A DNA stretch of 64,000 nucleotides from Corallococcus macrosporus DSM 14697 (lineage in GTDB: Bacteria > Myxococcota > Myxococcia > Myxococcales > Myxococcaceae). The notes beneath the pieces are model-generated. The model made no database searches, had not been told where the DNA came from, and was given only the letters and a program-made list of their open reading frames with translations. The stretch lies in assembly GCF_002305895.1 (NCBI RefSeq), contig NZ_CP022203.1, positions 7,350,001-7,414,000 of the forward strand, given 5' to 3'. This document shows positions 1 through 64,000 of this stretch, in pieces (position 1 is the first letter of the stretch; the number at the start of each line of letters is the position of its first letter). A program made the position numbers and the translations under genes.

Positions 1-297
1 CACCACACGCCGGTGCCGGAGCGCAAGGCGCTGCTGGCGGCCTTCGCGTCCGGGGAGCTGCCGGTGCTGCTGACCTCGCGCGTGCTGAACGAAGGCGTGG
101 ACGTGCCCGAGGCCCGCGTGGGCGTAGTGCTCAGCGGCAGCGCGAGCGTGCGCGAGCACGTGCAACGGTTGGGGCGAATCCTGCGCAAGCGGCCGGGGAA
201 GCGCGCGCTGCTGTACGAGGTGTGCTCCGCGCAGACGGCGGAGAGCAGCATCAGCGAGCGGCGGCGCCAGCACGGCGCCTACCAGGAGGGCGGCTGA
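1..297 (+). CDS. XPB-like superfamily II DNA helicase, C-terminal end (partial)
   Basis: The gene enters from the left edge; 98 C-terminal residues are visible in frame from base 1 to the TGA at 295-297. They hold the last helicase motifs: a motif V-like stretch '[14 protein letters not shown]' and motif VI 'QRLGRILRK', whose arginines act as the finger for ATP hydrolysis. The '[21 protein letters not shown]' type ending is characteristic of XPB/RAD25-like helicases. The neighbour 99 nt downstream is a DUF790 protein; in archaea this family (Bax1) is the nuclease partner of XPB, so the pair likely works together in DNA repair or unwinding-coupled cleavage. The family assignment rests on this fragment and on context, because Walker A/B lie outside the window. 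Confidence 0.75.
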
Positions 298-396
298 GGT
301 GCGGACGCCCGGACCACCCGAGGGCCGCGGGCACCGGCCAGCGCCCCGCCCAGTCCCTGAGCGTCCACGCGGCGCGTCCACCGGAGGCCCCACGCG

Positions 397-1608
397 ATGC
401 TGACGCGCGAGCTGCTGAACTTCCGCGTCCGCCAGGGCGTGCTGCGCCCCGCCTTCGTGAAGCGGGACGAGGCGGAGCTGCTGACCTTCGCCCAGGAGCT
501 GCTGGCGGAGGTCGACGCCTCGCGCGGCGGCCAGCGCGATGACCTCGAGGAGTCGCTGGGCCTGAAGGCCGGCGCCTTCACCAGGCCCAAGGTGGCGCGC
601 GGCCTGGTGAAGCTGGTGCTGGACCGGCTCCTCTTCGACGAGCCCGCGCCCGGCGTGACGGAGGCCCGCTGGGAGCGCATCAAGGCCGCGGGGCAGGTGC
701 TGCGCGCGCTGCCCCCCGACGCCACCGTGGAGGACTTCGAGGCCCGGCTGGCCCAGGCCCTGCCCGTCTCGCTGCCAGCGGCGCGCGAGGCCCTGTACGC
801 GGACCTGCCCGGGCACCGGCGGCTGGTGGGCTGGGACGGCGACGCGCTGGACGCCCAGGGCCTGCTGGACCGCTACAACCTGGCGCTGGCGCAGGGGCCC
901 CTGCTGTCCGCGCGGCGCCTGCGGCTGCGCGCCCAGGCGCCTGACCTGCTGCGCGTGCGCAAGGTGCTCCGGTGGCTCAAGTTCTGCCGCCTGGTGGCCG
1001 AGGTCTACCGCGACGACGACAACTGGGCGCTGGACGTGGAGGGCCCCGGGGCCATGCTGGCGCTCCAGAAGAAGTATGGCCTCCAATTGGCGACCTTCCT
1101 GTCCGTGGTGCCAGTGCTGGAGCGCTGGGAGCTGACCGCCACGGTGGAGCCCTCACGGCGGCAGGCCACGCTGATGCTCAGCCACAAGGACCCGCTGCGT
1201 TCGCCCCTGCCCGCCGCGCTGGGGCACATCCCCCCGGAGGTGACCTCGCTCGCGGAGCGCTTCGCGGATGACGCGTGGGAGCTGGACCTCACGCCCCTGC
1301 CCCGACATGTGGGCGCCTCCGGCCTGTGCGTGCCGGACCTCACCTTCCGCCACCGCGCCTCCAGGAGGGAGGTGGCGCTGGAGCTGTTCCACGCCTGGCA
1401 CGCGGCCCCGCTGGCCCGGAGGCTGGCGGAGCTGCGCTCGCGCCCGGACGCGGACCTGCTGCTGGGCGTGGACCGGGCGCTGGCGAAGGCGTCCGCGGAG
1501 CGGGAGGCGCTGGAGGCCCACCCGCAGGTGGTGCTCTTCAACGGCTTCCCCTCCGCGCGCAAGCTGCGAGAGCGCCTCGCCAGGAAGGAGGCGGAGGCCG
1601 GGCGCTGA
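397..1608 (+). CDS. DUF790 family protein, Bax1-like nuclease partner of XPB helicase
   Basis: A 403-residue protein opening with 'MLTRELLNFRVRQGVLRP', the typical DUF790 start. The family includes archaeal Bax1, a structure-specific nuclease that binds XPB. The C-terminal third carries a PD-(D/E)XK-like arrangement, 'VPDLTFRH' near residue 312 followed by 'VALELFHAWH' near 325, where the aspartate and glutamate would bind metal; the usual lysine is not obvious. A GGAGG at 381-385 sits 11 nt before the ATG, which supports this start. It lies 99 nt after the helicase fragment on the same strand, so co-transcription is likely. Nuclease activity is inferred from the family, not shown by the sequence. 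Confidence 0.8.
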   Translation: MLTRELLNFRVRQGVLRPAFVKRDEAELLTFAQELLAEVDASRGGQRDDLEESLGLKAGAFTRPKVARGLVKLVLDRLLFDEPAPGVTEARWERIKAAGQVLRALPPDATVEDFEARLAQALPVSLPAAREALYADLPGHRRLVGWDGDALDAQGLLDRYNLALAQGPLLSARRLRLRAQAPDLLRVRKVLRWLKFCRLVAEVYRDDDNWALDVEGPGAMLALQKKYGLQLATFLSVVPVLERWELTATVEPSRRQATLMLSHKDPLRSPLPAALGHIPPEVTSLAERFADDAWELDLTPLPRHVGASGLCVPDLTFRHRASRREVALELFHAWHAAPLARRLAELRSRPDADLLLGVDRALAKASAEREALEAHPQVVLFNGFPSARKLRERLARKEAEAGR

Positions 1609-1617
1609 GAGCGGGCC

Positions 1618-1983
1618 TCAGCCGCGCGGCTTGAACTGCGCGGCGAGCACGCTGAGGATGCGGATGGACGTCCGGTCGAGCTGCTTCGCCCGGCGCATGA
1701 GCCGCCGCAGCTCGGCGGACTCGCCGTAGTCACTGGGCGGCTCCGCGGCCCACTTCACCTCCTGCACGGGTTTGAGGCCCAACGCCTCGTCCGCGGAGAT
1801 GGAGAGCACCGTGCACAGCCGGCGGAACGTCTGGATGCTCGGCAGCATGTGGCCGCGCTCCAGCCGGCCGTAGACTTCGCTCGCGATACCGATGCGCTCC
1901 GCCACGTCTGCCTGGGTCAGGTTCAGGCGGGTCCTTGCAAGGCGGGCCGCTCCTCCAAGGCGGGATGCGAGAGTCTTTTCCAT
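1618..1983 (-). CDS. XRE-family helix-turn-helix regulator, second exon (gene split by a group II intron)
   Basis: The visible body is 121 residues from 'MEKTLASRL'. Residues about 18-70 form a Cro/C1-type HTH ('LTQADVAERIGIASEVYGRL'), followed by a C-terminal tail of about 50 residues unlike common XRE proteins. The internal ATG at 1983 has no ribosome binding site of its own because the group II intron ends three bases upstream. Joining base 3999 to base 1985 puts nine extra codons (MPTSQVIST, ATG at 4026, preceded by AGGAAG) in frame, so the intact gene most likely starts there and needs intron splicing for full-length protein. It ends 9 nt from the convergent DUF790 gene. Target unknown. 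Confidence 0.8.
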   Translation of the reverse strand: MEKTLASRLGGAARLARTRLNLTQADVAERIGIASEVYGRLERGHMLPSIQTFRRLCTVLSISADEALGLKPVQEVKWAAEPPSDYGESAELRRLMRRAKQLDRTSIRILSVLAAQFKPRG

Positions 1984-2007
1984 TGGTAGAGGGGTGGCGC
2001 GGTACCG

Positions 2008-3441
2008 TCAGCGGCCCGTTTCCACCCTCCTCCTTTCAAACCGTACGTGCGGTTTTCCCGCATACGGCTTAACGAGAGTGTTGTCGTGCAGCATGCACGG
2101 TTTCGGGTAGCGAATCGTCCCATGCAACCGGTGCAGGCCTCTTTCCCAGAACCACGCTCGATTCCATGCGTCCGCCTGGCCGGCCCGCAGCTTCCTGCCT
2201 CTGCGTTTCACCATGAACTGGTGCAGCCGCCGGAAGACGTAGGAGTCGAGTTGATTGAACTTTCGGGCCGCGTTCCCGGTGCGGAAGTAGTTGCCCCATC
2301 CTCGCAACACCGGGTTCAGGCCGCCGATGATTTCTCGGACATCCTTCACCCCGTGCCGCTGTCGGCTCGTCAGCTCCTTCACCCGAGCCCTCACCCGCTT
2401 CATGCTCCGCGCTGACGGCCACCGCTGGAGGTAGTAGCGGCGCACTCCCCGCTGCTGCCACAGCTTGCCCGACATGCGCTTGTGCAGGTGACAGCCCAGA
2501 AAGTCGAAGCCTTCCTTGCCCTCGGTGAGTTCCACTCGCCGCGTCTTCTCCGGGTGCAGTTGCAGCTTCAGCCTCCCGAAGATGATGCGCACCCTTCGTT
2601 CGGCCTCCTCGGCAGCTTCGCGGCCTTTGCACAGCACCACGAAGTCATCCGCGTAGCGCACCAGCTCGCCCACCTGCGCGCACTGCCGCTGCCACACGCT
2701 GTCGAAGAAGTGCAGGTAGATGTTGGAGAGCAGCGGGGAAATCACTCCCCCCTGCGGTGTCCCCGAGACCGTCTCGGAGTACCGGCCCTCCTCCACCACT
2801 CCCGCACTCAGCCACTGCCTCAGCAGCTTGAGCACCCTCCGGTCCGACACCCGCCGCTCCACCCGCTCCATCAGCAGCTCATGGTCGATGCTGCCGAAGT
2901 AGTCGCGGATGTCCGCGTCGAGCACGTGGTGACACCCGGCATTGACTGCCTCCCGGATGCGCTCCAGGGCCTGCACCGCGCTTCGACGTGGCCGGAAGCC
3001 ATACGACGACGGAAGAAAATCCGCCTCGAAGACAGGCTCCAGCACCAGCTTCACCGCCATCTGCACGATACGGTCCTGCACCGTCGGAATGCCCAGCGGC
3101 CTGAGTTTCCCGTCCGCCTTGGGAATGAACCGCCTGAGCACCGCGGGCGGTTTGTAGGTTCCTGCTCGCAGTACCTCGCCCAGCTCCTGCACCAGCCGCT
3201 GTGCGCCGTACTGCTCCACCGCCGCCAGCGTGACTGAATCCACGCCGGCAGCGCCCTTGTTGCGTCGGACCCGCTGCCATGCTTCCCACAGGACGTCACT
3301 CCGGTGGACTCGGTCATACAGCGCATGGAAACGGCGCTCCCGGCACCGCTTGGCTGCCACGAAGAGCTTGCGCTGGAGTTGTCGAACTTTGTCGGTGGAC
3401 TCTGGCCCACCGGGGGGATTGGAGCCTTCTTGGCGGCTCAT
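2008..3441 (-). CDS. ltrA: Group II intron reverse transcriptase/maturase
   Basis: A 477-residue protein if started at 'MSRQEGSNPP' (ATG 3441); the frame stays open to 3972, but that stretch is intron domain I-III RNA sequence. RT motifs in order: 'FIPKADGKLRPLGIPTVQDR', 'SSYGFRPRRSA', 'SGTPQGGVISPLLSNIYL' and the catalytic 'YADDFVV', then a maturase X domain ending 'GWGNYFRTGNA'. No C-terminal HNH endonuclease is seen, so mobility probably relies on ssDNA targets such as replication forks, as known for endonuclease-less lineages. Unusually, the ORF runs through domain V and stops (2010-2008) inside domain VI. The catalytic aspartates are intact and no frameshift is seen, so the element may still be active. 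Confidence 0.92.
   Translation of the reverse strand: MSRQEGSNPPGGPESTDKVRQLQRKLFVAAKRCRERRFHALYDRVHRSDVLWEAWQRVRRNKGAAGVDSVTLAAVEQYGAQRLVQELGEVLRAGTYKPPAVLRRFIPKADGKLRPLGIPTVQDRIVQMAVKLVLEPVFEADFLPSSYGFRPRRSAVQALERIREAVNAGCHHVLDADIRDYFGSIDHELLMERVERRVSDRRVLKLLRQWLSAGVVEEGRYSETVSGTPQGGVISPLLSNIYLHFFDSVWQRQCAQVGELVRYADDFVVLCKGREAAEEAERRVRIIFGRLKLQLHPEKTRRVELTEGKEGFDFLGCHLHKRMSGKLWQQRGVRRYYLQRWPSARSMKRVRARVKELTSRQRHGVKDVREIIGGLNPVLRGWGNYFRTGNAARKFNQLDSYVFRRLHQFMVKRRGRKLRAGQADAWNRAWFWERGLHRLHGTIRYPKPCMLHDNTLVKPYAGKPHVRFERRRVETGR
2037..2070 (-). ncRNA. Group II intron domain V (catalytic hairpin)
   Basis: A 34-nt element on the minus strand with AGC at the base of the 5' strand (the catalytic triad), a GAAA tetraloop, and paired arms GCCGTA/TACGGT and GCGG/CCGC separated by the usual bulge. 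It matches the domain V consensus closely. It is overlapped by the last codons of the maturase reading frame. Confidence 0.88.
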
Positions 3442-3998
3442 GCCCTCGCTCTTACCTCCCGCCCAAGCACCACCCAAGCAGGGGCCCTTCCCTCCGGGCG
3501 CGTTGTCTTGCACGCCCCTCGCCGGTACTACGGCCCCCTCGGACTCCCGCTGCGCTCCCCACGCTTTCACCTTCGGCTTATACGCGGGGCCCTGCCGCGA
3601 CGACGGCCGCGCAGACGGGTCTCTCCTGTTCCCCACCAGACCTTGAGCACGTGCCACGCCCCATACCCCGGGGAGCCCCGCTGCTTCCCATCCGGACTCG
3701 TCCGCAGCGGACCTGGCCTTCGCCGCGACATGCTCGGCTCGGCGCTCCCATTGTGTATCTGTCGAGGCGGCAGGCTTCACTTGATGTTGCGGCCCGCGCT
3801 CTTGCTCCCTCCCGAATGGAGGCTTTTGACGCCCCGCTGTGGCCTGCCGCCTCTCGGCGGTCGGCTGGGGCCTGCTACCGGGCACTCCGGTGTCTACCCG
3901 GACGGGACTTTCACCCGCCGGTCTGGTGGAGCATGGACGTGCTCCTCTTGCTCGTCCTTCAGGACGCACCATGGGTCGTTAACCTACCGGGTCCGCAC

Positions 3999-4026
3999 AT
4001 GTCGATATGACTTGAGAGGTTGGCAT
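3999..4026 (-). other. First exon (5' end) of the XRE regulator gene
   Basis: On the minus strand, ATG at 4026 opens nine codons plus one base and stops at the intron boundary. A good Shine-Dalgarno, AGGAAG, lies seven bases before the ATG. The last six exon bases, CGACAT, are the presumed IBS1 that pairs with EBS1 in the intron. Joined to base 1985 across the intron, the frame runs T|CA ATG GAA AAG without a stop. The upstream 4027-4112 stretch would then hold the divergent promoters of this regulator and of the receiver-like gene at 4113. Confidence 0.7.
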
Positions 4027-4112
4027 CCAAGAACTTCCTGAGTAGTCTTGTAGGTAGGTAACCTCGTGCGTTTGGCCAACCACACAGGTCTCACCCTGCT
4101 GACGCGAAGAAC

Positions 4113-4466
4113 ATGCTGACCTTCTTGTTCGTGGACGAAGACCCGCGTTCGCTCGCGGCGCTGCGGCGCCTCGTGAGGGACCTGCCCGGCGGCAAGCGCT
4201 TCGCCCGCTGCGTGGAGGAGGCGCTCGCGCTCGTGAGGGAGGAAGCGCCGTGCGTGGTGGTGACGGGCGATCTGCTCCCGGACGGAGACGGGCTGGCGTT
4301 GCTGGAGCAGGTGCGCGCGCGCCATCCACGCACCGCCTGCGCGCTGCACGCGGTGAGGCCGCCCCTGGCGCGGGACATCACCTGGATGGACCGCGCCGCG
4401 CCTCCCTCGGAGGTGCACGCCCTGCTGCGGACGCTGGGCACGGGAAGCGCCACCCACCCGGCCTGA
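4113..4466 (+). CDS. Receiver-like (degenerate response regulator) protein
   Basis: A stand-alone protein of 117 residues resembling a CheY-type receiver: 'LFVDED' (residues 5-10) supplies the acidic pocket and 'TGDLLPDGDG' (51-60) the phosphorylation loop. In canonical receivers the phospho-Asp is four residues before the proline; here that position is Gly52, with Asp53 shifted by one, and the conserved C-terminal Lys-Pro is replaced by 'DRAAPP'. Normal phosphorylation is therefore doubtful, and a pseudo-receiver or divergent single-domain regulator fits better. No output domain. It is divergent from the interrupted XRE gene and lies 92 nt before a phosphoesterase gene on the same strand. 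Confidence 0.6.
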   Translation: MLTFLFVDEDPRSLAALRRLVRDLPGGKRFARCVEEALALVREEAPCVVVTGDLLPDGDGLALLEQVRARHPRTACALHAVRPPLARDITWMDRAAPPSEVHALLRTLGTGSATHPA

Positions 4467-4558
4467 GGCAGCGGGCGGCAGGCGGAGGACCTCCCGGGTC
4501 GGACCCACTCGGGGCAGCATCCCCGGGAGGCCCGCGTTAAGGTGCCCCCTTCCGCGCC

Positions 4559-5389
4559 ATGAAGCTCTACGCCATCAGCGACCTGCACCTGCGCCACAAC
4601 GACAACCGCCTGGCGCTCCAGGCGCTCCAGGCCCATCCGGACGACTGGCTCATCGTCGCGGGGGACGTGGGCGAGACGCTGGCGGAGATGGAGCTCATGC
4701 TGAGCACCCTCACCCAGCGCTTCCGGCAGGTCATCTGGGTGCCCGGCAACCACGAGCTGTGGACCCTGCCCTCCGAGCAGCCCACGCTGAAGGGCGAGGC
4801 GCGCTACCAACGGCTGGTGAGCCTGTGCCGCAGCTACGGCGCCCTCACGCCAGAGGACCCCTACCCCCGCTGGCCCGGCCCTGGCCCCGAGCGCGTCATC
4901 GTCCCCATGTTCCTGGGCTACGACTACACGTTCCGCCCGGACCACGTGCCCGCGGACAAGGCGCTGGAGTGGGCGTGGGAGGACGACCTCATGTGCACCG
5001 ACGAGGCGCTCCTCCACCCCGAGCCCCACGCCAGCCGCGCCGCCTGGTGCGCCGCGCGCGTCGAGTCCACGCGGGCCCGGCTGGACGCGCTGCCCCCGGG
5101 CTGCGCCACCATCCTCGTCAACCACTACCCGCTGCGCTACGAGCACGTGCGGCTGCCGCGCATCCCCCGCTTCTCCATCTGGTGCGGGACGAAGCGGACC
5201 GAGGACTGGCACACCCGCTACCGCGCCGAGGTCGTCGTCAGCGGCCACCTCCACATGCCCGCCACGCTGTGGCGCGACAACGTGCGCTTCGAGGAGGTGT
5301 CGCTGGGCTACCCCGTGCAGTGGAAGTACCGGGGCGTGAGCGACTGGGAGCGCTGCCTGCGCGTCATCCTGCCCGGCCCCACGCCGTAG
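4559..5389 (+). CDS. Metallophosphoesterase (calcineurin-like)
   Basis: 276 residues holding the full calcineurin-like metallophosphoesterase motif set: D-x-H at 8-10 ('SDLHL'), GD at 35-36, GNHE at 63-66, a later His in 'LVNHYPLRYEH', and the terminal G-H-x-H in 'VSGHLHMP'. These residues bind a dinuclear metal centre and hydrolyse phosphomono- or diesters. No signal peptide, so probably cytoplasmic. The substrate cannot be read from sequence. It faces the M4 protease gene tail to tail, with a hairpin between them. Confidence 0.88.
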   Translation: MKLYAISDLHLRHNDNRLALQALQAHPDDWLIVAGDVGETLAEMELMLSTLTQRFRQVIWVPGNHELWTLPSEQPTLKGEARYQRLVSLCRSYGALTPEDPYPRWPGPGPERVIVPMFLGYDYTFRPDHVPADKALEWAWEDDLMCTDEALLHPEPHASRAAWCAARVESTRARLDALPPGCATILVNHYPLRYEHVRLPRIPRFSIWCGTKRTEDWHTRYRAEVVVSGHLHMPATLWRDNVRFEEVSLGYPVQWKYRGVSDWERCLRVILPGPTP

Positions 5390-5399
5390 AAAGCACGAA

Positions 5400-5434
5400 G
5401 CCCCGGGCGCCGCGTGGAGCGGAGCACCCGGGGC
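5400..5434. terminator. Probable bidirectional terminator hairpin
   Basis: Inverted repeat with 8-bp arms GCCCCGGG (5400-5407) and CCCGGGGC (5427-5434); the 19-nt loop can pair further (GCCGC with GCGG). It lies between the convergent phosphoesterase and M4 protease genes. There is no strong T tract. Confidence 0.5.
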
Positions 5435-5476
5435 CTCACCGGCGCGGACCTGGCGGGTCCGCGCCGTCACTTCAGA

Positions 5477-7711
5477 CTAGCGAGGCAGCGGCTCGAGGAA
5501 GGAGCCGATGAGGACGATGCCCTCGTAGCCACCCTTCGCGCCGTAGACCTCGATGTAGTAGCGGCCGGCCGGCGCGTTGATGAGGTTGCACTTCTCCGAC
5601 TGGTGGTCCTTCACGCTGCGGCAGTCGTAGTCGGCGTGCGACGGGGCCCCGCCGCGCTTGACGTAGAGGTCGGGGTTGCCCTTGCCCTCGCCCGTCTGGA
5701 TGTAGATGTTGTTCTTCCCCTGGCCCGGGCGGCGCTCCGGCACGTCCAGGATGAACACCTGCGAGGAGCCCGCCGCGCCCGTGAGGTTCTCCACGGCGAT
5801 GCCGCTCTCGATGGGGACGAAGCCACCCTCCCACGTCACCGTCAGCGAGACGCCGGAGTACGCGCGGTAGCCGTTCAGCATCACGTACCACTTGCCGTGC
5901 TGCGGAGCGGCGAAGGTGCAGACCTCGTTGTTGCCGCTGGTGTAGGGGCGGCAGTCGTACAGCGCGCTCGTGGGCGCGCTGTTGTAGCGGACGTACATGT
6001 CCGCGTCACCCGTGCCACCGGACATGGTGAAGCGCAGGTTGTACGCGCCCTCGGGGACCGTGATTTCGAAGTACTTCTTCTCGTTCTGGCCACCCTCCAC
6101 GACGACGGGCGTGTCCTTCACGATGGGGTCGGTCGGCGGCGGCGGAACCGGGACGCTGACGCCCACGGCCTTCCACGCGTTCGACACCGACTCGATGGTG
6201 GCGGCGTCGTAGCCGAGGTCGGCCGCGGCCTGCTCGGAGACCGCCTTGGCGGCCTCGAAGTTGGACGTCGGCACGAGCATCGTGTTCGTCTTGTAGAAGA
6301 TCTGCGCGGCCTTCTCGATGCCGATGCCCTGGACCACGATGGTGCTCTTGCCGCGCGGGTGCGTGCCACCCTGCGACAGGAGGTAGAAGGCCAGGTTGGA
6401 GATGCCGGAGCTGTAGTGGACGCCCGTGCCCGGCACGTAGTTGTGGTAGTGGTCCAGCGAGTCGCCGTCCGTCGCCGGGTCGTTCATGTAGCGCAGGGCG
6501 TCGTTCGGGATGGACGGGGTCCACACGTCGTCGCCAATCAGCCAGTGACGCGGGGAGACCTCGTCCGCGCCGTCGCCGTACCACTCGCACACCGCGCCGA
6601 ACACGTCGGACATGGACTCGTTCAGGCCGCCGGACTCACCCGAGTAGATGAGGTCCGACTCGTTGTCCGTCACGGCGTGGGTCAGCTCGTGCGCCGTCAC
6701 GTCCAGCGAGTTGGCCAGGTTGCTGGCCGTCACGCCGTCGCCATCGCCGTACACCATCTGGGTGCCGTCCCAGAAGGCGTTCACGTAGTTGACGCGGTGG
6801 TGCACCGTGCTGATGAGCGTGCCGCCATTGTTGTCAATGGAGTCACGGCCGAACAGCTCGTTGTAGCAGTTGTAGACGGTCTCCAGGTGGTCGTAGTTCG
6901 TGTTGACCACGGGGTCCGCCACCGCCGGCGCGCCTTCCGCGCGAACGAGCGCGCCCGGCAGCGTGGTGGTGTTGTTGCCGTCATGGAGGCTGCGGACGAG
7001 GCCTTCCTTGATCTGCGGGATGCGCAGCATCACGTCGCCATTGCGCGCGTCCACCAGGACCCAGTCACGCACCGGCGTGCCGTCCGCCTTGTTGCCGTGC
7101 TGGACGACCTTGTACACGAGCCGCAGCTCGTCATCGACGCGCCAGTAGACCAGCTCCGGGTTCTTGTCGGTGAGCCAGCCCTCGAGCGTCTCGCGGTCGG
7201 AGTCCACCGAGGACCGGGCGATGTCGCCCGCGATGGTCGCCTTCAGCTCGGCACGCAGGTCGCTGCGGACGTTGGTGTTCGCCGCGAACACCTTGCCGTT
7301 GCGCGCGTGCACGATGAGCTCGCCGCCCAGCACCTGCAGGTTGTTGTGCTTCACGGCATAGCGATAGTGGCTGTCGCCCTGCCGGTCCGTGTGGGCCTTC
7401 TTGAAGACCAGGTTGGCCGGCTCCAGGCGGAACATCGGCGCCAGGGAGCTCACGACCGGGGCCAGCGCGGCCTCGTTGAGCGCCTTGGGGCCCGCGGCCG
7501 GGATGGCCGGCAGGTCAATCGACAGCCCCGTGACGAACTGCGCCACCTTCTGGCCATCCGTGAGGATGACCCTGGCGCCATTTTCCAGCGTCGCCGCCTT
7601 CGCGGCATCCGTCGGCTTTTCGGCCTCGGGGGCAGGGGTGGACTCGTTGCAACCGACAACGACAGACAGCGCTGCGATACCGAGCGCGCCACGCACTCTC
7701 TTCTGCACCAT
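5477..7711 (-). CDS. Secreted M4 (thermolysin) family metalloprotease with two PPC domains, lipoprotein
   Basis: 744 residues. A lipobox 'LSVVVGC' puts the lipid cysteine at 21. Residues about 40-230 are the FTP/PepSY-type propeptide that inhibits and chaperones folding. The peptidase region has 'DVTAHELTH' (HExxH at 341-345) and 'GGLNESMSD' with the third zinc ligand Glu365, both intact. Two bacterial pre-peptidase C-terminal (PPC) domains follow (about 545-628 and 650-738), each with a paired-cysteine segment. AGGAGG precedes the start codon. The likely role is extracellular or surface protein digestion, which suits a predatory myxobacterium (inference). A very AT-rich stretch upstream probably holds its promoter. 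Confidence 0.93.
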   Translation of the reverse strand: MVQKRVRGALGIAALSVVVGCNESTPAPEAEKPTDAAKAATLENGARVILTDGQKVAQFVTGLSIDLPAIPAAGPKALNEAALAPVVSSLAPMFRLEPANLVFKKAHTDRQGDSHYRYAVKHNNLQVLGGELIVHARNGKVFAANTNVRSDLRAELKATIAGDIARSSVDSDRETLEGWLTDKNPELVYWRVDDELRLVYKVVQHGNKADGTPVRDWVLVDARNGDVMLRIPQIKEGLVRSLHDGNNTTTLPGALVRAEGAPAVADPVVNTNYDHLETVYNCYNELFGRDSIDNNGGTLISTVHHRVNYVNAFWDGTQMVYGDGDGVTASNLANSLDVTAHELTHAVTDNESDLIYSGESGGLNESMSDVFGAVCEWYGDGADEVSPRHWLIGDDVWTPSIPNDALRYMNDPATDGDSLDHYHNYVPGTGVHYSSGISNLAFYLLSQGGTHPRGKSTIVVQGIGIEKAAQIFYKTNTMLVPTSNFEAAKAVSEQAAADLGYDAATIESVSNAWKAVGVSVPVPPPPTDPIVKDTPVVVEGGQNEKKYFEITVPEGAYNLRFTMSGGTGDADMYVRYNSAPTSALYDCRPYTSGNNEVCTFAAPQHGKWYVMLNGYRAYSGVSLTVTWEGGFVPIESGIAVENLTGAAGSSQVFILDVPERRPGQGKNNIYIQTGEGKGNPDLYVKRGGAPSHADYDCRSVKDHQSEKCNLINAPAGRYYIEVYGAKGGYEGIVLIGSFLEPLPR

Positions 7712-8028
7712 GTAATCCTCCTAAGCGGAAAGATTAGGAAGCACGATGACACAGGGCTGACACGTATTTCAAGGTTGCGCGATTATTTCAGTTATTTTTG
7801 TATTCTTAAATATCAAGTGAATGCAGTTTATTCCTTGTTTTTCAGGAACTTGCGGGGTTCACCAACCGTGCGTGGAGATTGGCACACGACGTGATGGGTC
7901 GTCCGATTTCGCCTCGGTTTTTTGAGGGGGGTATGACGCCCGTCGCGGAGCCCACAGTCCCCTCGTGCGCGGGAGGGAGACTGGCATCGGGGTCGCCGGC
8001 CATTACGCTTCCTGCCCGGGAGGCGACG
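7712..8028. promoter_or_regulatory. AT-rich divergent promoter region
   Basis: A 317-nt gap between the M4 protease (minus) and the quinone oxidoreductase (plus). Roughly 7770-7850 is strongly AT-rich (for example CTTAAATATC and AGTTATTTTTG), in sharp contrast to the surrounding sequence, and is the obvious place for promoter elements. On the protease side, AGGAGG lies a few bases before the start. No gene is seen here, and I cannot assign exact -35/-10 boxes. Confidence 0.5.
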
Positions 8029-9006
8029 ATGCGCGCACTGCAACTGCAGCGGCTGGACGGGCCCGACGGGCTCCAACTGGTGGACGTGCCCGAGCCCGAG
8101 GCGGGGGACTCGGTCCTCATCGACGTGGTGGCGGCCGGGGTGAGCTTTCCGGACCTGCTGCTCACCCGAGGGCAGTACCAGCTCAAGCCCGCCCTGCCCT
8201 TCATTCCGGGCGTGGAGGTGGCCGGCGTGGTGCGGCAGGCCCCCGCGGGCGCGGCGGTGAAGCCAGGCCAGCGGGTGATGGCGTTCAGCTTTGGCCTGGG
8301 CGGCTTCGCGGAGGTGGCCGCGATTCAACCGGAGATGGTGTTCCCCATCCCCGCCGGCTGGAGCTTCGAGGCGGCGGCGGGCGTGGTGATGAACTACCAC
8401 ACGGCCCACTTCGCGCTGCACCGGCGAGGCCGGCTCAAGGCGGAGGAGCGCGTCGTGGTCCATGGCGCCGCGGGCGGCGTGGGCACGGCGGCGGTGCAGG
8501 TGGCGCGCGGCGCCCAGGCCCGCGTCATCGCCGTGGTGAGCGACGCGCGCAAGGCGGAGGTGGCCCGGCGCGCCGGGGCGCACGAGGTGCTGCTGTCGAC
8601 GGAGGACTGGGTCTCCCAGGTGCGGGAGAAGACGGGCGGCCTGGGCGCCAACGTGGTGGTGGACCCGGTGGGCGGCGACATCTTCGACAAGAGCCTCAAG
8701 TGCCTGGCGCCCGAGGGCCGCCTGCTGGTGGTGGGCTTCGCGGGCGGACGCATCCCCGAGGTCCAGGTGAACCGGCTCCTGCTGCGAAACATCGACGTGG
8801 TGGGCGTGGCGTGGGGCGGCTTCCTCCTGCACGAGCCGTCCCTGACGCCCACCATCGCCAAGGATTTGGAGGCCATGGCGGAGCGCGGGGTGCTCACCCC
8901 CGTCGTGGGCCCGGTGTTCCCGCTGGAGCAGGGCGCGCAGGCCCTGCGAGAGCTCGACGCGCGGCGGGCGACGGGCAAGGTCGTGCTGCGCATGCGCGAG
9001 GGCTGA
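8029..9006 (+). CDS. NADPH:quinone oxidoreductase family (MDR/zinc-free alcohol dehydrogenase-like)
   Basis: 325 residues from the ATG at 8029, the start that aligns with the family ('MRALQLQRLDGPDGLQLVDV'); the frame is open further upstream without homology. It has the GroES-like N-terminal domain ('ALPFIPGVEVAGVV') and a Rossmann domain with 'HGAAGGVGTAAVQVA' near residue 145 for NADPH. Cysteine ligands for catalytic zinc are absent, as in quinone oxidoreductases. The expected reaction is NADPH-dependent reduction of quinones or enones in the cytoplasm. It stands alone: the next gene is separated by a hairpin. Confidence 0.88.
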   Translation: MRALQLQRLDGPDGLQLVDVPEPEAGDSVLIDVVAAGVSFPDLLLTRGQYQLKPALPFIPGVEVAGVVRQAPAGAAVKPGQRVMAFSFGLGGFAEVAAIQPEMVFPIPAGWSFEAAAGVVMNYHTAHFALHRRGRLKAEERVVVHGAAGGVGTAAVQVARGAQARVIAVVSDARKAEVARRAGAHEVLLSTEDWVSQVREKTGGLGANVVVDPVGGDIFDKSLKCLAPEGRLLVVGFAGGRIPEVQVNRLLLRNIDVVGVAWGGFLLHEPSLTPTIAKDLEAMAERGVLTPVVGPVFPLEQGAQALRELDARRATGKVVLRMREG

Positions 9007-9050
9007 GCGGCGAGGAAGGACGGGCCCGCGCAGGGTGCCCGCTGATTGAC

Positions 9051-9090
9051 CGCCGGGCGTGCGGCCAGCCGCGTGCGGCCGCGCCCGGCG
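9051..9090 (+). terminator. Probable terminator hairpin after the quinone oxidoreductase
   Basis: Perfect 9-bp inverted repeat, CGCCGGGCG (9051-9059) and CGCCCGGCG (9082-9090), with a 22-nt loop that is itself GC-rich. It lies 45 nt past the stop codon. There is no T tract. Confidence 0.45.
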
Positions 9091-9140
9091 CTGCCTTCTC
9101 TCCGGCCGGACACCACCTTGGTGCAGGAGGTGACGGCACC

Positions 9141-9440
9141 ATGGCGGAAGACCCCTTGGAGCGGCAGCACGAGCGCGAGCGGGAACAGGAGCGGAGGCGC
9201 CTGCGCGAGGAGGAGCAGAAGGACCTGGACGTGGAGTCCCACCGGGGACCACGCCCCCTGGAAGGCTACGCCGGGGGCCACACCACGTGGACGGGCCAGC
9301 AGGATGACGACTCCGCCCGCAGCGTTCACGCGGGCGATGCCCAGGCGTCCTGGGAGGCCAGCGAACGGCAGGCGCGGCTGGAGCCCGAAGCGCCGGAGCC
9401 TGGAGCACAGCCGCCGCGCGGCGGACCCCGCTCCAAGTGA
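9141..9440 (+). CDS. Small highly charged hypothetical protein
   Basis: 99 residues. The ATG at 9141 follows a GGAGG by about 10 nt. The N-terminal third is an Arg/Glu-rich helix ('RQHEREREQERRRLREEEQK'), followed by a Gly/Asp-rich, probably disordered tail ending in PRSK. No domain is recognised, and there is no signal peptide or membrane segment. GC-rich third positions and the ribosome binding site support a real gene. It converges with the gene at 9452. Confidence 0.6.
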   Translation: MAEDPLERQHEREREQERRRLREEEQKDLDVESHRGPRPLEGYAGGHTTWTGQQDDDSARSVHAGDAQASWEASERQARLEPEAPEPGAQPPRGGPRSK

Positions 9441-9451
9441 AGCGCGCCCGC

Positions 9452-9853
9452 TCAGCGAAGCTCGGGGACCTCGCGCTCCAGCGTCTCCGCGGCGCGCGCG
9501 TCCTTGGGCACGCCGAAGCGTTGGCGCGAGTGCGCCAGTAGCTGGCCCGCGTAGACGGTGTCCTCCAGGGCCTCCTGGTAGCGCCCCACCCGCGCGAGCG
9601 TCCGCGCCCGCTCGTCCACCAGCCGGGCCAGGATGCGCGCCTGCTCCGCGTGGGAGAACAGGCGCACCACGGAGCGGGCGTCGAAGCAGACCAGCGTGTC
9701 GAACTCCATGCCCAGCGTGGTGGTGCAGGCCTCGCGGATGTGCTGGAGGCTGGTGTCCAGGGCCGCCTCCGCCCGCGCCCGGGCGATGTCCGGGGCCAGA
9801 CGGCCGAGCTCACGCACGGCATTCAAGGTGAAGGCGTAACGCAGGACGGGCAT
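9452..9853 (-). CDS. Hypothetical all-helical protein
   Basis: 133 residues from the ATG at 9853 ('MPVLRYAFTLNAVRELGRLA'). An in-frame ATG at 9889 ('MNPRGWGVV'), preceded by a weak GGTGG, is an alternative that adds 12 residues. The content is mostly amphipathic helices, with a TPR-like stretch near the end ('LVDERARTLARVGRYQEALED'). No known family is recognised. It is divergent from the XdhC-like gene, whose start is 169 nt away, so the two may share a promoter region. Confidence 0.55.
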   Translation of the reverse strand: MPVLRYAFTLNAVRELGRLAPDIARARAEAALDTSLQHIREACTTTLGMEFDTLVCFDARSVVRLFSHAEQARILARLVDERARTLARVGRYQEALEDTVYAGQLLAHSRQRFGVPKDARAAETLEREVPELR

Positions 9854-10021
9854 GCGGATGGGGACTACACCCCAGCCGCGCGGATTCATCCAGCCACCAG
9901 GTGTATCCGCTGCCGCGCGCCGCGGCATCCCGCGCGCCAGGAACGTCACTGGCCGGGATGGAATGGCGCCGACTACAGTTCGCCCTCGCGCTCCGGCCAC
10001 CCCCACCAAGGACGACGAGAC

Positions 10022-11134
10022 ATGAAGGACCTGGACGCCATCCTCCGCGCGCGCACGTCGGCTCGCGGCCCGCTGGTCCTGGCCACGGTGGTCGCCGTGG
10101 CGGGCTCGGCGTACCGGCGGCCGGGGGCGCGGATGTTGATGAGCGAGGACGGCTGGCTGGCGGGAGGCGTCAGCGGCGGCTGCCTGGAGGCCGACATCGT
10201 CCGCAAGGCCTTCTTCTGGACCACCACCGGCCCGCGCCTGCTGCGCTACGACTCCACCAGCGACGCCGCGGAGGATGAGGGCGCCTTCTCCTTCGCGCTG
10301 GGCTGCAACGGCGTGGTGGACGTGCTGCTGGAGCGCTGGGATTCGGGCGCGGGGGAAGCGCTCACCTTCGCCGCGGGGGCGCGCGCGGCCGGGCGCCGGG
10401 CGGTGGTGGCCACGGTGTACCGGGGCCCCGCGAGCGCCGTGGGTGCCCGGCTGATGCTCCGCGATGACGGCGCCGACACGGGCTCACTTCCCGGCGCGCT
10501 GGGAGACGCCGTGCGCGCGGCGGCGCGCGAGGCCCTGGCGGCGGGCCGCACGTGGAGCGGCCCCTGCGGCGGCGCGGACGTGCTGGTGGAGGTCGTCGAG
10601 CCGCCCCACCCCCTGGTGCTCTTCGGCAGCGGCTTCGACGTGGTGCCGGTGGTGAACCAGGCCGCGGCCCTGGGCTGGCACGTCACCGTGGTGGCGGACC
10701 GGCCCGCGCAGGCCCTGCGGCGCCGCTTTCCCCAGGCCCACGCGGTGGTGTCGGCGAAGGCGGCGGACGCGCCCGGCGCGGTGCCCCTGTCGCCGCGCAC
10801 GCTGGCCGTGTTGATGACGCACAGCCTGCCGCAGGACCGCGAGTTGCTGGCGCGGCTGCTCCCCCGCCCCCTGCGCTACCTGGGCGTGCTGGGGCCGCGC
10901 TCGCGCACGGACCGGCTGCTCGCGGAGCTGGGCTCGGCGCCCACCGACGCGCACCTGGAGAAGCTGCACGCCCCCGTGGGGCTGGACCTGGGCGCGGAGG
11001 GCGCGGAGGAGATTGCCCTGTCCATCATCGCGGAGCTGCAAGCGGTCGTCGCAGGACGCGAGGGCGGCAAGCTCCGCGAGCGGCGGGCGCCCATCCACAC
11101 CGCCGCGGCGCCGCCGGCGCGGAGGCTGGCGTGA
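10022..11134 (+). CDS. xdhC: XdhC/CoxI family molybdoenzyme maturation factor
   Basis: 370 residues. The N-terminal XdhC_CoxI segment has 'GSAYRRPGARMLMSEDGWLAGGVSGGCLE'-like features, of which 'VSGGCLEADIV' (about 50-60) is the family hallmark. The C-terminal Rossmann-like XdhC_C domain begins near 'LVLFGSGFDVVPVV' (about 198). XdhC proteins bind molybdenum cofactor, promote its sulfuration and deliver it to xanthine dehydrogenase-type enzymes in the cytoplasm. It overlaps the next gene by four bases (GTGA), so the two are translationally coupled. No molybdenum hydroxylase structural gene is present in the window. Confidence 0.85.
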   Translation: MKDLDAILRARTSARGPLVLATVVAVAGSAYRRPGARMLMSEDGWLAGGVSGGCLEADIVRKAFFWTTTGPRLLRYDSTSDAAEDEGAFSFALGCNGVVDVLLERWDSGAGEALTFAAGARAAGRRAVVATVYRGPASAVGARLMLRDDGADTGSLPGALGDAVRAAAREALAAGRTWSGPCGGADVLVEVVEPPHPLVLFGSGFDVVPVVNQAAALGWHVTVVADRPAQALRRRFPQAHAVVSAKAADAPGAVPLSPRTLAVLMTHSLPQDRELLARLLPRPLRYLGVLGPRSRTDRLLAELGSAPTDAHLEKLHAPVGLDLGAEGAEEIALSIIAELQAVVAGREGGKLRERRAPIHTAAAPPARRLA

Positions 11135-11715
11135 GGGTGGGCGTGGTGCTGCTGGCCGCGGGGGGCTCCTCGCGGCTGGGCCACCCCAAGCAGCTCGTGC
11201 GCTACCAGGGCACGACGCTGGTGCGGCGCGCCGCCGAGGCCGCCGCGTCCCTGCGGTGCGGCCCGGTGGTGGTCGTGCTGGGCGCGGCGCGGGACGCGGT
11301 CGCCGCGGAGCTGACGGGCCTGGACGTGCGCGCAGTGGACCATCCGGACTGGGCCGCCGGGCCCGGGGGCTCGCTGCGCGCGGGGCTGGGCGCGCTTCGC
11401 GAGCTGGAGCCGCCCGCGCTGGACGCGGTGCTCGTGCTGCTGTGTGACCAGCTCCGCGTGGACGCCGCGCACCTGCGCGCGCTGCTGGCCGCGTTCGAGC
11501 GCGGCGGCGCGCCCGTGGTGGCCTCCGCCTACGAGGACACCCGGGGCGTGCCCGCGCTCTTCGCGCGCGGCGTCTTCCCGGAGCTGGAGGCGCTCGGCCC
11601 CGCCCAGGGCGCGCGCGGCGTGATTGCGCGCGAGCCCTCGCGCGTGGTGACAGTCCCGCTGCCGGGCGGCGGCGCTGACGTGGACACGGCGGAGGATGTC
11701 GCGCGGCTGACGTGA
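11131..11715 (+). CDS. Molybdenum cofactor nucleotidyltransferase (MocA/MobA-like)
   Basis: 194 residues from a GTG at 11131 that overlaps the xdhC stop. The N-terminal signature 'VVLLAAGGSSRLGHPKQLV' is the nucleotide-binding loop of MobA/MocA-type transferases, and 'LLCDQLRVD' supplies the metal-binding aspartate region. The family adds CMP or GMP to molybdopterin. The partner XdhC suggests the CTP-using MocA type that makes the MCD form for xanthine dehydrogenase-like enzymes (inference from context). Confidence 0.82.
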   Translation: MRVGVVLLAAGGSSRLGHPKQLVRYQGTTLVRRAAEAAASLRCGPVVVVLGAARDAVAAELTGLDVRAVDHPDWAAGPGGSLRAGLGALRELEPPALDAVLVLLCDQLRVDAAHLRALLAAFERGGAPVVASAYEDTRGVPALFARGVFPELEALGPAQGARGVIAREPSRVVTVPLPGGGADVDTAEDVARLT

Positions 11716-11851
11716 GCGCCGGGCGCATCCGTCGCGCCGCGGATACGCGCATCGGCCCGGCGACGGGCCTCCTGGTACGTCAGTGCGTGTTGCCAGGGCC
11801 GCGCACCGCGCCCCACCTTCTGCGCGCAGGACTTTCAGCAAAGGGGGGCGC

Positions 11852-12418
11852 ATGTCCAAGTTCAGGTTCCCGGCGGTGCTGGCCGCCTCGGCGGTGATGG
11901 GTTTCCCGGTCGGCTGCTCCAAACACGGCGAGTCAGCCCAGGGCGGCATGCCGCCCACCGCGCAGCAGATGCCACAGCAGGACGACGGCGTGTCGCCCGG
12001 CGCGCGGGCGCGGATGAAGACGGACTGCCCCATGGACGTGTCCGGCGCGCAGGCGCGCGCGGAGGACATCCCGGAGGGCGTGGCGCTCATCATCGTCACC
12101 TCTGAGACCGACAAGGTGGCGGACCTCCAGCAGCGCAGCCGGCGGATGATGCAGTTCCAGCAGCAGCAGGGCACCGGAGGCAGCGGCATGGCCCAGCCGC
12201 CGGGCGTGGACTACGACGAGATGGGCGGCCAGGAGGAGCCGGGCTCCGCGGGGGCGCCGTCGGTGCCGTCCGTCGCCAGCGTGCATGACTCCCCGGAGGG
12301 CGTCGTCATCGTCTACACCGCCGTCGACCCGGCCCGGCAGGACACGCTGAGCTCCGAAATCCACCGGAACGCGAAGTACCTGGACACGGGCAAGTGCCCG
12401 GGCATGGCCGCGGACTGA
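11852..12418 (+). CDS. Hypothetical lipoprotein
   Basis: 188 residues; the ATG at 11852 follows a GGGGGG-type ribosome binding site. A signal peptide ends in a lipobox-like 'GFPVGC' (Cys about 22). The mature part is Gln/Met/Pro-rich with low-complexity segments ('QQMPQQDD', 'MMQFQQQQ') and has a conserved-looking C-terminal piece ('VHDSPEGVVIVYTAVDPARQ'). No known family. Likely anchored in the cell envelope. Confidence 0.7.
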   Translation: MSKFRFPAVLAASAVMGFPVGCSKHGESAQGGMPPTAQQMPQQDDGVSPGARARMKTDCPMDVSGAQARAEDIPEGVALIIVTSETDKVADLQQRSRRMMQFQQQQGTGGSGMAQPPGVDYDEMGGQEEPGSAGAPSVPSVASVHDSPEGVVIVYTAVDPARQDTLSSEIHRNAKYLDTGKCPGMAAD

Positions 12419-12476
12419 TGGGCCCACCTGCCGCGCGGAGGCCGCTTCGCCAGAGGCCAGCGCCCGAGGTCCTGCA

Positions 12477-12495
12477 CCCGCCGCCGTCAGGCGGG
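12477..12495. terminator. Possible terminator between convergent genes
   Basis: CCCGCC (12477-12482) and GGCGGG (12490-12495) form a 6-bp GC stem with a 7-nt loop in the 114-nt gap between the convergent lipoprotein and HAD genes. It is short and has no T tract. Confidence 0.25.
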
Positions 12496-12532
12496 CCGGG
12501 CGCTGGCTTCCCCCACGCAGGGGCGGCCGTGC

Positions 12533-13180
12533 TCACTTCAGCGGCGGCAGGTGCGCCAGCAGCCGTGTCAGGTTCGGCTGCAGCTCATCCGGCGAGGCGC
12601 TGGCGAGCACGTCCACCGGGTGCGTGCCCCAGGTGACGGCGTAGGTCCGCAGCCCCGCGGCCTGTCCGGCGCGCAGGTCCAACGCGGTGTCCCCCACCAT
12701 CCACAGCCCGCCGGTGCCCAGCGCCGCCAGCGCGTGGTGGATGACGTCCGGCGCGGGCTTGTGCGGAAAGCCATCCGTGCCCTGGACGTGGTGGAGCAGC
12801 GGGCCCAGGCCCATGGCGTCCACGAACTTGCGCGCCATGTCGGGGCGCTTGGTGGTGGCCACCGCGAGCAGGTAGCCGCGCTCGCGCAGCGTGCGCAGCA
12901 CCTCCGCCACCCCTGGATAGGGCCGCGAGTTGCGGTGGAAGTTGAGCGGGTAGTGCGCACGGTACGCCGCGCACAGGGCGGCGACGTGCGGCTCCGGCGC
13001 GAACTGGCGGTACATCCAGTCCAGCGGGTGGCCGATGAAGGCCCGGACCTGCTCGTAGGTGGGCACCGGCAGCCCCACGTGCGTGAAGCCGTGGAGGAAG
13101 CTGTCGATGATGTCCGGCAGCGAGTCCACCAGCGTGCCGTCGAGGTCGAAGAGGATGCCGCGAGGAGTTGAAGCGCTCAC
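12533..13180 (-). CDS. HAD superfamily hydrolase (phosphoglycolate phosphatase-like)
   Basis: 215 residues from a GTG at 13180, chosen because GGAAGGG precedes it and the HAD motif follows directly; the frame is open further upstream. Motif I is 'FDLDGTLVDS' (Asp12 nucleophile, Asp14 acid/base), motif II 'VATTK', motif III the lysine in 'PHKPAPD', motif IV 'VGDTALDLRAG'. An alpha-helical C1 cap lies between motifs I and II. These features fit phosphatases of the Gph/PpaX group, cytoplasmic, acting on a small phosphate ester. The true substrate is unknown. It lies 44 nt downstream of the membrane protein gene on the same strand. Confidence 0.88.
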   Translation of the reverse strand: MSASTPRGILFDLDGTLVDSLPDIIDSFLHGFTHVGLPVPTYEQVRAFIGHPLDWMYRQFAPEPHVAALCAAYRAHYPLNFHRNSRPYPGVAEVLRTLRERGYLLAVATTKRPDMARKFVDAMGLGPLLHHVQGTDGFPHKPAPDVIHHALAALGTGGLWMVGDTALDLRAGQAAGLRTYAVTWGTHPVDVLASASPDELQPNLTRLLAHLPPLK

Positions 13181-13224
13181 GGCCCTTCCATACCCCCTCT
13201 CGTGTCCCCTGTCCTCCCTCGGGC

Positions 13225-14964
13225 TCAGGGGGCGGCCCGCTCCACCGGCGGAGCAGGCGCCTGCTCCAGGACGCACAGCCACAGCCGCTCCTCCTGCACA
13301 CAGCGCGTCCCGCGAATGGCGCGGAACTCGTGGAGCCGCTGCGGGATGGAGAGGTAGACAGTCCGTGGGTCCAGCCTGCCCGCCCGGATGTCGTCATCCA
13401 GGCCCAGGCAGTAGGACTGGGCGCGCGCGTCATCCAGGCGCGCGACGTAGCCGCTGTTGAAGGTGAGGCCCAGCCGGTAGGCGCGGTAGGCCCAGCGGTG
13501 GAAGTCCATGGGCCCGGCCCGGCAGCCCCGCCCGGAGCCGTCATGCATCTGCGGCGGGTAGAGCACCAGGTGCTCGCGCCCCACCGCGAGCTCGCGGAGC
13601 GCGTCGGATGGCTGCGTGTTCCAGGCCGGACCTTCCTTCGCCTGATGGCCCCGCCCCAGATTCACGTCAAAGGCTTGCAGCGCCAACGCCAGCGCCAGCA
13701 GCGACGGCGCCACCGTGGGCTTGGGCAGGCGGATGAGCGCGAGCGCGGCGCCCAGCGCCAGCAGGTAGTAGAGCGGCCACACGAAGCGGCCGGAGGAGCG
13801 GAAGGGCTCCACCCACCGCATCACGGGCGCGTAGAGGCGCGTCAGGTCCGCGATGAGCTCGCCTCGCAAGGTGACGCGCGAGGAGAGCGCGAAGAAGAAC
13901 AGGCCCAGCGCCACCAGCGCCACGGGCACCCACCGGCGCCAGTGCCGCGCGACGAGCGGCGCGTCGCGGACGACCAGCACGAGCGCGGCCCAGAGCGCGA
14001 AGAGCACGCCCAGCCCCAGGTAGCCAAAGCCCTCGTACTGGGCGCCCTGCCTCGGCAGCGGGCTCAGGAAGCGCGACCAGGAGAAGTCCCGCTGGTAGCC
14101 CAGGGGATTGACGAACGCCAACAGGTCCGCGGAGAACCCGCCGAAGGAGCCCGCGCCCAGGGTGCGGACCGTGCCCAGGTAGCCCAGCACGTAGAACAGC
14201 ACGAGCACGCTGCCCACGTGCACCACGGCCCCCAGCACGGGCCAGCGCCAAGGCAGCTTCCGCTCCAGCGCGGTCCGCGCGCACAGCGACAGCGCGAGCG
14301 CCAGCACCATGGCGGCAATCACCGGGTGCACCCCCGCGGCGAACACGCACAGCGCCAGCGCGATGCCCAGCGCCTGCTTCGCGTCGCGCGCGTCCCGCTG
14401 CGGAGCCAGGTGCAGCCCCACCAGCAGGATGAGCGTCCAATGCGCGCACAGCGCCTCGTGCGCCATGCTCATGCGCGCCAGCAGCGTGGGCGACAGCACC
14501 AGCAGCGCGCCCACCAGCCACTGCTGCGCCACCGTGGCGCCCGTCCGCCGCGCCACCCAGGCGGCCGAGGCGCCCTGGAGCATCAGGCACGCGCACATCC
14601 ACGGGCCGATGTACTGGAAGTCGGCGGGCAGCAGGCCGGAGAACGGCCGCAGCAGCAGCGCCACCCAGGGGATGGCGTCCATGTAGCCGAGCGTCGTCCC
14701 GAGCGGATGCAGGTACCCGTCGATGGCGCCCAGCGGGAAGCGCCAGGGCTCGTTGCGGAAGAACAGCCAGCCCAGCAGGTGCTGGCTGAAGTCGTCTCGG
14801 ATGAGCCAGCCCAGGCGGGTGGGGTCCAGCGCCGCTGGCCCGTAGATGGCCAGGAAGGCCAGCAGCCCCACCCCGGCGGCGCCCAGCGGCCCCGCGTTCG
14901 CCGCGACGGAGGCGGCGGCCGAGCCCAGCATGCGCCGCGTCCGCTCGGGCAGGGCGGGCGTCAT
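13225..14964 (-). CDS. Polytopic membrane protein, DUF6311/glycosyltransferase-like
   Basis: 579 residues with about 11-13 hydrophobic segments and a final soluble domain of about 150 residues. The N-terminal pattern ('YGPAALDPTRLGWLIRDDF', then 'HLLGWLFFRNEPW') resembles DUF6311 membrane proteins, which look like GT-C/PMT-type glycosyltransferases with acidic residues in the first loop. Transfer of a lipid-linked sugar is possible but unproven. It sits between the HAD gene and the large cyclase-NTPase gene on the same strand (89 nt gap), so all three may be co-transcribed. Confidence 0.6.
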   Translation of the reverse strand: MTPALPERTRRMLGSAAASVAANAGPLGAAGVGLLAFLAIYGPAALDPTRLGWLIRDDFSQHLLGWLFFRNEPWRFPLGAIDGYLHPLGTTLGYMDAIPWVALLLRPFSGLLPADFQYIGPWMCACLMLQGASAAWVARRTGATVAQQWLVGALLVLSPTLLARMSMAHEALCAHWTLILLVGLHLAPQRDARDAKQALGIALALCVFAAGVHPVIAAMVLALALSLCARTALERKLPWRWPVLGAVVHVGSVLVLFYVLGYLGTVRTLGAGSFGGFSADLLAFVNPLGYQRDFSWSRFLSPLPRQGAQYEGFGYLGLGVLFALWAALVLVVRDAPLVARHWRRWVPVALVALGLFFFALSSRVTLRGELIADLTRLYAPVMRWVEPFRSSGRFVWPLYYLLALGAALALIRLPKPTVAPSLLALALALQAFDVNLGRGHQAKEGPAWNTQPSDALRELAVGREHLVLYPPQMHDGSGRGCRAGPMDFHRWAYRAYRLGLTFNSGYVARLDDARAQSYCLGLDDDIRAGRLDPRTVYLSIPQRLHEFRAIRGTRCVQEERLWLCVLEQAPAPPVERAAP

Positions 14965-15053
14965 GGATGGCCCTCACGCGAGGCGACGGAGACGAAGGTG
15001 ACGTGCGCGTCGGGCATGGGAGCGCCGCTTGAAGCACAGCCGTTTCCGGGGCG

Positions 15054-18000
15054 TCAAGCAGCCCCGGCGCAGGCAGGCGGGCTCCCGCCCTCCACCGCCA
15101 CGGCCTCCACCTCCACGGGCGCCGCGGTGAGCCGCCACAGCGCTTCCTCCAGGAAGCCCAGCGCGCCGCGCAGGTCCGACGACGCGGCCTCTGGCGGCGC
15201 GCCCCGGGCCCGCGCGATGCGCTGCCGCACCGACGCGAAGGCCCGCTGCGCCCGCGCGACGTCGTCCCCCGCGGCCCTCGCCTCCGCCAGGTCCACCGAC
15301 GCGCGCAGCAGCGCCGCCAGCTCGCGCAGCACCGGGTTCTCCCGCAGCTCCGGCGCGCCCTCCAGCACGACGAAGCTCGCCTCCGCCGCCGCGGCATCCC
15401 CCACGCACGCCTCCACCACGGCGCGGTACACCGCGAAGCGCAGCACCTGCCCGCGTGACACCCGCCCCAGGCCGGACACCGCCTCCGACAGCCGCGCCCA
15501 GGCCTCGCTCCACGCGCCCAGCGCCAGCTCCGCGCGCCCCAGCTCGCCCAGCGCCGTGCCCTCCAGGAGCCGCTGTCCCAACTGCCGGCCAATCCGCGCC
15601 GCGGCCAGGAGGTGCTCTCGCGCGTCCCGCGGGCGGCCCTCCTCCAGCAGGCAGCAGCCCAGGTTGAGGCGCGCCAGCGCATGCCCCGCCCGGTCCCCCA
15701 CGCTGGCCGAGCGCGCCATCGCGTCCTCCAGCAGGCCCATCGCCTCCCGCGTGCGCCCCAGCTCCCCGATGGCCACCGCGCAGTTGGACAGGAAGCCCAC
15801 CTCGAACGTCACGTCGCCCACGCCGTGGAACAGCGCCTGCGCCGCGCGCAGGTGGGGGATGGCCGCCTCCGGGCCGCAGCGCGCCTGCTCCACGAGCCCC
15901 AGGTTCCCCACGGTATAGGCGTCCAGCCAGCGGTCCCCCTCCGACGACAACCGCCGCGCCTCGCGCACCAGCGCCCAGGCCTGGGCCAGCTCGCCTTCAT
16001 GTCGGGCGACAATCGACAGGTCCACCAGCACGCGCTTCTCGCCCGCCACCGCCCCCAACGTCCGCAGGGACTCGCGCGCGCGCTCCAAGTCCCTCCGGGC
16101 CGACGCCAGGTCTCCCGCCTCCAGGAACACGCGGCCCCGCACCGCCACGGCTTCCGCCACCAGCCGGTGCGCCACGCCCACCCGGTCCGTCATCGCCAGG
16201 GCCGCGTCCAGCCGCTCCAGCAGCAGGCGCACCGGGCCCCGCGTCACCACCTCCGGCTCCAGCGCCACCAGCGCCTCCAGCGCGCGCGCCACCGAGCGCG
16301 ACGTCGCGGGCCTCACGGCCAGGGCGTTGTCACACGCCGCCAGGAGGTTCTCCCGCTCCAGGGCCAGCCGCTGCAGCGCCTCCGCGCCGCCGTGGCTGCG
16401 CACCTGCGCGCGCAGGCCGTGGGCCAGCGTCAGGTACCAGTCCGCGTGGCGCTCCGCCAGCGCGGCCGCGTCGCCCACGCCTCCGTGCGGGCCCGCCTCG
16501 GCCAGCCGGGCCGCGGCGTACTGGCGGATGCTCTCGTATTGCCCCAGCCGCACGTCACCGCCGGGCAGCTCCGCCTCCAGCAGGCGCAAGAGCGACCTGG
16601 CGCGCAGCGACTGGAGCACGTCCAGCACGGAGGGCCCCTCCGGCGGCAGCCCCAGCACCGCCTCCGCCGCCTCCAGCGTGAAGCCGCCGCGGAACACCGA
16701 GCAGCGCGCCAGCGCGGCCCGCTCCTCCGGCTCCAGCAGGTTCCAGGACCAGTCGATGGCGGCTCGCAGCGTCGCCTGCCGCGTGTGGCCATCACGCCGC
16801 CCCGCGCGGAGCAGCTCGAAGCGGCGCGGCAGCCGCTCCCGGAGCTGGCTCACGCTCAACAGCGACATGCGCGCCGCGGCCAGCTCGATGGCCAGCGCGA
16901 TACCATCCAGTTGCCGCACGATGTCCGCGACCAGGGGCGCCTCGCCCTCCGTCAGCTCGAAGTGGCCCCGGGCCTCGCGCGCCCGCTGCGTGAACAGGCG
17001 CACCGCGTCCGAGCGGACCAGCGCCTCCAGCCGGGACTCGCCCTCCTCCGGAACGGACAGCGGCGCCAGGTCCAGCACCCGCTCGGCCAGCAGGCCCAGC
17101 GCCTCGCGCGACGTCGCCAGGAAGCGCGCGCGGGGCGCGAGCTGGAGCCACCGCCCCAGCGTGGCGGGCACGTGCTGCACGGCCTGCTCCAGGTTGTCGA
17201 GGATGAGCAGCACGTCCCCGCAGTCGTTCAGCGCCCGGCCCAGCCGCTCCACCGGCTCGGTCGGGTCACCGTCCGCGCGCAGGGGGATGCCCAGCGCCTG
17301 GCCCACCGACAGGCACAGCGCCTCCGCCGTCTGCGCCTCGGCCAGCTCGCACAGCCACACACCGCCCTCCCACGCCCCGGACTCCCGCTCCAGCGCGCCG
17401 AAGGACGTGGCCAGCCGCGTCTTGCCCATGCCGCCCGGGCCCAGCAGGGTGACGAGCCGCGCGCCGTCCGACAACCAGCGGCGGAGCAGGCCCAGCTCCA
17501 GGACACGGCCCACCAGTCCCTCCTGGAGCACGGGCACGTTGCCCTGCCGGTCACGCGGCGCGCGAGGCACCCCGAAGCGGCGCTCCGACAGGTGCGCGGG
17601 CAGCACCTCCACCAGCGCCACCGCGTCGTCGATGCCCTTCAGGCGGAACGCGCCCAGCGGACGCACCGCGGGCCGGCCCAGCGGCTCCAGCGCCTGGGCG
17701 GCCTGGGCCCAGGCGCCCCCGCTCACCAGCACCTGTCCGCCATGGCCCGCGGCCGCCACGCGCGCCGCCACGTTCACCATGCGGCCCAGGTAGTCCGTCC
17801 GGCCGGAGCGCGCGTCCACGCGGCATTCAGGCTCGCCCACGTGCACGCCCATGCGGACCCGCAGGCCCCGGAACAGGAGCCCCCCGGGCCCCATCTCCTC
17901 GGCCGCCTCGGGCTGGGAGAGGATGTCCACGGGCCAGGGCGCGCGCAGCAGCACGTCCTGCGCCTCCAGGCACCACCCCAGCGCCTCCTGCACCGAGGGG

Positions 18001-18275
18001 AACGCAATCATGAAGGAGTCCCCCTGCGTCTTCACCTCATAGCCGGCGCTGCCCGCCAGCAGGGAACGCAGGACGCGGTCATGCACCTCCAGCGCGGCGC
18101 GCATGCCCGCGCCACAACGCTCCCACAGCCGCGTGGAGCCCTGGACGTCCGTGAACACCAGCGCCACCGAGCCCTCGGGAGGCGCCGCGGAGGCCGGCGC
18201 CTGCTCATGCCCGGGCAGAGCCCTCAGCACGCCCGCGCCGGAGCCTGCCCACCTTCTCGAGGACCCATCACCCAT
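15054..18275 (-). CDS. Class III adenylate/guanylate cyclase - NTPase - TPR regulator
   Basis: 1,073 residues from the ATG at 18275, which has AGGAG seven bases upstream; a GTG at 18320 would add 15. Residues about 35-200 form a class III cyclase with 'VALVFTDVQGSTRLW' (first metal Asp), 'TQGDSFMIAF' (second) and 'LGRMVNVAARV' (transition-state Asn/Arg), so catalysis looks possible. A STAND/AAA-like NTPase follows with Walker A 'LLGPGGMGKTRL' near 278 and Walker B-like 'VLLILDNLEQ'. The C-terminal 400 residues are TPR-like helical repeats. The architecture matches large cyclase-MalT-type sensors, in which ligand or protein binding to the TPRs controls cyclase output. Probably cytoplasmic. Confidence 0.87.
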   Translation of the reverse strand: MGDGSSRRWAGSGAGVLRALPGHEQAPASAAPPEGSVALVFTDVQGSTRLWERCGAGMRAALEVHDRVLRSLLAGSAGYEVKTQGDSFMIAFPSVQEALGWCLEAQDVLLRAPWPVDILSQPEAAEEMGPGGLLFRGLRVRMGVHVGEPECRVDARSGRTDYLGRMVNVAARVAAAGHGGQVLVSGGAWAQAAQALEPLGRPAVRPLGAFRLKGIDDAVALVEVLPAHLSERRFGVPRAPRDRQGNVPVLQEGLVGRVLELGLLRRWLSDGARLVTLLGPGGMGKTRLATSFGALERESGAWEGGVWLCELAEAQTAEALCLSVGQALGIPLRADGDPTEPVERLGRALNDCGDVLLILDNLEQAVQHVPATLGRWLQLAPRARFLATSREALGLLAERVLDLAPLSVPEEGESRLEALVRSDAVRLFTQRAREARGHFELTEGEAPLVADIVRQLDGIALAIELAAARMSLLSVSQLRERLPRRFELLRAGRRDGHTRQATLRAAIDWSWNLLEPEERAALARCSVFRGGFTLEAAEAVLGLPPEGPSVLDVLQSLRARSLLRLLEAELPGGDVRLGQYESIRQYAAARLAEAGPHGGVGDAAALAERHADWYLTLAHGLRAQVRSHGGAEALQRLALERENLLAACDNALAVRPATSRSVARALEALVALEPEVVTRGPVRLLLERLDAALAMTDRVGVAHRLVAEAVAVRGRVFLEAGDLASARRDLERARESLRTLGAVAGEKRVLVDLSIVARHEGELAQAWALVREARRLSSEGDRWLDAYTVGNLGLVEQARCGPEAAIPHLRAAQALFHGVGDVTFEVGFLSNCAVAIGELGRTREAMGLLEDAMARSASVGDRAGHALARLNLGCCLLEEGRPRDAREHLLAAARIGRQLGQRLLEGTALGELGRAELALGAWSEAWARLSEAVSGLGRVSRGQVLRFAVYRAVVEACVGDAAAAEASFVVLEGAPELRENPVLRELAALLRASVDLAEARAAGDDVARAQRAFASVRQRIARARGAPPEAASSDLRGALGFLEEALWRLTAAPVEVEAVAVEGGSPPACAGAA

Positions 18276-18649
18276 CGCACGCTCCTGCGATGCCAGCTCC
18301 CGCGGAAGAGATGACACCACGCGGGACGGATACCGCCCATGCGCGACGGGCGGATGCTCCGGGCCTCAACACCGGCAGCATCCGGCACGAAACGGATGCG
18401 CGGGGACGCGTCCACAACGCCACGGCGACCCCGTCCCCCAAGGCACCGCCGGTGTGTCCCCGGTGCCCACCTCCAGCACCGTCGGACTGTCAGCGATTGC
18501 AAACACTGCCCGCCAGTACCGGTTGCCCGCACGCATTCCCGGTACAAATTTTCGCGCCAGCCACCATTCATCAGGCCCGCACTCCTCGGGTGGCCGCACC
18601 CGGACGCTCGCACCGCGAGCCGTCCGGTGACTGGACCCCCGGGGAGCCG
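18276..18649. promoter_or_regulatory. Divergent intergenic region
   Basis: A 374-nt gap between the cyclase gene (minus) and the repeat lipoprotein (plus). It has a 7-bp inverted repeat GGCACCG/CGGTGCC at 18442-18467 and a small AT-rich patch (ACAAATTTTC, around 18543). No gene with homology or codon bias is seen. It probably holds both promoters, which cannot be pinned down. Confidence 0.35.
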
Positions 18650-19573
18650 ATGAAAAAGACTCTGTTCTCGAAGACGTTTCCGCTGCTCGTTGTGACGGCG
18701 CTGGGCCTTGCGGGCTGCGAGCCGCCGCCACCAGACGCCGCCGCTCCCACAGGCGCGCTGACGCAGCCGCAGGAGTCGGTCAACGGGCTGTCCTTCAATG
18801 GCTTGTCATTCAATGGACTGTCGTTCAACGGCCTGTCGTTCAACGGGCTGTCCTTCAATGGCTTGTCATCGGAGTCCTTCAACACCTGGTTCCAGGCCAA
18901 TCCCTCCCTGGCGGACATGGCGATGCGCTACGTGGTCCGCTGCGCCGTGCCGGCGGGGCAGACGCGGACCTACGCGGCCCCCGCCCTGGAGCAGTCGTAC
19001 ACCTGGGAGGGCGGCCTGGGGCTGGCGCCGGGCTGGGCCGCTGGCAGCCCGGCGACGGTGGCCGAGCAGCAGGTGGTCTCCGCGTGCCTGGCGGCCCACG
19101 CCAACCGGCTGGGGGAGGCGTTGCTCATCTCCGTCCTGGGCCTGGACGGCACGGGCGCCGTCATCCCCTCCACGGCGCAGGAGCTCGCCTCGCACTCCCG
19201 GCAGGAGTCGTGCTTCTTCGGCAACCTCTTCACCGCCGAGGGCATCCACGTGGGCGCGGACCGCGCGCCGCTGGGCCCCCAGGAGAGCACCTCACGCGCC
19301 TGCGCGGGCCTGCTCCACGACGGCACGGAGACGCTCGTGCCCTGCGCGCCCATGGTGTACGTGGGCGCCTGCACGTCGCACTGCACGCTGGACGCGAGCG
19401 GCCTCTACTACGAGGCGTGCACCTACGGCGGCGTCACCTACCGCCCCATCACCACGCGGCTGTCCCCCGCCGACGTGAACCAATGTGGGGACACCGTCTG
19501 CCAGGCCACGGAGCAGTGTGGCACCTCCAACCGGTACGACAACTGCGCACAGGATTGCGGCGCCTGTCCGTGA
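18650..19573 (+). CDS. Lipoprotein with NGLSF pentapeptide repeat stalk
   Basis: 307 residues. The signal peptide ends 'ALGLAGC' (Cys about 24). After a Pro-rich linker there are six NGLS(F/S) pentapeptides, with Ser, Asn and Gly at strict five-residue spacing, probably a stalk or a beta-solenoid-like turn. The remaining 240 residues contain ten or more cysteines, spread through and clustered at the end ('CGDTVCQATEQCGTSNRYDN'), suggesting a disulfide-rich extracellular domain. No family is recognised; similar NGxSF-repeat lipoproteins are, as far as I recall, typical of myxobacteria. A secreted 419-residue protein follows on the same strand. Confidence 0.75.
   Translation: MKKTLFSKTFPLLVVTALGLAGCEPPPPDAAAPTGALTQPQESVNGLSFNGLSFNGLSFNGLSFNGLSFNGLSSESFNTWFQANPSLADMAMRYVVRCAVPAGQTRTYAAPALEQSYTWEGGLGLAPGWAAGSPATVAEQQVVSACLAAHANRLGEALLISVLGLDGTGAVIPSTAQELASHSRQESCFFGNLFTAEGIHVGADRAPLGPQESTSRACAGLLHDGTETLVPCAPMVYVGACTSHCTLDASGLYYEACTYGGVTYRPITTRLSPADVNQCGDTVCQATEQCGTSNRYDNCAQDCGACP
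18780..18869 (+). repeat. 15-nt tandem repeat encoding FNGLS units
   Basis: Six 15-nt units with synonymous changes between neighbours. Bases 18780-18809 and 18840-18869 are identical, i.e. units 1-2 and 5-6 match exactly at a 60-nt offset, which points to a recent duplication of four units. Confidence 0.85.
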
Positions 19574-19664
19574 GCCGCGCCAGCGTCCGCTGCCAGACGC
19601 TTTGCTCGCACGGGGCAGAAGGAATGCATTCGAAGGCGCCTGGGCGTGGCTACCTCCCACTCCC

Positions 19665-20924
19665 ATGCACCTGTCCCCTTCCCGCCCCATCCCCCCGGGC
19701 CTGCCCCGCGCGCTGCTCGTCACGAGCGTGCTGCTGGCCTCGCTCTCCCACGCACAGACCACGCCGCTGGAGGACAACAACCGCATCACCGCGGGCTACA
19801 TCGAGCTGGCCTATGAAGTCGGCGGCCTGCTGGACCCCTCCCTCACCCCGGGTGGCGTCAGCGCCGTGCGGCCCAACTGGTTCGTCTTCGCGCCGCACGC
19901 CTCGCGCACCGGCGGTGAAGGGCTGCTCGGCGCGTCCCTGGCCCGGAGCGTCATCCGCGTCGCGCGCGGCCAGCCGTCCTTGTCGCTCCAGCAGGCGCTG
20001 GGGCGCGTGGGCCTCACGGGCACCCTGCACCCGAACGTGCAGCAGCTCGGCGTCGAGCTCGTGCTGTCCGGCCTGCCCATCGACGTGGCGGCCTCCCTCG
20101 CCTCGCTCACCACGGCGCTCAATGGCGCCGCCCTGCTGGACCCGCGCACGCTGCTGGCCACCACCCACCGCTTCGTGGCGCTCTACGCGAGCGCGCCCGG
20201 CGTGCACCCGCTCGACAAGGCGGAGCGCATCGTGGACACGCTGGAGCGCACGCTGAACGAGAGCAACCTCGCCATCTTCACGGACATTGGCGGCTCCGGG
20301 CGCCTCTACATGGACTGGCGCGCGGGCGCGGGCGTGGTGACGCCGGAGCGCGTGCTGACGGAGTTCACGCTGGCGGGCGCGGTACCCGCGCAGTCCCGCC
20401 TGGCCTTTGACTACGCGGTCGCCCACGCCTTCGACACGCCGCGCCCGTTCCAGTTCGACACCCTCTTCCCCGGCATGCACTGGAAGAGCCTGCTGGTGGC
20501 GGCCTTCGCGCTGTACGAAGAGGCCCGCCTGGCGCCCACGCCGGCCGCGCGCGACGCGCTGATCGCCATGGGCAACAACTACATCGCCTGGCGCGAGCAG
20601 CACGACATGGCCCAGCCCGTCTTCTCCCCCGCCGTCCAGCGCCCGGACGAGGTGTCACGCGTTGAACTGCTGCGCGCCATCACCCCGCTGCTGTCCACGG
20701 ACTTCGGGACGATGACGTGGACCTACGCGGACTTCGCCTACAGCCAGCCGGACCGCGACGGCAACCCGCTCACCGCGCCGCCCACTGAGTACAACTGGGC
20801 CCACTTCTGGGACCGCTGGACGGGCATTCTCTTCGCATTCGACGAGGCCTATCTTCAGCCCACGGCGCTCTGGGTCATGCCTGAACCCCTGGTGGACCCC
20901 ACGGCGGCAGCGAACGGAGGCTGA
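19665..20924 (+). CDS. Hypothetical secreted protein
   Basis: 419 residues from the ATG at 19665; the first 31 residues are a Sec signal peptide ending about 'SLSHA-QTT'. The mature part is rich in helices, with several Trp/Tyr-containing segments near the end ('TMTWTYADFAYSQPDRDGN', 'NWAHFWDRWTG'). No lipobox cysteine and no recognised domain or catalytic motif. It ends 7 nt before the histidine kinase gene, so the two are probably one operon and this protein could be tied to that signalling pathway (inference). Confidence 0.7.
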   Translation: MHLSPSRPIPPGLPRALLVTSVLLASLSHAQTTPLEDNNRITAGYIELAYEVGGLLDPSLTPGGVSAVRPNWFVFAPHASRTGGEGLLGASLARSVIRVARGQPSLSLQQALGRVGLTGTLHPNVQQLGVELVLSGLPIDVAASLASLTTALNGAALLDPRTLLATTHRFVALYASAPGVHPLDKAERIVDTLERTLNESNLAIFTDIGGSGRLYMDWRAGAGVVTPERVLTEFTLAGAVPAQSRLAFDYAVAHAFDTPRPFQFDTLFPGMHWKSLLVAAFALYEEARLAPTPAARDALIAMGNNYIAWREQHDMAQPVFSPAVQRPDEVSRVELLRAITPLLSTDFGTMTWTYADFAYSQPDRDGNPLTAPPTEYNWAHFWDRWTGILFAFDEAYLQPTALWVMPEPLVDPTAAANGG

Positions 20925-20930
20925 GCGCGC

Positions 20931-22592
20931 ATGGGCGAGTCGGGGCCTGGGGGGGGCCGGAAGCGGGGACGACGGGACAGGCGCCGTGAGCCGGCTGACG
21001 CGCCGGCCGACTTGACGCCTCCTGAAGGCCAGGAGAATTTCCCGGCCCGCATGAGAGTCGCTCCGTCTTCCGAGCCCGTTCGTCCTTCGGAGCCCGCCGC
21101 CCCCACCGAGCTGCCCGCCCACGCCGCCGACGAGGCCAGCCTGTCCGCCGAGGCCCGGCTGTGTGTGCTGCAGGAGATGATGGGCGAGGCCTTCTTCACG
21201 CTCGACGCCCACGGCCGCGTCCGGGAGATGAACGCGCGCGCCGCCGCCCTGCTGGGGCTGCCCGCCGAGCAGGTGCGTGGCCAGGAGCCCTGGCTCGCCC
21301 GGCCGGAGCTGGCGGGCACGGTGCTCCACGAGCGCCTGATGACGGCGCTCACCGCGCGCGAGGGCGGCCGCTTCCTGGCGGAGCTGCCGTCACGAACCTG
21401 GCTGGAGGTGACGGTCCGCGTGGTGGGCGACGAGACGTGGGTACTGGCCGCGGACATCACCCAGCGTCAGCTCGCGGAGAACGAGGTGGCCCGCACCGAG
21501 GAGCGCTTCCGTCAGCTCGGCGAGCGCTTCCAGGTCGCGCTCGACTCGGCGCAGATGGCCGTCTGGGAGACGAACCTCGTCACCGGCCAGGTCTTCCGCT
21601 CCGAGGGGCATGACCGGCTCTACGGCTACGCGCAGCCCCAGGCGGAGTGGACGCATGCCAAGTTCCTCGCCTCCATCCACCCCGAGGACCGCGCGGAGGT
21701 GGAGGCCCAGGTCTCCTCCATCTTCACCCAGCACGTGGACGCCTACACCTCCACCTTCCGCACCTGCTGGCCGGACGGGAGCTGGCACTGGCTCACCAGC
21801 CGCGCGCGGGTGATTCGCGACGCCACGGGCAACGTGGCGGTGGTGCGCGGCGCCATGCTGGACATCACCGCGCTGAAGGAGACGGAGGCCGCGCTGCAGG
21901 AAGCCGTGCGCACGCGGGACGACTTCCTCTCCATGGCCAGCCACGAGCTGCGCACGCCGCTGACGTCGCTGCGCCTCCAGGTCCAACTGCTGCGGCGCCT
22001 GGGCGGCACCACGCCCGACGCGGCCATCGGCTCCGACAAGGTCTCCGGGAAGCTGGACAACACGGAGCGCCAGCTCCGCCGCCTGGGCGCGCTGGTGGAC
22101 AACCTGCTGGACGTCAGCCGCATCCAGACGGGGAAGCTGGACTTCCAGTTCATGGAGGGAGACCTGGCCGGCGTGGTGTCGGACGTCGTCTCCCGCTTCA
22201 CGGAGGAGGCGCGGCTGGCGGGCGTGCTCCTGGACTCGCACGTGGACACGCCGGCCCCGTGCCGCTTCGACCGGCTGCGCATGGAGCAGGTGGTGAGCAA
22301 CCTGCTCACCAACGCCTTCCGCTACGGCGCGGGCAAGCCGGTGAAGGTGACGCTGCGGCACACGCCGGACTCCCTCCGGCTGGTGGTGCAGGACGGCGGA
22401 CCGGGCATCCCCGAAGCGGACCGGAGCCGCGTCTTCGAGCGCTTCACCCAGGGCGACAACGCCCAGCGCCGCGGCGGCCTGGGGCTGGGGCTCCACATCG
22501 TCCGGCAGATCATCGAGGCGCACGGGGGCCGCGTGCATGTGGAGGAGGCGCCCGGAGGTGGCGCCGCCTTCGTGGTGGATTTGCCACGCTAG
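20931..22592 (+). CDS. PAS-containing sensor histidine kinase
   Basis: 553 residues from the ATG at 20931, with GGAGG nine bases upstream. After a basic, Pro-rich leader come two PAS domains (about 80-190 and 201-320, the latter with a PAC motif), then HisKA with the phospho-acceptor His338 in 'SMASHELRTPLT', then an HATPase_c domain with N-box 'NLLTNAFRYG' (about 457), G1 'DGGPGIPEAD' and G2 'GGLGLGLHIV'. There is no transmembrane segment, so it is a cytoplasmic redox- or ligand-sensing kinase. No response regulator gene is adjacent, which makes it an orphan kinase, common in myxobacteria. Confidence 0.92.
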   Translation: MGESGPGGGRKRGRRDRRREPADAPADLTPPEGQENFPARMRVAPSSEPVRPSEPAAPTELPAHAADEASLSAEARLCVLQEMMGEAFFTLDAHGRVREMNARAAALLGLPAEQVRGQEPWLARPELAGTVLHERLMTALTAREGGRFLAELPSRTWLEVTVRVVGDETWVLAADITQRQLAENEVARTEERFRQLGERFQVALDSAQMAVWETNLVTGQVFRSEGHDRLYGYAQPQAEWTHAKFLASIHPEDRAEVEAQVSSIFTQHVDAYTSTFRTCWPDGSWHWLTSRARVIRDATGNVAVVRGAMLDITALKETEAALQEAVRTRDDFLSMASHELRTPLTSLRLQVQLLRRLGGTTPDAAIGSDKVSGKLDNTERQLRRLGALVDNLLDVSRIQTGKLDFQFMEGDLAGVVSDVVSRFTEEARLAGVLLDSHVDTPAPCRFDRLRMEQVVSNLLTNAFRYGAGKPVKVTLRHTPDSLRLVVQDGGPGIPEADRSRVFERFTQGDNAQRRGGLGLGLHIVRQIIEAHGGRVHVEEAPGGGAAFVVDLPR

Positions 22593-22648
22593 GCCCCATG
22601 CCCCCCTGCCCCACGGGCGCGGTGGGACATCCACTCATCAACACATGC

Positions 22649-22681
22649 GGGGCGCGGCCCACGCGGTGGGGCGCGGCCCAC
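22649..22681. repeat. Short direct repeat
   Basis: The 14-mer GGGGCGCGGCCCAC occurs at 22649-22662 and again at 22668-22681. It lies in the 253-nt gap between the histidine kinase and the small hypothetical gene. Function unknown; it may be local slippage. Confidence 0.5.
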
Positions 22682-22845
22682 CCTCCGATTTCTTACACCC
22701 TGACGCCTTCTGGAAAGGACTTGGCGCCATCAGTGAATCAGGGCGTGCCGAACGGGTGCATCATGCCGCCCGGTTCGGCGTCCAGGTGGGTGCATGTGCA
22801 ATCCCAGTCATGGTCGCGCCGGCCGTTCCGTCAGGAGGCGCTCCG

Positions 22846-23220
22846 ATGTGGATTGAGAGCATCATCATGCCGCGAGAGGACGACTCGGAGCCCTACGTCC
22901 CCGCCCCACAGCGGGACCGGCGCAACGGCATAGCCGCGGCGTTGGAGCAGAGCCGCAAGCTGCGTGACGCCGTACAAGGCTTCGTGAGCGCCCACGACTT
23001 GTCGGACGGCGTGAGGTGGCTCAGCGAACCCGGCCTCCTGCCCGTCATCACCATCCACTGCACGGACTTCGCGCTGGCGAAGCTGCGCGAAGCCGCGGAC
23101 TTCGTGGTGGGGAGCGCCGCGCCCATCGACACCTACCCCGCCCTGGTCGGCGCGCAGGCCCAGGTGGCGCCCCAGGCGCTGCTCACGCCGGCCTTGGCCC
23201 ACCTGCAGCGGCGCGTGTAG
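22846..23220 (+). CDS. Hypothetical protein
   Basis: 124 residues; the ATG at 22846 follows AGGAGG by about eight bases, which decides the start over open frame further upstream. The sequence begins 'MWIESIIMPREDDSEPY' and carries a mixed alpha/beta pattern with a hydrophobic strand 'LLPVITIHCTDFALAKL' that resembles bacterial inhibitor- or metallophore-like small folds only vaguely. No signal peptide. Not recognised. It converges with the DUF1206 gene, with only 7 nt between stops. Confidence 0.6.
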   Translation: MWIESIIMPREDDSEPYVPAPQRDRRNGIAAALEQSRKLRDAVQGFVSAHDLSDGVRWLSEPGLLPVITIHCTDFALAKLREAADFVVGSAAPIDTYPALVGAQAQVAPQALLTPALAHLQRRV

Positions 23221-23227
23221 GCCCCGC

Positions 23228-24082
23228 TCACGACGGCGTGGGGATGTGCCGGTAGCGCGCCGCGCAGAGCTGATAGACGGCGTACCCGACCAGGCCCAGC
23301 GCCACGACGCCCAGCAACCAGGGTCCGAAGGGCTGCGCGGCCAACGTGCCCAGCGCTTCGCCCAGACCGCCCGCCTCGCCCGGGTCCGCGCTCAACGCGG
23401 CCTGGATGAAGAACCAGCCCACCAACAGGAACACCACGCCGCGCGCGGCGACGCCCGCCTTGCAGATGCGCTCCACCCACGTCCGCCGGCGCGCGGCCAG
23501 CCCGGACAGGGTCAGCTTCTCCAACATCCGCCCCTTCCAGGCCCGGTAGAGCTGGTACCCGGCGAACGCCATCACCGCCACCCCCACCAGGACGACCAGG
23601 ACCTGACCGAAGGGCTGCGACAAGAGCTTCGCGGTGAGGCCCTGATTGCCTCCGCTGCCACCTCCGCCTCGGCCACGCAGGAGGTTGAAGGCCGTGAGCG
23701 CGAGGCTGGCGTGAATCACCCCGCTGCCCGCCATGCCCACGCGCGCCGCGATTCCCTTGCCCGAGCGGCCCTTGTCCTCCAAGTCCCACGCGGCCTGGGC
23801 GAAGCGCCACAGCGCGAAGGCCAGGAGCCCCACGCCCAGCAGCACCAGCAGCACCGAGCCGAAGGGCTGGCGCGCCACCTCCGCCACGGCGCCGTGCGTG
23901 TCCGTCGTCTGACCGCCCTCGCCCGCGGCCAGCATCAACGCCAGTACGCCAATCACCGCGTAGACGGCGGCGCGCGCGGTGTAGCCCACGCGGGCCGCCC
24001 ACTCCACGCCGCCGCGGCCCGCTTCCTTCCCCGCCCGCGCCACCCGCTGGATGTCGGGCCCACGCAACGTCCCGGTCGCCAT
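23228..24082 (-). CDS. DUF1206 family membrane protein
   Basis: 284 residues with six predicted membrane helices arranged as three similar pairs, each containing 'ARxGYxARAxVYxxIG'-type and 'QPFG' signatures ('VARQPFGSVLLVLLGVGLL', 'LSQPFGQVLVVLVGV', 'AAQPFGPWLLGVVALG'). This threefold internal repeat is the hallmark of DUF1206. Function of the family is unknown. The ATG at 24082 is preceded by GAGGA. It lies 122 nt downstream of the PARG-like gene on the same strand. Confidence 0.85.
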   Translation of the reverse strand: MATGTLRGPDIQRVARAGKEAGRGGVEWAARVGYTARAAVYAVIGVLALMLAAGEGGQTTDTHGAVAEVARQPFGSVLLVLLGVGLLAFALWRFAQAAWDLEDKGRSGKGIAARVGMAGSGVIHASLALTAFNLLRGRGGGGSGGNQGLTAKLLSQPFGQVLVVLVGVAVMAFAGYQLYRAWKGRMLEKLTLSGLAARRRTWVERICKAGVAARGVVFLLVGWFFIQAALSADPGEAGGLGEALGTLAAQPFGPWLLGVVALGLVGYAVYQLCAARYRHIPTPS

Positions 24083-24204
24083 GTGTCCTCGTTCCTTTCC
24101 GGTGTCCCTGCCGCGTTCCGGAGGGAACGATGCACACGGCCCCAGCGGCCCCCAACGGCCGCTCGCCCGGCTGCCCGCCCAGGGCGCCGGGGCCGTTGCG
24201 CGCT

Positions 24205-25020
24205 TCACGCGAAGTGCGCCTGGAACGCGCGCAGGTTGGGCCCGTCGCCGCCGCGCTCGTAGACGGCGAAGACGACATGGTCGAAGGCACCGGGGAGCGA
24301 GCCCAGCCCCAACGCGAAGGCCTCCGCGACCTCCACCGGGTTGTTGCGGAACACGCCGCAGCCCCAGGCGCCGAGCACCAGCGTGCGGTGTCCCTGGTGC
24401 GCCGCGACCCGGAGCACCTTCAGGGCCCGCGCCTCCAGCACCTTCCGGATGCGGCCGCCCATGTCCCGGTCCCGAGCCAGCGCCACGCCCGCGTTGGGCG
24501 CGGGCGCCGTGAGGAGGGACACCGTGAAGGGCTGCTCCAGCAGCGCCAGGTCTTCATCGCGGAAGAAGGGCACGTCCGGCGCGTAGATGAGGTGGTCCGT
24601 GTAGAGCGGCGAGGGCTCCGCGCGGTTGGCGTCGTAGTACTCGCGCTGCGAGAGCAGGCACGCGTACAGCGCCGAGCAGCGCGCCAGGTCCTCCTCCTGC
24701 GCCTTCGCTCCGCCCAGGAATCCCCCGCCGGGATTCTTCGCCGACGCGAAGTTGAGCGCGGCCACCTGGGACGCGCCCGCCTCCACCAGCCGACGAGCGG
24801 CGGCGCCCGTCTTCTCCGAGGTGACTTCGATTCGAGGCGCCAACGGCGTGTCGGCCAAAGGGAACGACAGGCGCGAGAAGTCCCCCGGCCGGTACAGCGC
24901 CGTGCCGGAGACCGCGCGCTCCACGGCCTCCCCCAGCTCGACACGCCGCCCCGAGGGCGCCAGGTACTGGCCCCGCTCGAGGATGTCCACCGTCTGCTGT
25001 CCAATGCCCTTCAACGACAT
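24205..25020 (-). CDS. TIGR02452 family poly(ADP-ribose) glycohydrolase-like macrodomain protein
   Basis: 271 residues. The bacterial PARG signature is complete: GGG at 98-100 and QEE at 108-110 ('NPGGGFLGGAKAQEEDLAR'), where the second Glu is catalytic in characterised bacterial PARGs. An N-terminal accessory region of about 85 residues and a macrodomain core ending 'LVLGAWGCGVFRNNP' fit TIGR02452/DUF2263. The predicted reaction is hydrolysis of ADP-ribose chains or release of ADP-ribose from nucleotides or proteins, in the cytoplasm. No ADP-ribosyltransferase gene is nearby. Confidence 0.88.
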   Translation of the reverse strand: MSLKGIGQQTVDILERGQYLAPSGRRVELGEAVERAVSGTALYRPGDFSRLSFPLADTPLAPRIEVTSEKTGAAARRLVEAGASQVAALNFASAKNPGGGFLGGAKAQEEDLARCSALYACLLSQREYYDANRAEPSPLYTDHLIYAPDVPFFRDEDLALLEQPFTVSLLTAPAPNAGVALARDRDMGGRIRKVLEARALKVLRVAAHQGHRTLVLGAWGCGVFRNNPVEVAEAFALGLGSLPGAFDHVVFAVYERGGDGPNLRAFQAHFA

Positions 25021-25125
25021 ACCCTGCGTCCTGTCTGTCAGCGCTCGCGCGAAGGCGCCCGAGCCTTGGTGTCACAAAGACACGAACAAGCCTCGGGCAC
25101 CCTGACAGGCGCCAGGGACGGCACC

Positions 25126-25992
25126 TCAGTCGCAGCCGACGCGCTGCGTGCTCACCACCACGTTGTCAATCCACGTCTCCGAGCCGGACGCGCCCAGCGG
25201 GTGGACGAAGCCGTAGCCCACGGAGAAGTTGTTGAAGGCGCGCATGCCGATGTTGGTGAAGTCGTGCGCCAGCGCACCATCCACGTACACGCGCGTGTTG
25301 CCATGGGTGCTCGACGTGCTGTCGCGGCGGACCTCCCACTCCAGGCACACCCAGCGCCCCGCGTCCATGCCCAGTTGGATGGGCTCGGGCTGGCGGTTCC
25401 AGCCCTGCCCTTCGCGGAAGGACCAGTCATCCAGCGCGAAGCCGCTGTCCTGCATCACCTGGAGCTCGAAGCCACCGAAGTCCGCGTCGAAGTTGGACAG
25501 CACGAAGAAGGTGCCCATCTGCCCGAAGGCCCCTGGCAGCGAGCGCAGGTAGACGTGCGCGCGCACGAAGAGCTGGGTCTCGAAGGCCGGGATGCGCTTC
25601 TGCCACTGCGCGATGGCCGTCCCCGGCCGCTGCCGTTCGTCGTGCCCATCCTCCGTGACGACGTGCAGCGCGCCCGGGCCGTTGCGCGTCCGGGTGCTGT
25701 CCACCTGGATGGAAGCGTTCTCCGAGCTGGGGGTCCAGCCGTTGGTGTCGTTGCCGCTGTCGAACAGCTCGCAGAGCAGCGTGTTGGCGGGACAGGTACC
25801 GGGCTCGGTGCTGGGGCCCGGATTGTCGTCGCCCGCGTCGGCGCCGGTGCCGGCATCCGTCCCCGCATCCATGCCGGCGTCGGCCCCGGCGTCGGTGCCG
25901 GGAGGGTTGTCGTCGCCGTCATCCGAGCACGCCGGCAGCACGCCCAGGGACAACACCGCGAGTGGAAGCAGGAAGGACCGCTTGAGACGCAT
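25126..25992 (-). CDS. Lipoprotein with predicted concanavalin/jelly-roll domain
   Basis: 288 residues from the ATG at 25992. The signal peptide ends 'SLGVLPAC', then an Asp-Ala-Gly/Thr-rich flexible linker ('TDAGADAGMDAGTDAG'), then a beta-rich domain of about 200 residues with 'AFGQMGTFFVLSNFDADFGG' and 'NTRVYVDGALAHDF', resembling LamG/polysaccharide lyase-type sandwich folds that bind or cleave glycans. Paired cysteines occur at the domain start ('CPANTLLC'). The substrate is unknown. Outer-surface display via the lipid anchor is inferred. Confidence 0.68.
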   Translation of the reverse strand: MRLKRSFLLPLAVLSLGVLPACSDDGDDNPPGTDAGADAGMDAGTDAGTGADAGDDNPGPSTEPGTCPANTLLCELFDSGNDTNGWTPSSENASIQVDSTRTRNGPGALHVVTEDGHDERQRPGTAIAQWQKRIPAFETQLFVRAHVYLRSLPGAFGQMGTFFVLSNFDADFGGFELQVMQDSGFALDDWSFREGQGWNRQPEPIQLGMDAGRWVCLEWEVRRDSTSSTHGNTRVYVDGALAHDFTNIGMRAFNNFSVGYGFVHPLGASGSETWIDNVVVSTQRVGCD

Positions 25993-26222
25993 AGGTTCAG
26001 GTATCCGGACAGGCCCGCGGGGCCGGGCATGCACTGAGGGAAAGAGGCCGGACGGGCTCCCCGGACCGGTGCCGACCATCGCGAATCCCTATCACTCACA
26101 GTACCTGCGGGTCACCCGGGCAGGCCCGACCCAGGGGGCGCCTGGAGGAGCAAGGCCGACCTTCTCCGACCCGCGGCTGAATTCATGGCGAACGGCGAGG
26201 GAGTCGTGCAGGAATCCGCGCC

Positions 26223-26831
26223 ATGAAACTCTTCTACTCTCCTGGTGCCTGTTCGCTGTCGCCCCACATCATCCTTCGCGAGGGCGGCTTCGCCTTCACC
26301 ACCGAGAAGGTGGACATCCGCGCCAAGAAGACGGCGGCGGGCGAGGACTTCCTCGGCATCAACGCCAAGGGCTATGTCCCGGCGCTGCAGCTCGATGACG
26401 GCAGCCTGCTGACGGAGGGCCCCGCCATCGTCCAGTACCTGGCCGACCAGGTCCCCGACAAGAAGCTGGCCCCGGCCAACGGCACGCTGGCGCGCTACCG
26501 CCTCCAGGAGATGCTCAACTTCATCTCCACCGAAATCCACAAGGGCTTCAGCCCGCTCTTCAACCCGGCCTTCCCGGAGGAAGGCAAGCGGCTGACGAAG
26601 GAGCGGCTCGCGCTGCGCCTGGGCGTGCTGGAGGCGGTGGTGGCGAAGCAGGCGTTCCTGATGGGTGAGCAGTTCACCGTGGCGGACGCGTACCTCTTCA
26701 CCACGCTCAACTGGGCCGGCCACACGAAGGTGGACCTGGAGCCGTTCCCCGCGCTGCGCGCCTATCACGCCCGCGTGGCGGACCGGCCCTCCGTGCAGGA
26801 GGCGCTGAAGGCCGAAGGCCTCGCGAAGTGA
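26223..26831 (+). CDS. gstA: Glutathione S-transferase, beta class
   Basis: 202 residues. The thioredoxin-like N-terminal domain begins 'MKLFYSPGACSLSPHI' with Cys10, the residue that contacts glutathione in beta-class enzymes, and has the cis-Pro 'VPALQL' and the 'TEGPAIVQYLAD' glutathione site. The helical C-terminal domain carries 'GEQFTVADAYLFT'. Cytoplasmic conjugation or reduction of electrophiles is expected. It overlaps the next gene by four bases (GTGA), so they are translationally coupled. Confidence 0.93.
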   Translation: MKLFYSPGACSLSPHIILREGGFAFTTEKVDIRAKKTAAGEDFLGINAKGYVPALQLDDGSLLTEGPAIVQYLADQVPDKKLAPANGTLARYRLQEMLNFISTEIHKGFSPLFNPAFPEEGKRLTKERLALRLGVLEAVVAKQAFLMGEQFTVADAYLFTTLNWAGHTKVDLEPFPALRAYHARVADRPSVQEALKAEGLAK

Positions 26832-27187
26832 CGGCCGCCTTCGTCAAGCTGCTGGTGACGGACAGCGCGCGCTCGGTGGCCTTCTATGAGGCCCTGGGCT
26901 TCACGCGCGTGAGCGCCGAGCCCCCCTTCGTCCACCTCCGGTGGGCGGAGGCGCTGGACGTCTACCTGGTCACGCCGCCGCCGCAGTTGAAGCTGGAGGG
27001 GCGGCGCGGCACCGGGGTGCTCGTCGGCTTCCGCGCCGAGGCACCGCACAGCCTGGATGAGGTCCTCCTGCGCGCCCAGGCCCAGGGCGCCACCGTGGAG
27101 GGCCCCACCGTCCAACCCTGGTACACCCGGGAGCTCATCGTCACCGACCCGGACGGATACCGGCTGAACTTCATCGAGCCGGCGTAG
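26828..27187 (+). CDS. VOC (glyoxalase/bleomycin resistance) family protein
   Basis: 119 residues from a GTG overlapping the gstA stop. Two beta-alpha-beta-beta-beta modules: 'VKLLVTDSARSVAFYEALGF' at the start and 'ELIVTDPDGYRLNFIEPA' at the end, where the last Glu is a usual metal ligand. Coupling with gstA suggests a shared role in handling reactive or thiol-conjugated compounds (inference). The substrate is unknown. Confidence 0.87.
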   Translation: MTAAFVKLLVTDSARSVAFYEALGFTRVSAEPPFVHLRWAEALDVYLVTPPPQLKLEGRRGTGVLVGFRAEAPHSLDEVLLRAQAQGATVEGPTVQPWYTRELIVTDPDGYRLNFIEPA

Positions 27188-27301
27188 CCTCGCTCCACCG
27201 CGAGACGGGGCGCGCGGCCCTCCACGAGGCCGCCGTCCCGCACTCGGCGTGTTGACGCCGTGCGTCCCGAGCACGCGACCACCTGGGCGGATGGACCCGG
27301 C

Positions 27302-27307
27302 TATACT
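27302..27307 (+). promoter_or_regulatory. Possible -10 box of the small lipoprotein gene
   Basis: TATACT lies 28 nt before the ATG at 27335 in otherwise GC-rich sequence. TTGACG at 27252-27257 is too far away (about 44 nt) to be its -35, so this is a weak call. Confidence 0.3.
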
Positions 27308-27334
27308 GGGAATCCACTAAAACCAGGAGGCAGG

Positions 27335-27601
27335 ATGCGAGGACTTGTGGGAGCGGTGCTGGCCGTTGGACTGCTGATGGGCTGCGGAGGCATCGAGGAC
27401 GCCGCGGCGCCCCAGGGCCTCGACGAGTCCGGCGAGGTCCAGGCGATGGCGTGCAGCGACTGCGGCTGGCTCTTCGTGCGCTGTATGTCGCGCGCGCAGA
27501 CGCCCGAGGCCGAGCAGATGTGCGAGGAGGCGCGGCTGGTCTGCGAGTACACCTTCTGTCCGTGCCCCGGCCTCGGCTGTCCCAGCGCGCAGGCGGAGTG
27601 A
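27335..27601 (+). CDS. Small cysteine-rich lipoprotein
   Basis: 88 residues; a perfect AGGAGG lies just upstream of the ATG. The signal peptide ends 'VGLLMGC' (lipid Cys about 17). The mature peptide has eight further cysteines in pairs ('CSDC', 'CPCPGLGC'), suggesting a compact disulfide-linked or metal-binding knot on the cell surface. The arrangement C-x2-C...C...C...C...C-x-C-x4-C matches no family I can name. Confidence 0.7.
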   Translation: MRGLVGAVLAVGLLMGCGGIEDAAAPQGLDESGEVQAMACSDCGWLFVRCMSRAQTPEAEQMCEEARLVCEYTFCPCPGLGCPSAQAE

Positions 27602-27844
27602 TTTCACCGCGGGGTGAGTGAGGTCTCCGTGCCTGTCCGTCGGCACCAGACGGCGTGCAGGCGCGGGGGCTCGCCCGCGGCGGAGGGCCCGGGCAACGGC
27701 GTGGCGGGACCTGCCTGCTCGCCGTGCCGGGCGCTGACGTCTGGCAGGCGCCTCCCCTGGCGGCTTCAGCCCGCGAGCGGGCCCCGCTGGCGCGAGCCGT
27801 GGAAGCGACGCGCTTCGCCAGTTACGGTGCGGGCCTCCTGCCTC

Positions 27845-28897
27845 ATGGAATCCCGCGTCGCCGCCCTCTTCGCTCACGTCCGCGAGCACGCGGAGAATCG
27901 CCCTGGCGTCTACCGGATGCTGGGGCCTTCGGACGAAGTGCTCTACGTGGGCAAGTCCGTGCGGGTGCGCACGCGGCTCTTGTCGTACTTCCGCGCGGAC
28001 GCGCATGAGAAGGCGGCGGAGATCATCGCCCACGCGCACCGCATCGTCTGGGAGTACACGCCCAGCGAGTTCGCCGCGCTGCTGCACGAGTTCCGCCTCA
28101 TCAAGTCGCAGCGCCCCCTCTACAACGTGGAGCACAAGCGGGACCGGGGCCACTGCTTCATCCACCTCACGCGAGAGCCTGTCCCCCGGCTGCGCGTGGT
28201 GGGCCGCGCCAACGGCGAGCGCGGCGACTACTACGGGCCCTTCCACGGCCGGAGCGCCGTGTCCGACGTGGTGCGCGCGGTGAGTGACTTGCTGGAGCTG
28301 CGGGACTGCGCGGCGGACACGCCCATGCGCCTGGCGGACCAGGGGCAGCTCTTCCCGCTGAAGCAGGAGCCGCTGTGCATGCGCGGGCAGCTCTCCCGCT
28401 GCCTGGCGCCCTGCGCCGGAGGCTGCACCCACGCGGAGTACGACGCGCGCGTGGCCCAGGCCCGCGCCTTCCTGGAAGGCACGTCCGACACGCCGCTGAC
28501 GCTGCTGCGCGAGCGCATGGCGCTGGCGGCCCGCCGCCTCCAGTTCGAATACGCCGCGGAGCTGCGGGACAGGGCGGAGCGGCTGGAGCTGATACGCGGC
28601 TGGGTGGTGGAGCTGAGCCAGTTGCTCAAGCGCCTCTCCTTCGTCTACACGGTGCCCGGCCACGGCGGCGAGGACCGCGCCTACGTGCTGCGCCGGGGCA
28701 GCGTGCGCGCGGAGCTGCCCGCGCCTGTCACGGCCGAAGAACACCGGGCGCTGGAGCAGCGGGCCCGCGAAATCTTCGAGCAGCCCGAGCCTGAGACGCT
28801 GGGCTTCCGGGCGCACGAAGCGCAGGAGGTGATGCTCATCGCCCGCTGGTTTCGACTGCATCCTGTGCCTACCCAAGAATCGGTCGCCGCGACCTGA
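27845..28897 (+). CDS. UvrC-like GIY-YIG nuclease (Cho-type excinuclease)
   Basis: 350 residues from the ATG at 27845, just before the nuclease domain; the open frame upstream shows no homology. The GIY-YIG domain has 'GVYRML' (about 21), 'LYVGKSVRVRTRL' and the catalytic Glu in 'LLHEFRLIKSQRPLYN'. A UvrC-type cysteine cluster 'CMRGQLSRCLAPCAGGC' follows (about 177) and a UVR motif near 215 ('RRLQFEYAAELRDRAERL'). The RNase H-like half that makes the 5' cut in UvrC is missing, so the protein resembles Cho, which makes the 3' incision with UvrAB. No uvrA or uvrB nearby. Confidence 0.87.
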   Translation: MESRVAALFAHVREHAENRPGVYRMLGPSDEVLYVGKSVRVRTRLLSYFRADAHEKAAEIIAHAHRIVWEYTPSEFAALLHEFRLIKSQRPLYNVEHKRDRGHCFIHLTREPVPRLRVVGRANGERGDYYGPFHGRSAVSDVVRAVSDLLELRDCAADTPMRLADQGQLFPLKQEPLCMRGQLSRCLAPCAGGCTHAEYDARVAQARAFLEGTSDTPLTLLRERMALAARRLQFEYAAELRDRAERLELIRGWVVELSQLLKRLSFVYTVPGHGGEDRAYVLRRGSVRAELPAPVTAEEHRALEQRAREIFEQPEPETLGFRAHEAQEVMLIARWFRLHPVPTQESVAAT

Positions 28898-29095
28898 GCA
28901 CATCAACTCCACGAACGACAGAGCGTCAATGCGAGCGAGCCGCGCACGCGGTGCTTTGAGAAAGCTACACCTGCACCGCAAATAGCCACCCATTCTCAAG
29001 TTCATTCAGAGCCATAGGCTTTCACGGTAAAACTGGACAGCACCAGAAACGCTCACGCAACCCACGGGACGCGCGAGCCTGTCCGACCGGGAGCC

Positions 29096-32056
29096 ATGGT
29101 GATGCAATCACAGTTGAGCGCCAGCGAACGAGCGGGGTCTCCCCTCGCGTTCTTCGTCGTGTGCGCGGTCTTCTCCCTCGCAGTGGGCTGCTCGGCGGAG
29201 TCCGCTCCGGAACTCGGGGTCTCACGCGCGGGTGCCGTCGTGCAAGACCCCAACTTCGCCGACTCCGTCTTCGTCAGTGGCCTCCAGGGACCGACGACCA
29301 TGACCTTCGCGCCGGACGGGCGCCTGTTCATCTCGGAGAAGAACGGCTCGCTCCGCATCGTCCAGAACGGCCAGCTCCTGGCGACTCCGTTCATGACGCT
29401 CGCCGTGGACACCGGCAACGAGCGTGGGCTGATGGGCGTCGCGTTCGACCCCAACTTCGAACACAACCATTACCTGTATGTCTATTACACGTCGATCGAC
29501 GGCAGCATCCACAATCGGCTCAGCCGCTTCACCGCCAACGGCAATGTGGTGGTTCCCGGAAGCGAGCTGGTGCTCGCGGACTTCCCGACGCTCGACGCCG
29601 CCAACCACAACGGCGGCGCGGTTCGCTTCGGGCTCGACGGCAAGCTCTACGTTTCGGTCGGTGAGAACGCGGTCTCCTCCAACTCGCAGAGCCTGACCAC
29701 ACCGCTCGGGAAGCTGCTGCGCTTCAACCCGGACGGCAGCATCCCCACGGACAACCCGTTCTACGCGACCGCCACCGGGCTCGCCAAGGCGACCTGGGCC
29801 ATGGGGCTGCGCAACCCCTTCACCTTCGACATCCAGCCCGGCACGGGGCTCATGTTCATCAACGACGTGGGTGAAGGCGGCTGGGAGGAGATCAACCGTG
29901 GCCAGGCCGGTGCCAACTACGGCTGGCCGATGACGGAGGGCTACTTCACGAATCGCCCGGAGCTCACGCAGCCGTTCTACGCGTACCCGCATGGCTCCGG
30001 CACGGCCGCAGGCAACTGCATCGCGGGCGGTGCCTTCTACAATCCGCCGGTCCCCGCGTTTCCCAACGCGTACGTCGGCCAATACTTCTTCGCGGACTAC
30101 ACCAACGATTGGATTCGGCGCATCGACCCGGACACGGGCGCGCATGCGTTGTTCGCGACAGCCGCCTCGGGGCCCGTGGACCTCGATGTGGGGCCTGACG
30201 GCGCGCTCTACTATCTGGCGCGCGGCGCGGGCCAGGTGGGGCGCATCGCCTACACAGCCTCGCTGCCACCGACCATCGCGCAGCAACCGGCGAGCACGTT
30301 GGTCTCCGCCGGCCATCCAGCGACCTTCGAGGTGTCGGCGAGCGGCGAGCCGCCTCTCACCTATCAGTGGCAGCGGGACGGCGTGGACATCGCCGACGCG
30401 ACCTCGTCCAGCTACGTGCTGAGCGCCGCGCAGTTGACCGACAGCGGCGCGCGCTTCCGCGTGGTCGTGACCAACGGGATTGGCTCGACCACCAGCGCCG
30501 AGGCGGTGCTGACGGTGACGTCCAACAAGCCGCCGGTGGCCACCATCGTGACGCCGGCCGCGGGCGCGACCTACACCGCGGGCACGAACCTGCTGTTCAC
30601 CGGCACGGCCAACGACGAGGAGGATGGCACGCTGCCTCCGAGCGCGATGACCTGGAACATCATCTTCCATCACGATACCCACACGCATCCGGCCATGGCC
30701 GATACCACCGGCATCGCGAGCGGTGGCTGGCCCATCCCCAACGTCGGCGAGAGCTCGGGCAACGTCTGGTACCGCGTGCGCCTCACGGTGCGCGACTCGA
30801 TTGGCCTCACCCACACGACGTATCGCGACGTACACCCCGTCACCGTCCCCCTCACGGTGACCACCGTGCCGAGCGGGCTGCAGGTGCTGATGGACGGGCA
30901 GCCGTTCCCGGCGCCTCACACAACGACTGGCGTGGTCGGGGTCATCCGCTCGGTAGGGGTTGATTCGCCACAGTACGCGAACGGGAAGTTCTGGTCGTTC
31001 GTGTCGTGGTCGGATGGCGGTGCGCAATCGCATACCTTCACCACGCCAGCCAGCGCGGCCACCTACACGGCCACGTTCGCCGAGACCTCCGGCGGGAGCT
31101 GCTACCAGCTTCAGAGCGAGCGCTCCGACAAGTGGCTCGTCGTCAACACCGCGGGCAAGGTCGTCGCCGGCAGCACGACGCAATCAGGAGGGCAGATCTT
31201 CCAGCTCGTCCCGAACGGTGCGCAATACAAGCTCAAGGGCTCGGGCGACGTGTTCCTCACGGTGGAGGCGAACCAGCTCACGATGAGCGCCAACTTCACC
31301 AGCGCGGAGTCGTTCACGCGGCTCGCCTGTGGCTATGGCGGGCGCACGCGTGTCGGCTTCCAGGCTTCCTCGGGAACCGCGCCTCATTGGAAGGAAGCCA
31401 CGCCGGACGAGCCGATTCAAAGCGGTGACGGCGGCAATGGCGGCGCCTGCAACCCGGCCGATGGCGGTTCCTGGGAGGCCTTCTACCTCGAACCCGTGGC
31501 CTGTCCGGATGGCAACACCGCCCCCGCGTGCGGCAATGGCACGGTCGAAAGCGGCGAGCAGTGCGACGACGGCAACACCCAATCGGGCGATGGCTGCGAT
31601 GCGACGTGCCACATCGAGACTGGCAGCGCTGGCTGCTTCCGTATCCAGAGCGAGCGCTCCGACAACTGGCTCACCGTCGACGGAGCCGGCAAGGTGGCCG
31701 CCCTCGGCACGACGCAGAGCGCCGGCGAAGTCTTCGAGCTCGTCACGAGCGGTACGAAATACAAGCTCAAGGGCGCGAGCGGCGCGTACCTGGCGGTGGT
31801 CGCCGACCAACTCACCCTGAACGCCTCGCTCACCACGGCGGAGTCCTTCACCCGCCACGACTGCGGCGTCCACGGTGGCCGCAATCGCCATGGCTTCGAA
31901 TCGTCGACGGGCACCGCGCGCCACTGGAAGGAGACCACCACCAGCGCCCCCATCCAGAGCGGGAACGGCGGCAACGGAGGCGTCTGCAATCCCGCCGACG
32001 CGGGCGCGTGGGAGGGCTTCTACCTCGAGCCCGCGACGTGCCCGACGACGAGGTGA
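29096..32056 (+). CDS. Secreted glucose/sorbosone dehydrogenase-like lipoprotein with Ig-like and beta-trefoil domains
   Basis: 986 residues. A lipobox 'FSLAVGC' gives Cys32. Residues about 60-385 form a GSDH/sorbosone dehydrogenase six-blade propeller ('NERGLMGVAFDPNF', 'GLRNPFTFDIQPGTG', 'GQAGANYGWPMTEGY'), a family that often uses PQQ. An Ig-like domain follows ('ATFEVSASGEPPLTYQWQRD'), then a second beta-sandwich. The C-terminal part has two homologous modules of about 130 residues ('CYQLQSERSDKWLVV' and 'CFRIQSERSDNWLTV') with a beta-trefoil look, separated by a myxobacterial CGNG...CDDGN disulfide repeat. It likely oxidises or binds sugars on the cell surface; cofactor use is inferred from the family. 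Confidence 0.85.
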   Translation: MVMQSQLSASERAGSPLAFFVVCAVFSLAVGCSAESAPELGVSRAGAVVQDPNFADSVFVSGLQGPTTMTFAPDGRLFISEKNGSLRIVQNGQLLATPFMTLAVDTGNERGLMGVAFDPNFEHNHYLYVYYTSIDGSIHNRLSRFTANGNVVVPGSELVLADFPTLDAANHNGGAVRFGLDGKLYVSVGENAVSSNSQSLTTPLGKLLRFNPDGSIPTDNPFYATATGLAKATWAMGLRNPFTFDIQPGTGLMFINDVGEGGWEEINRGQAGANYGWPMTEGYFTNRPELTQPFYAYPHGSGTAAGNCIAGGAFYNPPVPAFPNAYVGQYFFADYTNDWIRRIDPDTGAHALFATAASGPVDLDVGPDGALYYLARGAGQVGRIAYTASLPPTIAQQPASTLVSAGHPATFEVSASGEPPLTYQWQRDGVDIADATSSSYVLSAAQLTDSGARFRVVVTNGIGSTTSAEAVLTVTSNKPPVATIVTPAAGATYTAGTNLLFTGTANDEEDGTLPPSAMTWNIIFHHDTHTHPAMADTTGIASGGWPIPNVGESSGNVWYRVRLTVRDSIGLTHTTYRDVHPVTVPLTVTTVPSGLQVLMDGQPFPAPHTTTGVVGVIRSVGVDSPQYANGKFWSFVSWSDGGAQSHTFTTPASAATYTATFAETSGGSCYQLQSERSDKWLVVNTAGKVVAGSTTQSGGQIFQLVPNGAQYKLKGSGDVFLTVEANQLTMSANFTSAESFTRLACGYGGRTRVGFQASSGTAPHWKEATPDEPIQSGDGGNGGACNPADGGSWEAFYLEPVACPDGNTAPACGNGTVESGEQCDDGNTQSGDGCDATCHIETGSAGCFRIQSERSDNWLTVDGAGKVAALGTTQSAGEVFELVTSGTKYKLKGASGAYLAVVADQLTLNASLTTAESFTRHDCGVHGGRNRHGFESSTGTARHWKETTTSAPIQSGNGGNGGVCNPADAGAWEGFYLEPATCPTTR

Positions 32057-32416
32057 TGCGTCCCGGTACACCTCCCCGACCCCCGGGGCGCTGAACGAAT
32101 GGCCCCGCCAGCCGGCAGCGCCCTTCTGATGGACACGGGCCCCGCGATGAATGTCGCAGGGCCTTCGTGCTCAAGCCCGTCAGCGCCAGCCCCACGTTCC
32201 TGGCGCTGCGTTGGCGCTCCGGTCGGAGGCGGGCGCCTGCATATGAAGCGCTTTGTATCCATGGCACTCGAGTGCCTGGCGACGGGTGGCCGAACGACTT
32301 TGGCCATCCGCGTATTGCACACCGAGCAGTCGGGAACGTTGAGTAGCGCCGAACAGTCCCCGAGGGGGCCGGTCCATCCCGGATTTCATCCTGTTCCTCG
32401 GGTGGGGAGACACTTG
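32057..32416. other. Intergenic region, no gene seen
   Basis: A 360-nt gap between two secreted-protein genes. The left part holds the hairpin at 32086-32123. The right part (about 32240-32416) is less GC-rich (for example CATATGAAGCGCTTTG) and probably contains the promoter and leader of the gene at 32417. An in-frame open stretch upstream of 32417 has no recognisable homology and is not called as coding. Confidence 0.4.
32086..32123 (+). terminator. Terminator-like hairpin, copy 1 of a dispersed element
   Basis: Arms GGGCGCTG (32086-32093) and CAGCGCCC (32116-32123) pair perfectly over 8 bp and are followed by TTCT, 30 nt past the stop codon. The 38-nt element matches 32 of 38 positions of 36340-36377, by hand alignment. 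Confidence 0.6.
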
Positions 32417-34837
32417 ATGCGAAGCCGTTCTGAAGTGCTGCGGTCGTGGAGCCTGGGCGTGACGCTGGCCTTGTCCCTGGGCGCATGTGGTGTGGAGTCC
32501 CAGGAGGAGACGATACGCCCTCAGGGGAATGGGGTGTCGCAAGAGGACGACGGGGCGTTGACGCCTGAGCGCCCAGACGCGTTGGTGGCGTGGGACCCGT
32601 ATGCGGACGCGGTGGCACCGGGCACCACGGCGACAGTGCTCAACGCGAGCGCGGCGCTGGGCGCTCCGGACGGGCAGGCCGCGACCCTGCTGGGCTTGCT
32701 CAACACGGCGCTGACGCTGGACCTGGGCCAGGGCGAGGAAGGCACCGGCGACCTGCGAGTCTACTACCAGGGGTTGTCGTTGGCGCTGGTGGCGCAGGTG
32801 GACTTCCTGAAGGCGGACGGGACCCTCATCGGCTCCAGCGTGTTGCGCCTGGTGGAACTGGGCCTGGGGACGCATGTGGCGGTGGCGGCGTACCCGGGGA
32901 ACGTGCCCTATCGCTACGTGCGGCTGAGAGGCACGGTGCTCGCGCTCTACCTGGTGGACGCGGTGGAGACGTCGCTCCGGGCCTTCTGTGGTGATGGAGT
33001 GCTGGGCGGATTCGAAGTCTGTGACGACGGCAATCTGCTCTCTGGCGACGGCTGCAACAGCGTCTGTGAGGTGGAGCCGGGCTACACCTGCACGGGGCAG
33101 CCGAGCGTCTGCGACAACAACGCCGCGCCCACGGTCGAGGACGTCAACGCGACCACCCCCGAGGACACGCCGGTGAACATCACCATCCCCGCGGTGGACC
33201 CGGATGGCGACGCGCTCGACTTCGCCTTCACCCTGCCCGGCCATGGCACGCTCATGGGCACAGGGGCGACGGTGACGTACACCCCGGACGTGAACTTCGC
33301 CGGAGAGGACACCTTCCAGGTCACGGTCTCTGACGGCAAGAAGCAGGCAACGGCCACCGTCTCGGTCACGGTGACGCCGGTCAACGACGCGCCCGCCGCC
33401 AACTCCACCGCGGTGGTCGTGAGCTACAACACGACGGCGCCCATCACGCTGACGGCCACGGATGTGGACGGGGATGCGCTCACGTTCACCGCGACGGCGC
33501 CCACGCACGGCACCCTGTCCGGAACGGGCGCCCAGTTGCTCTACACGCCGAACGCGGACTTCCAGGGCGAGGACCAGTTCACCTTCGAGGTCAGCGACGG
33601 CACGCTGACCTCCAATACCGCCACGGTCAGCATCACCGTCAGGGGGCCGCCTGTCTGCGGTGATGGCTACCTCGATTCAGGTGAGGTGTGTGACGACGGC
33701 AACCGCGCCGCGGGAGATGGCTGCCGAGCGGACTGCCAGGGCGTGGAGGTCTGCGGCGACGGCCTGGTCGACAGCACGACGGGAGAGCAGTGCGATGATG
33801 GCGGCACGACGCCCGGGGATGGCTGCGACGCCATGTGCCAGCTGGATGCCTTCTCGAATGTGCCCCCCACGCTCATCAGCGGGACGCTGAGCTGCACCAC
33901 TGCCAACTCGAACACGGGGCGCAAGGCGGCGGTGGATGCATTGGGGCGCTTCTACGTCGTCATGAACTGCGGTGGACAGGTCCATGTCAGCGTGAGCGTG
34001 GACCGAGGCCAGACCTGGGTGGGGCCCACGCCGCTGGGCATCACCAGCACGGCGGAAGTCGCGATTGAAGGCGGCCCCACGGGAGTTGCCTACGTCGCGG
34101 CCACCGGCGCGGGCGCGCTGCTATTCACCCGGACGGTCGACGCGGGAGCAAGCTGGGAGGCGCCGCGAACCCTCGGCCCGGTGGCCAACCCCACCGTCAG
34201 CCTGGATTCCACGGGCGACGCGCTCTACATCGCCGTCTCGCGGGGCGCCAGTGGTGTGCGCGTCCTCCAGAACTTCGAGCGAGGCGCGAATGACTTCAGC
34301 GTGACGGACGTGGACCAGAACAATGCCTTCTTCGACGTCATCGTGGACAAGATCAGCGGCGATGTCTTCTCCGTGAGCGACGACCCCTCCTTCCGCATCC
34401 GCCGCAGCAGCGACCAGGGGGCCACCTTCGGCCCGCAGAGCTCCCCGCCGGGGCAGGCGTTCTTCTCGGACTGGACGGGCTCCAACGGCTTCATCTACGT
34501 GACGGGCGCCTTCGGGGACGACAACGTGGACGTCATCCCGATGTCCTCGCCAGGAACGAGCACGCAGGTGACGGGCCTTCCAACGGACGTAGGTTCCGGG
34601 TCCCTCCGGTCGATTGACGCGGATGCGCTCGGCAACGGCTACATCGCGTCCCAGCGAGGGACGGGCAACATCCAGTTGGACCGGATGCGCGTCGGGGCTC
34701 CCCTGATTCTGACCGAGGATGCCAGGACGATAGGACCGGGCACCGTGGCCGCCGTCGCGGCGCTCCCGTCGAACGGCGGCGCCCTGGTGGCCTACACGAA
34801 CGGCACCGGCGTCTACGCCTCGGTGGTGGTGTACTGA
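32417..34837 (+). CDS. Lipoprotein with cadherin-like, Cys-rich and Asp-box propeller domains
   Basis: 806 residues from the ATG at 32417, the only start directly before a signal peptide (lipobox 'LSLGACG'). Order: an N-terminal beta domain; a CGDG...CDDGN...GDGC myxobacterial disulfide repeat (about 195-220); two cadherin-like/tandem-95 modules ('[20 protein letters not shown]', '[15 protein letters not shown]'); two more disulfide repeats; and a C-terminal region of about 320 residues with three Asp-box motifs ('SVDRGQTW', 'TVDAGASW', 'SSDQGATF') typical of sialidase-type beta-propellers. Probably a cell-surface adhesin or glycan-binding protein; catalytic residues of a sialidase are not evident. 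A strong hairpin follows the stop. Confidence 0.82.
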
Positions 34838-34855
34838 CTCAACGGGGCCCCTGCT

Positions 34856-34886
34856 GCGCACCCTCCGGCTCGTCAGGAGGGTGCGC
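34856..34886 (+). terminator. Strong terminator hairpin
   Basis: Perfect 11-bp inverted repeat, GCGCACCCTCC (34856-34866) and GGAGGGTGCGC (34876-34886), loop of 9 nt, 19 nt past the stop codon of the propeller lipoprotein. Confidence 0.65.
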
Positions 34887-34889
34887 GTA

Positions 34890-35283
34890 GTCCGCCCTCC
34901 ACAGCGAGCCCCGGCTGTCTTGCCGTCGAAGTACTCGAAGGCCGGAGTCGAATCGGCGACGTAGTGGACGACGTGATGGTTGCGCAGGTCGTCCAGCGTG
35001 CGTGGAGTCCCATGCTGGCGCAGATACGCAGGGCTTGCGCAGTTCATCATGGACGCCTCGCCGATGCGGCGCCCGACGAGCCCCGGCTCGTTGACCGGAC
35101 ATATCCGGAGCACCAGGTCGAACCCCTCGCGCAGCGCCGCCGTGGGCCGGTCACTCGCGCGGATGGCGAACTGAAGCTGCGGATGGCGGGCGAGCAACTC
35201 GGGCAGCCGGGGGATGACGAAATCGCGCGCGATGATGACGGGAAGCTCCACACGCACCCGTCCACGCAACACACGCCCCGCTT
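34890..35283 (-). pseudogene. LysR-family regulator remnant
   Basis: On the minus strand, from 35283 downward, the frame reads like the middle of a LysR substrate-binding domain: '[14 protein letters not shown]', '[19 protein letters not shown]', '[12 protein letters not shown]', '[20 protein letters not shown]', '[10 protein letters not shown]'. The N-terminal HTH (about 80 residues) and the C-terminal end are missing, so it cannot bind DNA as a LysR protein. It abuts, head to head, the 5'-truncated dehydrogenase remnant on the other strand. Boundaries are those of visible homology. Confidence 0.75.
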
Positions 35284-35614
35284 GAAAGACATCAACAACG
35301 CCGCGGTGATGACTCCGCCGAATCGGCAGGCAACCTCGGATGGCCTCGAGCTTCAGTTCGGGACCAACTACCTCGGCCACTTCGCCCCGACCGCCCACCT
35401 GATGCCGCTGCTGCGCACCAGCATCGCCGCGCACCCCGGCATCTCTCACACCCAGCTTCTGCACAACGCACCCGGCCGGTGGAGCGCCGCCGGCATCATG
35501 CGGACGCTCTTCTGGTTCATGTTCCAGCCCGCGTCGCAGGGCGCGCTCCCCACGCTCTTCGCCGCGACCTCGCCAGAGGCGCGGGGCGGCGTCTATTACG
35601 GCCCGGGAAAGCAC
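35282..35614 (+). pseudogene. Short-chain dehydrogenase/reductase remnant
   Basis: On the plus strand, the frame from 35282 reads '[16 protein letters not shown]', then '[23 protein letters not shown]', then jumps to '[14 protein letters not shown]' and '[26 protein letters not shown]'. This matches SDRs of the retinol-dehydrogenase-like group. The N-terminal Rossmann nucleotide-binding part is missing, and the segment with the catalytic Ser and YxxxK is deleted in frame. The open frame runs on into the next lipoprotein gene without a stop, but the joined product would make no sense. Confidence 0.75.
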
Positions 35615-35728
35615 TCACCGACATCCGCCGGAAGACTCGCCGATCCGAGCGCAAAGGGCGCTCTCCCCGCACGGTGGGCTGCGCCGTTAGATGCAGTGGG
35701 TCGCTCAACTGCGCTTCCGGAGAAACGC

Positions 35729-36301
35729 ATGCCCCTACGCTCGTCCGCATTCCTGTTCATCGCCGTTGCCGGTCTACTCGGCTGTCGGGGCAGCCCATCG
35801 CAGTGGCCGGAAGGCCACGCGGCAATGACGGACACCTCGCCCACGAAGGTCGAGCCCGCAGTCACCGCGGCATCCGCGCTGGCCGACTCCGCCAAGGCCC
35901 TGGCGGGGACCTGGACCTGCCACGGCGATGTGCACGGGCCAGGTGGCGCGAGCCCAAGCGAGGTCACCCTCGACGTCAGGCCCGACCTCGACAAGGCCTG
36001 GCTCCGCACTGAGTTCGTGGTGCTGTCCGGTGACTACAAATACAAGTTCACCGCCTACCGAACGTTTGACGCAGCAGCGAGCAAGTGGGTGAACCTCATC
36101 GTCGACAACCTGGGCGGTCAGGCCAGCTCCTCGTCCATGGACGGCCACGTATGGCTCGGGGAGGCGAGCGGCCCCATGGGCGAAGTGCGAATCAGGGACA
36201 CGGAGCGTCTCGTTTCGCCCGGCGTGCTGGAGATGCGTGGCCAGTACTCGCTGAATGGTCAGGACTGGAGCACCGGGTACGAGCTGTCTTGCAAGCAGTG
36301 A
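35729..36301 (+). CDS. Lipoprotein of the DUF1579-like lipocalin type
   Basis: 190 residues from the ATG at 35729. Signal peptide with lipobox 'VAGLLGC' (Cys19). The mature part (about 60-190) is a beta-rich domain beginning '[14 protein letters not shown]' and ending '[15 protein letters not shown]', with a disulfide probably linking the first and last cysteines. The 'GTWTC...' opening and strand pattern resemble DUF1579/lipocalin-like small-molecule binders. The ligand is unknown. It lies just after the dehydrogenase remnant, so its original promoter context may have been altered. Confidence 0.7.
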
Positions 36302-36339
36302 GCGTCGAACCGCGCGTGCCGGAACCGTCGTCGCGGCCA

Positions 36340-36378
36340 GGGCGCTGAACGAAGGGCCCTCCCAACTGGCAGGGCCCT
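36340..36378. terminator. Terminator-like hairpin, copy 2 of a dispersed element
   Basis: Between convergent genes. AGGGCCCT at 36353-36360 and 36371-36378 form an 8-bp stem with a 10-nt loop. Bases 36340-36377 match the element at 32086-32123 at 32 of 38 positions, including the unpaired CTGAACGAA. Confidence 0.6.
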
Positions 36379-36395
36379 GGAGTGGTGCCGTCAGC

Positions 36396-38747
36396 TCAAG
36401 GCTGCAGCGCCTTGCGCTCCTTCGCGCAGACCTGGACCAACTCCAGCATGCTCATGCTGGCGCCGCCGATGTCGAACTTCTGCTGCTTGAAGTCAGGGTA
36501 TCGGTTCTCGAGGATGCGCCCCTCCGCGATGCAGTCGTTGAGCTGCGAGAGCGCCTCCTTCTTGCGCCCCTTGGCGAGGTGGGCCTTCGCCGCGTCGTAG
36601 GCCTTCCGCTGGCCCTCCTGGAACCGGAGCTCCACGTCGACCCGCGTCAGGGGCGCCTGCAGGGCCTCGGCCTTCTGGGCACACTGGGCCATCACCTCCT
36701 GGGGCTGGGTGGGGACCCCACCCACGAGCACGTCGACCGCCGCGAGGCTGGCGTTCTCCTTCACCATCCGGGCGCCCTCGTCCTGGCAGTCCCTGAGCTT
36801 CTCCGCGGCGCTCGCGTACAGGGCCCTGCGCTTGCGCAGGTCCGCGGAGGACGCGGCGGCCGTCGCCGCCTTGCCCGCGATGTCCAGCGCCTCACCCGTC
36901 GTCCGGCGCAGCGCCCTCGCCTGCTTCGCGAACTCGAGCGCCTCGACCATCTTCAGCCAGTCGGCGCGTGAGCGCTCGGCGGCCGCCGCGTAGCTCGCGT
37001 CCTGCCGCTCCAGCGCCGCGTGCGTCTCGAACAGCGTCATGACCTCGTCCACGCTCTTCGAGGCGGTCTCGACCTCGGCGTCGGTCGCCGAGATGGCCTT
37101 GGCGGCCTCGAGCTTCTCCTGCGTGGTCGCCAGCCGGGCCCCAAGCTGGCTCCGGGCCTCCGCCGCGGCCAGGACAATCTTCCGCCGGGTGATGCGGTCG
37201 CCCAGCTCCGCCATGCGCTCCTTCGACTCCCTGGCGTACAGGGCGTAGTCACGGTCCTTCTTGACGAAGGCGGCACCGGCCTCCAGCACCACGCCAATCT
37301 GCTTGACGGCGTTCTCCGCCGCCTGGAGCTGCGCCTCCGAGGGCGTCTCCTTCTGGACCTGGGTGACCAGCGCCGCCGCGTTCTTCCGGGCCTCGTCCAC
37401 CTTCGCGCGCTGCTGCAGCAGGTCGACCTGGTACCGGCGCCGCTCCAGCGTCGCCCGCCCGTCCTTGAGGAGCTGGCGCGCGTCGGCGGCGGCCGGGCTG
37501 ATGGCGGGGTTCTTCACGTGGACCGTCTCGAGCGTCTTCTCCAGGACGACCATCGCCGTCTTCGCCTCCTCGAACTGCTCGTCGGTCACGGACCGCTTCT
37601 CCACGCTCCGCAGCGCCTGGACGACCTCGGCGCGCGCCGCATCGAGCGTGCGGACCTGGAGCGCCACCTCCACCTCGACGAGCGTGTTCTTCACCTCGGT
37701 GAGGTACTGGCCAATGGCCTGGCTCCTCGCCGCCTGTGGCTCGTACTTGTCCACCAGCTTCCGGACGACGAACGCCGCCGTCTTCGCCTCGGAGAGCTGC
37801 TCGGGCGCGGGCCGCTTCACCCGGAGCGCCTTGGCGGACCGACGGAGCTCTTCATACGCGGGCTCCAGCTCCACCTTGACCCGCGCGACACCCGCCTGCG
37901 CCACGAGCTCATCCATCCGGCGCCGGGCCTGGGTGACCTCGGCGCGGGCCTTCTCCGCCTCCGCGCGGTAGCCCTTGTCCTGCGCCTCGAGCGGCCTGCC
38001 CTCCTCGAGCTGCTTCTGCAGCGCATCCACCGCCTTGTCGGTGGCCGTGAACTTCTCGTCCGACCACGCCTTGCCCAGCTCGGCGAGCGAGCTCGCCAGG
38101 CCCTTGCGGCGCTCGTCCAGAAGGCCCCGCTGCTTCTGCGCCATGATCTGCAGCCACCGCGCGTCGAGCGTCTTCCGGTGACGGGCGAGGGTCGCCTCGA
38201 CCTCGGTGAGGTACGTGGAGAACGCCGGGTCCTGGCTCTTGAGAGGCCGGCCCTCCTCCGCCAGCTTCTCCAGCGCGTCCACCGCGGCGCGGGCCTCGTC
38301 CATCGCCTTGGCGCCAGGGTCCCCCTTGCCGAGCTTCGCCATGCGCTCGTTCAGGGGCGCGAGCGCGCCATCGATGCGCCGGCGGTACTCGAAGATATGG
38401 ACCTTGGCCCGGCGCTCGTCGACGTACTCCCGCTGCGTCCGGAGCTGCTTGCGCGAAGCCAGGACCAGCTTCGCGTACTCGAGGTCCTCCGTCTCGAAGC
38501 TCGCTCCGGCATCGAGCGCGACCTTCAGCGCCTCCACCGCCGCGAGGGCGGCGTCGAGGTCGGCGTTACGTGGCGGCTCCGCTTCAATCCGCTTCACGGC
38601 CGCCGCGAGGTCGGCGCGCGCGCGCTCCACTCGCTTCGATGCCTCCGCGATGGACTTCGCCGCGCCAGCCTCGGCAGGCGCGGCGGAGGCCCCGGCGGAA
38701 GCGAGGAGGAAGAACCCGATCAACACCAGCCTTGAAGTGCGTACCAT
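36396..38747 (-). CDS. Secreted helical protein of about nine degenerate 84-residue repeats
   Basis: 783 residues with a Sec signal peptide ('LVLIGFFLLASAGASA-AP'). The rest is Ala/Glu/Lys/Arg-rich and helical. A motif of the form 'L-x-x-G-x-x-L-x-x-x-D-x-x-Y' recurs: around 80 ('DAGASFETEDLEY'), 165 ('EEGRPLKSQDPAF'), 249 ('EEGRPLEAQDKGY'), 335, 408, 490 ('EAGAAFVKKDRDY'), 575, 659 and 742 ('AEGRILENRYPDF'). The spacing of about 84 residues indicates tandem helical-bundle repeats. No family is recognised. Likely periplasmic, as a scaffold or long rod. It is divergent from the FHA-sigma-54 activator gene. Confidence 0.8.
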   Translation of the reverse strand: MVRTSRLVLIGFFLLASAGASAAPAEAGAAKSIAEASKRVERARADLAAAVKRIEAEPPRNADLDAALAAVEALKVALDAGASFETEDLEYAKLVLASRKQLRTQREYVDERRAKVHIFEYRRRIDGALAPLNERMAKLGKGDPGAKAMDEARAAVDALEKLAEEGRPLKSQDPAFSTYLTEVEATLARHRKTLDARWLQIMAQKQRGLLDERRKGLASSLAELGKAWSDEKFTATDKAVDALQKQLEEGRPLEAQDKGYRAEAEKARAEVTQARRRMDELVAQAGVARVKVELEPAYEELRRSAKALRVKRPAPEQLSEAKTAAFVVRKLVDKYEPQAARSQAIGQYLTEVKNTLVEVEVALQVRTLDAARAEVVQALRSVEKRSVTDEQFEEAKTAMVVLEKTLETVHVKNPAISPAAADARQLLKDGRATLERRRYQVDLLQQRAKVDEARKNAAALVTQVQKETPSEAQLQAAENAVKQIGVVLEAGAAFVKKDRDYALYARESKERMAELGDRITRRKIVLAAAEARSQLGARLATTQEKLEAAKAISATDAEVETASKSVDEVMTLFETHAALERQDASYAAAAERSRADWLKMVEALEFAKQARALRRTTGEALDIAGKAATAAASSADLRKRRALYASAAEKLRDCQDEGARMVKENASLAAVDVLVGGVPTQPQEVMAQCAQKAEALQAPLTRVDVELRFQEGQRKAYDAAKAHLAKGRKKEALSQLNDCIAEGRILENRYPDFKQQKFDIGGASMSMLELVQVCAKERKALQP

Positions 38748-38976
38748 TCACGCCAACCTACTACAGCGAGGCGGGAGAACCCGGCGGAGTGTCCGCTCCG
38801 CGCCACGCATCGGACAGGATGAAACCCGAGCTGGGAGCGCCGAGAGGGGCCTGGCTCCCGGGCAGGACGTGGAGCCTCACGCGCCCGAAGTTGTCGGTGT
38901 GGTGTCGGACGGCAGGCCGCGCGAGAATACGGCATATCCAGCTCTTTCCGGAACCCCTTCCGTTGCAATATGACGG

Positions 38977-40374
38977 ATGGCGGCCGAGATGACCGACGAC
39001 ACCCTCAGCGCCGAGCACGCCCCCTTTATTGAAAGCGGAACCGGAGCGGCGGCGCTCGTCCTTGCCTATACGCGCAACGCCTTCATCGGGGATGAGCGCC
39101 GTGGGCTTGGAAGCGGCGCGACGCTCGTGGGGCGTGGCGCGCCCCTCTTCCCCCGGGTCGCCCTGGATGACGCCCGGCTCTCCCGTGGCCATGCGCGCAT
39201 CGAACACGTCGGGGGGACCTGGTTCGTCGAAGACCTGGGAAGCCACAATGGCACCCGCCTCAATGGACGACCGCTCACGGGACGCGAGCCCCTCGCGTGG
39301 GGGGACGTCCTTCGAATGGGGGACACGCTGTTTGTCTTCGCCGAGGCCTCCGAGGCCCCGAATGACGACCAGCGTATCGACGGACTGGTGGGCAGGAGCG
39401 CGGCGCTGACGCGGCTGCACCGCGACCTCGCGCGGGCGGCGCGGCATGAGCAGTCGGTGCTCATCCTGGGCGAAACCGGGACGGGCAAGGAGGTGGTGGC
39501 GCGCGCGCTCCATGAACTGAGCGGCCGCGCGGGGCCCTTCATCGCGCTCAACTGCGGAGGCGTCGCGGAGAGCGTGCTGGACAGCGAGCTGTTCGGGCAT
39601 GTGCGCGGCGCCTTCACGGGCGCGGCGGCCTCCCGGGACGGCCTTCTGCGCGAGGCACATGGGGGCACGCTGTTCCTGGATGAGTTGGGGGAGATGCCTC
39701 CCATGCTCCAGGTCAAGCTGCTCCGCGTGCTGGAGACGCGGCGGGTCCGCGCCCTGGGAGGAACGCAGGAGGTCCCCATCGACGTGCGGGTGCTCGCGGC
39801 CACCCACCGGGACCTCGTCTCCCAGGTGAACGAGGCCGCCTTCCGCGCGGACCTCTACGCCAGGCTCGTCCAGTGGCGCCTCCTGCTGCCCCCCCTGCGC
39901 GAGCGCCGCGAGGACATCGCGCCGCTCGCGCGCCACCTGCTCGGCCGCCTGAAGGCCGAAGCCCGGCCCGTCGACGTGGGGCTCGCCGAGGCGCTGCTCC
40001 TCCATGACTGGCCGCTCAACGTACGGGGCCTGCTCAACGTGCTCTCCATCGCGGTCATCGCTTCGGACGGAGGACCGCTGAAGCTGGGGACGCAGGTGGC
40101 GCACGAGCTGGAGGCGGAGCGGCGGATGCTGGCGGCCAGGCCCCCCGCGCCGCCGTCAGCGGAGGACGGGGCCTCCCAGCCTCCTGCTCCGCGTCCGCCT
40201 CGCGCCGTCGAATCCAGCCCCCAGGAGTTGGAGACCCACCTGCGCGCGCACCAGGGAAAGGTCGCGGAGGTCGCCCGGCACCTCGGGTGCTCGCGGCAGC
40301 AGGTGTACCGGTGGATCGAGGACTTCGGGCTCGAGCTGGACCACTACCGCGCCCCCCCGCCGCGCCTCAGTTGA
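38977..40374 (+). CDS. FHA domain-containing sigma-54 dependent transcriptional activator
   Basis: 465 residues. The N-terminal FHA domain has 'RLSRGHARIEHVGGTWFVED' and 'GSHNGTRLNG', the phosphothreonine-binding loops. A sigma-54 AAA+ domain follows with Walker A 'ILGETGTGKEVVAR', the sigma-54-contacting 'GAFTGA', Walker B 'GGTLFLDELGE' and the arginine-finger region. A Pro-rich linker and a Fis-type HTH ('GKVAEVARHLGCSRQQVYRW') end it. The FHA domain lets kinase-phosphorylated partners control activation; this class is typical of myxobacteria. The Ser/Thr kinase fusion two genes downstream is a candidate partner (inference). An ATG at 38989 is an alternative start. Confidence 0.92.
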   Translation: MAAEMTDDTLSAEHAPFIESGTGAAALVLAYTRNAFIGDERRGLGSGATLVGRGAPLFPRVALDDARLSRGHARIEHVGGTWFVEDLGSHNGTRLNGRPLTGREPLAWGDVLRMGDTLFVFAEASEAPNDDQRIDGLVGRSAALTRLHRDLARAARHEQSVLILGETGTGKEVVARALHELSGRAGPFIALNCGGVAESVLDSELFGHVRGAFTGAAASRDGLLREAHGGTLFLDELGEMPPMLQVKLLRVLETRRVRALGGTQEVPIDVRVLAATHRDLVSQVNEAAFRADLYARLVQWRLLLPPLRERREDIAPLARHLLGRLKAEARPVDVGLAEALLLHDWPLNVRGLLNVLSIAVIASDGGPLKLGTQVAHELEAERRMLAARPPAPPSAEDGASQPPAPRPPRAVESSPQELETHLRAHQGKVAEVARHLGCSRQQVYRWIEDFGLELDHYRAPPPRLS

Positions 40375-40392
40375 GGCTTCCCAGAGGAACCC

Positions 40393-41493
40393 ATGCGTTC
40401 TCTCCTTCCCCTGTCGATGATGGCCTTGATGGCGACGCTGAGCGGCAGGGACTGCGCTCCGCCCACGGACTCCGAGCCGCGGGCCCAGGCCACCCCCCTC
40501 CAGTGGGAGCACGTCAACCCGCAGGCGCCCAGCCCTACCGGCTGGAGCGGAGTCGATGGCGGCAGCGTCTTCTTCCAGGCACGGTTCGACGGTGGAGCCG
40601 GCATCTGGATGGGAAGCGATGGGAGGCCCTACCGAATCACCGAGAGTCCGCCCGCGGACCCGTGCCTGCCCGCGCTCCTTCAAGACGCGGGCGCCCAGCT
40701 CAAGCTCTATACCGTGACGGATGCCGTCCTGAACCGCAACGTCTGCGCGGGCAAGGGCTATCACACGCAGAACCCCAATGAATGCTCACCGGACGCGGGT
40801 GACTTCTATCAAGGGAAGGCCGTGGTCATCCCCGGCTGCTGGATGCCGGATGGAGGCTTCAACGACGGAGGCGGTGACGCCCCCTGTTTCACCGCGAGCT
40901 GCACGACGGGCGCGGTCGGCGTTTGCGCGCACTGGGGATACCTCCCGGACCAGGAGTGGGATGGAGGGCCCCCGCTCGCGCGGCTGTTCCAGGCGTGTGT
41001 GCGGGCCGCGCGCGCCGACTACAACGGCGACGGCGAGTCCTTCACGTGCCAGGGCACCTACGTCGACTTCGTCGACGGCCATGGCATCCAGACCCAGGAC
41101 ACCTTCGACGGTGGAGGACTTCCACCCCTGCGCTTCGAGGCCGCCTGGAACGAGCAAGGCGCCCTGCCCTTCGGCGTGATGCCGGACGGGGGAAGTTGTG
41201 TGCGGCCGCGCTACGCCCCCGCGCCCCTTTCGAAAATCCGAGGAGCGCCAGGGACGCATTTGACGGCGAGCTACGACTGCCAGCAGCCCGGTGACGCGGG
41301 GACCCCCTTGAGGAAGTACTTCGATGGGGGCGTGCCCTTCCTGCTGCTGACCCAGACCTGGAAGAACGAGTACTGCGTCACGGACGATGGGCCGGGGGGC
41401 GGGCTCCGCACCCATTGCCCCTCGTGCGACGGGGAGCCCCTGGGGCCAAGGACCTGTCATGGGGGGAGCTGCGCGTCCCCTCCGCGGCCTTGA
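40393..41493 (+). CDS. ADYC domain-like secreted protein
   Basis: 366 residues, starting 18 nt after the activator gene. The N-terminus is hydrophobic but ends 'LSGRDCAPP', an imperfect lipobox. The mature part has many cysteines (over 15) and Asp-Gly-Gly turns. 'RAARADYNGDGESFTCQGT' near 210 resembles the ADYC domain motif of myxobacterial proteins, with Asn in place of the usual Cys. Preceding 'AVGVCAHWGYLPDQEW' also fits that family. Function unknown. Its 3' end lies within or beside the 5' end of the kinase fusion gene, indicating one operon. Confidence 0.65.
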   Translation: MRSLLPLSMMALMATLSGRDCAPPTDSEPRAQATPLQWEHVNPQAPSPTGWSGVDGGSVFFQARFDGGAGIWMGSDGRPYRITESPPADPCLPALLQDAGAQLKLYTVTDAVLNRNVCAGKGYHTQNPNECSPDAGDFYQGKAVVIPGCWMPDGGFNDGGGDAPCFTASCTTGAVGVCAHWGYLPDQEWDGGPPLARLFQACVRAARADYNGDGESFTCQGTYVDFVDGHGIQTQDTFDGGGLPPLRFEAAWNEQGALPFGVMPDGGSCVRPRYAPAPLSKIRGAPGTHLTASYDCQQPGDAGTPLRKYFDGGVPFLLLTQTWKNEYCVTDDGPGGGLRTHCPSCDGEPLGPRTCHGGSCASPPRP

Positions 41494-44400
41494 GCGGCCC
41501 CGTCCCGGCGCGCTGGGAGCCGCCCCCGGCGTTCGACGAGTACCGGCTCATCCGCCTGCTGGGCGAGGGGGGAATGGGCCGCGTCTACCTGGCCGAGGAC
41601 ACGGCACTCCAGCGGCGGGTCGCCATCAAGTTCATCGGCGCGGAGCGGTCCGGCCCGGAGCAGCGCGACCGACTCTTCGCCGAGGCCCGGGCGCTCGCCC
41701 GTCTCCGCCATCCGAACGTGGTGACGGTGTACCGGGTCTCCGAAGTGGGCGCCCACCCCTATCTGGTGCAGGAGTTCCTCCCCGGCATCTCCCTGAGGGG
41801 CCTGCCCGCGCCGCTCCCGCCGGAGCGGGTCCTGGCCATCGCCCTGGGACTGGCACGGGGACTGGCCGCCGCGCACCGCGCGCATGTGCTCCACCGCGAC
41901 CTCAAGCCGGACAACGTCATGGTGCTCCCGGATGGCGCGGTGAAGCTCGTCGACTTCGGGCTCGCCCTCTCCTGGACGGCTGCTCCGGGGGACGCCGCGC
42001 CCGCGCTCCAGCCCACCATCCCCATCGCCGGCACGCGCGGGTACATGGCGCCGGAGGCGCTGCGTGGCGAACCGCCCGGTCCGCGGGGAGATGTCTATGG
42101 CCTGGGCATGGTGCTTCACGAGCTGCTGGCGGGCCATCGCCCCTTCGACGAGCCCACCGCGAGCGGAGCGATGGAGGAAGCGGGGACTCCCGAAGCGCGC
42201 CCCTCCGGTGCGGAGCCGTCCGGAAGCGGGCTCGGCGACCGCCTGCGCGCCATCATCCTCCGGTGCCTCGAATACGACCCGGCACGGCGCTTCGCCTCCG
42301 CCGACACGCTGTGCGCAGAGCTCGAGCGCCTGAAGGAGGACGGCGCCCCAATCCCTGTCCCCCCAGGCAATCCCTATCGCGGCCTCCAGGCCTTCGACGC
42401 GGAGCACCGGGGGCTCTTCTTCGGCCGCGGCGCGGAGCTTCGCACCATCCATGAGCGGCTTCGCGCCCAGGCGCTGGTGCTCGTCGCGGGGGACTCAGGG
42501 GTGGGCAAGTCCTCGTTGTGCCGGGCGGGCGTGTCGCCGCTCGTCACGCAAGCGGGGCTCGGGGACGGCTGTGCCTACACCGTGCTGTCGCTCATGCCCG
42601 GGCGCCGGCCCCTCACGGCGTTGGTTGCCGCGGTGGCGGGCCGGCTCGGCCTGTCCGAGGAGCTGCTGGCGGCCCAGGTGCGGCATGAGCCCGCGGCGAT
42701 GGCGCGGGCCCTGCGCGCCGCCGGGCCCACGCGGGGCACGCTGCTGTTCATCGATCAGCTCGAGGAGCTGTTCACCCAGAGCGAGCCGGACGAGGCGTCC
42801 GCCTTCACGCAGGTGCTCGGGCACCTGGCCATCCTGGCCAGGGGTGTGCGCACGCTGGCCACGGTGCGAGGGGACTACTTCACGCGGCTGGCGGCGCTGC
42901 CGGGGCTGGAGGATGAAGTGGCGCGCGCCCTCTTCCTCGTCAAGCCGCTGGGCCCGGAAGGGACGCGCGAGGCCGTGGTCGGTCCGGCGCGCGTGACGGG
43001 CGTCGCGTTCGAGACGGAGGCCCTGGTGGACACGCTCGTGGCGTCCTCCGCCCACGCGCCCGGTGGCCTGCCCATCCTCCAGTTCACGCTCGCCGAGCTA
43101 TGGGATGCACGCGACCGGACGGCTCAGCGCATCCGGGAGGCGTCGCTGGAGGCGCTCGGGGGCGTGGCCGGGGCCCTGGGCCGTCACGCGGATGGAGCGC
43201 TGGCGGCGCTGGCCCCCGATGCGCGTCTGGCGGCTCGCGGCCTGCTCTTGCGGCTCATCAGTCCGGAGGGCGCCCGGGTCCGGCGGACCACGCGGGAGCT
43301 CGGTGCCGAGGCCTCCGCGAATCGCATCGCGCTGGAGGCCCTGGTCCGGGCGCGGCTCGTCGTGGTCCGGCAGGATGGCGAGGCGCACGTCCACGAGGTG
43401 GCGCACGAAGCCCTGCTCGAGGGTTGGTCCACCTTGCGCGGGTGGCTGGAAGCGGCCCGCCAGGAGCGGCAGGTGCTCGAGCGGGTGCGGCTCGCCGCGG
43501 CCGGCTGGGAGCGCGCGGACCGCCCCGCCTCGGCGCTGTGGAGCCGGCGTGAGCTCGACGTGGTGAGCGCGGCCGGCGAGCTCGCGCTGACGCGGCAGGA
43601 AGCGGCGTTCCTCAAGGCCTCGCGGCGGGCGCTCCGGCGCACCTTCGCGCGGCGCCTGGGGCTGGCGCTGGCCCTGCCCCTCACCGCGATGGTGGCGGGG
43701 GGCGCGGCCTGGCTGAAGGGTCGCCACGCGCTGGAGCGCACGGTGCAGGCGCACCTGGATGAAGCCCGGGCGTCCATCACCGAAGCCCGGGCCCACCATG
43801 CCGCCGCGAAGGCCGCGCGCGCGGACGCCTTCCAGCGATGGGACGCGCGCGGGGAACGCGCCCTCACCGGCGCTCCAGTCGTCGGAGCCGGAGGCGAGCC
43901 GGAGGAGACCTGGGCCGAGGCACGAAAGCGCGATGACCGCGCGGACGACGCCTACCAGCGCGCCACGCAGGCGCTCGACACCGCCCTGCTCCTGGACGGC
44001 TCGCGGAGGGAAGCGCGCGGACTGCTCGCGGAGGTGCTGACCGGGCGCATGGAGCTGGCGGAGTGGTTCTTCCGTCCCGGACAGCGGCGCGAGGCCCTGC
44101 GCAGGCTGGCGAGCCTCGATGACGACGGCGCCGGTCAACGCCGGTTCCTCGCACCGCCGGTCCTGGACCTCGCCACGGAGCCGCCGGGCGCGGAGGTGCT
44201 GCTCCAGCGCGACACGGGCGAGCCCGGAGCGCCCAGTTTGTCCGCAGCCATCTCCCTGGGCCTGACGCCCATCGCGGCGCACGCGCTCGCGACGGGCCCG
44301 GGGTCCTACGTCCTCACCTTCCAGGCGCCGGGCCTGACGCGCGCCGTCCTGCCGGTGGTGCTCGCCGCGGGAGAGAACCTCCAGGCGCGCATCCCCCTGC

Positions 44401-45245
44401 CGCGGGCGGCCGACGTCCCGGAGGGCTTCGTCTACATCCCGCCGGGCCGCTTCCTCTTCGGCAGCAGCGACGACGAGGCGCTGCGGCGCGAGTTCCTCCA
44501 GGCGCCCCCGCTCCGGCAGGTGACGACCGGGGGATACCTCATCGCCCGCCATGAGGTGACGTTCGCCGAGTGGCTCGCGTTCCTCGACGCGCTGCCGCCG
44601 GACGCGCAGCGGCGACGGACGCCCGGCGTGCGGTCAACGGCCGGCGCGCTGGCGCTCACCCGGGAGACGTCAGGCTGGCGCCTCATGCTGCAGCCCACGC
44701 AGCATCCCCTCTACGCGAGCAGCGGCGAGCCCATCCGCTACCCGGGCCGCGACCGCAGGGCCGTGCAGGACTGGTTGCGCTTTCCCATCTCGGCCATCTC
44801 TCTGGAGGACGCGCGGGCGTACCTCGCGTGGCTGGACCGCTCCGGACGCCTACCGGGCGCCCGGCTGTGCTCCGAATACGAGTGGGAGCGCGCGGCGCGT
44901 GGCGCGGACGCCCGCCTGTTTCCCATGGGCGACGTGCTCGCGCCGGACGACGCGAACTTCGATGAGACCTATGGCCGCCAACCGCTGGGCTTCGGCCCCG
45001 ACGAGGTGGGCGCCCACCCTGCTTCCGCCAGCCCCTTCGGGGTGATGGACCTGGCCGGCAACGTCATCGAATGGGTGCGGTCGGTGCGCAAGCCCGGAGA
45101 GGCGGTGGCCCGTGGTGGGTCCTGGTACTACGACCGCATCTCCAACCGCTCCAATTCGCGAATGCCCAACGAGCCCTGGTTGAGGGACATCCGCATCGGC
45201 CTCCGCGTCTGCGCGCCCGCCCCGGCTCCGCGTCACACCCCGTGA
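41415..45245 (+). CDS. Ser/Thr protein kinase - nSTAND NTPase - FGE-like fusion protein
   Basis: Up to 1,276 residues. The start is uncertain: TTG 41415, GTG 41424 or TTG 41490, the last overlapping the upstream stop as TTGA. Numbering from 41415, the kinase has G-loop 'LGEGGMGRVY', Lys72, catalytic Asp162 ('HRDLKPDN') and DFG Asp180. An nSTAND1-type domain starts 'NPYRGLQAFDAEHRGLFFGR' with Walker A 'AGDSGVGKSSL' (about 357) and Walker B-like 'LLFIDQLEEL'. A membrane helix lies near 748. The C-terminus (about 1000-1270) is a formylglycine-generating enzyme/C-type lectin fold ('EGFVYIPPGRFLFGSSDDEA', 'GNVIEWV', 'RGGSWYYDR') lacking the catalytic cysteine pair, so probably a binding module. 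A membrane-spanning sensor kinase that may phosphorylate the FHA activator (inference). Confidence 0.88.
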   Translation: MPLVRRGAPGAKDLSWGELRVPSAALSGPVPARWEPPPAFDEYRLIRLLGEGGMGRVYLAEDTALQRRVAIKFIGAERSGPEQRDRLFAEARALARLRHPNVVTVYRVSEVGAHPYLVQEFLPGISLRGLPAPLPPERVLAIALGLARGLAAAHRAHVLHRDLKPDNVMVLPDGAVKLVDFGLALSWTAAPGDAAPALQPTIPIAGTRGYMAPEALRGEPPGPRGDVYGLGMVLHELLAGHRPFDEPTASGAMEEAGTPEARPSGAEPSGSGLGDRLRAIILRCLEYDPARRFASADTLCAELERLKEDGAPIPVPPGNPYRGLQAFDAEHRGLFFGRGAELRTIHERLRAQALVLVAGDSGVGKSSLCRAGVSPLVTQAGLGDGCAYTVLSLMPGRRPLTALVAAVAGRLGLSEELLAAQVRHEPAAMARALRAAGPTRGTLLFIDQLEELFTQSEPDEASAFTQVLGHLAILARGVRTLATVRGDYFTRLAALPGLEDEVARALFLVKPLGPEGTREAVVGPARVTGVAFETEALVDTLVASSAHAPGGLPILQFTLAELWDARDRTAQRIREASLEALGGVAGALGRHADGALAALAPDARLAARGLLLRLISPEGARVRRTTRELGAEASANRIALEALVRARLVVVRQDGEAHVHEVAHEALLEGWSTLRGWLEAARQERQVLERVRLAAAGWERADRPASALWSRRELDVVSAAGELALTRQEAAFLKASRRALRRTFARRLGLALALPLTAMVAGGAAWLKGRHALERTVQAHLDEARASITEARAHHAAAKAARADAFQRWDARGERALTGAPVVGAGGEPEETWAEARKRDDRADDAYQRATQALDTALLLDGSRREARGLLAEVLTGRMELAEWFFRPGQRREALRRLASLDDDGAGQRRFLAPPVLDLATEPPGAEVLLQRDTGEPGAPSLSAAISLGLTPIAAHALATGPGSYVLTFQAPGLTRAVLPVVLAAGENLQARIPLPRAADVPEGFVYIPPGRFLFGSSDDEALRREFLQAPPLRQVTTGGYLIARHEVTFAEWLAFLDALPPDAQRRRTPGVRSTAGALALTRETSGWRLMLQPTQHPLYASSGEPIRYPGRDRRAVQDWLRFPISAISLEDARAYLAWLDRSGRLPGARLCSEYEWERAARGADARLFPMGDVLAPDDANFDETYGRQPLGFGPDEVGAHPASASPFGVMDLAGNVIEWVRSVRKPGEAVARGGSWYYDRISNRSNSRMPNEPWLRDIRIGLRVCAPAPAPRHTP

Positions 45246-45269
45246 CGCGGGCCGGAGCCGCACGCGTCC

Positions 45270-45289
45270 GGACATGTCCGGACATGTCC
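45270..45289. promoter_or_regulatory. Tandem perfect palindrome, candidate operator
   Basis: The self-complementary 10-mer GGACATGTCC occurs twice without spacing (45270-45279 and 45280-45289), about 25 nt after the kinase stop and 135 nt before the avidin-like gene. A homodimeric regulator bound side by side is plausible. It could also form a small hairpin. No other copy was noticed in the window. Confidence 0.4.
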
Positions 45290-45423
45290 AGGGCAGGCGC
45301 GCGCACGCGGCAGCGCCACCGCCGCCCCGGTAATCACCGCGTCAGCGCGTGCTGGCACGAGGAGTGCTCATGGGGACGCCCGAGCCCATGCAGGGCTCCT
45401 CGACCCCCAGAGAGGTTTTACTC

Positions 45424-45861
45424 ATGCAGCAGAGCAAGCTCCTCGGCCTCCTCTTCGTCATTCCCATGCTGATGCTCAGCACCTCCGCCCATGCCTTCAA
45501 CATCAATGGGACGTACACCTCCGAGAACGGCGAGTTCGTCCTGACGGTCACCCAATCCAGCGACTGGAACGGCACCTTCAGCGGGACCTACTTCACCCAG
45601 TTCACCCCGGTCGGGCCGTTGTCCATCCCCGTCTCGGGGACCTTCCATTTCGTCAACAACCCCAACGGCGAGCTGACGCCGCTCGCCCTCACCTTCTCGG
45701 CGGTGATGCGGCCTGATGCGGGCTGGCCCTATGCGCTGGTGGACGCCTGGTCGGGCATCCTCATGAAGCCCGGCTACATCTCCGCGACGGGCGTGCGGAC
45801 CTTCCTGCCCGCGGGGGGCACGGGGGTGATGTCGAGCCTCGGAACCCATACGTTGAACTGA
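45424..45861 (+). CDS. Secreted avidin-like beta-barrel protein
   Basis: 145 residues with a Sec signal peptide ('LLGLLFVIPMLMLSTSAHA-F'). The mature 120 residues follow the avidin strand plan: 'INGTYTSENGEFVLTV' (cf. TGTWYNQLGS...), 'GTFSGTYFTQ' (cf. GALTGTYESA), 'TPLALTFSAVMR', 'VDAWSGIL' (cf. TTWSGQY), and a final 'SSLGTHTLN' (cf. STLVGHDTF). The Tyr43 and Trp108 equivalents of streptavidin are kept, but Asn23, Ser27 and Asp128 equivalents are Ser, Glu and His, so biotin binding is doubtful. The similarity is my own alignment and is distant; another small beta-barrel family is possible. Confidence 0.5.
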   Translation: MQQSKLLGLLFVIPMLMLSTSAHAFNINGTYTSENGEFVLTVTQSSDWNGTFSGTYFTQFTPVGPLSIPVSGTFHFVNNPNGELTPLALTFSAVMRPDAGWPYALVDAWSGILMKPGYISATGVRTFLPAGGTGVMSSLGTHTLN

Positions 45862-46168
45862 CGCCGGGAGCCGCTGGGTTGAAGGCAGGAGGGGCAGTGA
45901 CGGAGCCAGGCCGCGAGCATCACGAGCGGAGTGGCCGAGCGTCACTGCCTCTCCGTCCGCGATGGCCCGAGGCACAAGCCGACGATGCCGCCGCAGCAGG
46001 GGCACCGACCGACGGCCAACGGGCTGAGTGGGGAGCACTTCGTCACGCCTCGCCGCGGTTGGATTTCCGGGAGGCGTCACGTGAAGTGCCGCAAGCGCAC
46101 GGCCGTAGCAGGGGGACTCCGCATCGGTCGCGGGAGGTGCATCCCGGCTCTGTTACCCTCGCGCGGCC
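45862..46168. other. Intergenic region, no gene seen
   Basis: A 307-nt gap between the avidin-like gene and the AraC regulator. Open frames cross it on both strands but none has a ribosome binding site with homology. No clear hairpin or repeat was found. The AraC promoter should be at the right end. Confidence 0.35.
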
Positions 46169-47029
46169 ATGATTCTCGCGCGCCAGCCGCGGAGCCCCAT
46201 GCTGGCTCCTCTCGTGGAATTCCTCTGGACGTATGAAGGGCAGCTCGCCCACGGCTTCGAGCGCGTGCTGCCGTCTGGCCGGATGCAGCTCCTCGTCAAT
46301 CTTCATGAGGACGTGCTCCGGGACCACGGGCTCGACGGCCGTCTTGCACACAAGACGCGGGGTGTAGCGATTCAGGGCGCCCACACCGCACCGAGAGTCG
46401 TCGACACGGCCGGCCAGCGCGCCATCTGCGGGGTGAGCTTCGCCCCCGGGAGTGCGTCGCCATTTCTGGGCATGCCGGCCTTGGAGCTCACCGGGAAGGT
46501 CGTCGACCTCCACGAACTCTGGGGGCGTGACGGCGTCCTCCTTCGCGAGCGCCTGCTGCAAGCCCCCACCGCCGAGGCCCGGCTCGACGTGCTGGAGGCG
46601 GCGCTGCTCGAACGAGGACGCACGTCCAAGCCTCGCGACGAAGCAGTGGCGGTCGCGTGTTCGCTGTTGGTGGGCGGCGCGAGCGTCCGTGCGGTAGGCG
46701 CTCGACTCGGCCTCTCGCCGCGCCGGCTCATCGAGCGGTTTCAAGTCCATGTCGGCATCAAGCCCAAGCTCTTCGCGCGCATCGCCAGGTTCCAGCGCGT
46801 GCTCGAATCGGCCGGCGGGGAGATGACCTGGGCCACCTTGGCCGTGGAGCACGGGTTTTCGGACCAGGCCCACCTGGTCCGCGAGTTCAGGGCATTCTCG
46901 GGAGCCACGCCCGTCGCGTATCGCCCTCGGTCGGATGAGGCCCCCAACCACGTGCCCCTCGACGAGCGCAATTTCCTTCAAGACGAGGCGGGCTGCCCCG
47001 GGGCACCTTGCGCCAATGTCCCCCGATGA
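46169..47029 (+). CDS. AraC-family transcriptional regulator
   Basis: 286 residues. The N-terminal domain begins 'LARQPRSPMLAPLVEFLWTY', the pattern of the DUF6597 sensor domain ('ERVLPSGRMQLLVNL'). The C-terminal AraC double HTH includes 'VRAVGARLGLSPRRLIERFQ' and the second-helix signature 'FSDQAHLVREFRAFSGATPVAY'. The adjacent VOC protein starts 22 nt downstream, and such AraC/VOC pairs usually reflect regulation of the small binding or detoxification enzyme by its own ligand (inference). Confidence 0.9.
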   Translation: MILARQPRSPMLAPLVEFLWTYEGQLAHGFERVLPSGRMQLLVNLHEDVLRDHGLDGRLAHKTRGVAIQGAHTAPRVVDTAGQRAICGVSFAPGSASPFLGMPALELTGKVVDLHELWGRDGVLLRERLLQAPTAEARLDVLEAALLERGRTSKPRDEAVAVACSLLVGGASVRAVGARLGLSPRRLIERFQVHVGIKPKLFARIARFQRVLESAGGEMTWATLAVEHGFSDQAHLVREFRAFSGATPVAYRPRSDEAPNHVPLDERNFLQDEAGCPGAPCANVPR

Positions 47030-47051
47030 ATCCCTGCGAGGAGAGGCAGCC

Positions 47052-47405
47052 GTGAAGGTCCTGCGAATCGTCACCAATGTGAGCGCGGCGAAGCCAGCCG
47101 CCGCCCAGCGCTTTTATCGAGACGTCCTCGGGCTCGACGTCCTGATGGATATGGGGTGGATTGAAACCTACGGTTCAAGCGAAACGATGACGGTGCAGAT
47201 CAGCTTCATGTCGCAAGGGGGCTCAGGCGCCCCCGTGCCTGACATGTCCATCGAGGTCGACGACCTCGATGCCGCCATCGCTCGGGTGAAGAAGGCCGGA
47301 ATCCCGATTGAGTATGGGCCGGCGGACGAGCCGTGGGGCGTGCGCAGATTCTTCGTGCGCGACCCCTTCGGAAGACTGGTGAACCTGCTCACACATGCCC
47401 CGTGA
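47052..47405 (+). CDS. VOC (glyoxalase-like) family protein
   Basis: 117 residues from a GTG at 47052 with GAGAGG upstream; the open frame begins earlier but the domain starts here. Modules: 'LRIVTNVSAAKPAAAQRFYR' and 'RFFVRDPFGRLVNLLTHAP', the latter having Asn where a metal-binding Glu is common. A dioxygenase/binding role is possible; the substrate is unknown. Probably co-transcribed with the AraC regulator. Confidence 0.85.
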   Translation: MKVLRIVTNVSAAKPAAAQRFYRDVLGLDVLMDMGWIETYGSSETMTVQISFMSQGGSGAPVPDMSIEVDDLDAAIARVKKAGIPIEYGPADEPWGVRRFFVRDPFGRLVNLLTHAP

Positions 47406-47655
47406 GCAAGGCAGGGCGACCACGAGCCTGAGCGCCACCCCGCCCCGGGACGACAGGCTTCAGCAGAACCAGCCGTTCTGCCCGCCGACCCACGGAGACG
47501 TGGGGTTTCTACGTACGCAAAGCACCTGTCCGCCCGCGCGACTGTCAGGGACGCGTCGTATGACTCCGCCTGCCGTCACGCGCGCGGCATGGACAAGCAC
47601 CAACACCGTGCTCCAGTGTGCGCGGCACCAACGCTCCTGCCCCAGCGAGGAAGTC

Positions 47656-47940
47656 ATGAAGACGAAGTTCGCCGCGGTGCCCCTGGTTGCGTCCCTGCTC
47701 GCGTCCTCCGCGGCGTGGGCCGCGGTGACGGTGCGCTACGACAACCGCGATTCGCGCGGCCACACGTGGCCCGTGGTGTGTAGCGGCGTGAAGACGTCGG
47801 TCACGTTCGGCAAGAGCCAGACGGCCTCCGTCACCATCCAGGGCTCCGGGCCCTGCACCGTGAAGACGGATGCGGGCACCGTGGTCCTCAAGGGGGGCGA
47901 GGACCTGGAAATCAAGGACGGCCGCATCCAGGTGAAGTGA
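47656..47940 (+). CDS. Small secreted hypothetical protein
   Basis: 94 residues; the ATG at 47656 is preceded by GAGGAAG. A signal peptide ends 'ASSAAWA-AVTV', leaving about 70 residues with two cysteines ('VVCSGVK', 'GPCTVK') that could form one disulfide, and a beta-strand pattern ('TVRYDNRDSRGHTW', 'SVTIQGSGPC'). Not recognised. The 250-nt gap upstream has no gene. Confidence 0.65.
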   Translation: MKTKFAAVPLVASLLASSAAWAAVTVRYDNRDSRGHTWPVVCSGVKTSVTFGKSQTASVTIQGSGPCTVKTDAGTVVLKGGEDLEIKDGRIQVK

Positions 47941-48002
47941 GCTGGCGCCAGCCAGCCGGCCAGCCCCCTGGCGGGCAGTCACGCCTCACGGATCGACAAC
48001 TT

Positions 48003-48032
48003 AGCCTTAATCTGGACCAATTTAGATTAGCT
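48003..48032. promoter_or_regulatory. AT-rich inverted repeat upstream of the ammonium transporter
   Basis: AGC(CT)TAATCT at 48003-48013 and AGATTAGCT at 48024-48032 form an inverted repeat with a two-base bulge, in an AT-rich island 85-115 nt before the amtB start. It could be a regulator site or leader hairpin. No sigma-54 -24/-12 match was found. Confidence 0.4.
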
Positions 48033-48117
48033 GAGCCTGAAATTAAGATAGCGGGAATTGAATCCGGGCCAGGAGCATCGCATACTGCATTGCGTCAGTC
48101 TTCCAAGTGGAGGCGCA

Positions 48118-49509
48118 ATGAAGAAGTGGTTGGCGATGGCCCTTCTGGTGGGCGTGGGTGGAGCGGGGTTGCTGGTCGAACCGGCGGCGCAGTTGAAGCA
48201 GGGTGGGCCCATCAACACCGCGGACACGGCGTGGATCCTCACGGCGACCGCGCTGGTGCTGCTGATGACGCCGGGCCTGTCGTTCTTCTACGGCGGCATG
48301 GTGCGGCTGAAGAACGTGGTGTCCACGCTGCTCCAGAGCTTCATCGCCATGGCGGTCATCAGCCTGCTCTGGGTGGTGGTGGGCTTCAGCCTGAGCTTCG
48401 GCGACAGCTTCCACGGGCTCATTGGCGACCCGCGCACCTTCTTCATGTTCAGCGGCGTGGGCGGTGAGACGCACCCGGACCTGGCGCCCACCATCCCGCT
48501 GATGCTGTTCGCGCTGTTCCAGCTCAAGTTCGCCATCATCACCCCGGCGCTCATCACCGGCGCGTTCGCCGAGCGCGTGCGCTTCAAGGCGTACGTGCTC
48601 TTCATGGTGCTCTTCACGCTCATCATCTACGCGCCGCTGGCGCACTGGACGTGGCACCCGGAGGGCTTCCTGCGGCAGTGGGGCGTGCTCGACTTCGCGG
48701 GCGGCACGGTGGTGCACATGTCCGCGGGCTTCGCGGCGCTGTCCGGCGCGCTGGTGCTGGGCCGCCGCAAGGTGCACGTGGAGAACGCGGCGCACACGCC
48801 CGCCAACATCCCCTTCGTGATGCTGGGCACGGGCATGCTGTGGTTCGGCTGGTTCGGCTTCAACGCGGGCTCGGCGATGTCGGCCTCGTCGCTGGCCACG
48901 CTGGCCTTCGCCACCACCAACACGGCCTCCGCGGCGGCGATGCTGGGGTGGATTGCCTTTGACTGGCTGCGCGGCCGCAAGCCCAGCGCCATGGGCGCGT
49001 GCATCGGCGCGGTGGTGGGCCTGGTGGCGGTGACGCCCGCGGCCGGCTTCATCACCGTGGGGCAGAGCATCGTCGTGGGCCTCGTCGCCAGCTTCGTGAG
49101 CAACGCGGCGGTGCACCTCAAGAACCGCACCTCCCTGGACGACACGCTGGACGTCTTCCCCTGCCACGGCCTGGGCGGCGTGGTGGGCATGGTGCTCACG
49201 GGCGTGCTGGCCAAGGACGTGGGCCTCATCCACGGCGAGACGCGCACCTTCATGATGCACCTGCTCGCGCTGGTGCTGGTGTCGGTGTTCTCCTTCGCCG
49301 GCTCGTTCCTGCTCTACAAGGTGGTGGACCGCGTCGTCCCGCTGCGAGTCACCCGCGAGCACGAGGAAGAGGGCCTGGACCTGAGCCAGCACGGCGAAAC
49401 CGTGGGCGAGTCCGTCATCGCCCCCGTGCCCCAGCCCGCCCTCACCGCCACGGCGGCGGTCGCCACCGGGCCCGCGCCGGGTGGCTCCAGCCTGCCGCAG
49501 CCGGCCTGA
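48118..49509 (+). CDS. amtB: Ammonium transporter (Amt/MEP/Rh family)
   Basis: 463 residues; GGAGG precedes the ATG. A cleavable leader and eleven membrane helices. The twin histidines lining the pore are kept: His200 ('GGTVVHMSAGFAAL') and His350 ('VFPCHGLGGVVG'). The Phe gate 'LKFAIITPALITGAFAERVR' and the signature 'DFAGGTVVHMSAG' are typical. It conducts NH3/NH4+ across the inner membrane. The C-terminal tail is long and Ala/Pro-rich. No glnK gene is adjacent, unlike many Amt loci. The AT-rich upstream region likely carries its control. Confidence 0.95.
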   Translation: MKKWLAMALLVGVGGAGLLVEPAAQLKQGGPINTADTAWILTATALVLLMTPGLSFFYGGMVRLKNVVSTLLQSFIAMAVISLLWVVVGFSLSFGDSFHGLIGDPRTFFMFSGVGGETHPDLAPTIPLMLFALFQLKFAIITPALITGAFAERVRFKAYVLFMVLFTLIIYAPLAHWTWHPEGFLRQWGVLDFAGGTVVHMSAGFAALSGALVLGRRKVHVENAAHTPANIPFVMLGTGMLWFGWFGFNAGSAMSASSLATLAFATTNTASAAAMLGWIAFDWLRGRKPSAMGACIGAVVGLVAVTPAAGFITVGQSIVVGLVASFVSNAAVHLKNRTSLDDTLDVFPCHGLGGVVGMVLTGVLAKDVGLIHGETRTFMMHLLALVLVSVFSFAGSFLLYKVVDRVVPLRVTREHEEEGLDLSQHGETVGESVIAPVPQPALTATAAVATGPAPGGSSLPQPA

Positions 49510-49559
49510 GCGCCCCCGGGCGCTCGGAGCACAACGCCGCCGCTCGAAGCCTGGGCGGG

Positions 49560-49883
49560 GCGGACTCGTTGTTCTCCGCCACCTCCAGCACCAGGTGCGT
49601 GCAGCCCCGCGTCCGGGCCAGGTGCTGGAGCTGATCCAGCATGAAGCTGCCCGCGCCCCGCCCCTGGTAGTCCGGGTGCACCGCCCGCTCCTCCACGAAG
49701 AGCGGCCGAATGCCCCGCTCCTCGAACCAGCGGGGGGTCACCCAGTTGTCGTCCCCGCTGGCCTCGAAGGCGCACTCCGACGAGCTTGAGGAACTCCCAG
49801 GTCCGGTTCAGGTCGCGCCTGTGGATACGACGCACTCTGACTTCGAGTAAGTCCGGGGGGTTGGGAGTCTTGGCCCTCGGCAT
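49560..49883 (-). pseudogene. GNAT acetyltransferase, broken by an out-of-frame deletion
   Basis: On the minus strand an ATG at 49883 with a perfect AGGAGG opens 'MPRAKTPNPPDLLEVRVRRI' and 'RRDLNRTWEFLKLV'. At about 49780 the homology jumps to another frame: 'ECAFEASGDDNWVTPRWFEE', 'VEERAVHPDYQGRGAGSFML' (acetyl-CoA loop) and 'LARTRGCTHLVLEVAENNE'. The bridging segment of the acetyltransferase fold, perhaps 40 residues, is missing, and the C-terminal beta strands are gone near the amtB stop. The gene cannot make an intact enzyme. Confidence 0.7.
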
Positions 49884-50045
49884 CCGCTCGCCTCCTTGGC
49901 AGGCCGCCGATGAGACGCCCAGCCTCGTCGCGTGCCACGACCCGGCTGGGTGCGCTGCGACATCAGGAGGGTTGCCTCCCAGGGGGGTGGGAGGATGGAA
50001 TGGGCGAAGTTTCCCCGAAATGCCCTGCCTGAGAGCTCCAGCCAC

Positions 50046-52229
50046 ATGACCCGACCCGCTGACGGTGACCTCGCCATCGATGAGGTCCTGCGGAACACGT
50101 ACAAAGTCGTCTCGCTCCTGGGGCGGGGAGGAATGGGCTCGGTGTACCTGGCTCAACACCTGCGCCTTCCCGGCAAGCAGGTGGCGGTCAAGGTGCTGCG
50201 CGGCGGCGACCACCTGACGCCGGAGATCTTCGCGCGCTTCCGCCGCGAGGCGGAGATTGCGTCGCGGCTGGGCCACCCCAACATCGTCGAGGTGCTGGAC
50301 TACGACACCCTGGAGAACGGCAACCCGTTCCTGGTGCTGGAGTTCCTGCGCGGCGAGAGCCTCCAGGAGCGGCTGGAGCGCGGGCGCCTGCCCATGGAGG
50401 ACGTGGTCTCCTTCACCCGGCAGATGGGCTCCGCGCTGCAGGCGGCGCACGGCGCGGGCGTCATCCACCGCGACCTCAAGCCGGCCAACGTGTTCCTGGT
50501 GCCCACCGACTCGGGCGGCGTGGTGGGCGAGCGCGTGAAGCTGCTCGACTTCGGCATCTCCAAGGTCCTCAGCTCCACGACGGTGCAGACGCAGGAGGCG
50601 ACCATCATCGGGACGCCCCAGTACATGTCGCCCGAGCAGGCCCAGGGGAAGAACAAGGACATCGACGCGCGCACGGACGTGTTCGCGCTGGGGTGCATCG
50701 TCTACGAGATGATGGCCGGCAAGCCCGTGTTCGGCGCGGGCAGCCTGGCGCAGATGATCTTCCGCGTCGTCTATGAGCCGCCCGAGCCGCTCGAGCCGCT
50801 GTGCCCCGAGGCCTCGCCGGAGGCCATCGCCGCGGTGATGCGCGCGCTCGCCAAGAGCGTGGACGAGCGCTATCCGGACGTCTCCTCCTTCATCGCGGAC
50901 CTGACGGGCACGCCGCTGCACTCGCTGTCCACGGCCGTGGGGAATCAGCTCGCCCCGCGTCCCCAGGCGCCGGTGTCCGGCATCGCCCTTCCCTCCGGGG
51001 GCCCCGCCTCGCTGTCCGCCACGGCTCCACCCGGAAGCCTCAAGGTCGCGCCGGACACGGGCCGCGAGGCCTTCGATGCCACGATGGCGCCCGGTTCCGG
51101 GCAGCAGGCCGCGCAGGGCTTCAGCCCGTCCGCGACCGGGCAGATGGGCGCCGTGCAGCCGCAGGCGTTCAGCCCGTCCGCCACCGGGCAGATGGGGGTG
51201 GCGCAGCCGCAGGGCTTCAGCCCTTCCGCGACGGGCCAGATGGGGGTGGCGCAGCCGCAGGGCTTCAGCCCTTCCGCGACGAGCCAGATGGGGGTGGCGC
51301 AGGGAGGCAATCCTTCCGGCGTGGCGCAGTTGTCGGTCGCGTCGCTCGTGGATCCTCCCGGCCTGGAGCCGACGCTCATCTCGAAGCAGCTCCCAGCCAT
51401 CCCCGTTCCCGAGCGCCCCGCGCAGCCGAGCACGGCCGTGAGCGTCCCCGTGCCCATCGCGGGCGCCGAAGCCCAGGCCGCCGCGGCGCTGCTGTCCGCC
51501 CCCTCCACTTCCACCGCGGCGTCCCCCGCCGCGAAGGGCCGTGGCGCCTTCATCGGCGCCACCGCGGCGGTCCTGCTCGCCTCGAGCGTGGGGCTCGTCT
51601 GGTGGCTGAAGGGAGGCACCGCGGGCGAGGGAGTGCCCACGCCTCCCGTGGCGAGCACCACCGTGACGAAGGACCCGTCGACGACTAACGGCACGCAGCA
51701 GGGCAATGGCACGCAGCAAGCCAACAACGCCCAGCAGGCCAACAACGCCCAGCAGGCCGACAACGCCCAGCAGGGCAATGACACGCAGCAGGCCAACAGC
51801 GCCCAGCAGGGCAACGGCAGCCAGCAGGCCAACACCACGCAGCAGGCCAATGGCACGCAGAACGGGTCGTCCACCCCGTCGGCGGCCCCTGGCGCCACGC
51901 AGCAGACGGCGGTGGCCACCCACACCACGCCCGACAAGCCGGCGCGTCCGGTGACGCGCCCCGAGCCCAGGGAAGAGCTGCCCGAGCGGGTCCGCAAGCT
52001 GCTCAAGGAAGGCGAGAGCGCGCTGGCCTCGGGTGACGCCAGCCGCGCCATCGCGCTGGCCCGCAGCAGCCAGCGGGCGAAGCGCTCCACGGCGGCGTAC
52101 TCGCTGCTCACCCGCGCCTACTGCCAGCAGAAGGACCTGGGCGGTGCGGTCAGCGAGTGGCCGAAGGTCGCGTCAGCGGAGCGTGCCAAGGTCAGGAAGT
52201 TCTGCCAGAAGCACGACATCGAACTCTGA
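50046..52229 (+). CDS. Membrane Ser/Thr protein kinase with two tandem repeat regions
   Basis: 727 residues from the ATG at 50046; an ATG at 49995 would add 17. Kinase core: 'LGRGGMGSVYLA', Lys49, Asp143 ('HRDLKPANV'), DFG Asp168, 'GTPQYMSPEQ'. After the kinase come four 16-residue repeats 'QGFSPSATGQMGVAQP' (about 357-420), a membrane helix ('GAFIGATAAVLLASSVGLVW', about 500-520), an Asn/Gln/Thr-rich pentapeptide repeat outside the membrane, and a C-terminal TPR-like domain ('LPERVRKLLKEGESALASGD'). The PknB-like layout suggests an extracytoplasmic sensor. The extracellular tail could bind partners or glycan. It is divergent from the broken GNAT gene. Confidence 0.92.
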   Translation: MTRPADGDLAIDEVLRNTYKVVSLLGRGGMGSVYLAQHLRLPGKQVAVKVLRGGDHLTPEIFARFRREAEIASRLGHPNIVEVLDYDTLENGNPFLVLEFLRGESLQERLERGRLPMEDVVSFTRQMGSALQAAHGAGVIHRDLKPANVFLVPTDSGGVVGERVKLLDFGISKVLSSTTVQTQEATIIGTPQYMSPEQAQGKNKDIDARTDVFALGCIVYEMMAGKPVFGAGSLAQMIFRVVYEPPEPLEPLCPEASPEAIAAVMRALAKSVDERYPDVSSFIADLTGTPLHSLSTAVGNQLAPRPQAPVSGIALPSGGPASLSATAPPGSLKVAPDTGREAFDATMAPGSGQQAAQGFSPSATGQMGAVQPQAFSPSATGQMGVAQPQGFSPSATGQMGVAQPQGFSPSATSQMGVAQGGNPSGVAQLSVASLVDPPGLEPTLISKQLPAIPVPERPAQPSTAVSVPVPIAGAEAQAAAALLSAPSTSTAASPAAKGRGAFIGATAAVLLASSVGLVWWLKGGTAGEGVPTPPVASTTVTKDPSTTNGTQQGNGTQQANNAQQANNAQQADNAQQGNDTQQANSAQQGNGSQQANTTQQANGTQNGSSTPSAAPGATQQTAVATHTTPDKPARPVTRPEPREELPERVRKLLKEGESALASGDASRAIALARSSQRAKRSTAAYSLLTRAYCQQKDLGGAVSEWPKVASAERAKVRKFCQKHDIEL
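51114..51305 (+). repeat. 48-nt tandem repeat, four copies, in the kinase gene
   Basis: Four consecutive 48-nt units encode 16-residue repeats 'Q(G/A)FSPSAT(G/S)QMG(V/A)(A/V)Q(P/G)'. Units 2-4 are nearly identical in DNA; the first differs more. Confidence 0.9.
51687..51863 (+). repeat. 15-nt tandem repeat encoding an Asn/Gln-rich tract
   Basis: About twelve 15-nt units encode pentapeptides of the form N-(G/N/T/S/D)-(T/A/S)-Q-Q with Ala or Gly between (for example 'NNAQQANNAQQA'). It lies in the predicted extracytoplasmic linker of the kinase. Confidence 0.85.
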
Positions 52230-52261
52230 AACAGCGGGCCATTCCGCGAAGGGGGGCCCTC

Positions 52262-53095
52262 ATGCACCACGAGGTGATGCGCTTGAGAAACATGGTCGCA
52301 GTGATTGTCGCGGCAGTCGCGCTGGGTGCTTCTCAGGCCCTGGCCGCCGCGCCGGTGGAGGCCGGCAAGGTGTACTCCGGCTCGGAGGGCGAAGAGGTGG
52401 CCGTGGTGCCGCTCGCGCCCCGGTCCGACAAGAAGTTCATCCTGCGCGTGAAGGGCACGGGCTCGGAGTTCGACGGCCTGGTGTTCCCCTACGAGCTGAA
52501 CGACTGGAGCACCCGCAGCACCGAGCAGTTCAACTACAGCACCCAGTGGCACGGCCGGAAGTACACCGCCCTGCACGTGCGGGACACGAAGTACGAGCTC
52601 TACGTGCCCGGCCGTCAGCGCTCCATCCGCCTGACCTACGACGAGAAGAAGACCGCCGCGCTGAAGCCGGAGGAGGTCTACGCGCTGCACCAGAAGCAGA
52701 TGAAGGACGGCACCCTGGCGAAGCTGATGGCCTTCGACCGCAAGGGCGAGGAGTCCGGCCACGACAAGGAGTTCGCCGCCACCCTCCAGGAGATGAACAA
52801 CGCGTGTGGCACCTCCGTGGCCGCCCGCATCGACTGGAGCAGCATCAACGAGGAGCAGCTCAAGGAGCTGAGCATCTCCAGCTTCTGTGGCACGCCGCTG
52901 ACCAGCCTCAAGGAGCTGTGCACCGCGTCCGCCATCGCGAAGCAGACCATCCAGGAGAAGGTGAAGCAGGTGAGCTGCCGCTTCGGCAACGGGCTGGAGC
53001 CCAGGCTCGAAGCGGACCGCGTCATCTGGACGACCCACCGGGACGCGGCCAACCAGGACAAGTTCGCCACCAAGTTCTTCAAGCAGAACCTGTAG
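52262..53095 (+). CDS. Hypothetical secreted protein
   Basis: 277 residues from the ATG at 52262; an in-frame ATG at 52277 ('MRLRNMVAV') is equally possible. A Sec signal peptide ends 'ASQALA-AAPVEAG'. The mature half begins with a beta-rich region ('KVYSGSEGEEVAVVPLAPRS') and continues into a helical C-terminal half with four cysteines. No known domain. It lies 32 nt after the kinase stop and 14 nt before the next secreted protein, so kinase and both secreted proteins may be one transcript. Confidence 0.68.
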   Translation: MHHEVMRLRNMVAVIVAAVALGASQALAAAPVEAGKVYSGSEGEEVAVVPLAPRSDKKFILRVKGTGSEFDGLVFPYELNDWSTRSTEQFNYSTQWHGRKYTALHVRDTKYELYVPGRQRSIRLTYDEKKTAALKPEEVYALHQKQMKDGTLAKLMAFDRKGEESGHDKEFAATLQEMNNACGTSVAARIDWSSINEEQLKELSISSFCGTPLTSLKELCTASAIAKQTIQEKVKQVSCRFGNGLEPRLEADRVIWTTHRDAANQDKFATKFFKQNL

Positions 53096-53109
53096 TCGGA
53101 GCCTTCACG

Positions 53110-53934
53110 ATGCGATTCCAGCGTTTCGCCTTCGCGGCGATGTCGTTCGCGTGTACCGCCGCCATGGCGGCCGAGCCCATCACGCCCCCCTGGGGCAAGG
53201 AGTCGAACCTCGGCGAGAAGATGATGATGGAGGCCACGTCGGTGTGCACCGACGGCAAGGGCCACTACGTGGCGCTCACGCCCGACGACGAGGACATCAA
53301 CGCCGTCCTCTACTACGGCAACGAGAAGCAGCTCGTCCAGGTGCCCCACCCCGGCCCCTACACGTCGCCCACCTCCTTCCTGGACCCGCGCTTCTTCAAC
53401 AAGGGCGCGAACCCCAACTTCCGCGGCATCGACTGGCGCGTGATGTCCAGCGTCGAAATCGACCGCAAGGAGCGCACCTGCGCCCTGACCTGCGGTGAGA
53501 AGAAGATTCCCCTCACCATGCTGGACGGGGAGCCGGCCTCCGAGCTGCTGCGCAAGGCCACCTTCCTGCCCAACCCGCAGAAGTTCGCGCCCTACGCGCT
53601 GCTGCGTGACACCAAGGGCGCCTACTACTTCGTGGACCGTGGCTTCCACGAGGCGGAGAAGAAGAACTACCGCGTCTTCATCGGGCCTCGCGGCAACCTG
53701 AAGGCCCAGAAGATGACCAACGTCATCTCCGACTCGGAAGGCGAAATCTTCTCCACCAGGCGCGGCGACCTCCGCCTGCTGCTCGACAAGGCGAAGCCCG
53801 CCCTGTGGATCGAGAACAAGAAGCGCCGCCTGGAGCTGCGCCAGGTGCCGGTGGAGGAGAACCTGCCGCTCATCTACAACGAGCTCGGGGTGTACGAGGG
53901 CGCCCGCCTGGGAACGCCCTGCGACGACCAGTAG
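53110..53934 (+). CDS. Hypothetical secreted protein
   Basis: 274 residues; signal peptide 'FAFAAMSFACTAAMA-AEP'. The mature part reads as a beta-rich envelope protein ('DINAVLYYGNEKQLVQVPHP', 'TKGAYYFVDRGFHEAEKKNY', 'TRRGDLRLLLDKAKPALWIE') with a central CxxxC ('CALTC'). No catalytic motif is recognised. Size and gene order suggest it works with the preceding secreted protein, but the two are not obviously homologous. Confidence 0.68.
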   Translation: MRFQRFAFAAMSFACTAAMAAEPITPPWGKESNLGEKMMMEATSVCTDGKGHYVALTPDDEDINAVLYYGNEKQLVQVPHPGPYTSPTSFLDPRFFNKGANPNFRGIDWRVMSSVEIDRKERTCALTCGEKKIPLTMLDGEPASELLRKATFLPNPQKFAPYALLRDTKGAYYFVDRGFHEAEKKNYRVFIGPRGNLKAQKMTNVISDSEGEIFSTRRGDLRLLLDKAKPALWIENKKRRLELRQVPVEENLPLIYNELGVYEGARLGTPCDDQ

Positions 53935-54232
53935 CCGTCCGCGAGCACGGGGGCCGGGAGCAGGCGTCCCACGGGGCGCCTTCCCGGCCCTTCGTGTGTC
54001 CGGCGCCAGCGGCGCACGGCGGCGGCGCCTTCAACGCGACACGCCAGGCGCCGCGCACTCAACGCGCCGCGTCTACCGCGCCATGTGCGCATGGCGTGGG
54101 GTGGTCTCGCCAGGAGTGCGCCCGGCCTTCGCTCGTTGGACGTCCAATGACGTTCATCCGTCCACGCGGTGACAGGGGCTTCGGCGAGGGGGCACTGGGA
54201 CGGAAGTGGAAACGTGGCATGTTGCGCTCGCC

Positions 54233-55648
54233 ATGGCCGTCAGCGTCTTCGACCTCTTCAAGATTGGTATCGGACCTTCCAGCTCGCACACCGTGGGCCC
54301 CATGCGGGCCGCGCGGACCTTCGCCCGGAAGCTGGCGGACACCGGCGTGCTGGAGCGGCTCACGAAGCTCAAGGTGGAGCTGTTCGGCTCCCTGGGCGCG
54401 ACGGGCAAGGGCCACGGCAGCGACAAGGCCGTGGTGCTGGGCCTCCTGGGCGAGACGCCGGAGGCCGTGGACGTGGAGGCCGTCCCCGCCATCATCTCCC
54501 GCTGGCGCGCGGAGGGGCGCCTGGCGCTGCTGGGCCAGCGCGAGGTGCCGTTCCGCGACGGCGAGCACCTGGTGATGCACCGCCGCCGCTCGCTGCCCTT
54601 CCACCCCAACGGCATGCGCTTCACCGCGTCCGGCGCGGACGGAGTGGAGCTGGCCTCCGCCGTCTACTACTCCGTGGGCGGAGGCTTCGTCGTCGACGAG
54701 TCCGCCGCGGCCGCGGGCAAGGACCCGCTGAGCAAGGACGCCACGCCGCTGCCCTTCCCCTTCCAGTCCGCCGCCGCGCTGCTCGAGCACTGCGAGCGCG
54801 AGCGCATGAGCTTCAGCTCCATCATGCTCGCGAACGAGAAGACGTGGCGCGACGAGGCGGAGATTCGCGCCGGGCTGCTGCGCGTCTGGGACGTGATGCA
54901 GGCCTGCGTGCGCCGGGGCTGCACCAGCGGCGGCATCCTCCCCGGTGGCCTCAAGGTGGAGCGCCGCGCCGCGGCCATGTACCAGAAGCTCCTCAGCCGC
55001 CCCGAGGCCGGGCTCACCAACCCGCTCACCGTGCTGGACTGGGTGAACCTCTACGCCCTGGCCGTCAACGAGGAGAACGCGGCGGGAGGCCGCGTCGTCA
55101 CCGCGCCCACCAACGGCGCGGCGGGCATCATCCCCGCCGTCCTGCACTACTACTGGCGCTTCGTGCCCGGCGCCAACGAGGACGGCGTGGTGCGCTTCCT
55201 GCTCACCGCCGGCGCCATTGGCGTGCTCTACAAGGAGAACGCCTCCATCAGCGGCGCGGAGGTGGGCTGCCAGGGCGAGGTCGGCAGCGCCTGCTCCATG
55301 GCCGCGGGCGCGCTCACGGAGGTGATGGGCGGCACCCCGCTCCAGGTGGAGAACGCGGCGGAGATCGCCATGGAGCACAACCTGGGCCTCACCTGCGACC
55401 CCATTGGCGGCCTGGTGCAGGTGCCCTGCATCGAGCGCAACGCCATGGCCTCCGTGAAGGCCATCAACGCCACGCGCATGGCGCTCTCCGGCGACGGACG
55501 CCACTTCGTCAGCCTGGACAAGGTCATCCGGACCATGCGCGACACCGGCCGAGACATGAAGGACAAGTACAAGGAGACGGCGCGCGGCGGCCTGGCCGCC
55601 AACGTGCTGGAGGTGGCCAACCTGAGCGTGGGCCTCCCGGAGTGCTGA
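54233..55648 (+). CDS. sdaA: L-serine ammonia-lyase (serine dehydratase, [4Fe-4S] type)
   Basis: 471 residues from the ATG at 54233; a GTG-led extension from 54206 is possible. The beta domain opens '[20 protein letters not shown]' and carries '[20 protein letters not shown]'. The alpha domain holds the Fe-S cysteines in '[17 protein letters not shown]' and 'VPCIERN', with '[14 protein letters not shown]'. It deaminates L-serine to pyruvate and ammonia in the cytoplasm. Single-chain form, normal length. It stands alone between the secreted proteins and the SRPBCC gene. Confidence 0.96.
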
Positions 55649-55771
55649 GCAGCAAGCATCCTCCGTCATGGCCGTTCCGCTGTGCGTGGCTTGCGCGGGA
55701 CTTTGGACACGCTCTAAGACGCGCGGCGTGAGCGCGGCCATGTCGGGCCGCGGCCAAAGGACCCCACCCCC

Positions 55772-56425
55772 ATGCTCAAGAAGATTCTCGTCGGGCTCGC
55801 CGCCGTCATCCTGCTGTTCGCCGGCGTCGTCGCCACCCGCCCGGACACGTTCACCTATCAGCGCAGCGCGGTGCTGCCCGTGTCCGCGGACATCGCCTTC
55901 GCGCTGGTGAACGACTTCCACCGCTGGACCGAGTGGTCCCCCTGGGACGGCCTGGACCCGCAGCAGAAGCGCACCTACTCCGGCCCGAAGACGGGCACGG
56001 GCGCGGACTACGCCTGGGCGGGCAATGACCAGGTCGGCGAGGGCCGCATGACCATCACCGACAGCAAGGTCAACGAGCAGGTCACCATCCGGCTGGAGTT
56101 CATCAAGCCCTTCGCCGCCGTCAACACCACCACCTTCACGCTCAGCTCCGTCGAGGGTGGCACCCAGGTCGTCTGGGCCATGTCCGGCGAGAACAACTTC
56201 GTGAGCAAGGCCATGGGCCTGTTCATGGACATGGACGCGATGATTGGAAAGGACTTCGAGAAGGGCCTGGCCTCCATGAAGGAGGTCGCCGTGGTTGACG
56301 CGAAGAAGCGCGCGGAGGCCGAGGCCGCGCTCCTGGCGGAGGCGAAGGCTCGCGCGGAGGCCGCCGCCGCTGCGGCTCCGGCCGGAGACGCGGCCCCCGC
56401 CGTGGCCGCGCCCGCGGTGCCGTGA
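55772..56425 (+). CDS. SRPBCC (START-like) family protein, membrane-anchored
   Basis: 217 residues. An uncleaved N-terminal helix ('KKILVGLAAVILLFAGVVAT') anchors a SRPBCC/polyketide cyclase-like fold (about 30-165): 'VSADIAFALVNDFHRWTEWSPWDGLDP' region typical of the family's first helix and 'WAMSGENNFVSKAMGLFMDM' for the long C-terminal helix. The tail is a charged Ala/Glu helix and a low-complexity Ala/Pro end. The fold binds hydrophobic ligands; the ligand here is unknown. Confidence 0.8.
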   Translation: MLKKILVGLAAVILLFAGVVATRPDTFTYQRSAVLPVSADIAFALVNDFHRWTEWSPWDGLDPQQKRTYSGPKTGTGADYAWAGNDQVGEGRMTITDSKVNEQVTIRLEFIKPFAAVNTTTFTLSSVEGGTQVVWAMSGENNFVSKAMGLFMDMDAMIGKDFEKGLASMKEVAVVDAKKRAEAEAALLAEAKARAEAAAAAAPAGDAAPAVAAPAVP

Positions 56426-56599
56426 AGCCCACCTGACGCCAGCGGACGAGCGCGCAGTGGTGGACACTGCCACGCGCGCCACCGCCGCCGCGCCACGAGC
56501 AAGTGCCGACTCGCCGACGTCCCCGCGTTCCTCGCGGCGCGGGGCGGACGCCCCCAGCGTAGACGGCGCCTTCACCTCTCTCGTTGGCGACAGGCCCCC

Positions 56600-58750
56600 A
56601 TGAAACCGCGCAAGCCCTCGGCGAAGTCCCGGCCCACCACGCTCAAGAGCGAAAGCCTCGAACCCCACCGGATGCACGCGGAGGGCAAGGTCCTCACCAC
56701 GGACCAGGGCATCCCCATCTCGGACACGGACAACTCGCTGAAGGCGGGCGTCCGCGGCCCCACGCTCCTGGAGGACTTCCACTTCCGGGAGAAGCTGATG
56801 CGCTTCGACCACGAGCGCATCCCGGAGCGCGTCGTCCACGCGCGCGGCGCGGGCGCCCACGGCTACTTCCAGGTCTACAAGTCCCTGGAGAAGTACACCC
56901 AGGCCCGCTTCCTCACCGACCCGTCCCTGCGCACGCCCGTCTTCGTGCGCTTCTCCACCGTGGGCGGCTCGCGTGGCTCGGCGGACACCGTCCGGGACGT
57001 GCGCGGCTTCGCCACCAAGTTCTACACGGAGGAAGGCAACTTCGACCTGGTGGGCAACAACATCCCCGTCTTCTTCATCCAGGACGGCATCAAGTTCCCG
57101 GACTTCGTCCACGCCGTCAAACCCGAGCCGCACAACGAAATCCCCCAGGCGTCCTCGGCGCATGACTCGCTCTGGGACTTCGTCTCGCTCGTCCCCGAGA
57201 CGACGCACATGGTGATGTGGCTGATGTCGGACCGCGCCATTCCGCGCAGCTTCCGGATGATGGAGGGCTTCGGCGTCCACACCTTCCGGCTGGTCAACGC
57301 GGCCGGCAAGGCGACCCTGGTGAAGTTCCACTGGAAGCCGCTCCTGGGCAACCACGCGCTCGCCTGGGACGAGGCCCAGAAGCTGTCCGGCAAGGACCCG
57401 GACTTCCACCGCCGCGACCTCTGGGAGTCCATCGAGAAGGGCGACTTCCCCGAGTACGAGCTGGGGCTCCAGCTCATCCCCGAGGGCGACGAGCTCAAGT
57501 ACGGCTTCGACCTGCTGGACGCCACCAAGCTCCTCCCGGAGGAGCTGGTGCCGGTGCAGCGCGTGGGCAAGCTGACGCTCAACCGCAACCCGGACAACTT
57601 CTTCGCGGAGACGGAGCAGGTGGCCTTCTGCGTGGCCAACGTGGTGCCCGGCATCGACTTCACCAATGACCCGCTGATGCAGGCGCGGCTCTTCTCGTAC
57701 CTGGACACGCAGCTCACGCGGCTGGGCGGCCCCAACTTCGCCGAGCTGCCCATCAACAAGCCGGTGTGCCCCGTCACCAACCACCAGCAGGACGGCTTCG
57801 GGCGGCAGGCCATCCCCACCTCCCGCGCCAACTACCACCCCAACACCCTGGGCGGCGGCTGCCCCGTGCTGGCCAACCCGGCGAGCGCCTTCCGCCACTT
57901 CCAGGAGCGCGTGGAGGGCCACAAGATTCGCGCGCGCAGCGGCAGCTTCAGCGACCACTTCAGCCAGGCCACCCTCTTCTACAGGAGCCTGTCGAAGCCG
58001 GAGCAGGAGCACCTCGTCGCCGCGCTGGAGTTCGAGATTGGCAAGGTGGAGCGCGTGGAGATTCGCGAGCGCGTGGTGAACCAGATTCTGGTGAACGTGG
58101 ACCCGGAGCTGGCGGTGCGCGTGGCGCGCGCCGTGGGCGTCACGCCCCCCAAGGTGTCCAAGCCTCCCAAGCCGCCCAAGGCCGCGGGCAAGAAGGGGGC
58201 GCCGTCGGTGGAGGCGTCCCCGGCCCTGAGCATGGAGAACTCGCCGCATGACTCCATCCGCACGCGCAAGATTGCCGCCCTGGTGTCGGACGGGTTCGCG
58301 GGCAAGGAGCTGGAGGGCGTGCGCAAGGCGCTGCAGGAGCGCGGCGCGACGCTGGAGCTGGTGGGCCCCACCCTGAGCCCCGTGACGAGCCAGGAGGGCC
58401 GGGAGGAGCGGCCCCTGCGGACCTTCTCCACGGCGTCCTCGGTGATGTACGACGCCGTCTACGTGCCCGGTGGCGCGAAGAGCGTCGCGGCCCTGCGGCG
58501 CGTGCCGCTCGCGGTGGACTTCGTGCGTGAGGCCTACGTCCACTGCAAGGCCCTGGCGCTCTCCGCGGACGCCGCCGGCCTGCTGGACTCCGCGGGCGTG
58601 AGCGACCTGGAGCCGGCGCCCACCAAGGGCCTGGACACCACGCGCGGCGTCGTCCGCAGCGCGAAGGTGGAGACCAAGGGCTTCGGCCAGCTCTTCGCCG
58701 AGTCCATCGCCCACCGCCACTGGGAGCGCGAGGCGCCGCCGCCGGCCTAG
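56600..58750 (+). CDS. katE: Catalase, large-subunit clade (HPII/KatE type)
   Basis: 716 residues, close to the usual length for clade 2. Catalytic residues: His80 ('RVVHARGAGAHGYF'), Asn153 ('GNNIPVFF') and the haem-iron ligand Tyr367 ('RLFSYLDTQLTRLG'). The C-terminal flavodoxin/DJ-1-like extension is present (about 555-700: 'RKIAALVSDGFAGKELEGVR', 'YDAVYVPGGAKS'). It splits H2O2 into water and oxygen in the cytoplasm, usually a stationary-phase or stress enzyme. Its stop lies one base from the convergent gene's stop. Confidence 0.96.
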   Translation: MKPRKPSAKSRPTTLKSESLEPHRMHAEGKVLTTDQGIPISDTDNSLKAGVRGPTLLEDFHFREKLMRFDHERIPERVVHARGAGAHGYFQVYKSLEKYTQARFLTDPSLRTPVFVRFSTVGGSRGSADTVRDVRGFATKFYTEEGNFDLVGNNIPVFFIQDGIKFPDFVHAVKPEPHNEIPQASSAHDSLWDFVSLVPETTHMVMWLMSDRAIPRSFRMMEGFGVHTFRLVNAAGKATLVKFHWKPLLGNHALAWDEAQKLSGKDPDFHRRDLWESIEKGDFPEYELGLQLIPEGDELKYGFDLLDATKLLPEELVPVQRVGKLTLNRNPDNFFAETEQVAFCVANVVPGIDFTNDPLMQARLFSYLDTQLTRLGGPNFAELPINKPVCPVTNHQQDGFGRQAIPTSRANYHPNTLGGGCPVLANPASAFRHFQERVEGHKIRARSGSFSDHFSQATLFYRSLSKPEQEHLVAALEFEIGKVERVEIRERVVNQILVNVDPELAVRVARAVGVTPPKVSKPPKPPKAAGKKGAPSVEASPALSMENSPHDSIRTRKIAALVSDGFAGKELEGVRKALQERGATLELVGPTLSPVTSQEGREERPLRTFSTASSVMYDAVYVPGGAKSVAALRRVPLAVDFVREAYVHCKALALSADAAGLLDSAGVSDLEPAPTKGLDTTRGVVRSAKVETKGFGQLFAESIAHRHWEREAPPPA

Positions 58751-58751
58751 C

Positions 58752-59876
58752 TCAACCGCCCAAGCCCATCCGCCCCGCGAGCAGGCCCAGCACGAAGGCC
58801 AGCACAGCCAGGGCTCCCGCCAACATGGGCGGGACGCCCTTCACGCGGGCAGCGGCGGCGGGCCCGGCGACGCGCACCGCGCCGGGCTCCTCGGGGACGA
58901 TGACGCGCACCTTGATGACGGCCTGGGCGAGCACCGCCTCCACGTCGGTGAGGAAGCGCTCGTACTCCTCGGCCTGCATCTCCAGCGGCTCGCCGTGGTG
59001 GGATTCGTACCGCTTCGCCACCGCCTCGAAGTTGCGGAGCTGCGCCTCGCGCTTGGACACGTCCACCCAGCCGCACGTCAGGGATGGGCCCGAGCCCTTG
59101 CGAGGCACCAGGGAGATGGCCTGCCGCGCCAGCTTCCCGCCCGCGGTGCTGGGCCCCTCCGGCTCGTCGATGCGCAGCACCCGGTGAGGGCCCCGGCCGT
59201 ACATCTTCGCGGACAGCGCGTCGCGGAGCTGCTCGGCCAGCAGCGCCGAGTGGTTCGCGAACATCGTCCGCAGCGCGGGGGCCTCCTCCTCGGCCACCAC
59301 CTTCGCGCCCAGGGGCTCCAGCGGGCTCAGGCGCACCACGCCCACGCTTGCGGGCGAGGCGCTGGCCTTCCGCGCGCTGGCGTGCTTCTCCGGAGCGCCC
59401 ACCCGCCCTGGCGTGGCCTTCGCCTCCGGGACACCGCGGGCCTTGGGAGGACTCGAAGGCCTGAGGTCCGCGAAGTCCTCGGCGGCGGGCAACGCGGGGG
59501 GCTCGGCCCTCGCGCTCCTGGCGGCGCCGCGCGGGCGCCCCGGCCGGGCCGGCGGCGGCTCGGAGAAGTCCTCCAGGGGTCCCATCCGCGTCTCCAGGGG
59601 CGGCTCCCCGGCGAAGTCCTCCAGGGGTCCCATCCGCGTCTCCTGGGAGGGCGCCTCGGCGAAGTCCTCCAGGGGTCCCATCCGCGTCTCCTCGGTGAGC
59701 GGCTCCACCGGGCCCATGCGCGTCTCTTCGTAACGCGGCTCCCGAGGCCCCCTCCTCGGCTCCTCGGAGCGCGAGACGAGCGGAATGTCCCGCGTCGCGT
59801 CCTCGTCCTCCTCCGGCGCGATGCGCGGCTCCTCGGAACGCCCCGGGCGCCCCGGCCGCCTCTTCCCGTCAGACAT
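58752..59876 (-). CDS. Tail-anchored protein with 16-residue ETRMGPLEDF repeats
   Basis: 374 residues from the ATG at 59876 (GAGGG upstream). The first half is disordered, rich in Pro/Glu/Arg, with four 'ETRMGP(L/V)E' copies, three of them in exact 16-residue tandem. The second half (about 185-340) is a folded helical domain ('MFANHSALLAEQLRDALSAK', 'AQLRNFEAVAKRYESHHGEP', 'YERFLTDVEAVLAQAVIKVR'). A single membrane helix at the C-terminus ('MLAGALAVLAFVLGLLAG') gives a tail-anchored topology with the bulk in the cytoplasm. Such FHA- or kinase-scaffold-like proteins are common in myxobacteria, but the role is unknown. Confidence 0.75.
   Translation of the reverse strand: MSDGKRRPGRPGRSEEPRIAPEEDEDATRDIPLVSRSEEPRRGPREPRYEETRMGPVEPLTEETRMGPLEDFAEAPSQETRMGPLEDFAGEPPLETRMGPLEDFSEPPPARPGRPRGAARSARAEPPALPAAEDFADLRPSSPPKARGVPEAKATPGRVGAPEKHASARKASASPASVGVVRLSPLEPLGAKVVAEEEAPALRTMFANHSALLAEQLRDALSAKMYGRGPHRVLRIDEPEGPSTAGGKLARQAISLVPRKGSGPSLTCGWVDVSKREAQLRNFEAVAKRYESHHGEPLEMQAEEYERFLTDVEAVLAQAVIKVRVIVPEEPGAVRVAGPAAAARVKGVPPMLAGALAVLAFVLGLLAGRMGLGG
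59565..59691 (-). repeat. 48-nt tandem repeat with a perfect 31-nt core, three copies
   Basis: Bases 59565-59595, 59613-59643 and 59661-59691 are identical over 31 nt, at an exact period of 48 nt (16 codons). They encode ETRMGPLEDF. The 17-nt spacers between cores vary. Confidence 0.9.
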
Positions 59877-59970
59877 GTCCGTCCCTCTTGGGGGACGAGC
59901 ATACTGCAAGGCCGGGCCGGCGCCCCTTCACGGACGCCTCCCGGCCTTCATCCCCCCGCGTGCGCCGGGC

Positions 59971-61683
59971 TCAGGCCCCCGCCGCGGGGGAAGGCGTTGC
60001 GCCGCGCGGCAGGACGGCCTGCATCACCAGCCCCAGCGCCATCACCAGCGCGCAGCCGATGACGTTGAACCAGAGATAGCCGATGTCGGAGAGGAAGAAG
60101 AGCGCCACCACCGTCGCCTGGGAGATGACGGCCGCGGCGAACACGGCGTGCCCGCGCACGTGTTTCACGAAGAAGGCCACCAGGAAGATGCCCAGCACCG
60201 TCCCGTAGAAGATGGAGCCCAGGATGTTGATGGCCTGGATGAGGTTGTCCAGCAGCGACGCGAAGGTCGCGAAGGCCACCGCGACCAGCCCCCAGAACAC
60301 GGTGAACAGCTTGGACGCCACCAGCACGTGCCGGTCCGAGGCGTCGCGCCGGAACACCCGCCGGTAGAAGTCCACCGTCGTCGTCGTGCCCAACGCCGTC
60401 AGCTCGCTGGCGATGGAGCTCATGGCCGCGGACAGGATGACGGCGATGAGCAGCCCGAACAGGCCGCTGGGCAGCCAGCGCTTCACGAACGCGATGAAGA
60501 TGTAGTCGGAGTCCTTGGTCTCCGCGCCCGGCAGCGCGCGGGCCACCATGTCCTTGGCCTCCTGCCGGACCGCGCTCGCCTCCTGCTCCGCGCCCTGGAG
60601 CAGCGCCCGGGAGGCGTCGCCCGCCACCACGTCGCCCGCGTCCACCGCCGTCAGGTAGCGCTCCACCTCCGCGCGCTTGCCGGACTGGACCTGCTCCCAC
60701 TTCGACTCCAGCGCGGCGTACTCGGCCGCGTGCGCCGTGCCCTGCACGCGGGTGCGCAGGGTGTCATTGAAGAGCAGCGGCGGGGTGCTGAACTGATAGA
60801 AGACGAAGACGAGAATCCCGACGAAGAGGATGAGGAACTGCATCGGGATTTTCAGCACGCCATTGAAGAGCAACCCCAGCCGGCTCTCGGAGATGGAGCG
60901 CCCGGTCAGGTAGCGCCCCACCTGGGACTGGTCCGTGCCGAAGTAGGACAGGGACAGGAACAGCCCCCCCGTGATGCCGGACCAGAAGTTGTAGCGGTCC
61001 TGCATGTCGAAGTCGAAGCTCACCAGGTTCATCCGGCCGAACGCGCCCGCGACGTCCACCGCCTTGCCGAACGAGACGTGCTCCGGCAGGCGCCAGAGGA
61101 TGACGGCGGCGGCCACCACCATGCCCCCCATCATCACCACCATCTGCTGCTTCTGCGTCTGGCTCACTGCCTTGGAGCCGCCCGTCACCGTGTAGAGGAT
61201 GACGAGCGCGCCCATGGCGATGACCGTGGGCTCCAGGGGCCAGCCGAGGATGGTGGAGAGGATGATGGCCGGCGCGTAGATGGTGATGCCCGCGGCCAGC
61301 CCGCGCTGGACGAGGAAGAGGAACGCGCCCAACAGCCGCGTCTTCAGGTCGAAGCGTGACTCCAGGTATTCGTACGCGGTGATGACGTTCAACCGGTAGT
61401 AGATGGGCACGAAGACCGCGCTGATGATGATCATCGCGATGGGCAGCCCGAAGTAGAACTGCACGAAGCGCATCCCGTCCTCGTAGGCCTGCCCGGGGAC
61501 GGAGAGGAACGTGACGGCGCTGGCCTGCGTGGCCATGACGCCCAGGCCAATGGTGGGCCACTTCAGCTCACGGCCGCCGCGCAGGTACTCGTCGCTGGTG
61601 GCCGTCCCGCGTGACTTCCAGAGGCCCCACGCCACGATGGACGCAATCGTCCCGCCCAGGACCAGCCAGTCGAGCCCCGTCAC
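59971..61683 (-). CDS. Sodium:solute symporter family transporter
   Basis: 570 residues from a GTG at 61683 (GAGG upstream), which overlaps the stop of the small gene before it (GTGA). About 13-14 membrane helices with SSS signatures ('FLSVPGQAYEDGMRFVQFY', 'YRLNVITAYEYLESRFD', 'LLIAVILSAAMSSIASELTA'). It uses the sodium gradient to import a small solute. A soluble insertion of about 120 residues, predicted extracytoplasmic or cytoplasmic, lies around residue 330-430 ('AALESKWEQVQSGKRAEVER'). Coupling to a PIG-L deacetylase suggests an amino-sugar or N-acyl solute (inference). Confidence 0.9.
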   Translation of the reverse strand: MTGLDWLVLGGTIASIVAWGLWKSRGTATSDEYLRGGRELKWPTIGLGVMATQASAVTFLSVPGQAYEDGMRFVQFYFGLPIAMIIISAVFVPIYYRLNVITAYEYLESRFDLKTRLLGAFLFLVQRGLAAGITIYAPAIILSTILGWPLEPTVIAMGALVILYTVTGGSKAVSQTQKQQMVVMMGGMVVAAAVILWRLPEHVSFGKAVDVAGAFGRMNLVSFDFDMQDRYNFWSGITGGLFLSLSYFGTDQSQVGRYLTGRSISESRLGLLFNGVLKIPMQFLILFVGILVFVFYQFSTPPLLFNDTLRTRVQGTAHAAEYAALESKWEQVQSGKRAEVERYLTAVDAGDVVAGDASRALLQGAEQEASAVRQEAKDMVARALPGAETKDSDYIFIAFVKRWLPSGLFGLLIAVILSAAMSSIASELTALGTTTTVDFYRRVFRRDASDRHVLVASKLFTVFWGLVAVAFATFASLLDNLIQAINILGSIFYGTVLGIFLVAFFVKHVRGHAVFAAAVISQATVVALFFLSDIGYLWFNVIGCALVMALGLVMQAVLPRGATPSPAAGA

Positions 61684-61859
61684 GCGTACACCTCGGTGAG
61701 CATCCAGAACACGGCGACGAACACGACGAAGGTGGCCATCACCAGGATGTAGATGTTGCGCCACGAGCCCAGCAGCGGCGGCGCGTCATCGAGCTCGGGC
61801 CGGTGCGCGGGCGCCTCGGCGGAGGGCTCATGGGGGTTCAGTTGGGGGGCAGTGCTCAT
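61680..61859 (-). CDS. 59-residue single-pass membrane protein, symporter partner
   Basis: ATG at 61859, stop 61682-61680. The N-terminal 30 residues are Pro/Glu-rich ('MSTAPQLNPHEPSAEAPA') and the C-terminal half is one membrane helix ('IYILVMATFVVFVAVFWML') with a short end 'TEVYA'. It overlaps the deacetylase stop by four bases (ATGA) and the symporter start by four bases (GTGA), so it is translated in tight coupling with both. It is probably a small subunit or assembly factor of the symporter; a few SSS systems are known to have small partner proteins. Confidence 0.78.
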   Translation of the reverse strand: MSTAPQLNPHEPSAEAPAHRPELDDAPPLLGSWRNIYILVMATFVVFVAVFWMLTEVYA

Positions 61860-64000
61860 TGAGAGAGGATGTTGGCCAACAGGCGGTAGGCGCCGGGAAC
61901 CCCGGCGGGGAGCTGACGGAAGAAGGCGAGGCCCGTGTAGACGAACGTGCCCTTGCCATGGCGGGCGACCAGCAGCGCGCCCTGGAGCGGCGCCTCACCG
62001 GCGTCATGCATGGCGAACACGGGCCGGAAGCGGGCGTCCCACTTGGACGCGAAGTAGAGGCCGCGCTCCTGCACCCAGCCCTCGAAGTCCGCGGCCGTCA
62101 GGGCGTTGGGCGCGCGCAGCAGCGGCTCATCGGCGGACAGCGGCGTCATCACCGCCGTCTCGTCCGTCACCCGGTCGCGGTCAATCTCCAGGGGATAGGG
62201 ACTGACGAGGGACGTGAGCGGCCCCACGCGGCTGTTGGTGTTGTACTGGACCACCAGCCGGCCGCCGCCCTCCACGTACTGGAGCAGCCGCTCCCGGTGG
62301 ACGGCGAGGCGCGGGTTGGCGTTGAAGGCGCGCACGCCCACGAGGATGGCGTCGAAGCGCGCCAGGTCCTCCCGGGCCAGCCGCTCCTCGGGGAGCAGCG
62401 TCAGCTCATAGCCCACCGCGGCCAGGCTCTCCGCGACGCGGTCTCCCGGCCCGGGGATGTAGCCGATGCGATTGCCCTTCATCGCCAGGGAGAAGGGCAC
62501 CACCGTGGCCGTGGACGGCTGACGCACCGTCAGCGGCGGGATGTGCGGATAGGACACGGAGCGGGCCCGCCAGGACCAGGAGCGGTCGCCCACGTCGACA
62601 TCCACCTGGAGCTCGCCCTTCTGGGTGGCCCCCGGCGGCGGCGTCACCTGGAAGGTGACGGTGCGCTCGTCGCCACGCGCCGCGAGCTTGAACTCCACCG
62701 CCTTGGGCTCCACGCGCCAGCCGGGCGGCGCCATCAGCCGCACCGTGCCCGGCACCTGGTCCATCCCCGCGGCCAGCACCACCGGCACGGCGCGGGACTC
62801 ACCGTTGGGGAACATGAGCACGTCCTGCGCCAGCGTGGCCGTGACGACCGGGACGACCTCGAAGTCACGATAGAGCTCGCCGCGCACCGGGTCCGTCCAG
62901 GCGTGAATCACCGGACGCACCACGCGGAAGCGCCGGCCCGCGACCTTGTATTCGAACGTCACCGACAACGCGGGCGCGCCCTCCGGGTGGCCGGTGAGCG
63001 CGCGGTCCTCGCCTTCCAGCGTGTACAGGCCCCCGGTGACCGGCTCGCGCAGCCAGTAGGGCGTGGAGATGGGCGCCGTCACCGGCAACGTCACCGTGCG
63101 CGCCAGCTTCACGGGCACGTTCGCGCCCAGCTTCTGGCCCACGGCCTCGGGCTGCTCGCCCGGCAGCGTCACGCCCACCCACTCCACGTCCGCCGGCGAG
63201 CGGTTCAGCGCCACCACGCTCAGCGCCACCGGCAGGCCCGGGATGCCCGTGGGCGCGGCGGCGCGCACCTCCAGGAACAGGCCCGCGCAGGCGGCGATGA
63301 GCGCCTCCGTCTCCCGCAGCTTGGGCGCCTTCCACGGGTGCGAGTCCGGCAGCGCGGACAGCGCCTCGTGCACGCGGACGAGCGCGGGCAGGGAGCGGTG
63401 CGGCGCGCGCGCGTCGTACCCCTTCTGCGCGGCGGCCACCGCGCGGGACACGGCCTCGGCGCCCTTCCAGCGCTTCCAGGTGAAGTCGAGCCCCTCGAAC
63501 ACGTCGCGCTTGGGCAGCGTCCCCGCCAGCGGCGTGAAGTACTCCAGGCCGGGGCCGCGGTCCGGCGCCACGCCGAAGCCCTGGCTCTTGTGCTGGCTGC
63601 GGCTCTCCGCGGCCACCTCCCCCCACGAACGCCCGAGCAGCGCGTCGTAGCCGCCCGCGTCCAGCTTCAGGTAGCGCGACAGGTCCTCACCGGGCTTGAA
63701 CCACCAGTGGGACGCGTTGTTCAGCAGGCGGTCCGCCTTCCAGGGCTTCACCTCGGAGAGCTGCTCCGGGAAGCGCTTCGGGTCGGCGGCGGCGATGAAG
63801 GCCTCCTCCGCCAGCAGCGCGGAGGCCGTGTGGTGGCCGTGGTTCGGAGGCTTCGTGGTGAAGCGGGTGATGATGATGTCCGGCTGGAAGCGGCGGATGG
63901 CGAGCACCACGTCCGCCAGCACCGCGTCATGCCCCCAGATGCGCAGCGCCTCCTCCGCGCTCTTCGAGTAGCCGAAGTCCCGCGCGCGCGTGAAGAACTG
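61856..64000 (-). CDS. PIG-L family deacetylase with large C-terminal beta-sandwich region (partial)
   Basis: The gene starts beyond the right edge; 714 residues are visible in frame. The first 60 show the second half of a PIG-L/LmbE domain ('FQPDIIITRFTTKPPNHGHH', with the zinc-binding His pair region 'GHHTASALLAEEAF'); the AHPDDE motif must lie outside the window. The following 650 residues form NPCBM/Ig-like beta modules and a C-terminal ThuA/GATase-like domain ('FDAILVGVRAFNANPRLAVH', 'GGRLVVQYNT', 'KGTFVYTGLAFFRQLPAGVP'). It likely removes an acetyl or other acyl group from a sugar. It ends in a four-base overlap with the small membrane protein, then the symporter. Confidence 0.82.
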   Translation of the reverse strand, partial: QFFTRARDFGYSKSAEEALRIWGHDAVLADVVLAIRRFQPDIIITRFTTKPPNHGHHTASALLAEEAFIAAADPKRFPEQLSEVKPWKADRLLNNASHWWFKPGEDLSRYLKLDAGGYDALLGRSWGEVAAESRSQHKSQGFGVAPDRGPGLEYFTPLAGTLPKRDVFEGLDFTWKRWKGAEAVSRAVAAAQKGYDARAPHRSLPALVRVHEALSALPDSHPWKAPKLRETEALIAACAGLFLEVRAAAPTGIPGLPVALSVVALNRSPADVEWVGVTLPGEQPEAVGQKLGANVPVKLARTVTLPVTAPISTPYWLREPVTGGLYTLEGEDRALTGHPEGAPALSVTFEYKVAGRRFRVVRPVIHAWTDPVRGELYRDFEVVPVVTATLAQDVLMFPNGESRAVPVVLAAGMDQVPGTVRLMAPPGWRVEPKAVEFKLAARGDERTVTFQVTPPPGATQKGELQVDVDVGDRSWSWRARSVSYPHIPPLTVRQPSTATVVPFSLAMKGNRIGYIPGPGDRVAESLAAVGYELTLLPEERLAREDLARFDAILVGVRAFNANPRLAVHRERLLQYVEGGGRLVVQYNTNSRVGPLTSLVSPYPLEIDRDRVTDETAVMTPLSADEPLLRAPNALTAADFEGWVQERGLYFASKWDARFRPVFAMHDAGEAPLQGALLVARHGKGTFVYTGLAFFRQLPAGVPGAYRLLANILSQ

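Follow-up and report, generated by a model that had tools for sequence, protein, structure and literature searches.

Between positions 1,618 and 4,026 of the window, that is, the whole 64,000-nucleotide stretch of Corallococcus macrosporus DNA analyzed here, a group II intron lies on the minus strand immediately ahead of a regulator gene, which raises the question of where exactly the intron begins and ends and what it leaves of the gene that it has entered. A sequence-only reading had placed the 5' boundary at 3998 and the end of exon 1 at 3999, in such a way that the intron would split the regulator after nine codons and splicing would yield a protein starting with MPTSQVIST. The group II intron itself is beyond dispute, as both its conserved core and its domain V are recognized by Rfam at the gathering level, and it is arithmetically true that joining 3999 to 1985 gives an open frame, whose ATG is moreover preceded by AGGAAG. 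However, the other copies of the intron and the related genomes place the boundary elsewhere.

When the intron so delimited was used as a query against the same genome (8.97 Mb, single contig), four further near-perfect copies were retrieved; in none of them are the first 24 or 25 bases of the query present, the match starting only at base 25/26. Each of the five copies measures 1986 nt from GTGCG to CCA, four being identical and the fifth differing by one base, and every copy (5/5) is arranged as C-ATG, intron, then ATG and an open reading frame. The five downstream genes are unrelated to one another: one encodes the HTH regulator, one an amidase, one a conserved protein with no Pfam match, and one a weakly SUKH-like protein, and the remaining one is a short ORF. 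An orthologue of the regulator was found in 26/26 species searched of the same genus, and in the 13 species for which the region was read in the right orientation, the sequence runs ...GGTAGGTTAACGACCC ATG GAAAAG with small variations, the supposed first bases of the intron being simply the DNA before the gene. The occupied site in the window reads ...CGACCC ATG|GTGCGTCC ... CTCTACCAATG|GAAAAG. Empty sites carrying a single ATG exist in congeners for four of the five copies (the window copy, L002, L003, and L004).

The 24 nt from 3998 to 3975 occur in congeners that have no intron but not in the four other copies; they are therefore exon DNA, and the intron extends from 3969 to 1981, behind the native ATG. 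The comparison with intron-free orthologues, which had been named beforehand as the test that could refute the nine-codon split, goes against it: these proteins start with MEKTL, and the MPTSQVIST frame is upstream DNA that ends in an in-frame TAG or TAA before the real ATG. A split at 3999/1985 therefore has next to no chance of being right. The proposal that splicing would restore the gene in frame survives with the junction moved to ATG|GAAAAG. The splice register would be set by the logic of EBS1 and GUGCG, the DNA alone permitting a slide of up to 3 nt. The features of the locus, all on the minus strand, are the following.

3981..3986, minus: -10-like element TAGGTT (TANNNT), 8 nt ahead of the native start codon (from family sites and intron-free congeners).
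3973-3970, minus: IBS1, CATG.
3970..3972, minus: native ATG of the regulator, the last 3 nt of exon 1 (from intron-free congeners and EBS1 covariation).
1981..3969, minus: group II intron of 1989 nt, GTGCG ... CTACCAATG (Rfam; boundaries from the five copies and empty sites).
2008..3972, minus: 654-codon ORF that starts at the host ATG, crosses the ribozyme, and continues as the RT-maturase.
3782..3920, minus: conserved ribozyme core, Rfam RF02003 (group-II-D1D4-4), gathering-level match with E 7e-14.
3729..3732, minus: EBS1 loop CAUG, partner of exon positions -1 to -4 (covariation across sites).
About 3126-2485 and about 2403-2179, minus: RVT_1 and GIIM, respectively (Pfam).
2034..2072, minus: domain V, Rfam RF00029, gathering-level match (the Rfam match spans 2072-1986).
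1981..1983, minus: intron-borne AUG at the intron 3' end, a replacement start codon that tracks the intron subfamily.
1618..1980, minus: exon 2, XRE-type HTH regulator from codon 2 (M-EKTLASRL...; Pfam HTH_3 4e-11).

The native ATG (3972-3970) thus doubles as the first codon of the intron ORF, and the regulator gene, counted with the intron-borne AUG (1983-1618), follows directly downstream of the intron. Domain V and the maturase are intact, as had been supposed: RVT_1 is matched at 4e-37 and GIIM at 8e-17, the intron protein (IEP) scores 421 bits against NCBIfam TIGR04416 (cut-off 300), and the fold of domains V and VI has a z of -4.6. No endonuclease domain was found in the IEP with Pfam and NCBIfam. 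The 5' end, GTGCG at 3969 and common to all five genome copies, follows the GUGYG rule of group II introns. The 3' end departs from the AY rule, as CUAC closes domain VI but the mobile unit adds CAAUG; a 3' AY is a common feature rather than a strict requirement, and known variants such as class B introns with domain VII deviate from it. Around the gene, the approximately 80 bp upstream of the regulator (3973-4053, minus strand), which include the MPTSQVIST mini-frame, are near-invariant in the genus, more so than their surroundings, which suggests an operator-rich promoter. Next to the regulator on its downstream side, and read from the opposite strand, comes a gene of the DUF790 family (397-1608), whose end adjoins the regulator in congeners as well.

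Genome collections holding one genome per species were searched with an alignment of the IEP, which gave 80 loci. In all, 69 distinct insertion sites were pooled, TANNNT playing no part in the selection of sites. The family extends over Myxococcota, Actinomycetota, Planctomycetota, Acidobacteriota, and Pseudomonadota, and the nearest named relatives of the window intron, by IEP search and tree, are in Myxococcota. As judged by comparison of these sites, members insert directly behind a start codon, in the sense orientation, with TANNNT 6 to 8 nt upstream. The order TANNNT, 6-8 nt, ATG/GTG, intron is found at 62/69 sites; of the seven exceptions, one does have TANNNT, at a spacer of 9, and for two or three the site may have been misassigned. 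At the family sites, information is confined to three elements: the letters T, A, and T of TANNNT, the start codon, and position -4, where C is preferred. A -35 element or any other conserved target position was looked for at these sites and not found, nor is a Shine-Dalgarno sequence visible there. As for the background, when every ATG in 464 kb of this genome is counted, 0.3% have TANNNT at that spacing; among start-like ATGs of the same genome, taken with a crude start predictor, the figure is 4/328, so the arrangement is uncommon. The downstream genes of the family, among them ilvE, metF, a mycothiol transferase, and an etfB-like gene, appear undamaged. The first intron base, G in the window copy, is T (TCGCG or TTGCG) in L076, L080, and L111 and in L088, L090, L092, L094, L097, and L108, which is unusual for group II introns.

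Leaderless bacterial genes have been described as marked by a TANNNT located about 12 bp ahead of the start codon (PMC3160421); in M. tuberculosis, the same motif accompanies mapped transcript starts that lack a -35 motif (PMC3898074, the text of which does not name ilvE). The host side of the sites shows the same features, a TANNNT about 12 bp upstream and no Shine-Dalgarno sequence; the target sites therefore carry a leaderless-promoter signature, and the mRNAs appear to be leaderless. Taken as a whole, we consider it probable, at roughly 0.82, that the window intron belongs to a widespread lineage of mobile, endonuclease-less group II introns that home to the start codons of genes with a leaderless-type promoter.

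Two other accounts of the box have to be weighed against a promoter that guides insertion. The intron RNP might itself read TANNNT as a DNA motif, with neither promoter function nor RNA polymerase involved, in keeping with the usual behavior of group II introns, whose homing sites of 20-35 bp are recognized by contacts of both RNA and protein (PMC4028801, PMC4424553). However, TANNNT is the core of the sigma-70 -10 element, its middle is free, and its spacer to the insertion point varies by 2 nt; moreover, it is conserved in intron-free orthologues. At the L003 gene the box is kept in more than 20 intron-free species amid variable surroundings, so it belongs to the host gene and not to the intron. 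We regard direct reading by the RNP as somewhat unlikely, though it is the strongest of the competing accounts. Alternatively, the intron could enter many start codons, and only insertions at leaderless promoters would persist, being spliceable or tolerated, since restoration of a leaderless mRNA would make them nearly neutral. This is distinctly improbable, as very recent copies are already all at TANNNT: the five of this genome, and likewise all ten near-identical GTG-type copies of Nannocystis poenicansa. The latter species (L235-L264, G119-G121) holds about 15 copies, in co-existing subfamilies of which one is directed to GTG starts and others to ATG starts, and is a natural experiment in target partitioning. 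Furthermore, the start codon of the same orthologous gene has been hit in two species, Nannocystis pusilla (L081/L243) and N. poenicansa (L189/L264), by two introns that differ in EBS1 type, CAU and GTG-type, the latter judged by its 3' end.

The start codon is also what EBS1 recognizes. The consensus of the EBS1 loop is CAYN and, as comparison of the sites shows, it pairs with the start codon and one upstream base (N-[A/G]TG), at exon positions -4 to -1. Standard pairs are present at -3 in 51/51 sites and at -4 in 48/51, and 0/4000 shuffles were as good; with one site retained per near-identical intron, P is 0.001 at -3 and below 0.0003 at -4. No pairing signal was detected from -5 outward in the 51 sites. 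Insertion at sites that match EBS1, as expected of a group II intron, is thus borne out by covariation at -3 and -4. The sequence-only reading had picked out the loop that is indeed EBS1, but its pairing of ATGTCG with CGACAT does not hold, the partners being CAUG in the loop and ...CAUG at the exon end. Loops with CAC occur at GTG sites only (12/12, in three lineages: myxobacterial, Nannocystis, and Actinomadura), and those with CAU at 52 ATG sites and, through a U-G wobble, at 4 GTG sites.

A second start codon stands at the other end of the intron, where CUAC at the end of domain VI is followed by CA-RUG in nearly all members and by CU-AUG in one. It could be thought that the codons on the two sides form a 3-bp target-site duplication, as would arise from target-primed insertion by linear intron RNA, given that empty sites have one start codon and occupied sites two, and that GTG/GTG pairs are seen at 11 sites. 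This is highly improbable, as the four CAU introns at GTG sites all carry a 3' ATG, L099 has a 5' GTG and a 3' ATG, and the orthologue of the gene downstream of L081 starts with GTG. For the GTG present on both sides at L039 and in Nannocystis, duplication of the target start codon was rejected on the strength of the same CAU introns. The 3' codon, AUG or GUG, follows the intron subfamily and not the target; these mixed sites and the L081 orthologue indicate that it is the intron's own, and the downstream frame therefore keeps a start codon after insertion. Comparison of members thus shows an intron whose own AUG or GUG provides the host frame with a start codon, and whose IEP frame, in many of them, is open from the captured codon.

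This captured frame contains 0 stops over its first 540 nt in 22/42 non-redundant introns, against averages of 5.4 and 6.1 stops in the other two frames. Most Actinobacterial members lack such an open reading from the host codon into the intron ORF, so the open captured frame is a trait of part of the family. Translational coupling between the stop of the IEP and the downstream ATG was also weighed and set aside, given that the spacing from stop to ATG varies widely from member to member.

With a start codon always present at the intron end, splicing might not take place at all and the host gene might be expressed from the intron-borne 3' AUG only, all the more as a 5' exon of 3 nt seems a poor one for splicing. 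Against this stand the intact domains V and VI and maturase as well as an EBS1 maintained by covariation, although homing alone would also maintain EBS1; we think the absence of splicing unlikely. The idea that splicing acts as an on/off switch for this regulator finds no support, as the genes whose start codons the lineage enters are unrelated to one another (an amidase, ilvE, and metF are examples) and the 3'-terminal AUG gives the host gene a start codon even in unspliced RNA.

Placing the family among group II introns reveals both resemblances and differences. In the IEP tree, a 98/100 branch parts the start-codon introns from those of Firmicutes and from other relatives; only this branch was used, since L069, which has a long branch, was mis-extracted and L109 was misfiled (it also ends in CTACCAATG). 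The nearest sampled relatives outside the start-codon family are seven introns of Firmicutes (L117, L120, L121, L126, L129, L135, and L138), whose IEP is about 42-50% identical. Unlike the start-codon family, these have a canonical ...CTCTA(Y) 3' end and no start-codon target. Together with L122 and L139, they make up nine loci that lie just after a hairpin plus T-run, as class C introns do; the same nine have 5' GCGTGCC and 3' ...CTCTA(Y), unlike the class C consensus. Because the Firmicutes relatives follow a hairpin plus T-run, the comparison hints at a shift of target between the two ends of transcription units, in one direction or the other.

Class C (IIC) introns share with the window family an IEP without endonuclease and a target picked by a transcription signal rather than by a long homing sequence (PMC4424553), and the RT of the window IEP is similar to GsI-IIC and related IEPs in the PDB. 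However, the window family has a start codon with a -10 box as its target (62/69 sites) in place of the terminator or attC site of class C, and it has other boundary sequences and a start codon at its 3' end. Class B introns with domain VII resemble it in having their 3' junction beyond the canonical AY of domain VI (PMC4424553, PMC4028801), but their extension is of 50-70 nt, whereas that of the window family is of 5 nt (CARUG) and includes a start codon. Finally, the CL1/IIB1 introns with a 5' insertion form a lineage that, as described in PMC4465626 with reference to Michel 2007, includes an intron in the stop codon of Azotobacter groEL and thus likewise at a translation codon. In contrast to these, GUGCG here stands directly behind the exon, the codon is a start and not a stop, and TANNNT is required; moreover, the large 5' insertion is missing, since about 25-110 nt separate the exon junction from the start of the core motif GUGAAAGUCC in members of the family.

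These observations can be assembled into a scheme of how such an intron may live on its host gene. The transcript initiated by the host promoter would start at the captured codon or right beside it and would therefore begin with AUG|GUGCG. If transcription begins there, the 5' exon would consist of the start codon only, about 3 nt, which would explain why the pairing is as short as 4 bp. Splicing would then return the leaderless AUG-mRNA exactly, and unspliced RNA could express the intron protein, translated from the captured codon. We speculate that TANNNT is needed because RNA polymerase, in opening the promoter, would free the non-template strand for reverse splicing. In its fullest form, which we put forward as a tentative possibility, the open complex of RNA polymerase at leaderless promoters would be the landing site, with the 4-bp pairing formed on the exposed non-template start codon; the host promoter would transcribe the intron from its first nucleotides, the IEP would be translated from the captured codon, and the gene would be handed back by splicing or by the terminal AUG.

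The window intron is thus a known element, a group II intron, with a new target specificity. According to a 2015 review, bacterial group II introns have three target specificities: homing sites, terminators, and attC sites (PMC4424553). A lineage that recognizes start codons at -10 boxes would add another, and this one occurs across several bacterial phyla. Among the open-access papers searched, we found no earlier description of a start-codon-targeting intron lineage. Such a retroelement would seize the promoter, the transcript start, and the start codon of a gene while carrying with it the spare part by which the host gene stays readable. It allows a direct test of whether the transcription bubble serves as a single-stranded landing site for an endonuclease-less intron. 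Furthermore, it might give a short, retargetable EBS1 for insertion behind start codons, and its insertion sites might provide a sequence-only marker for leaderless genes.
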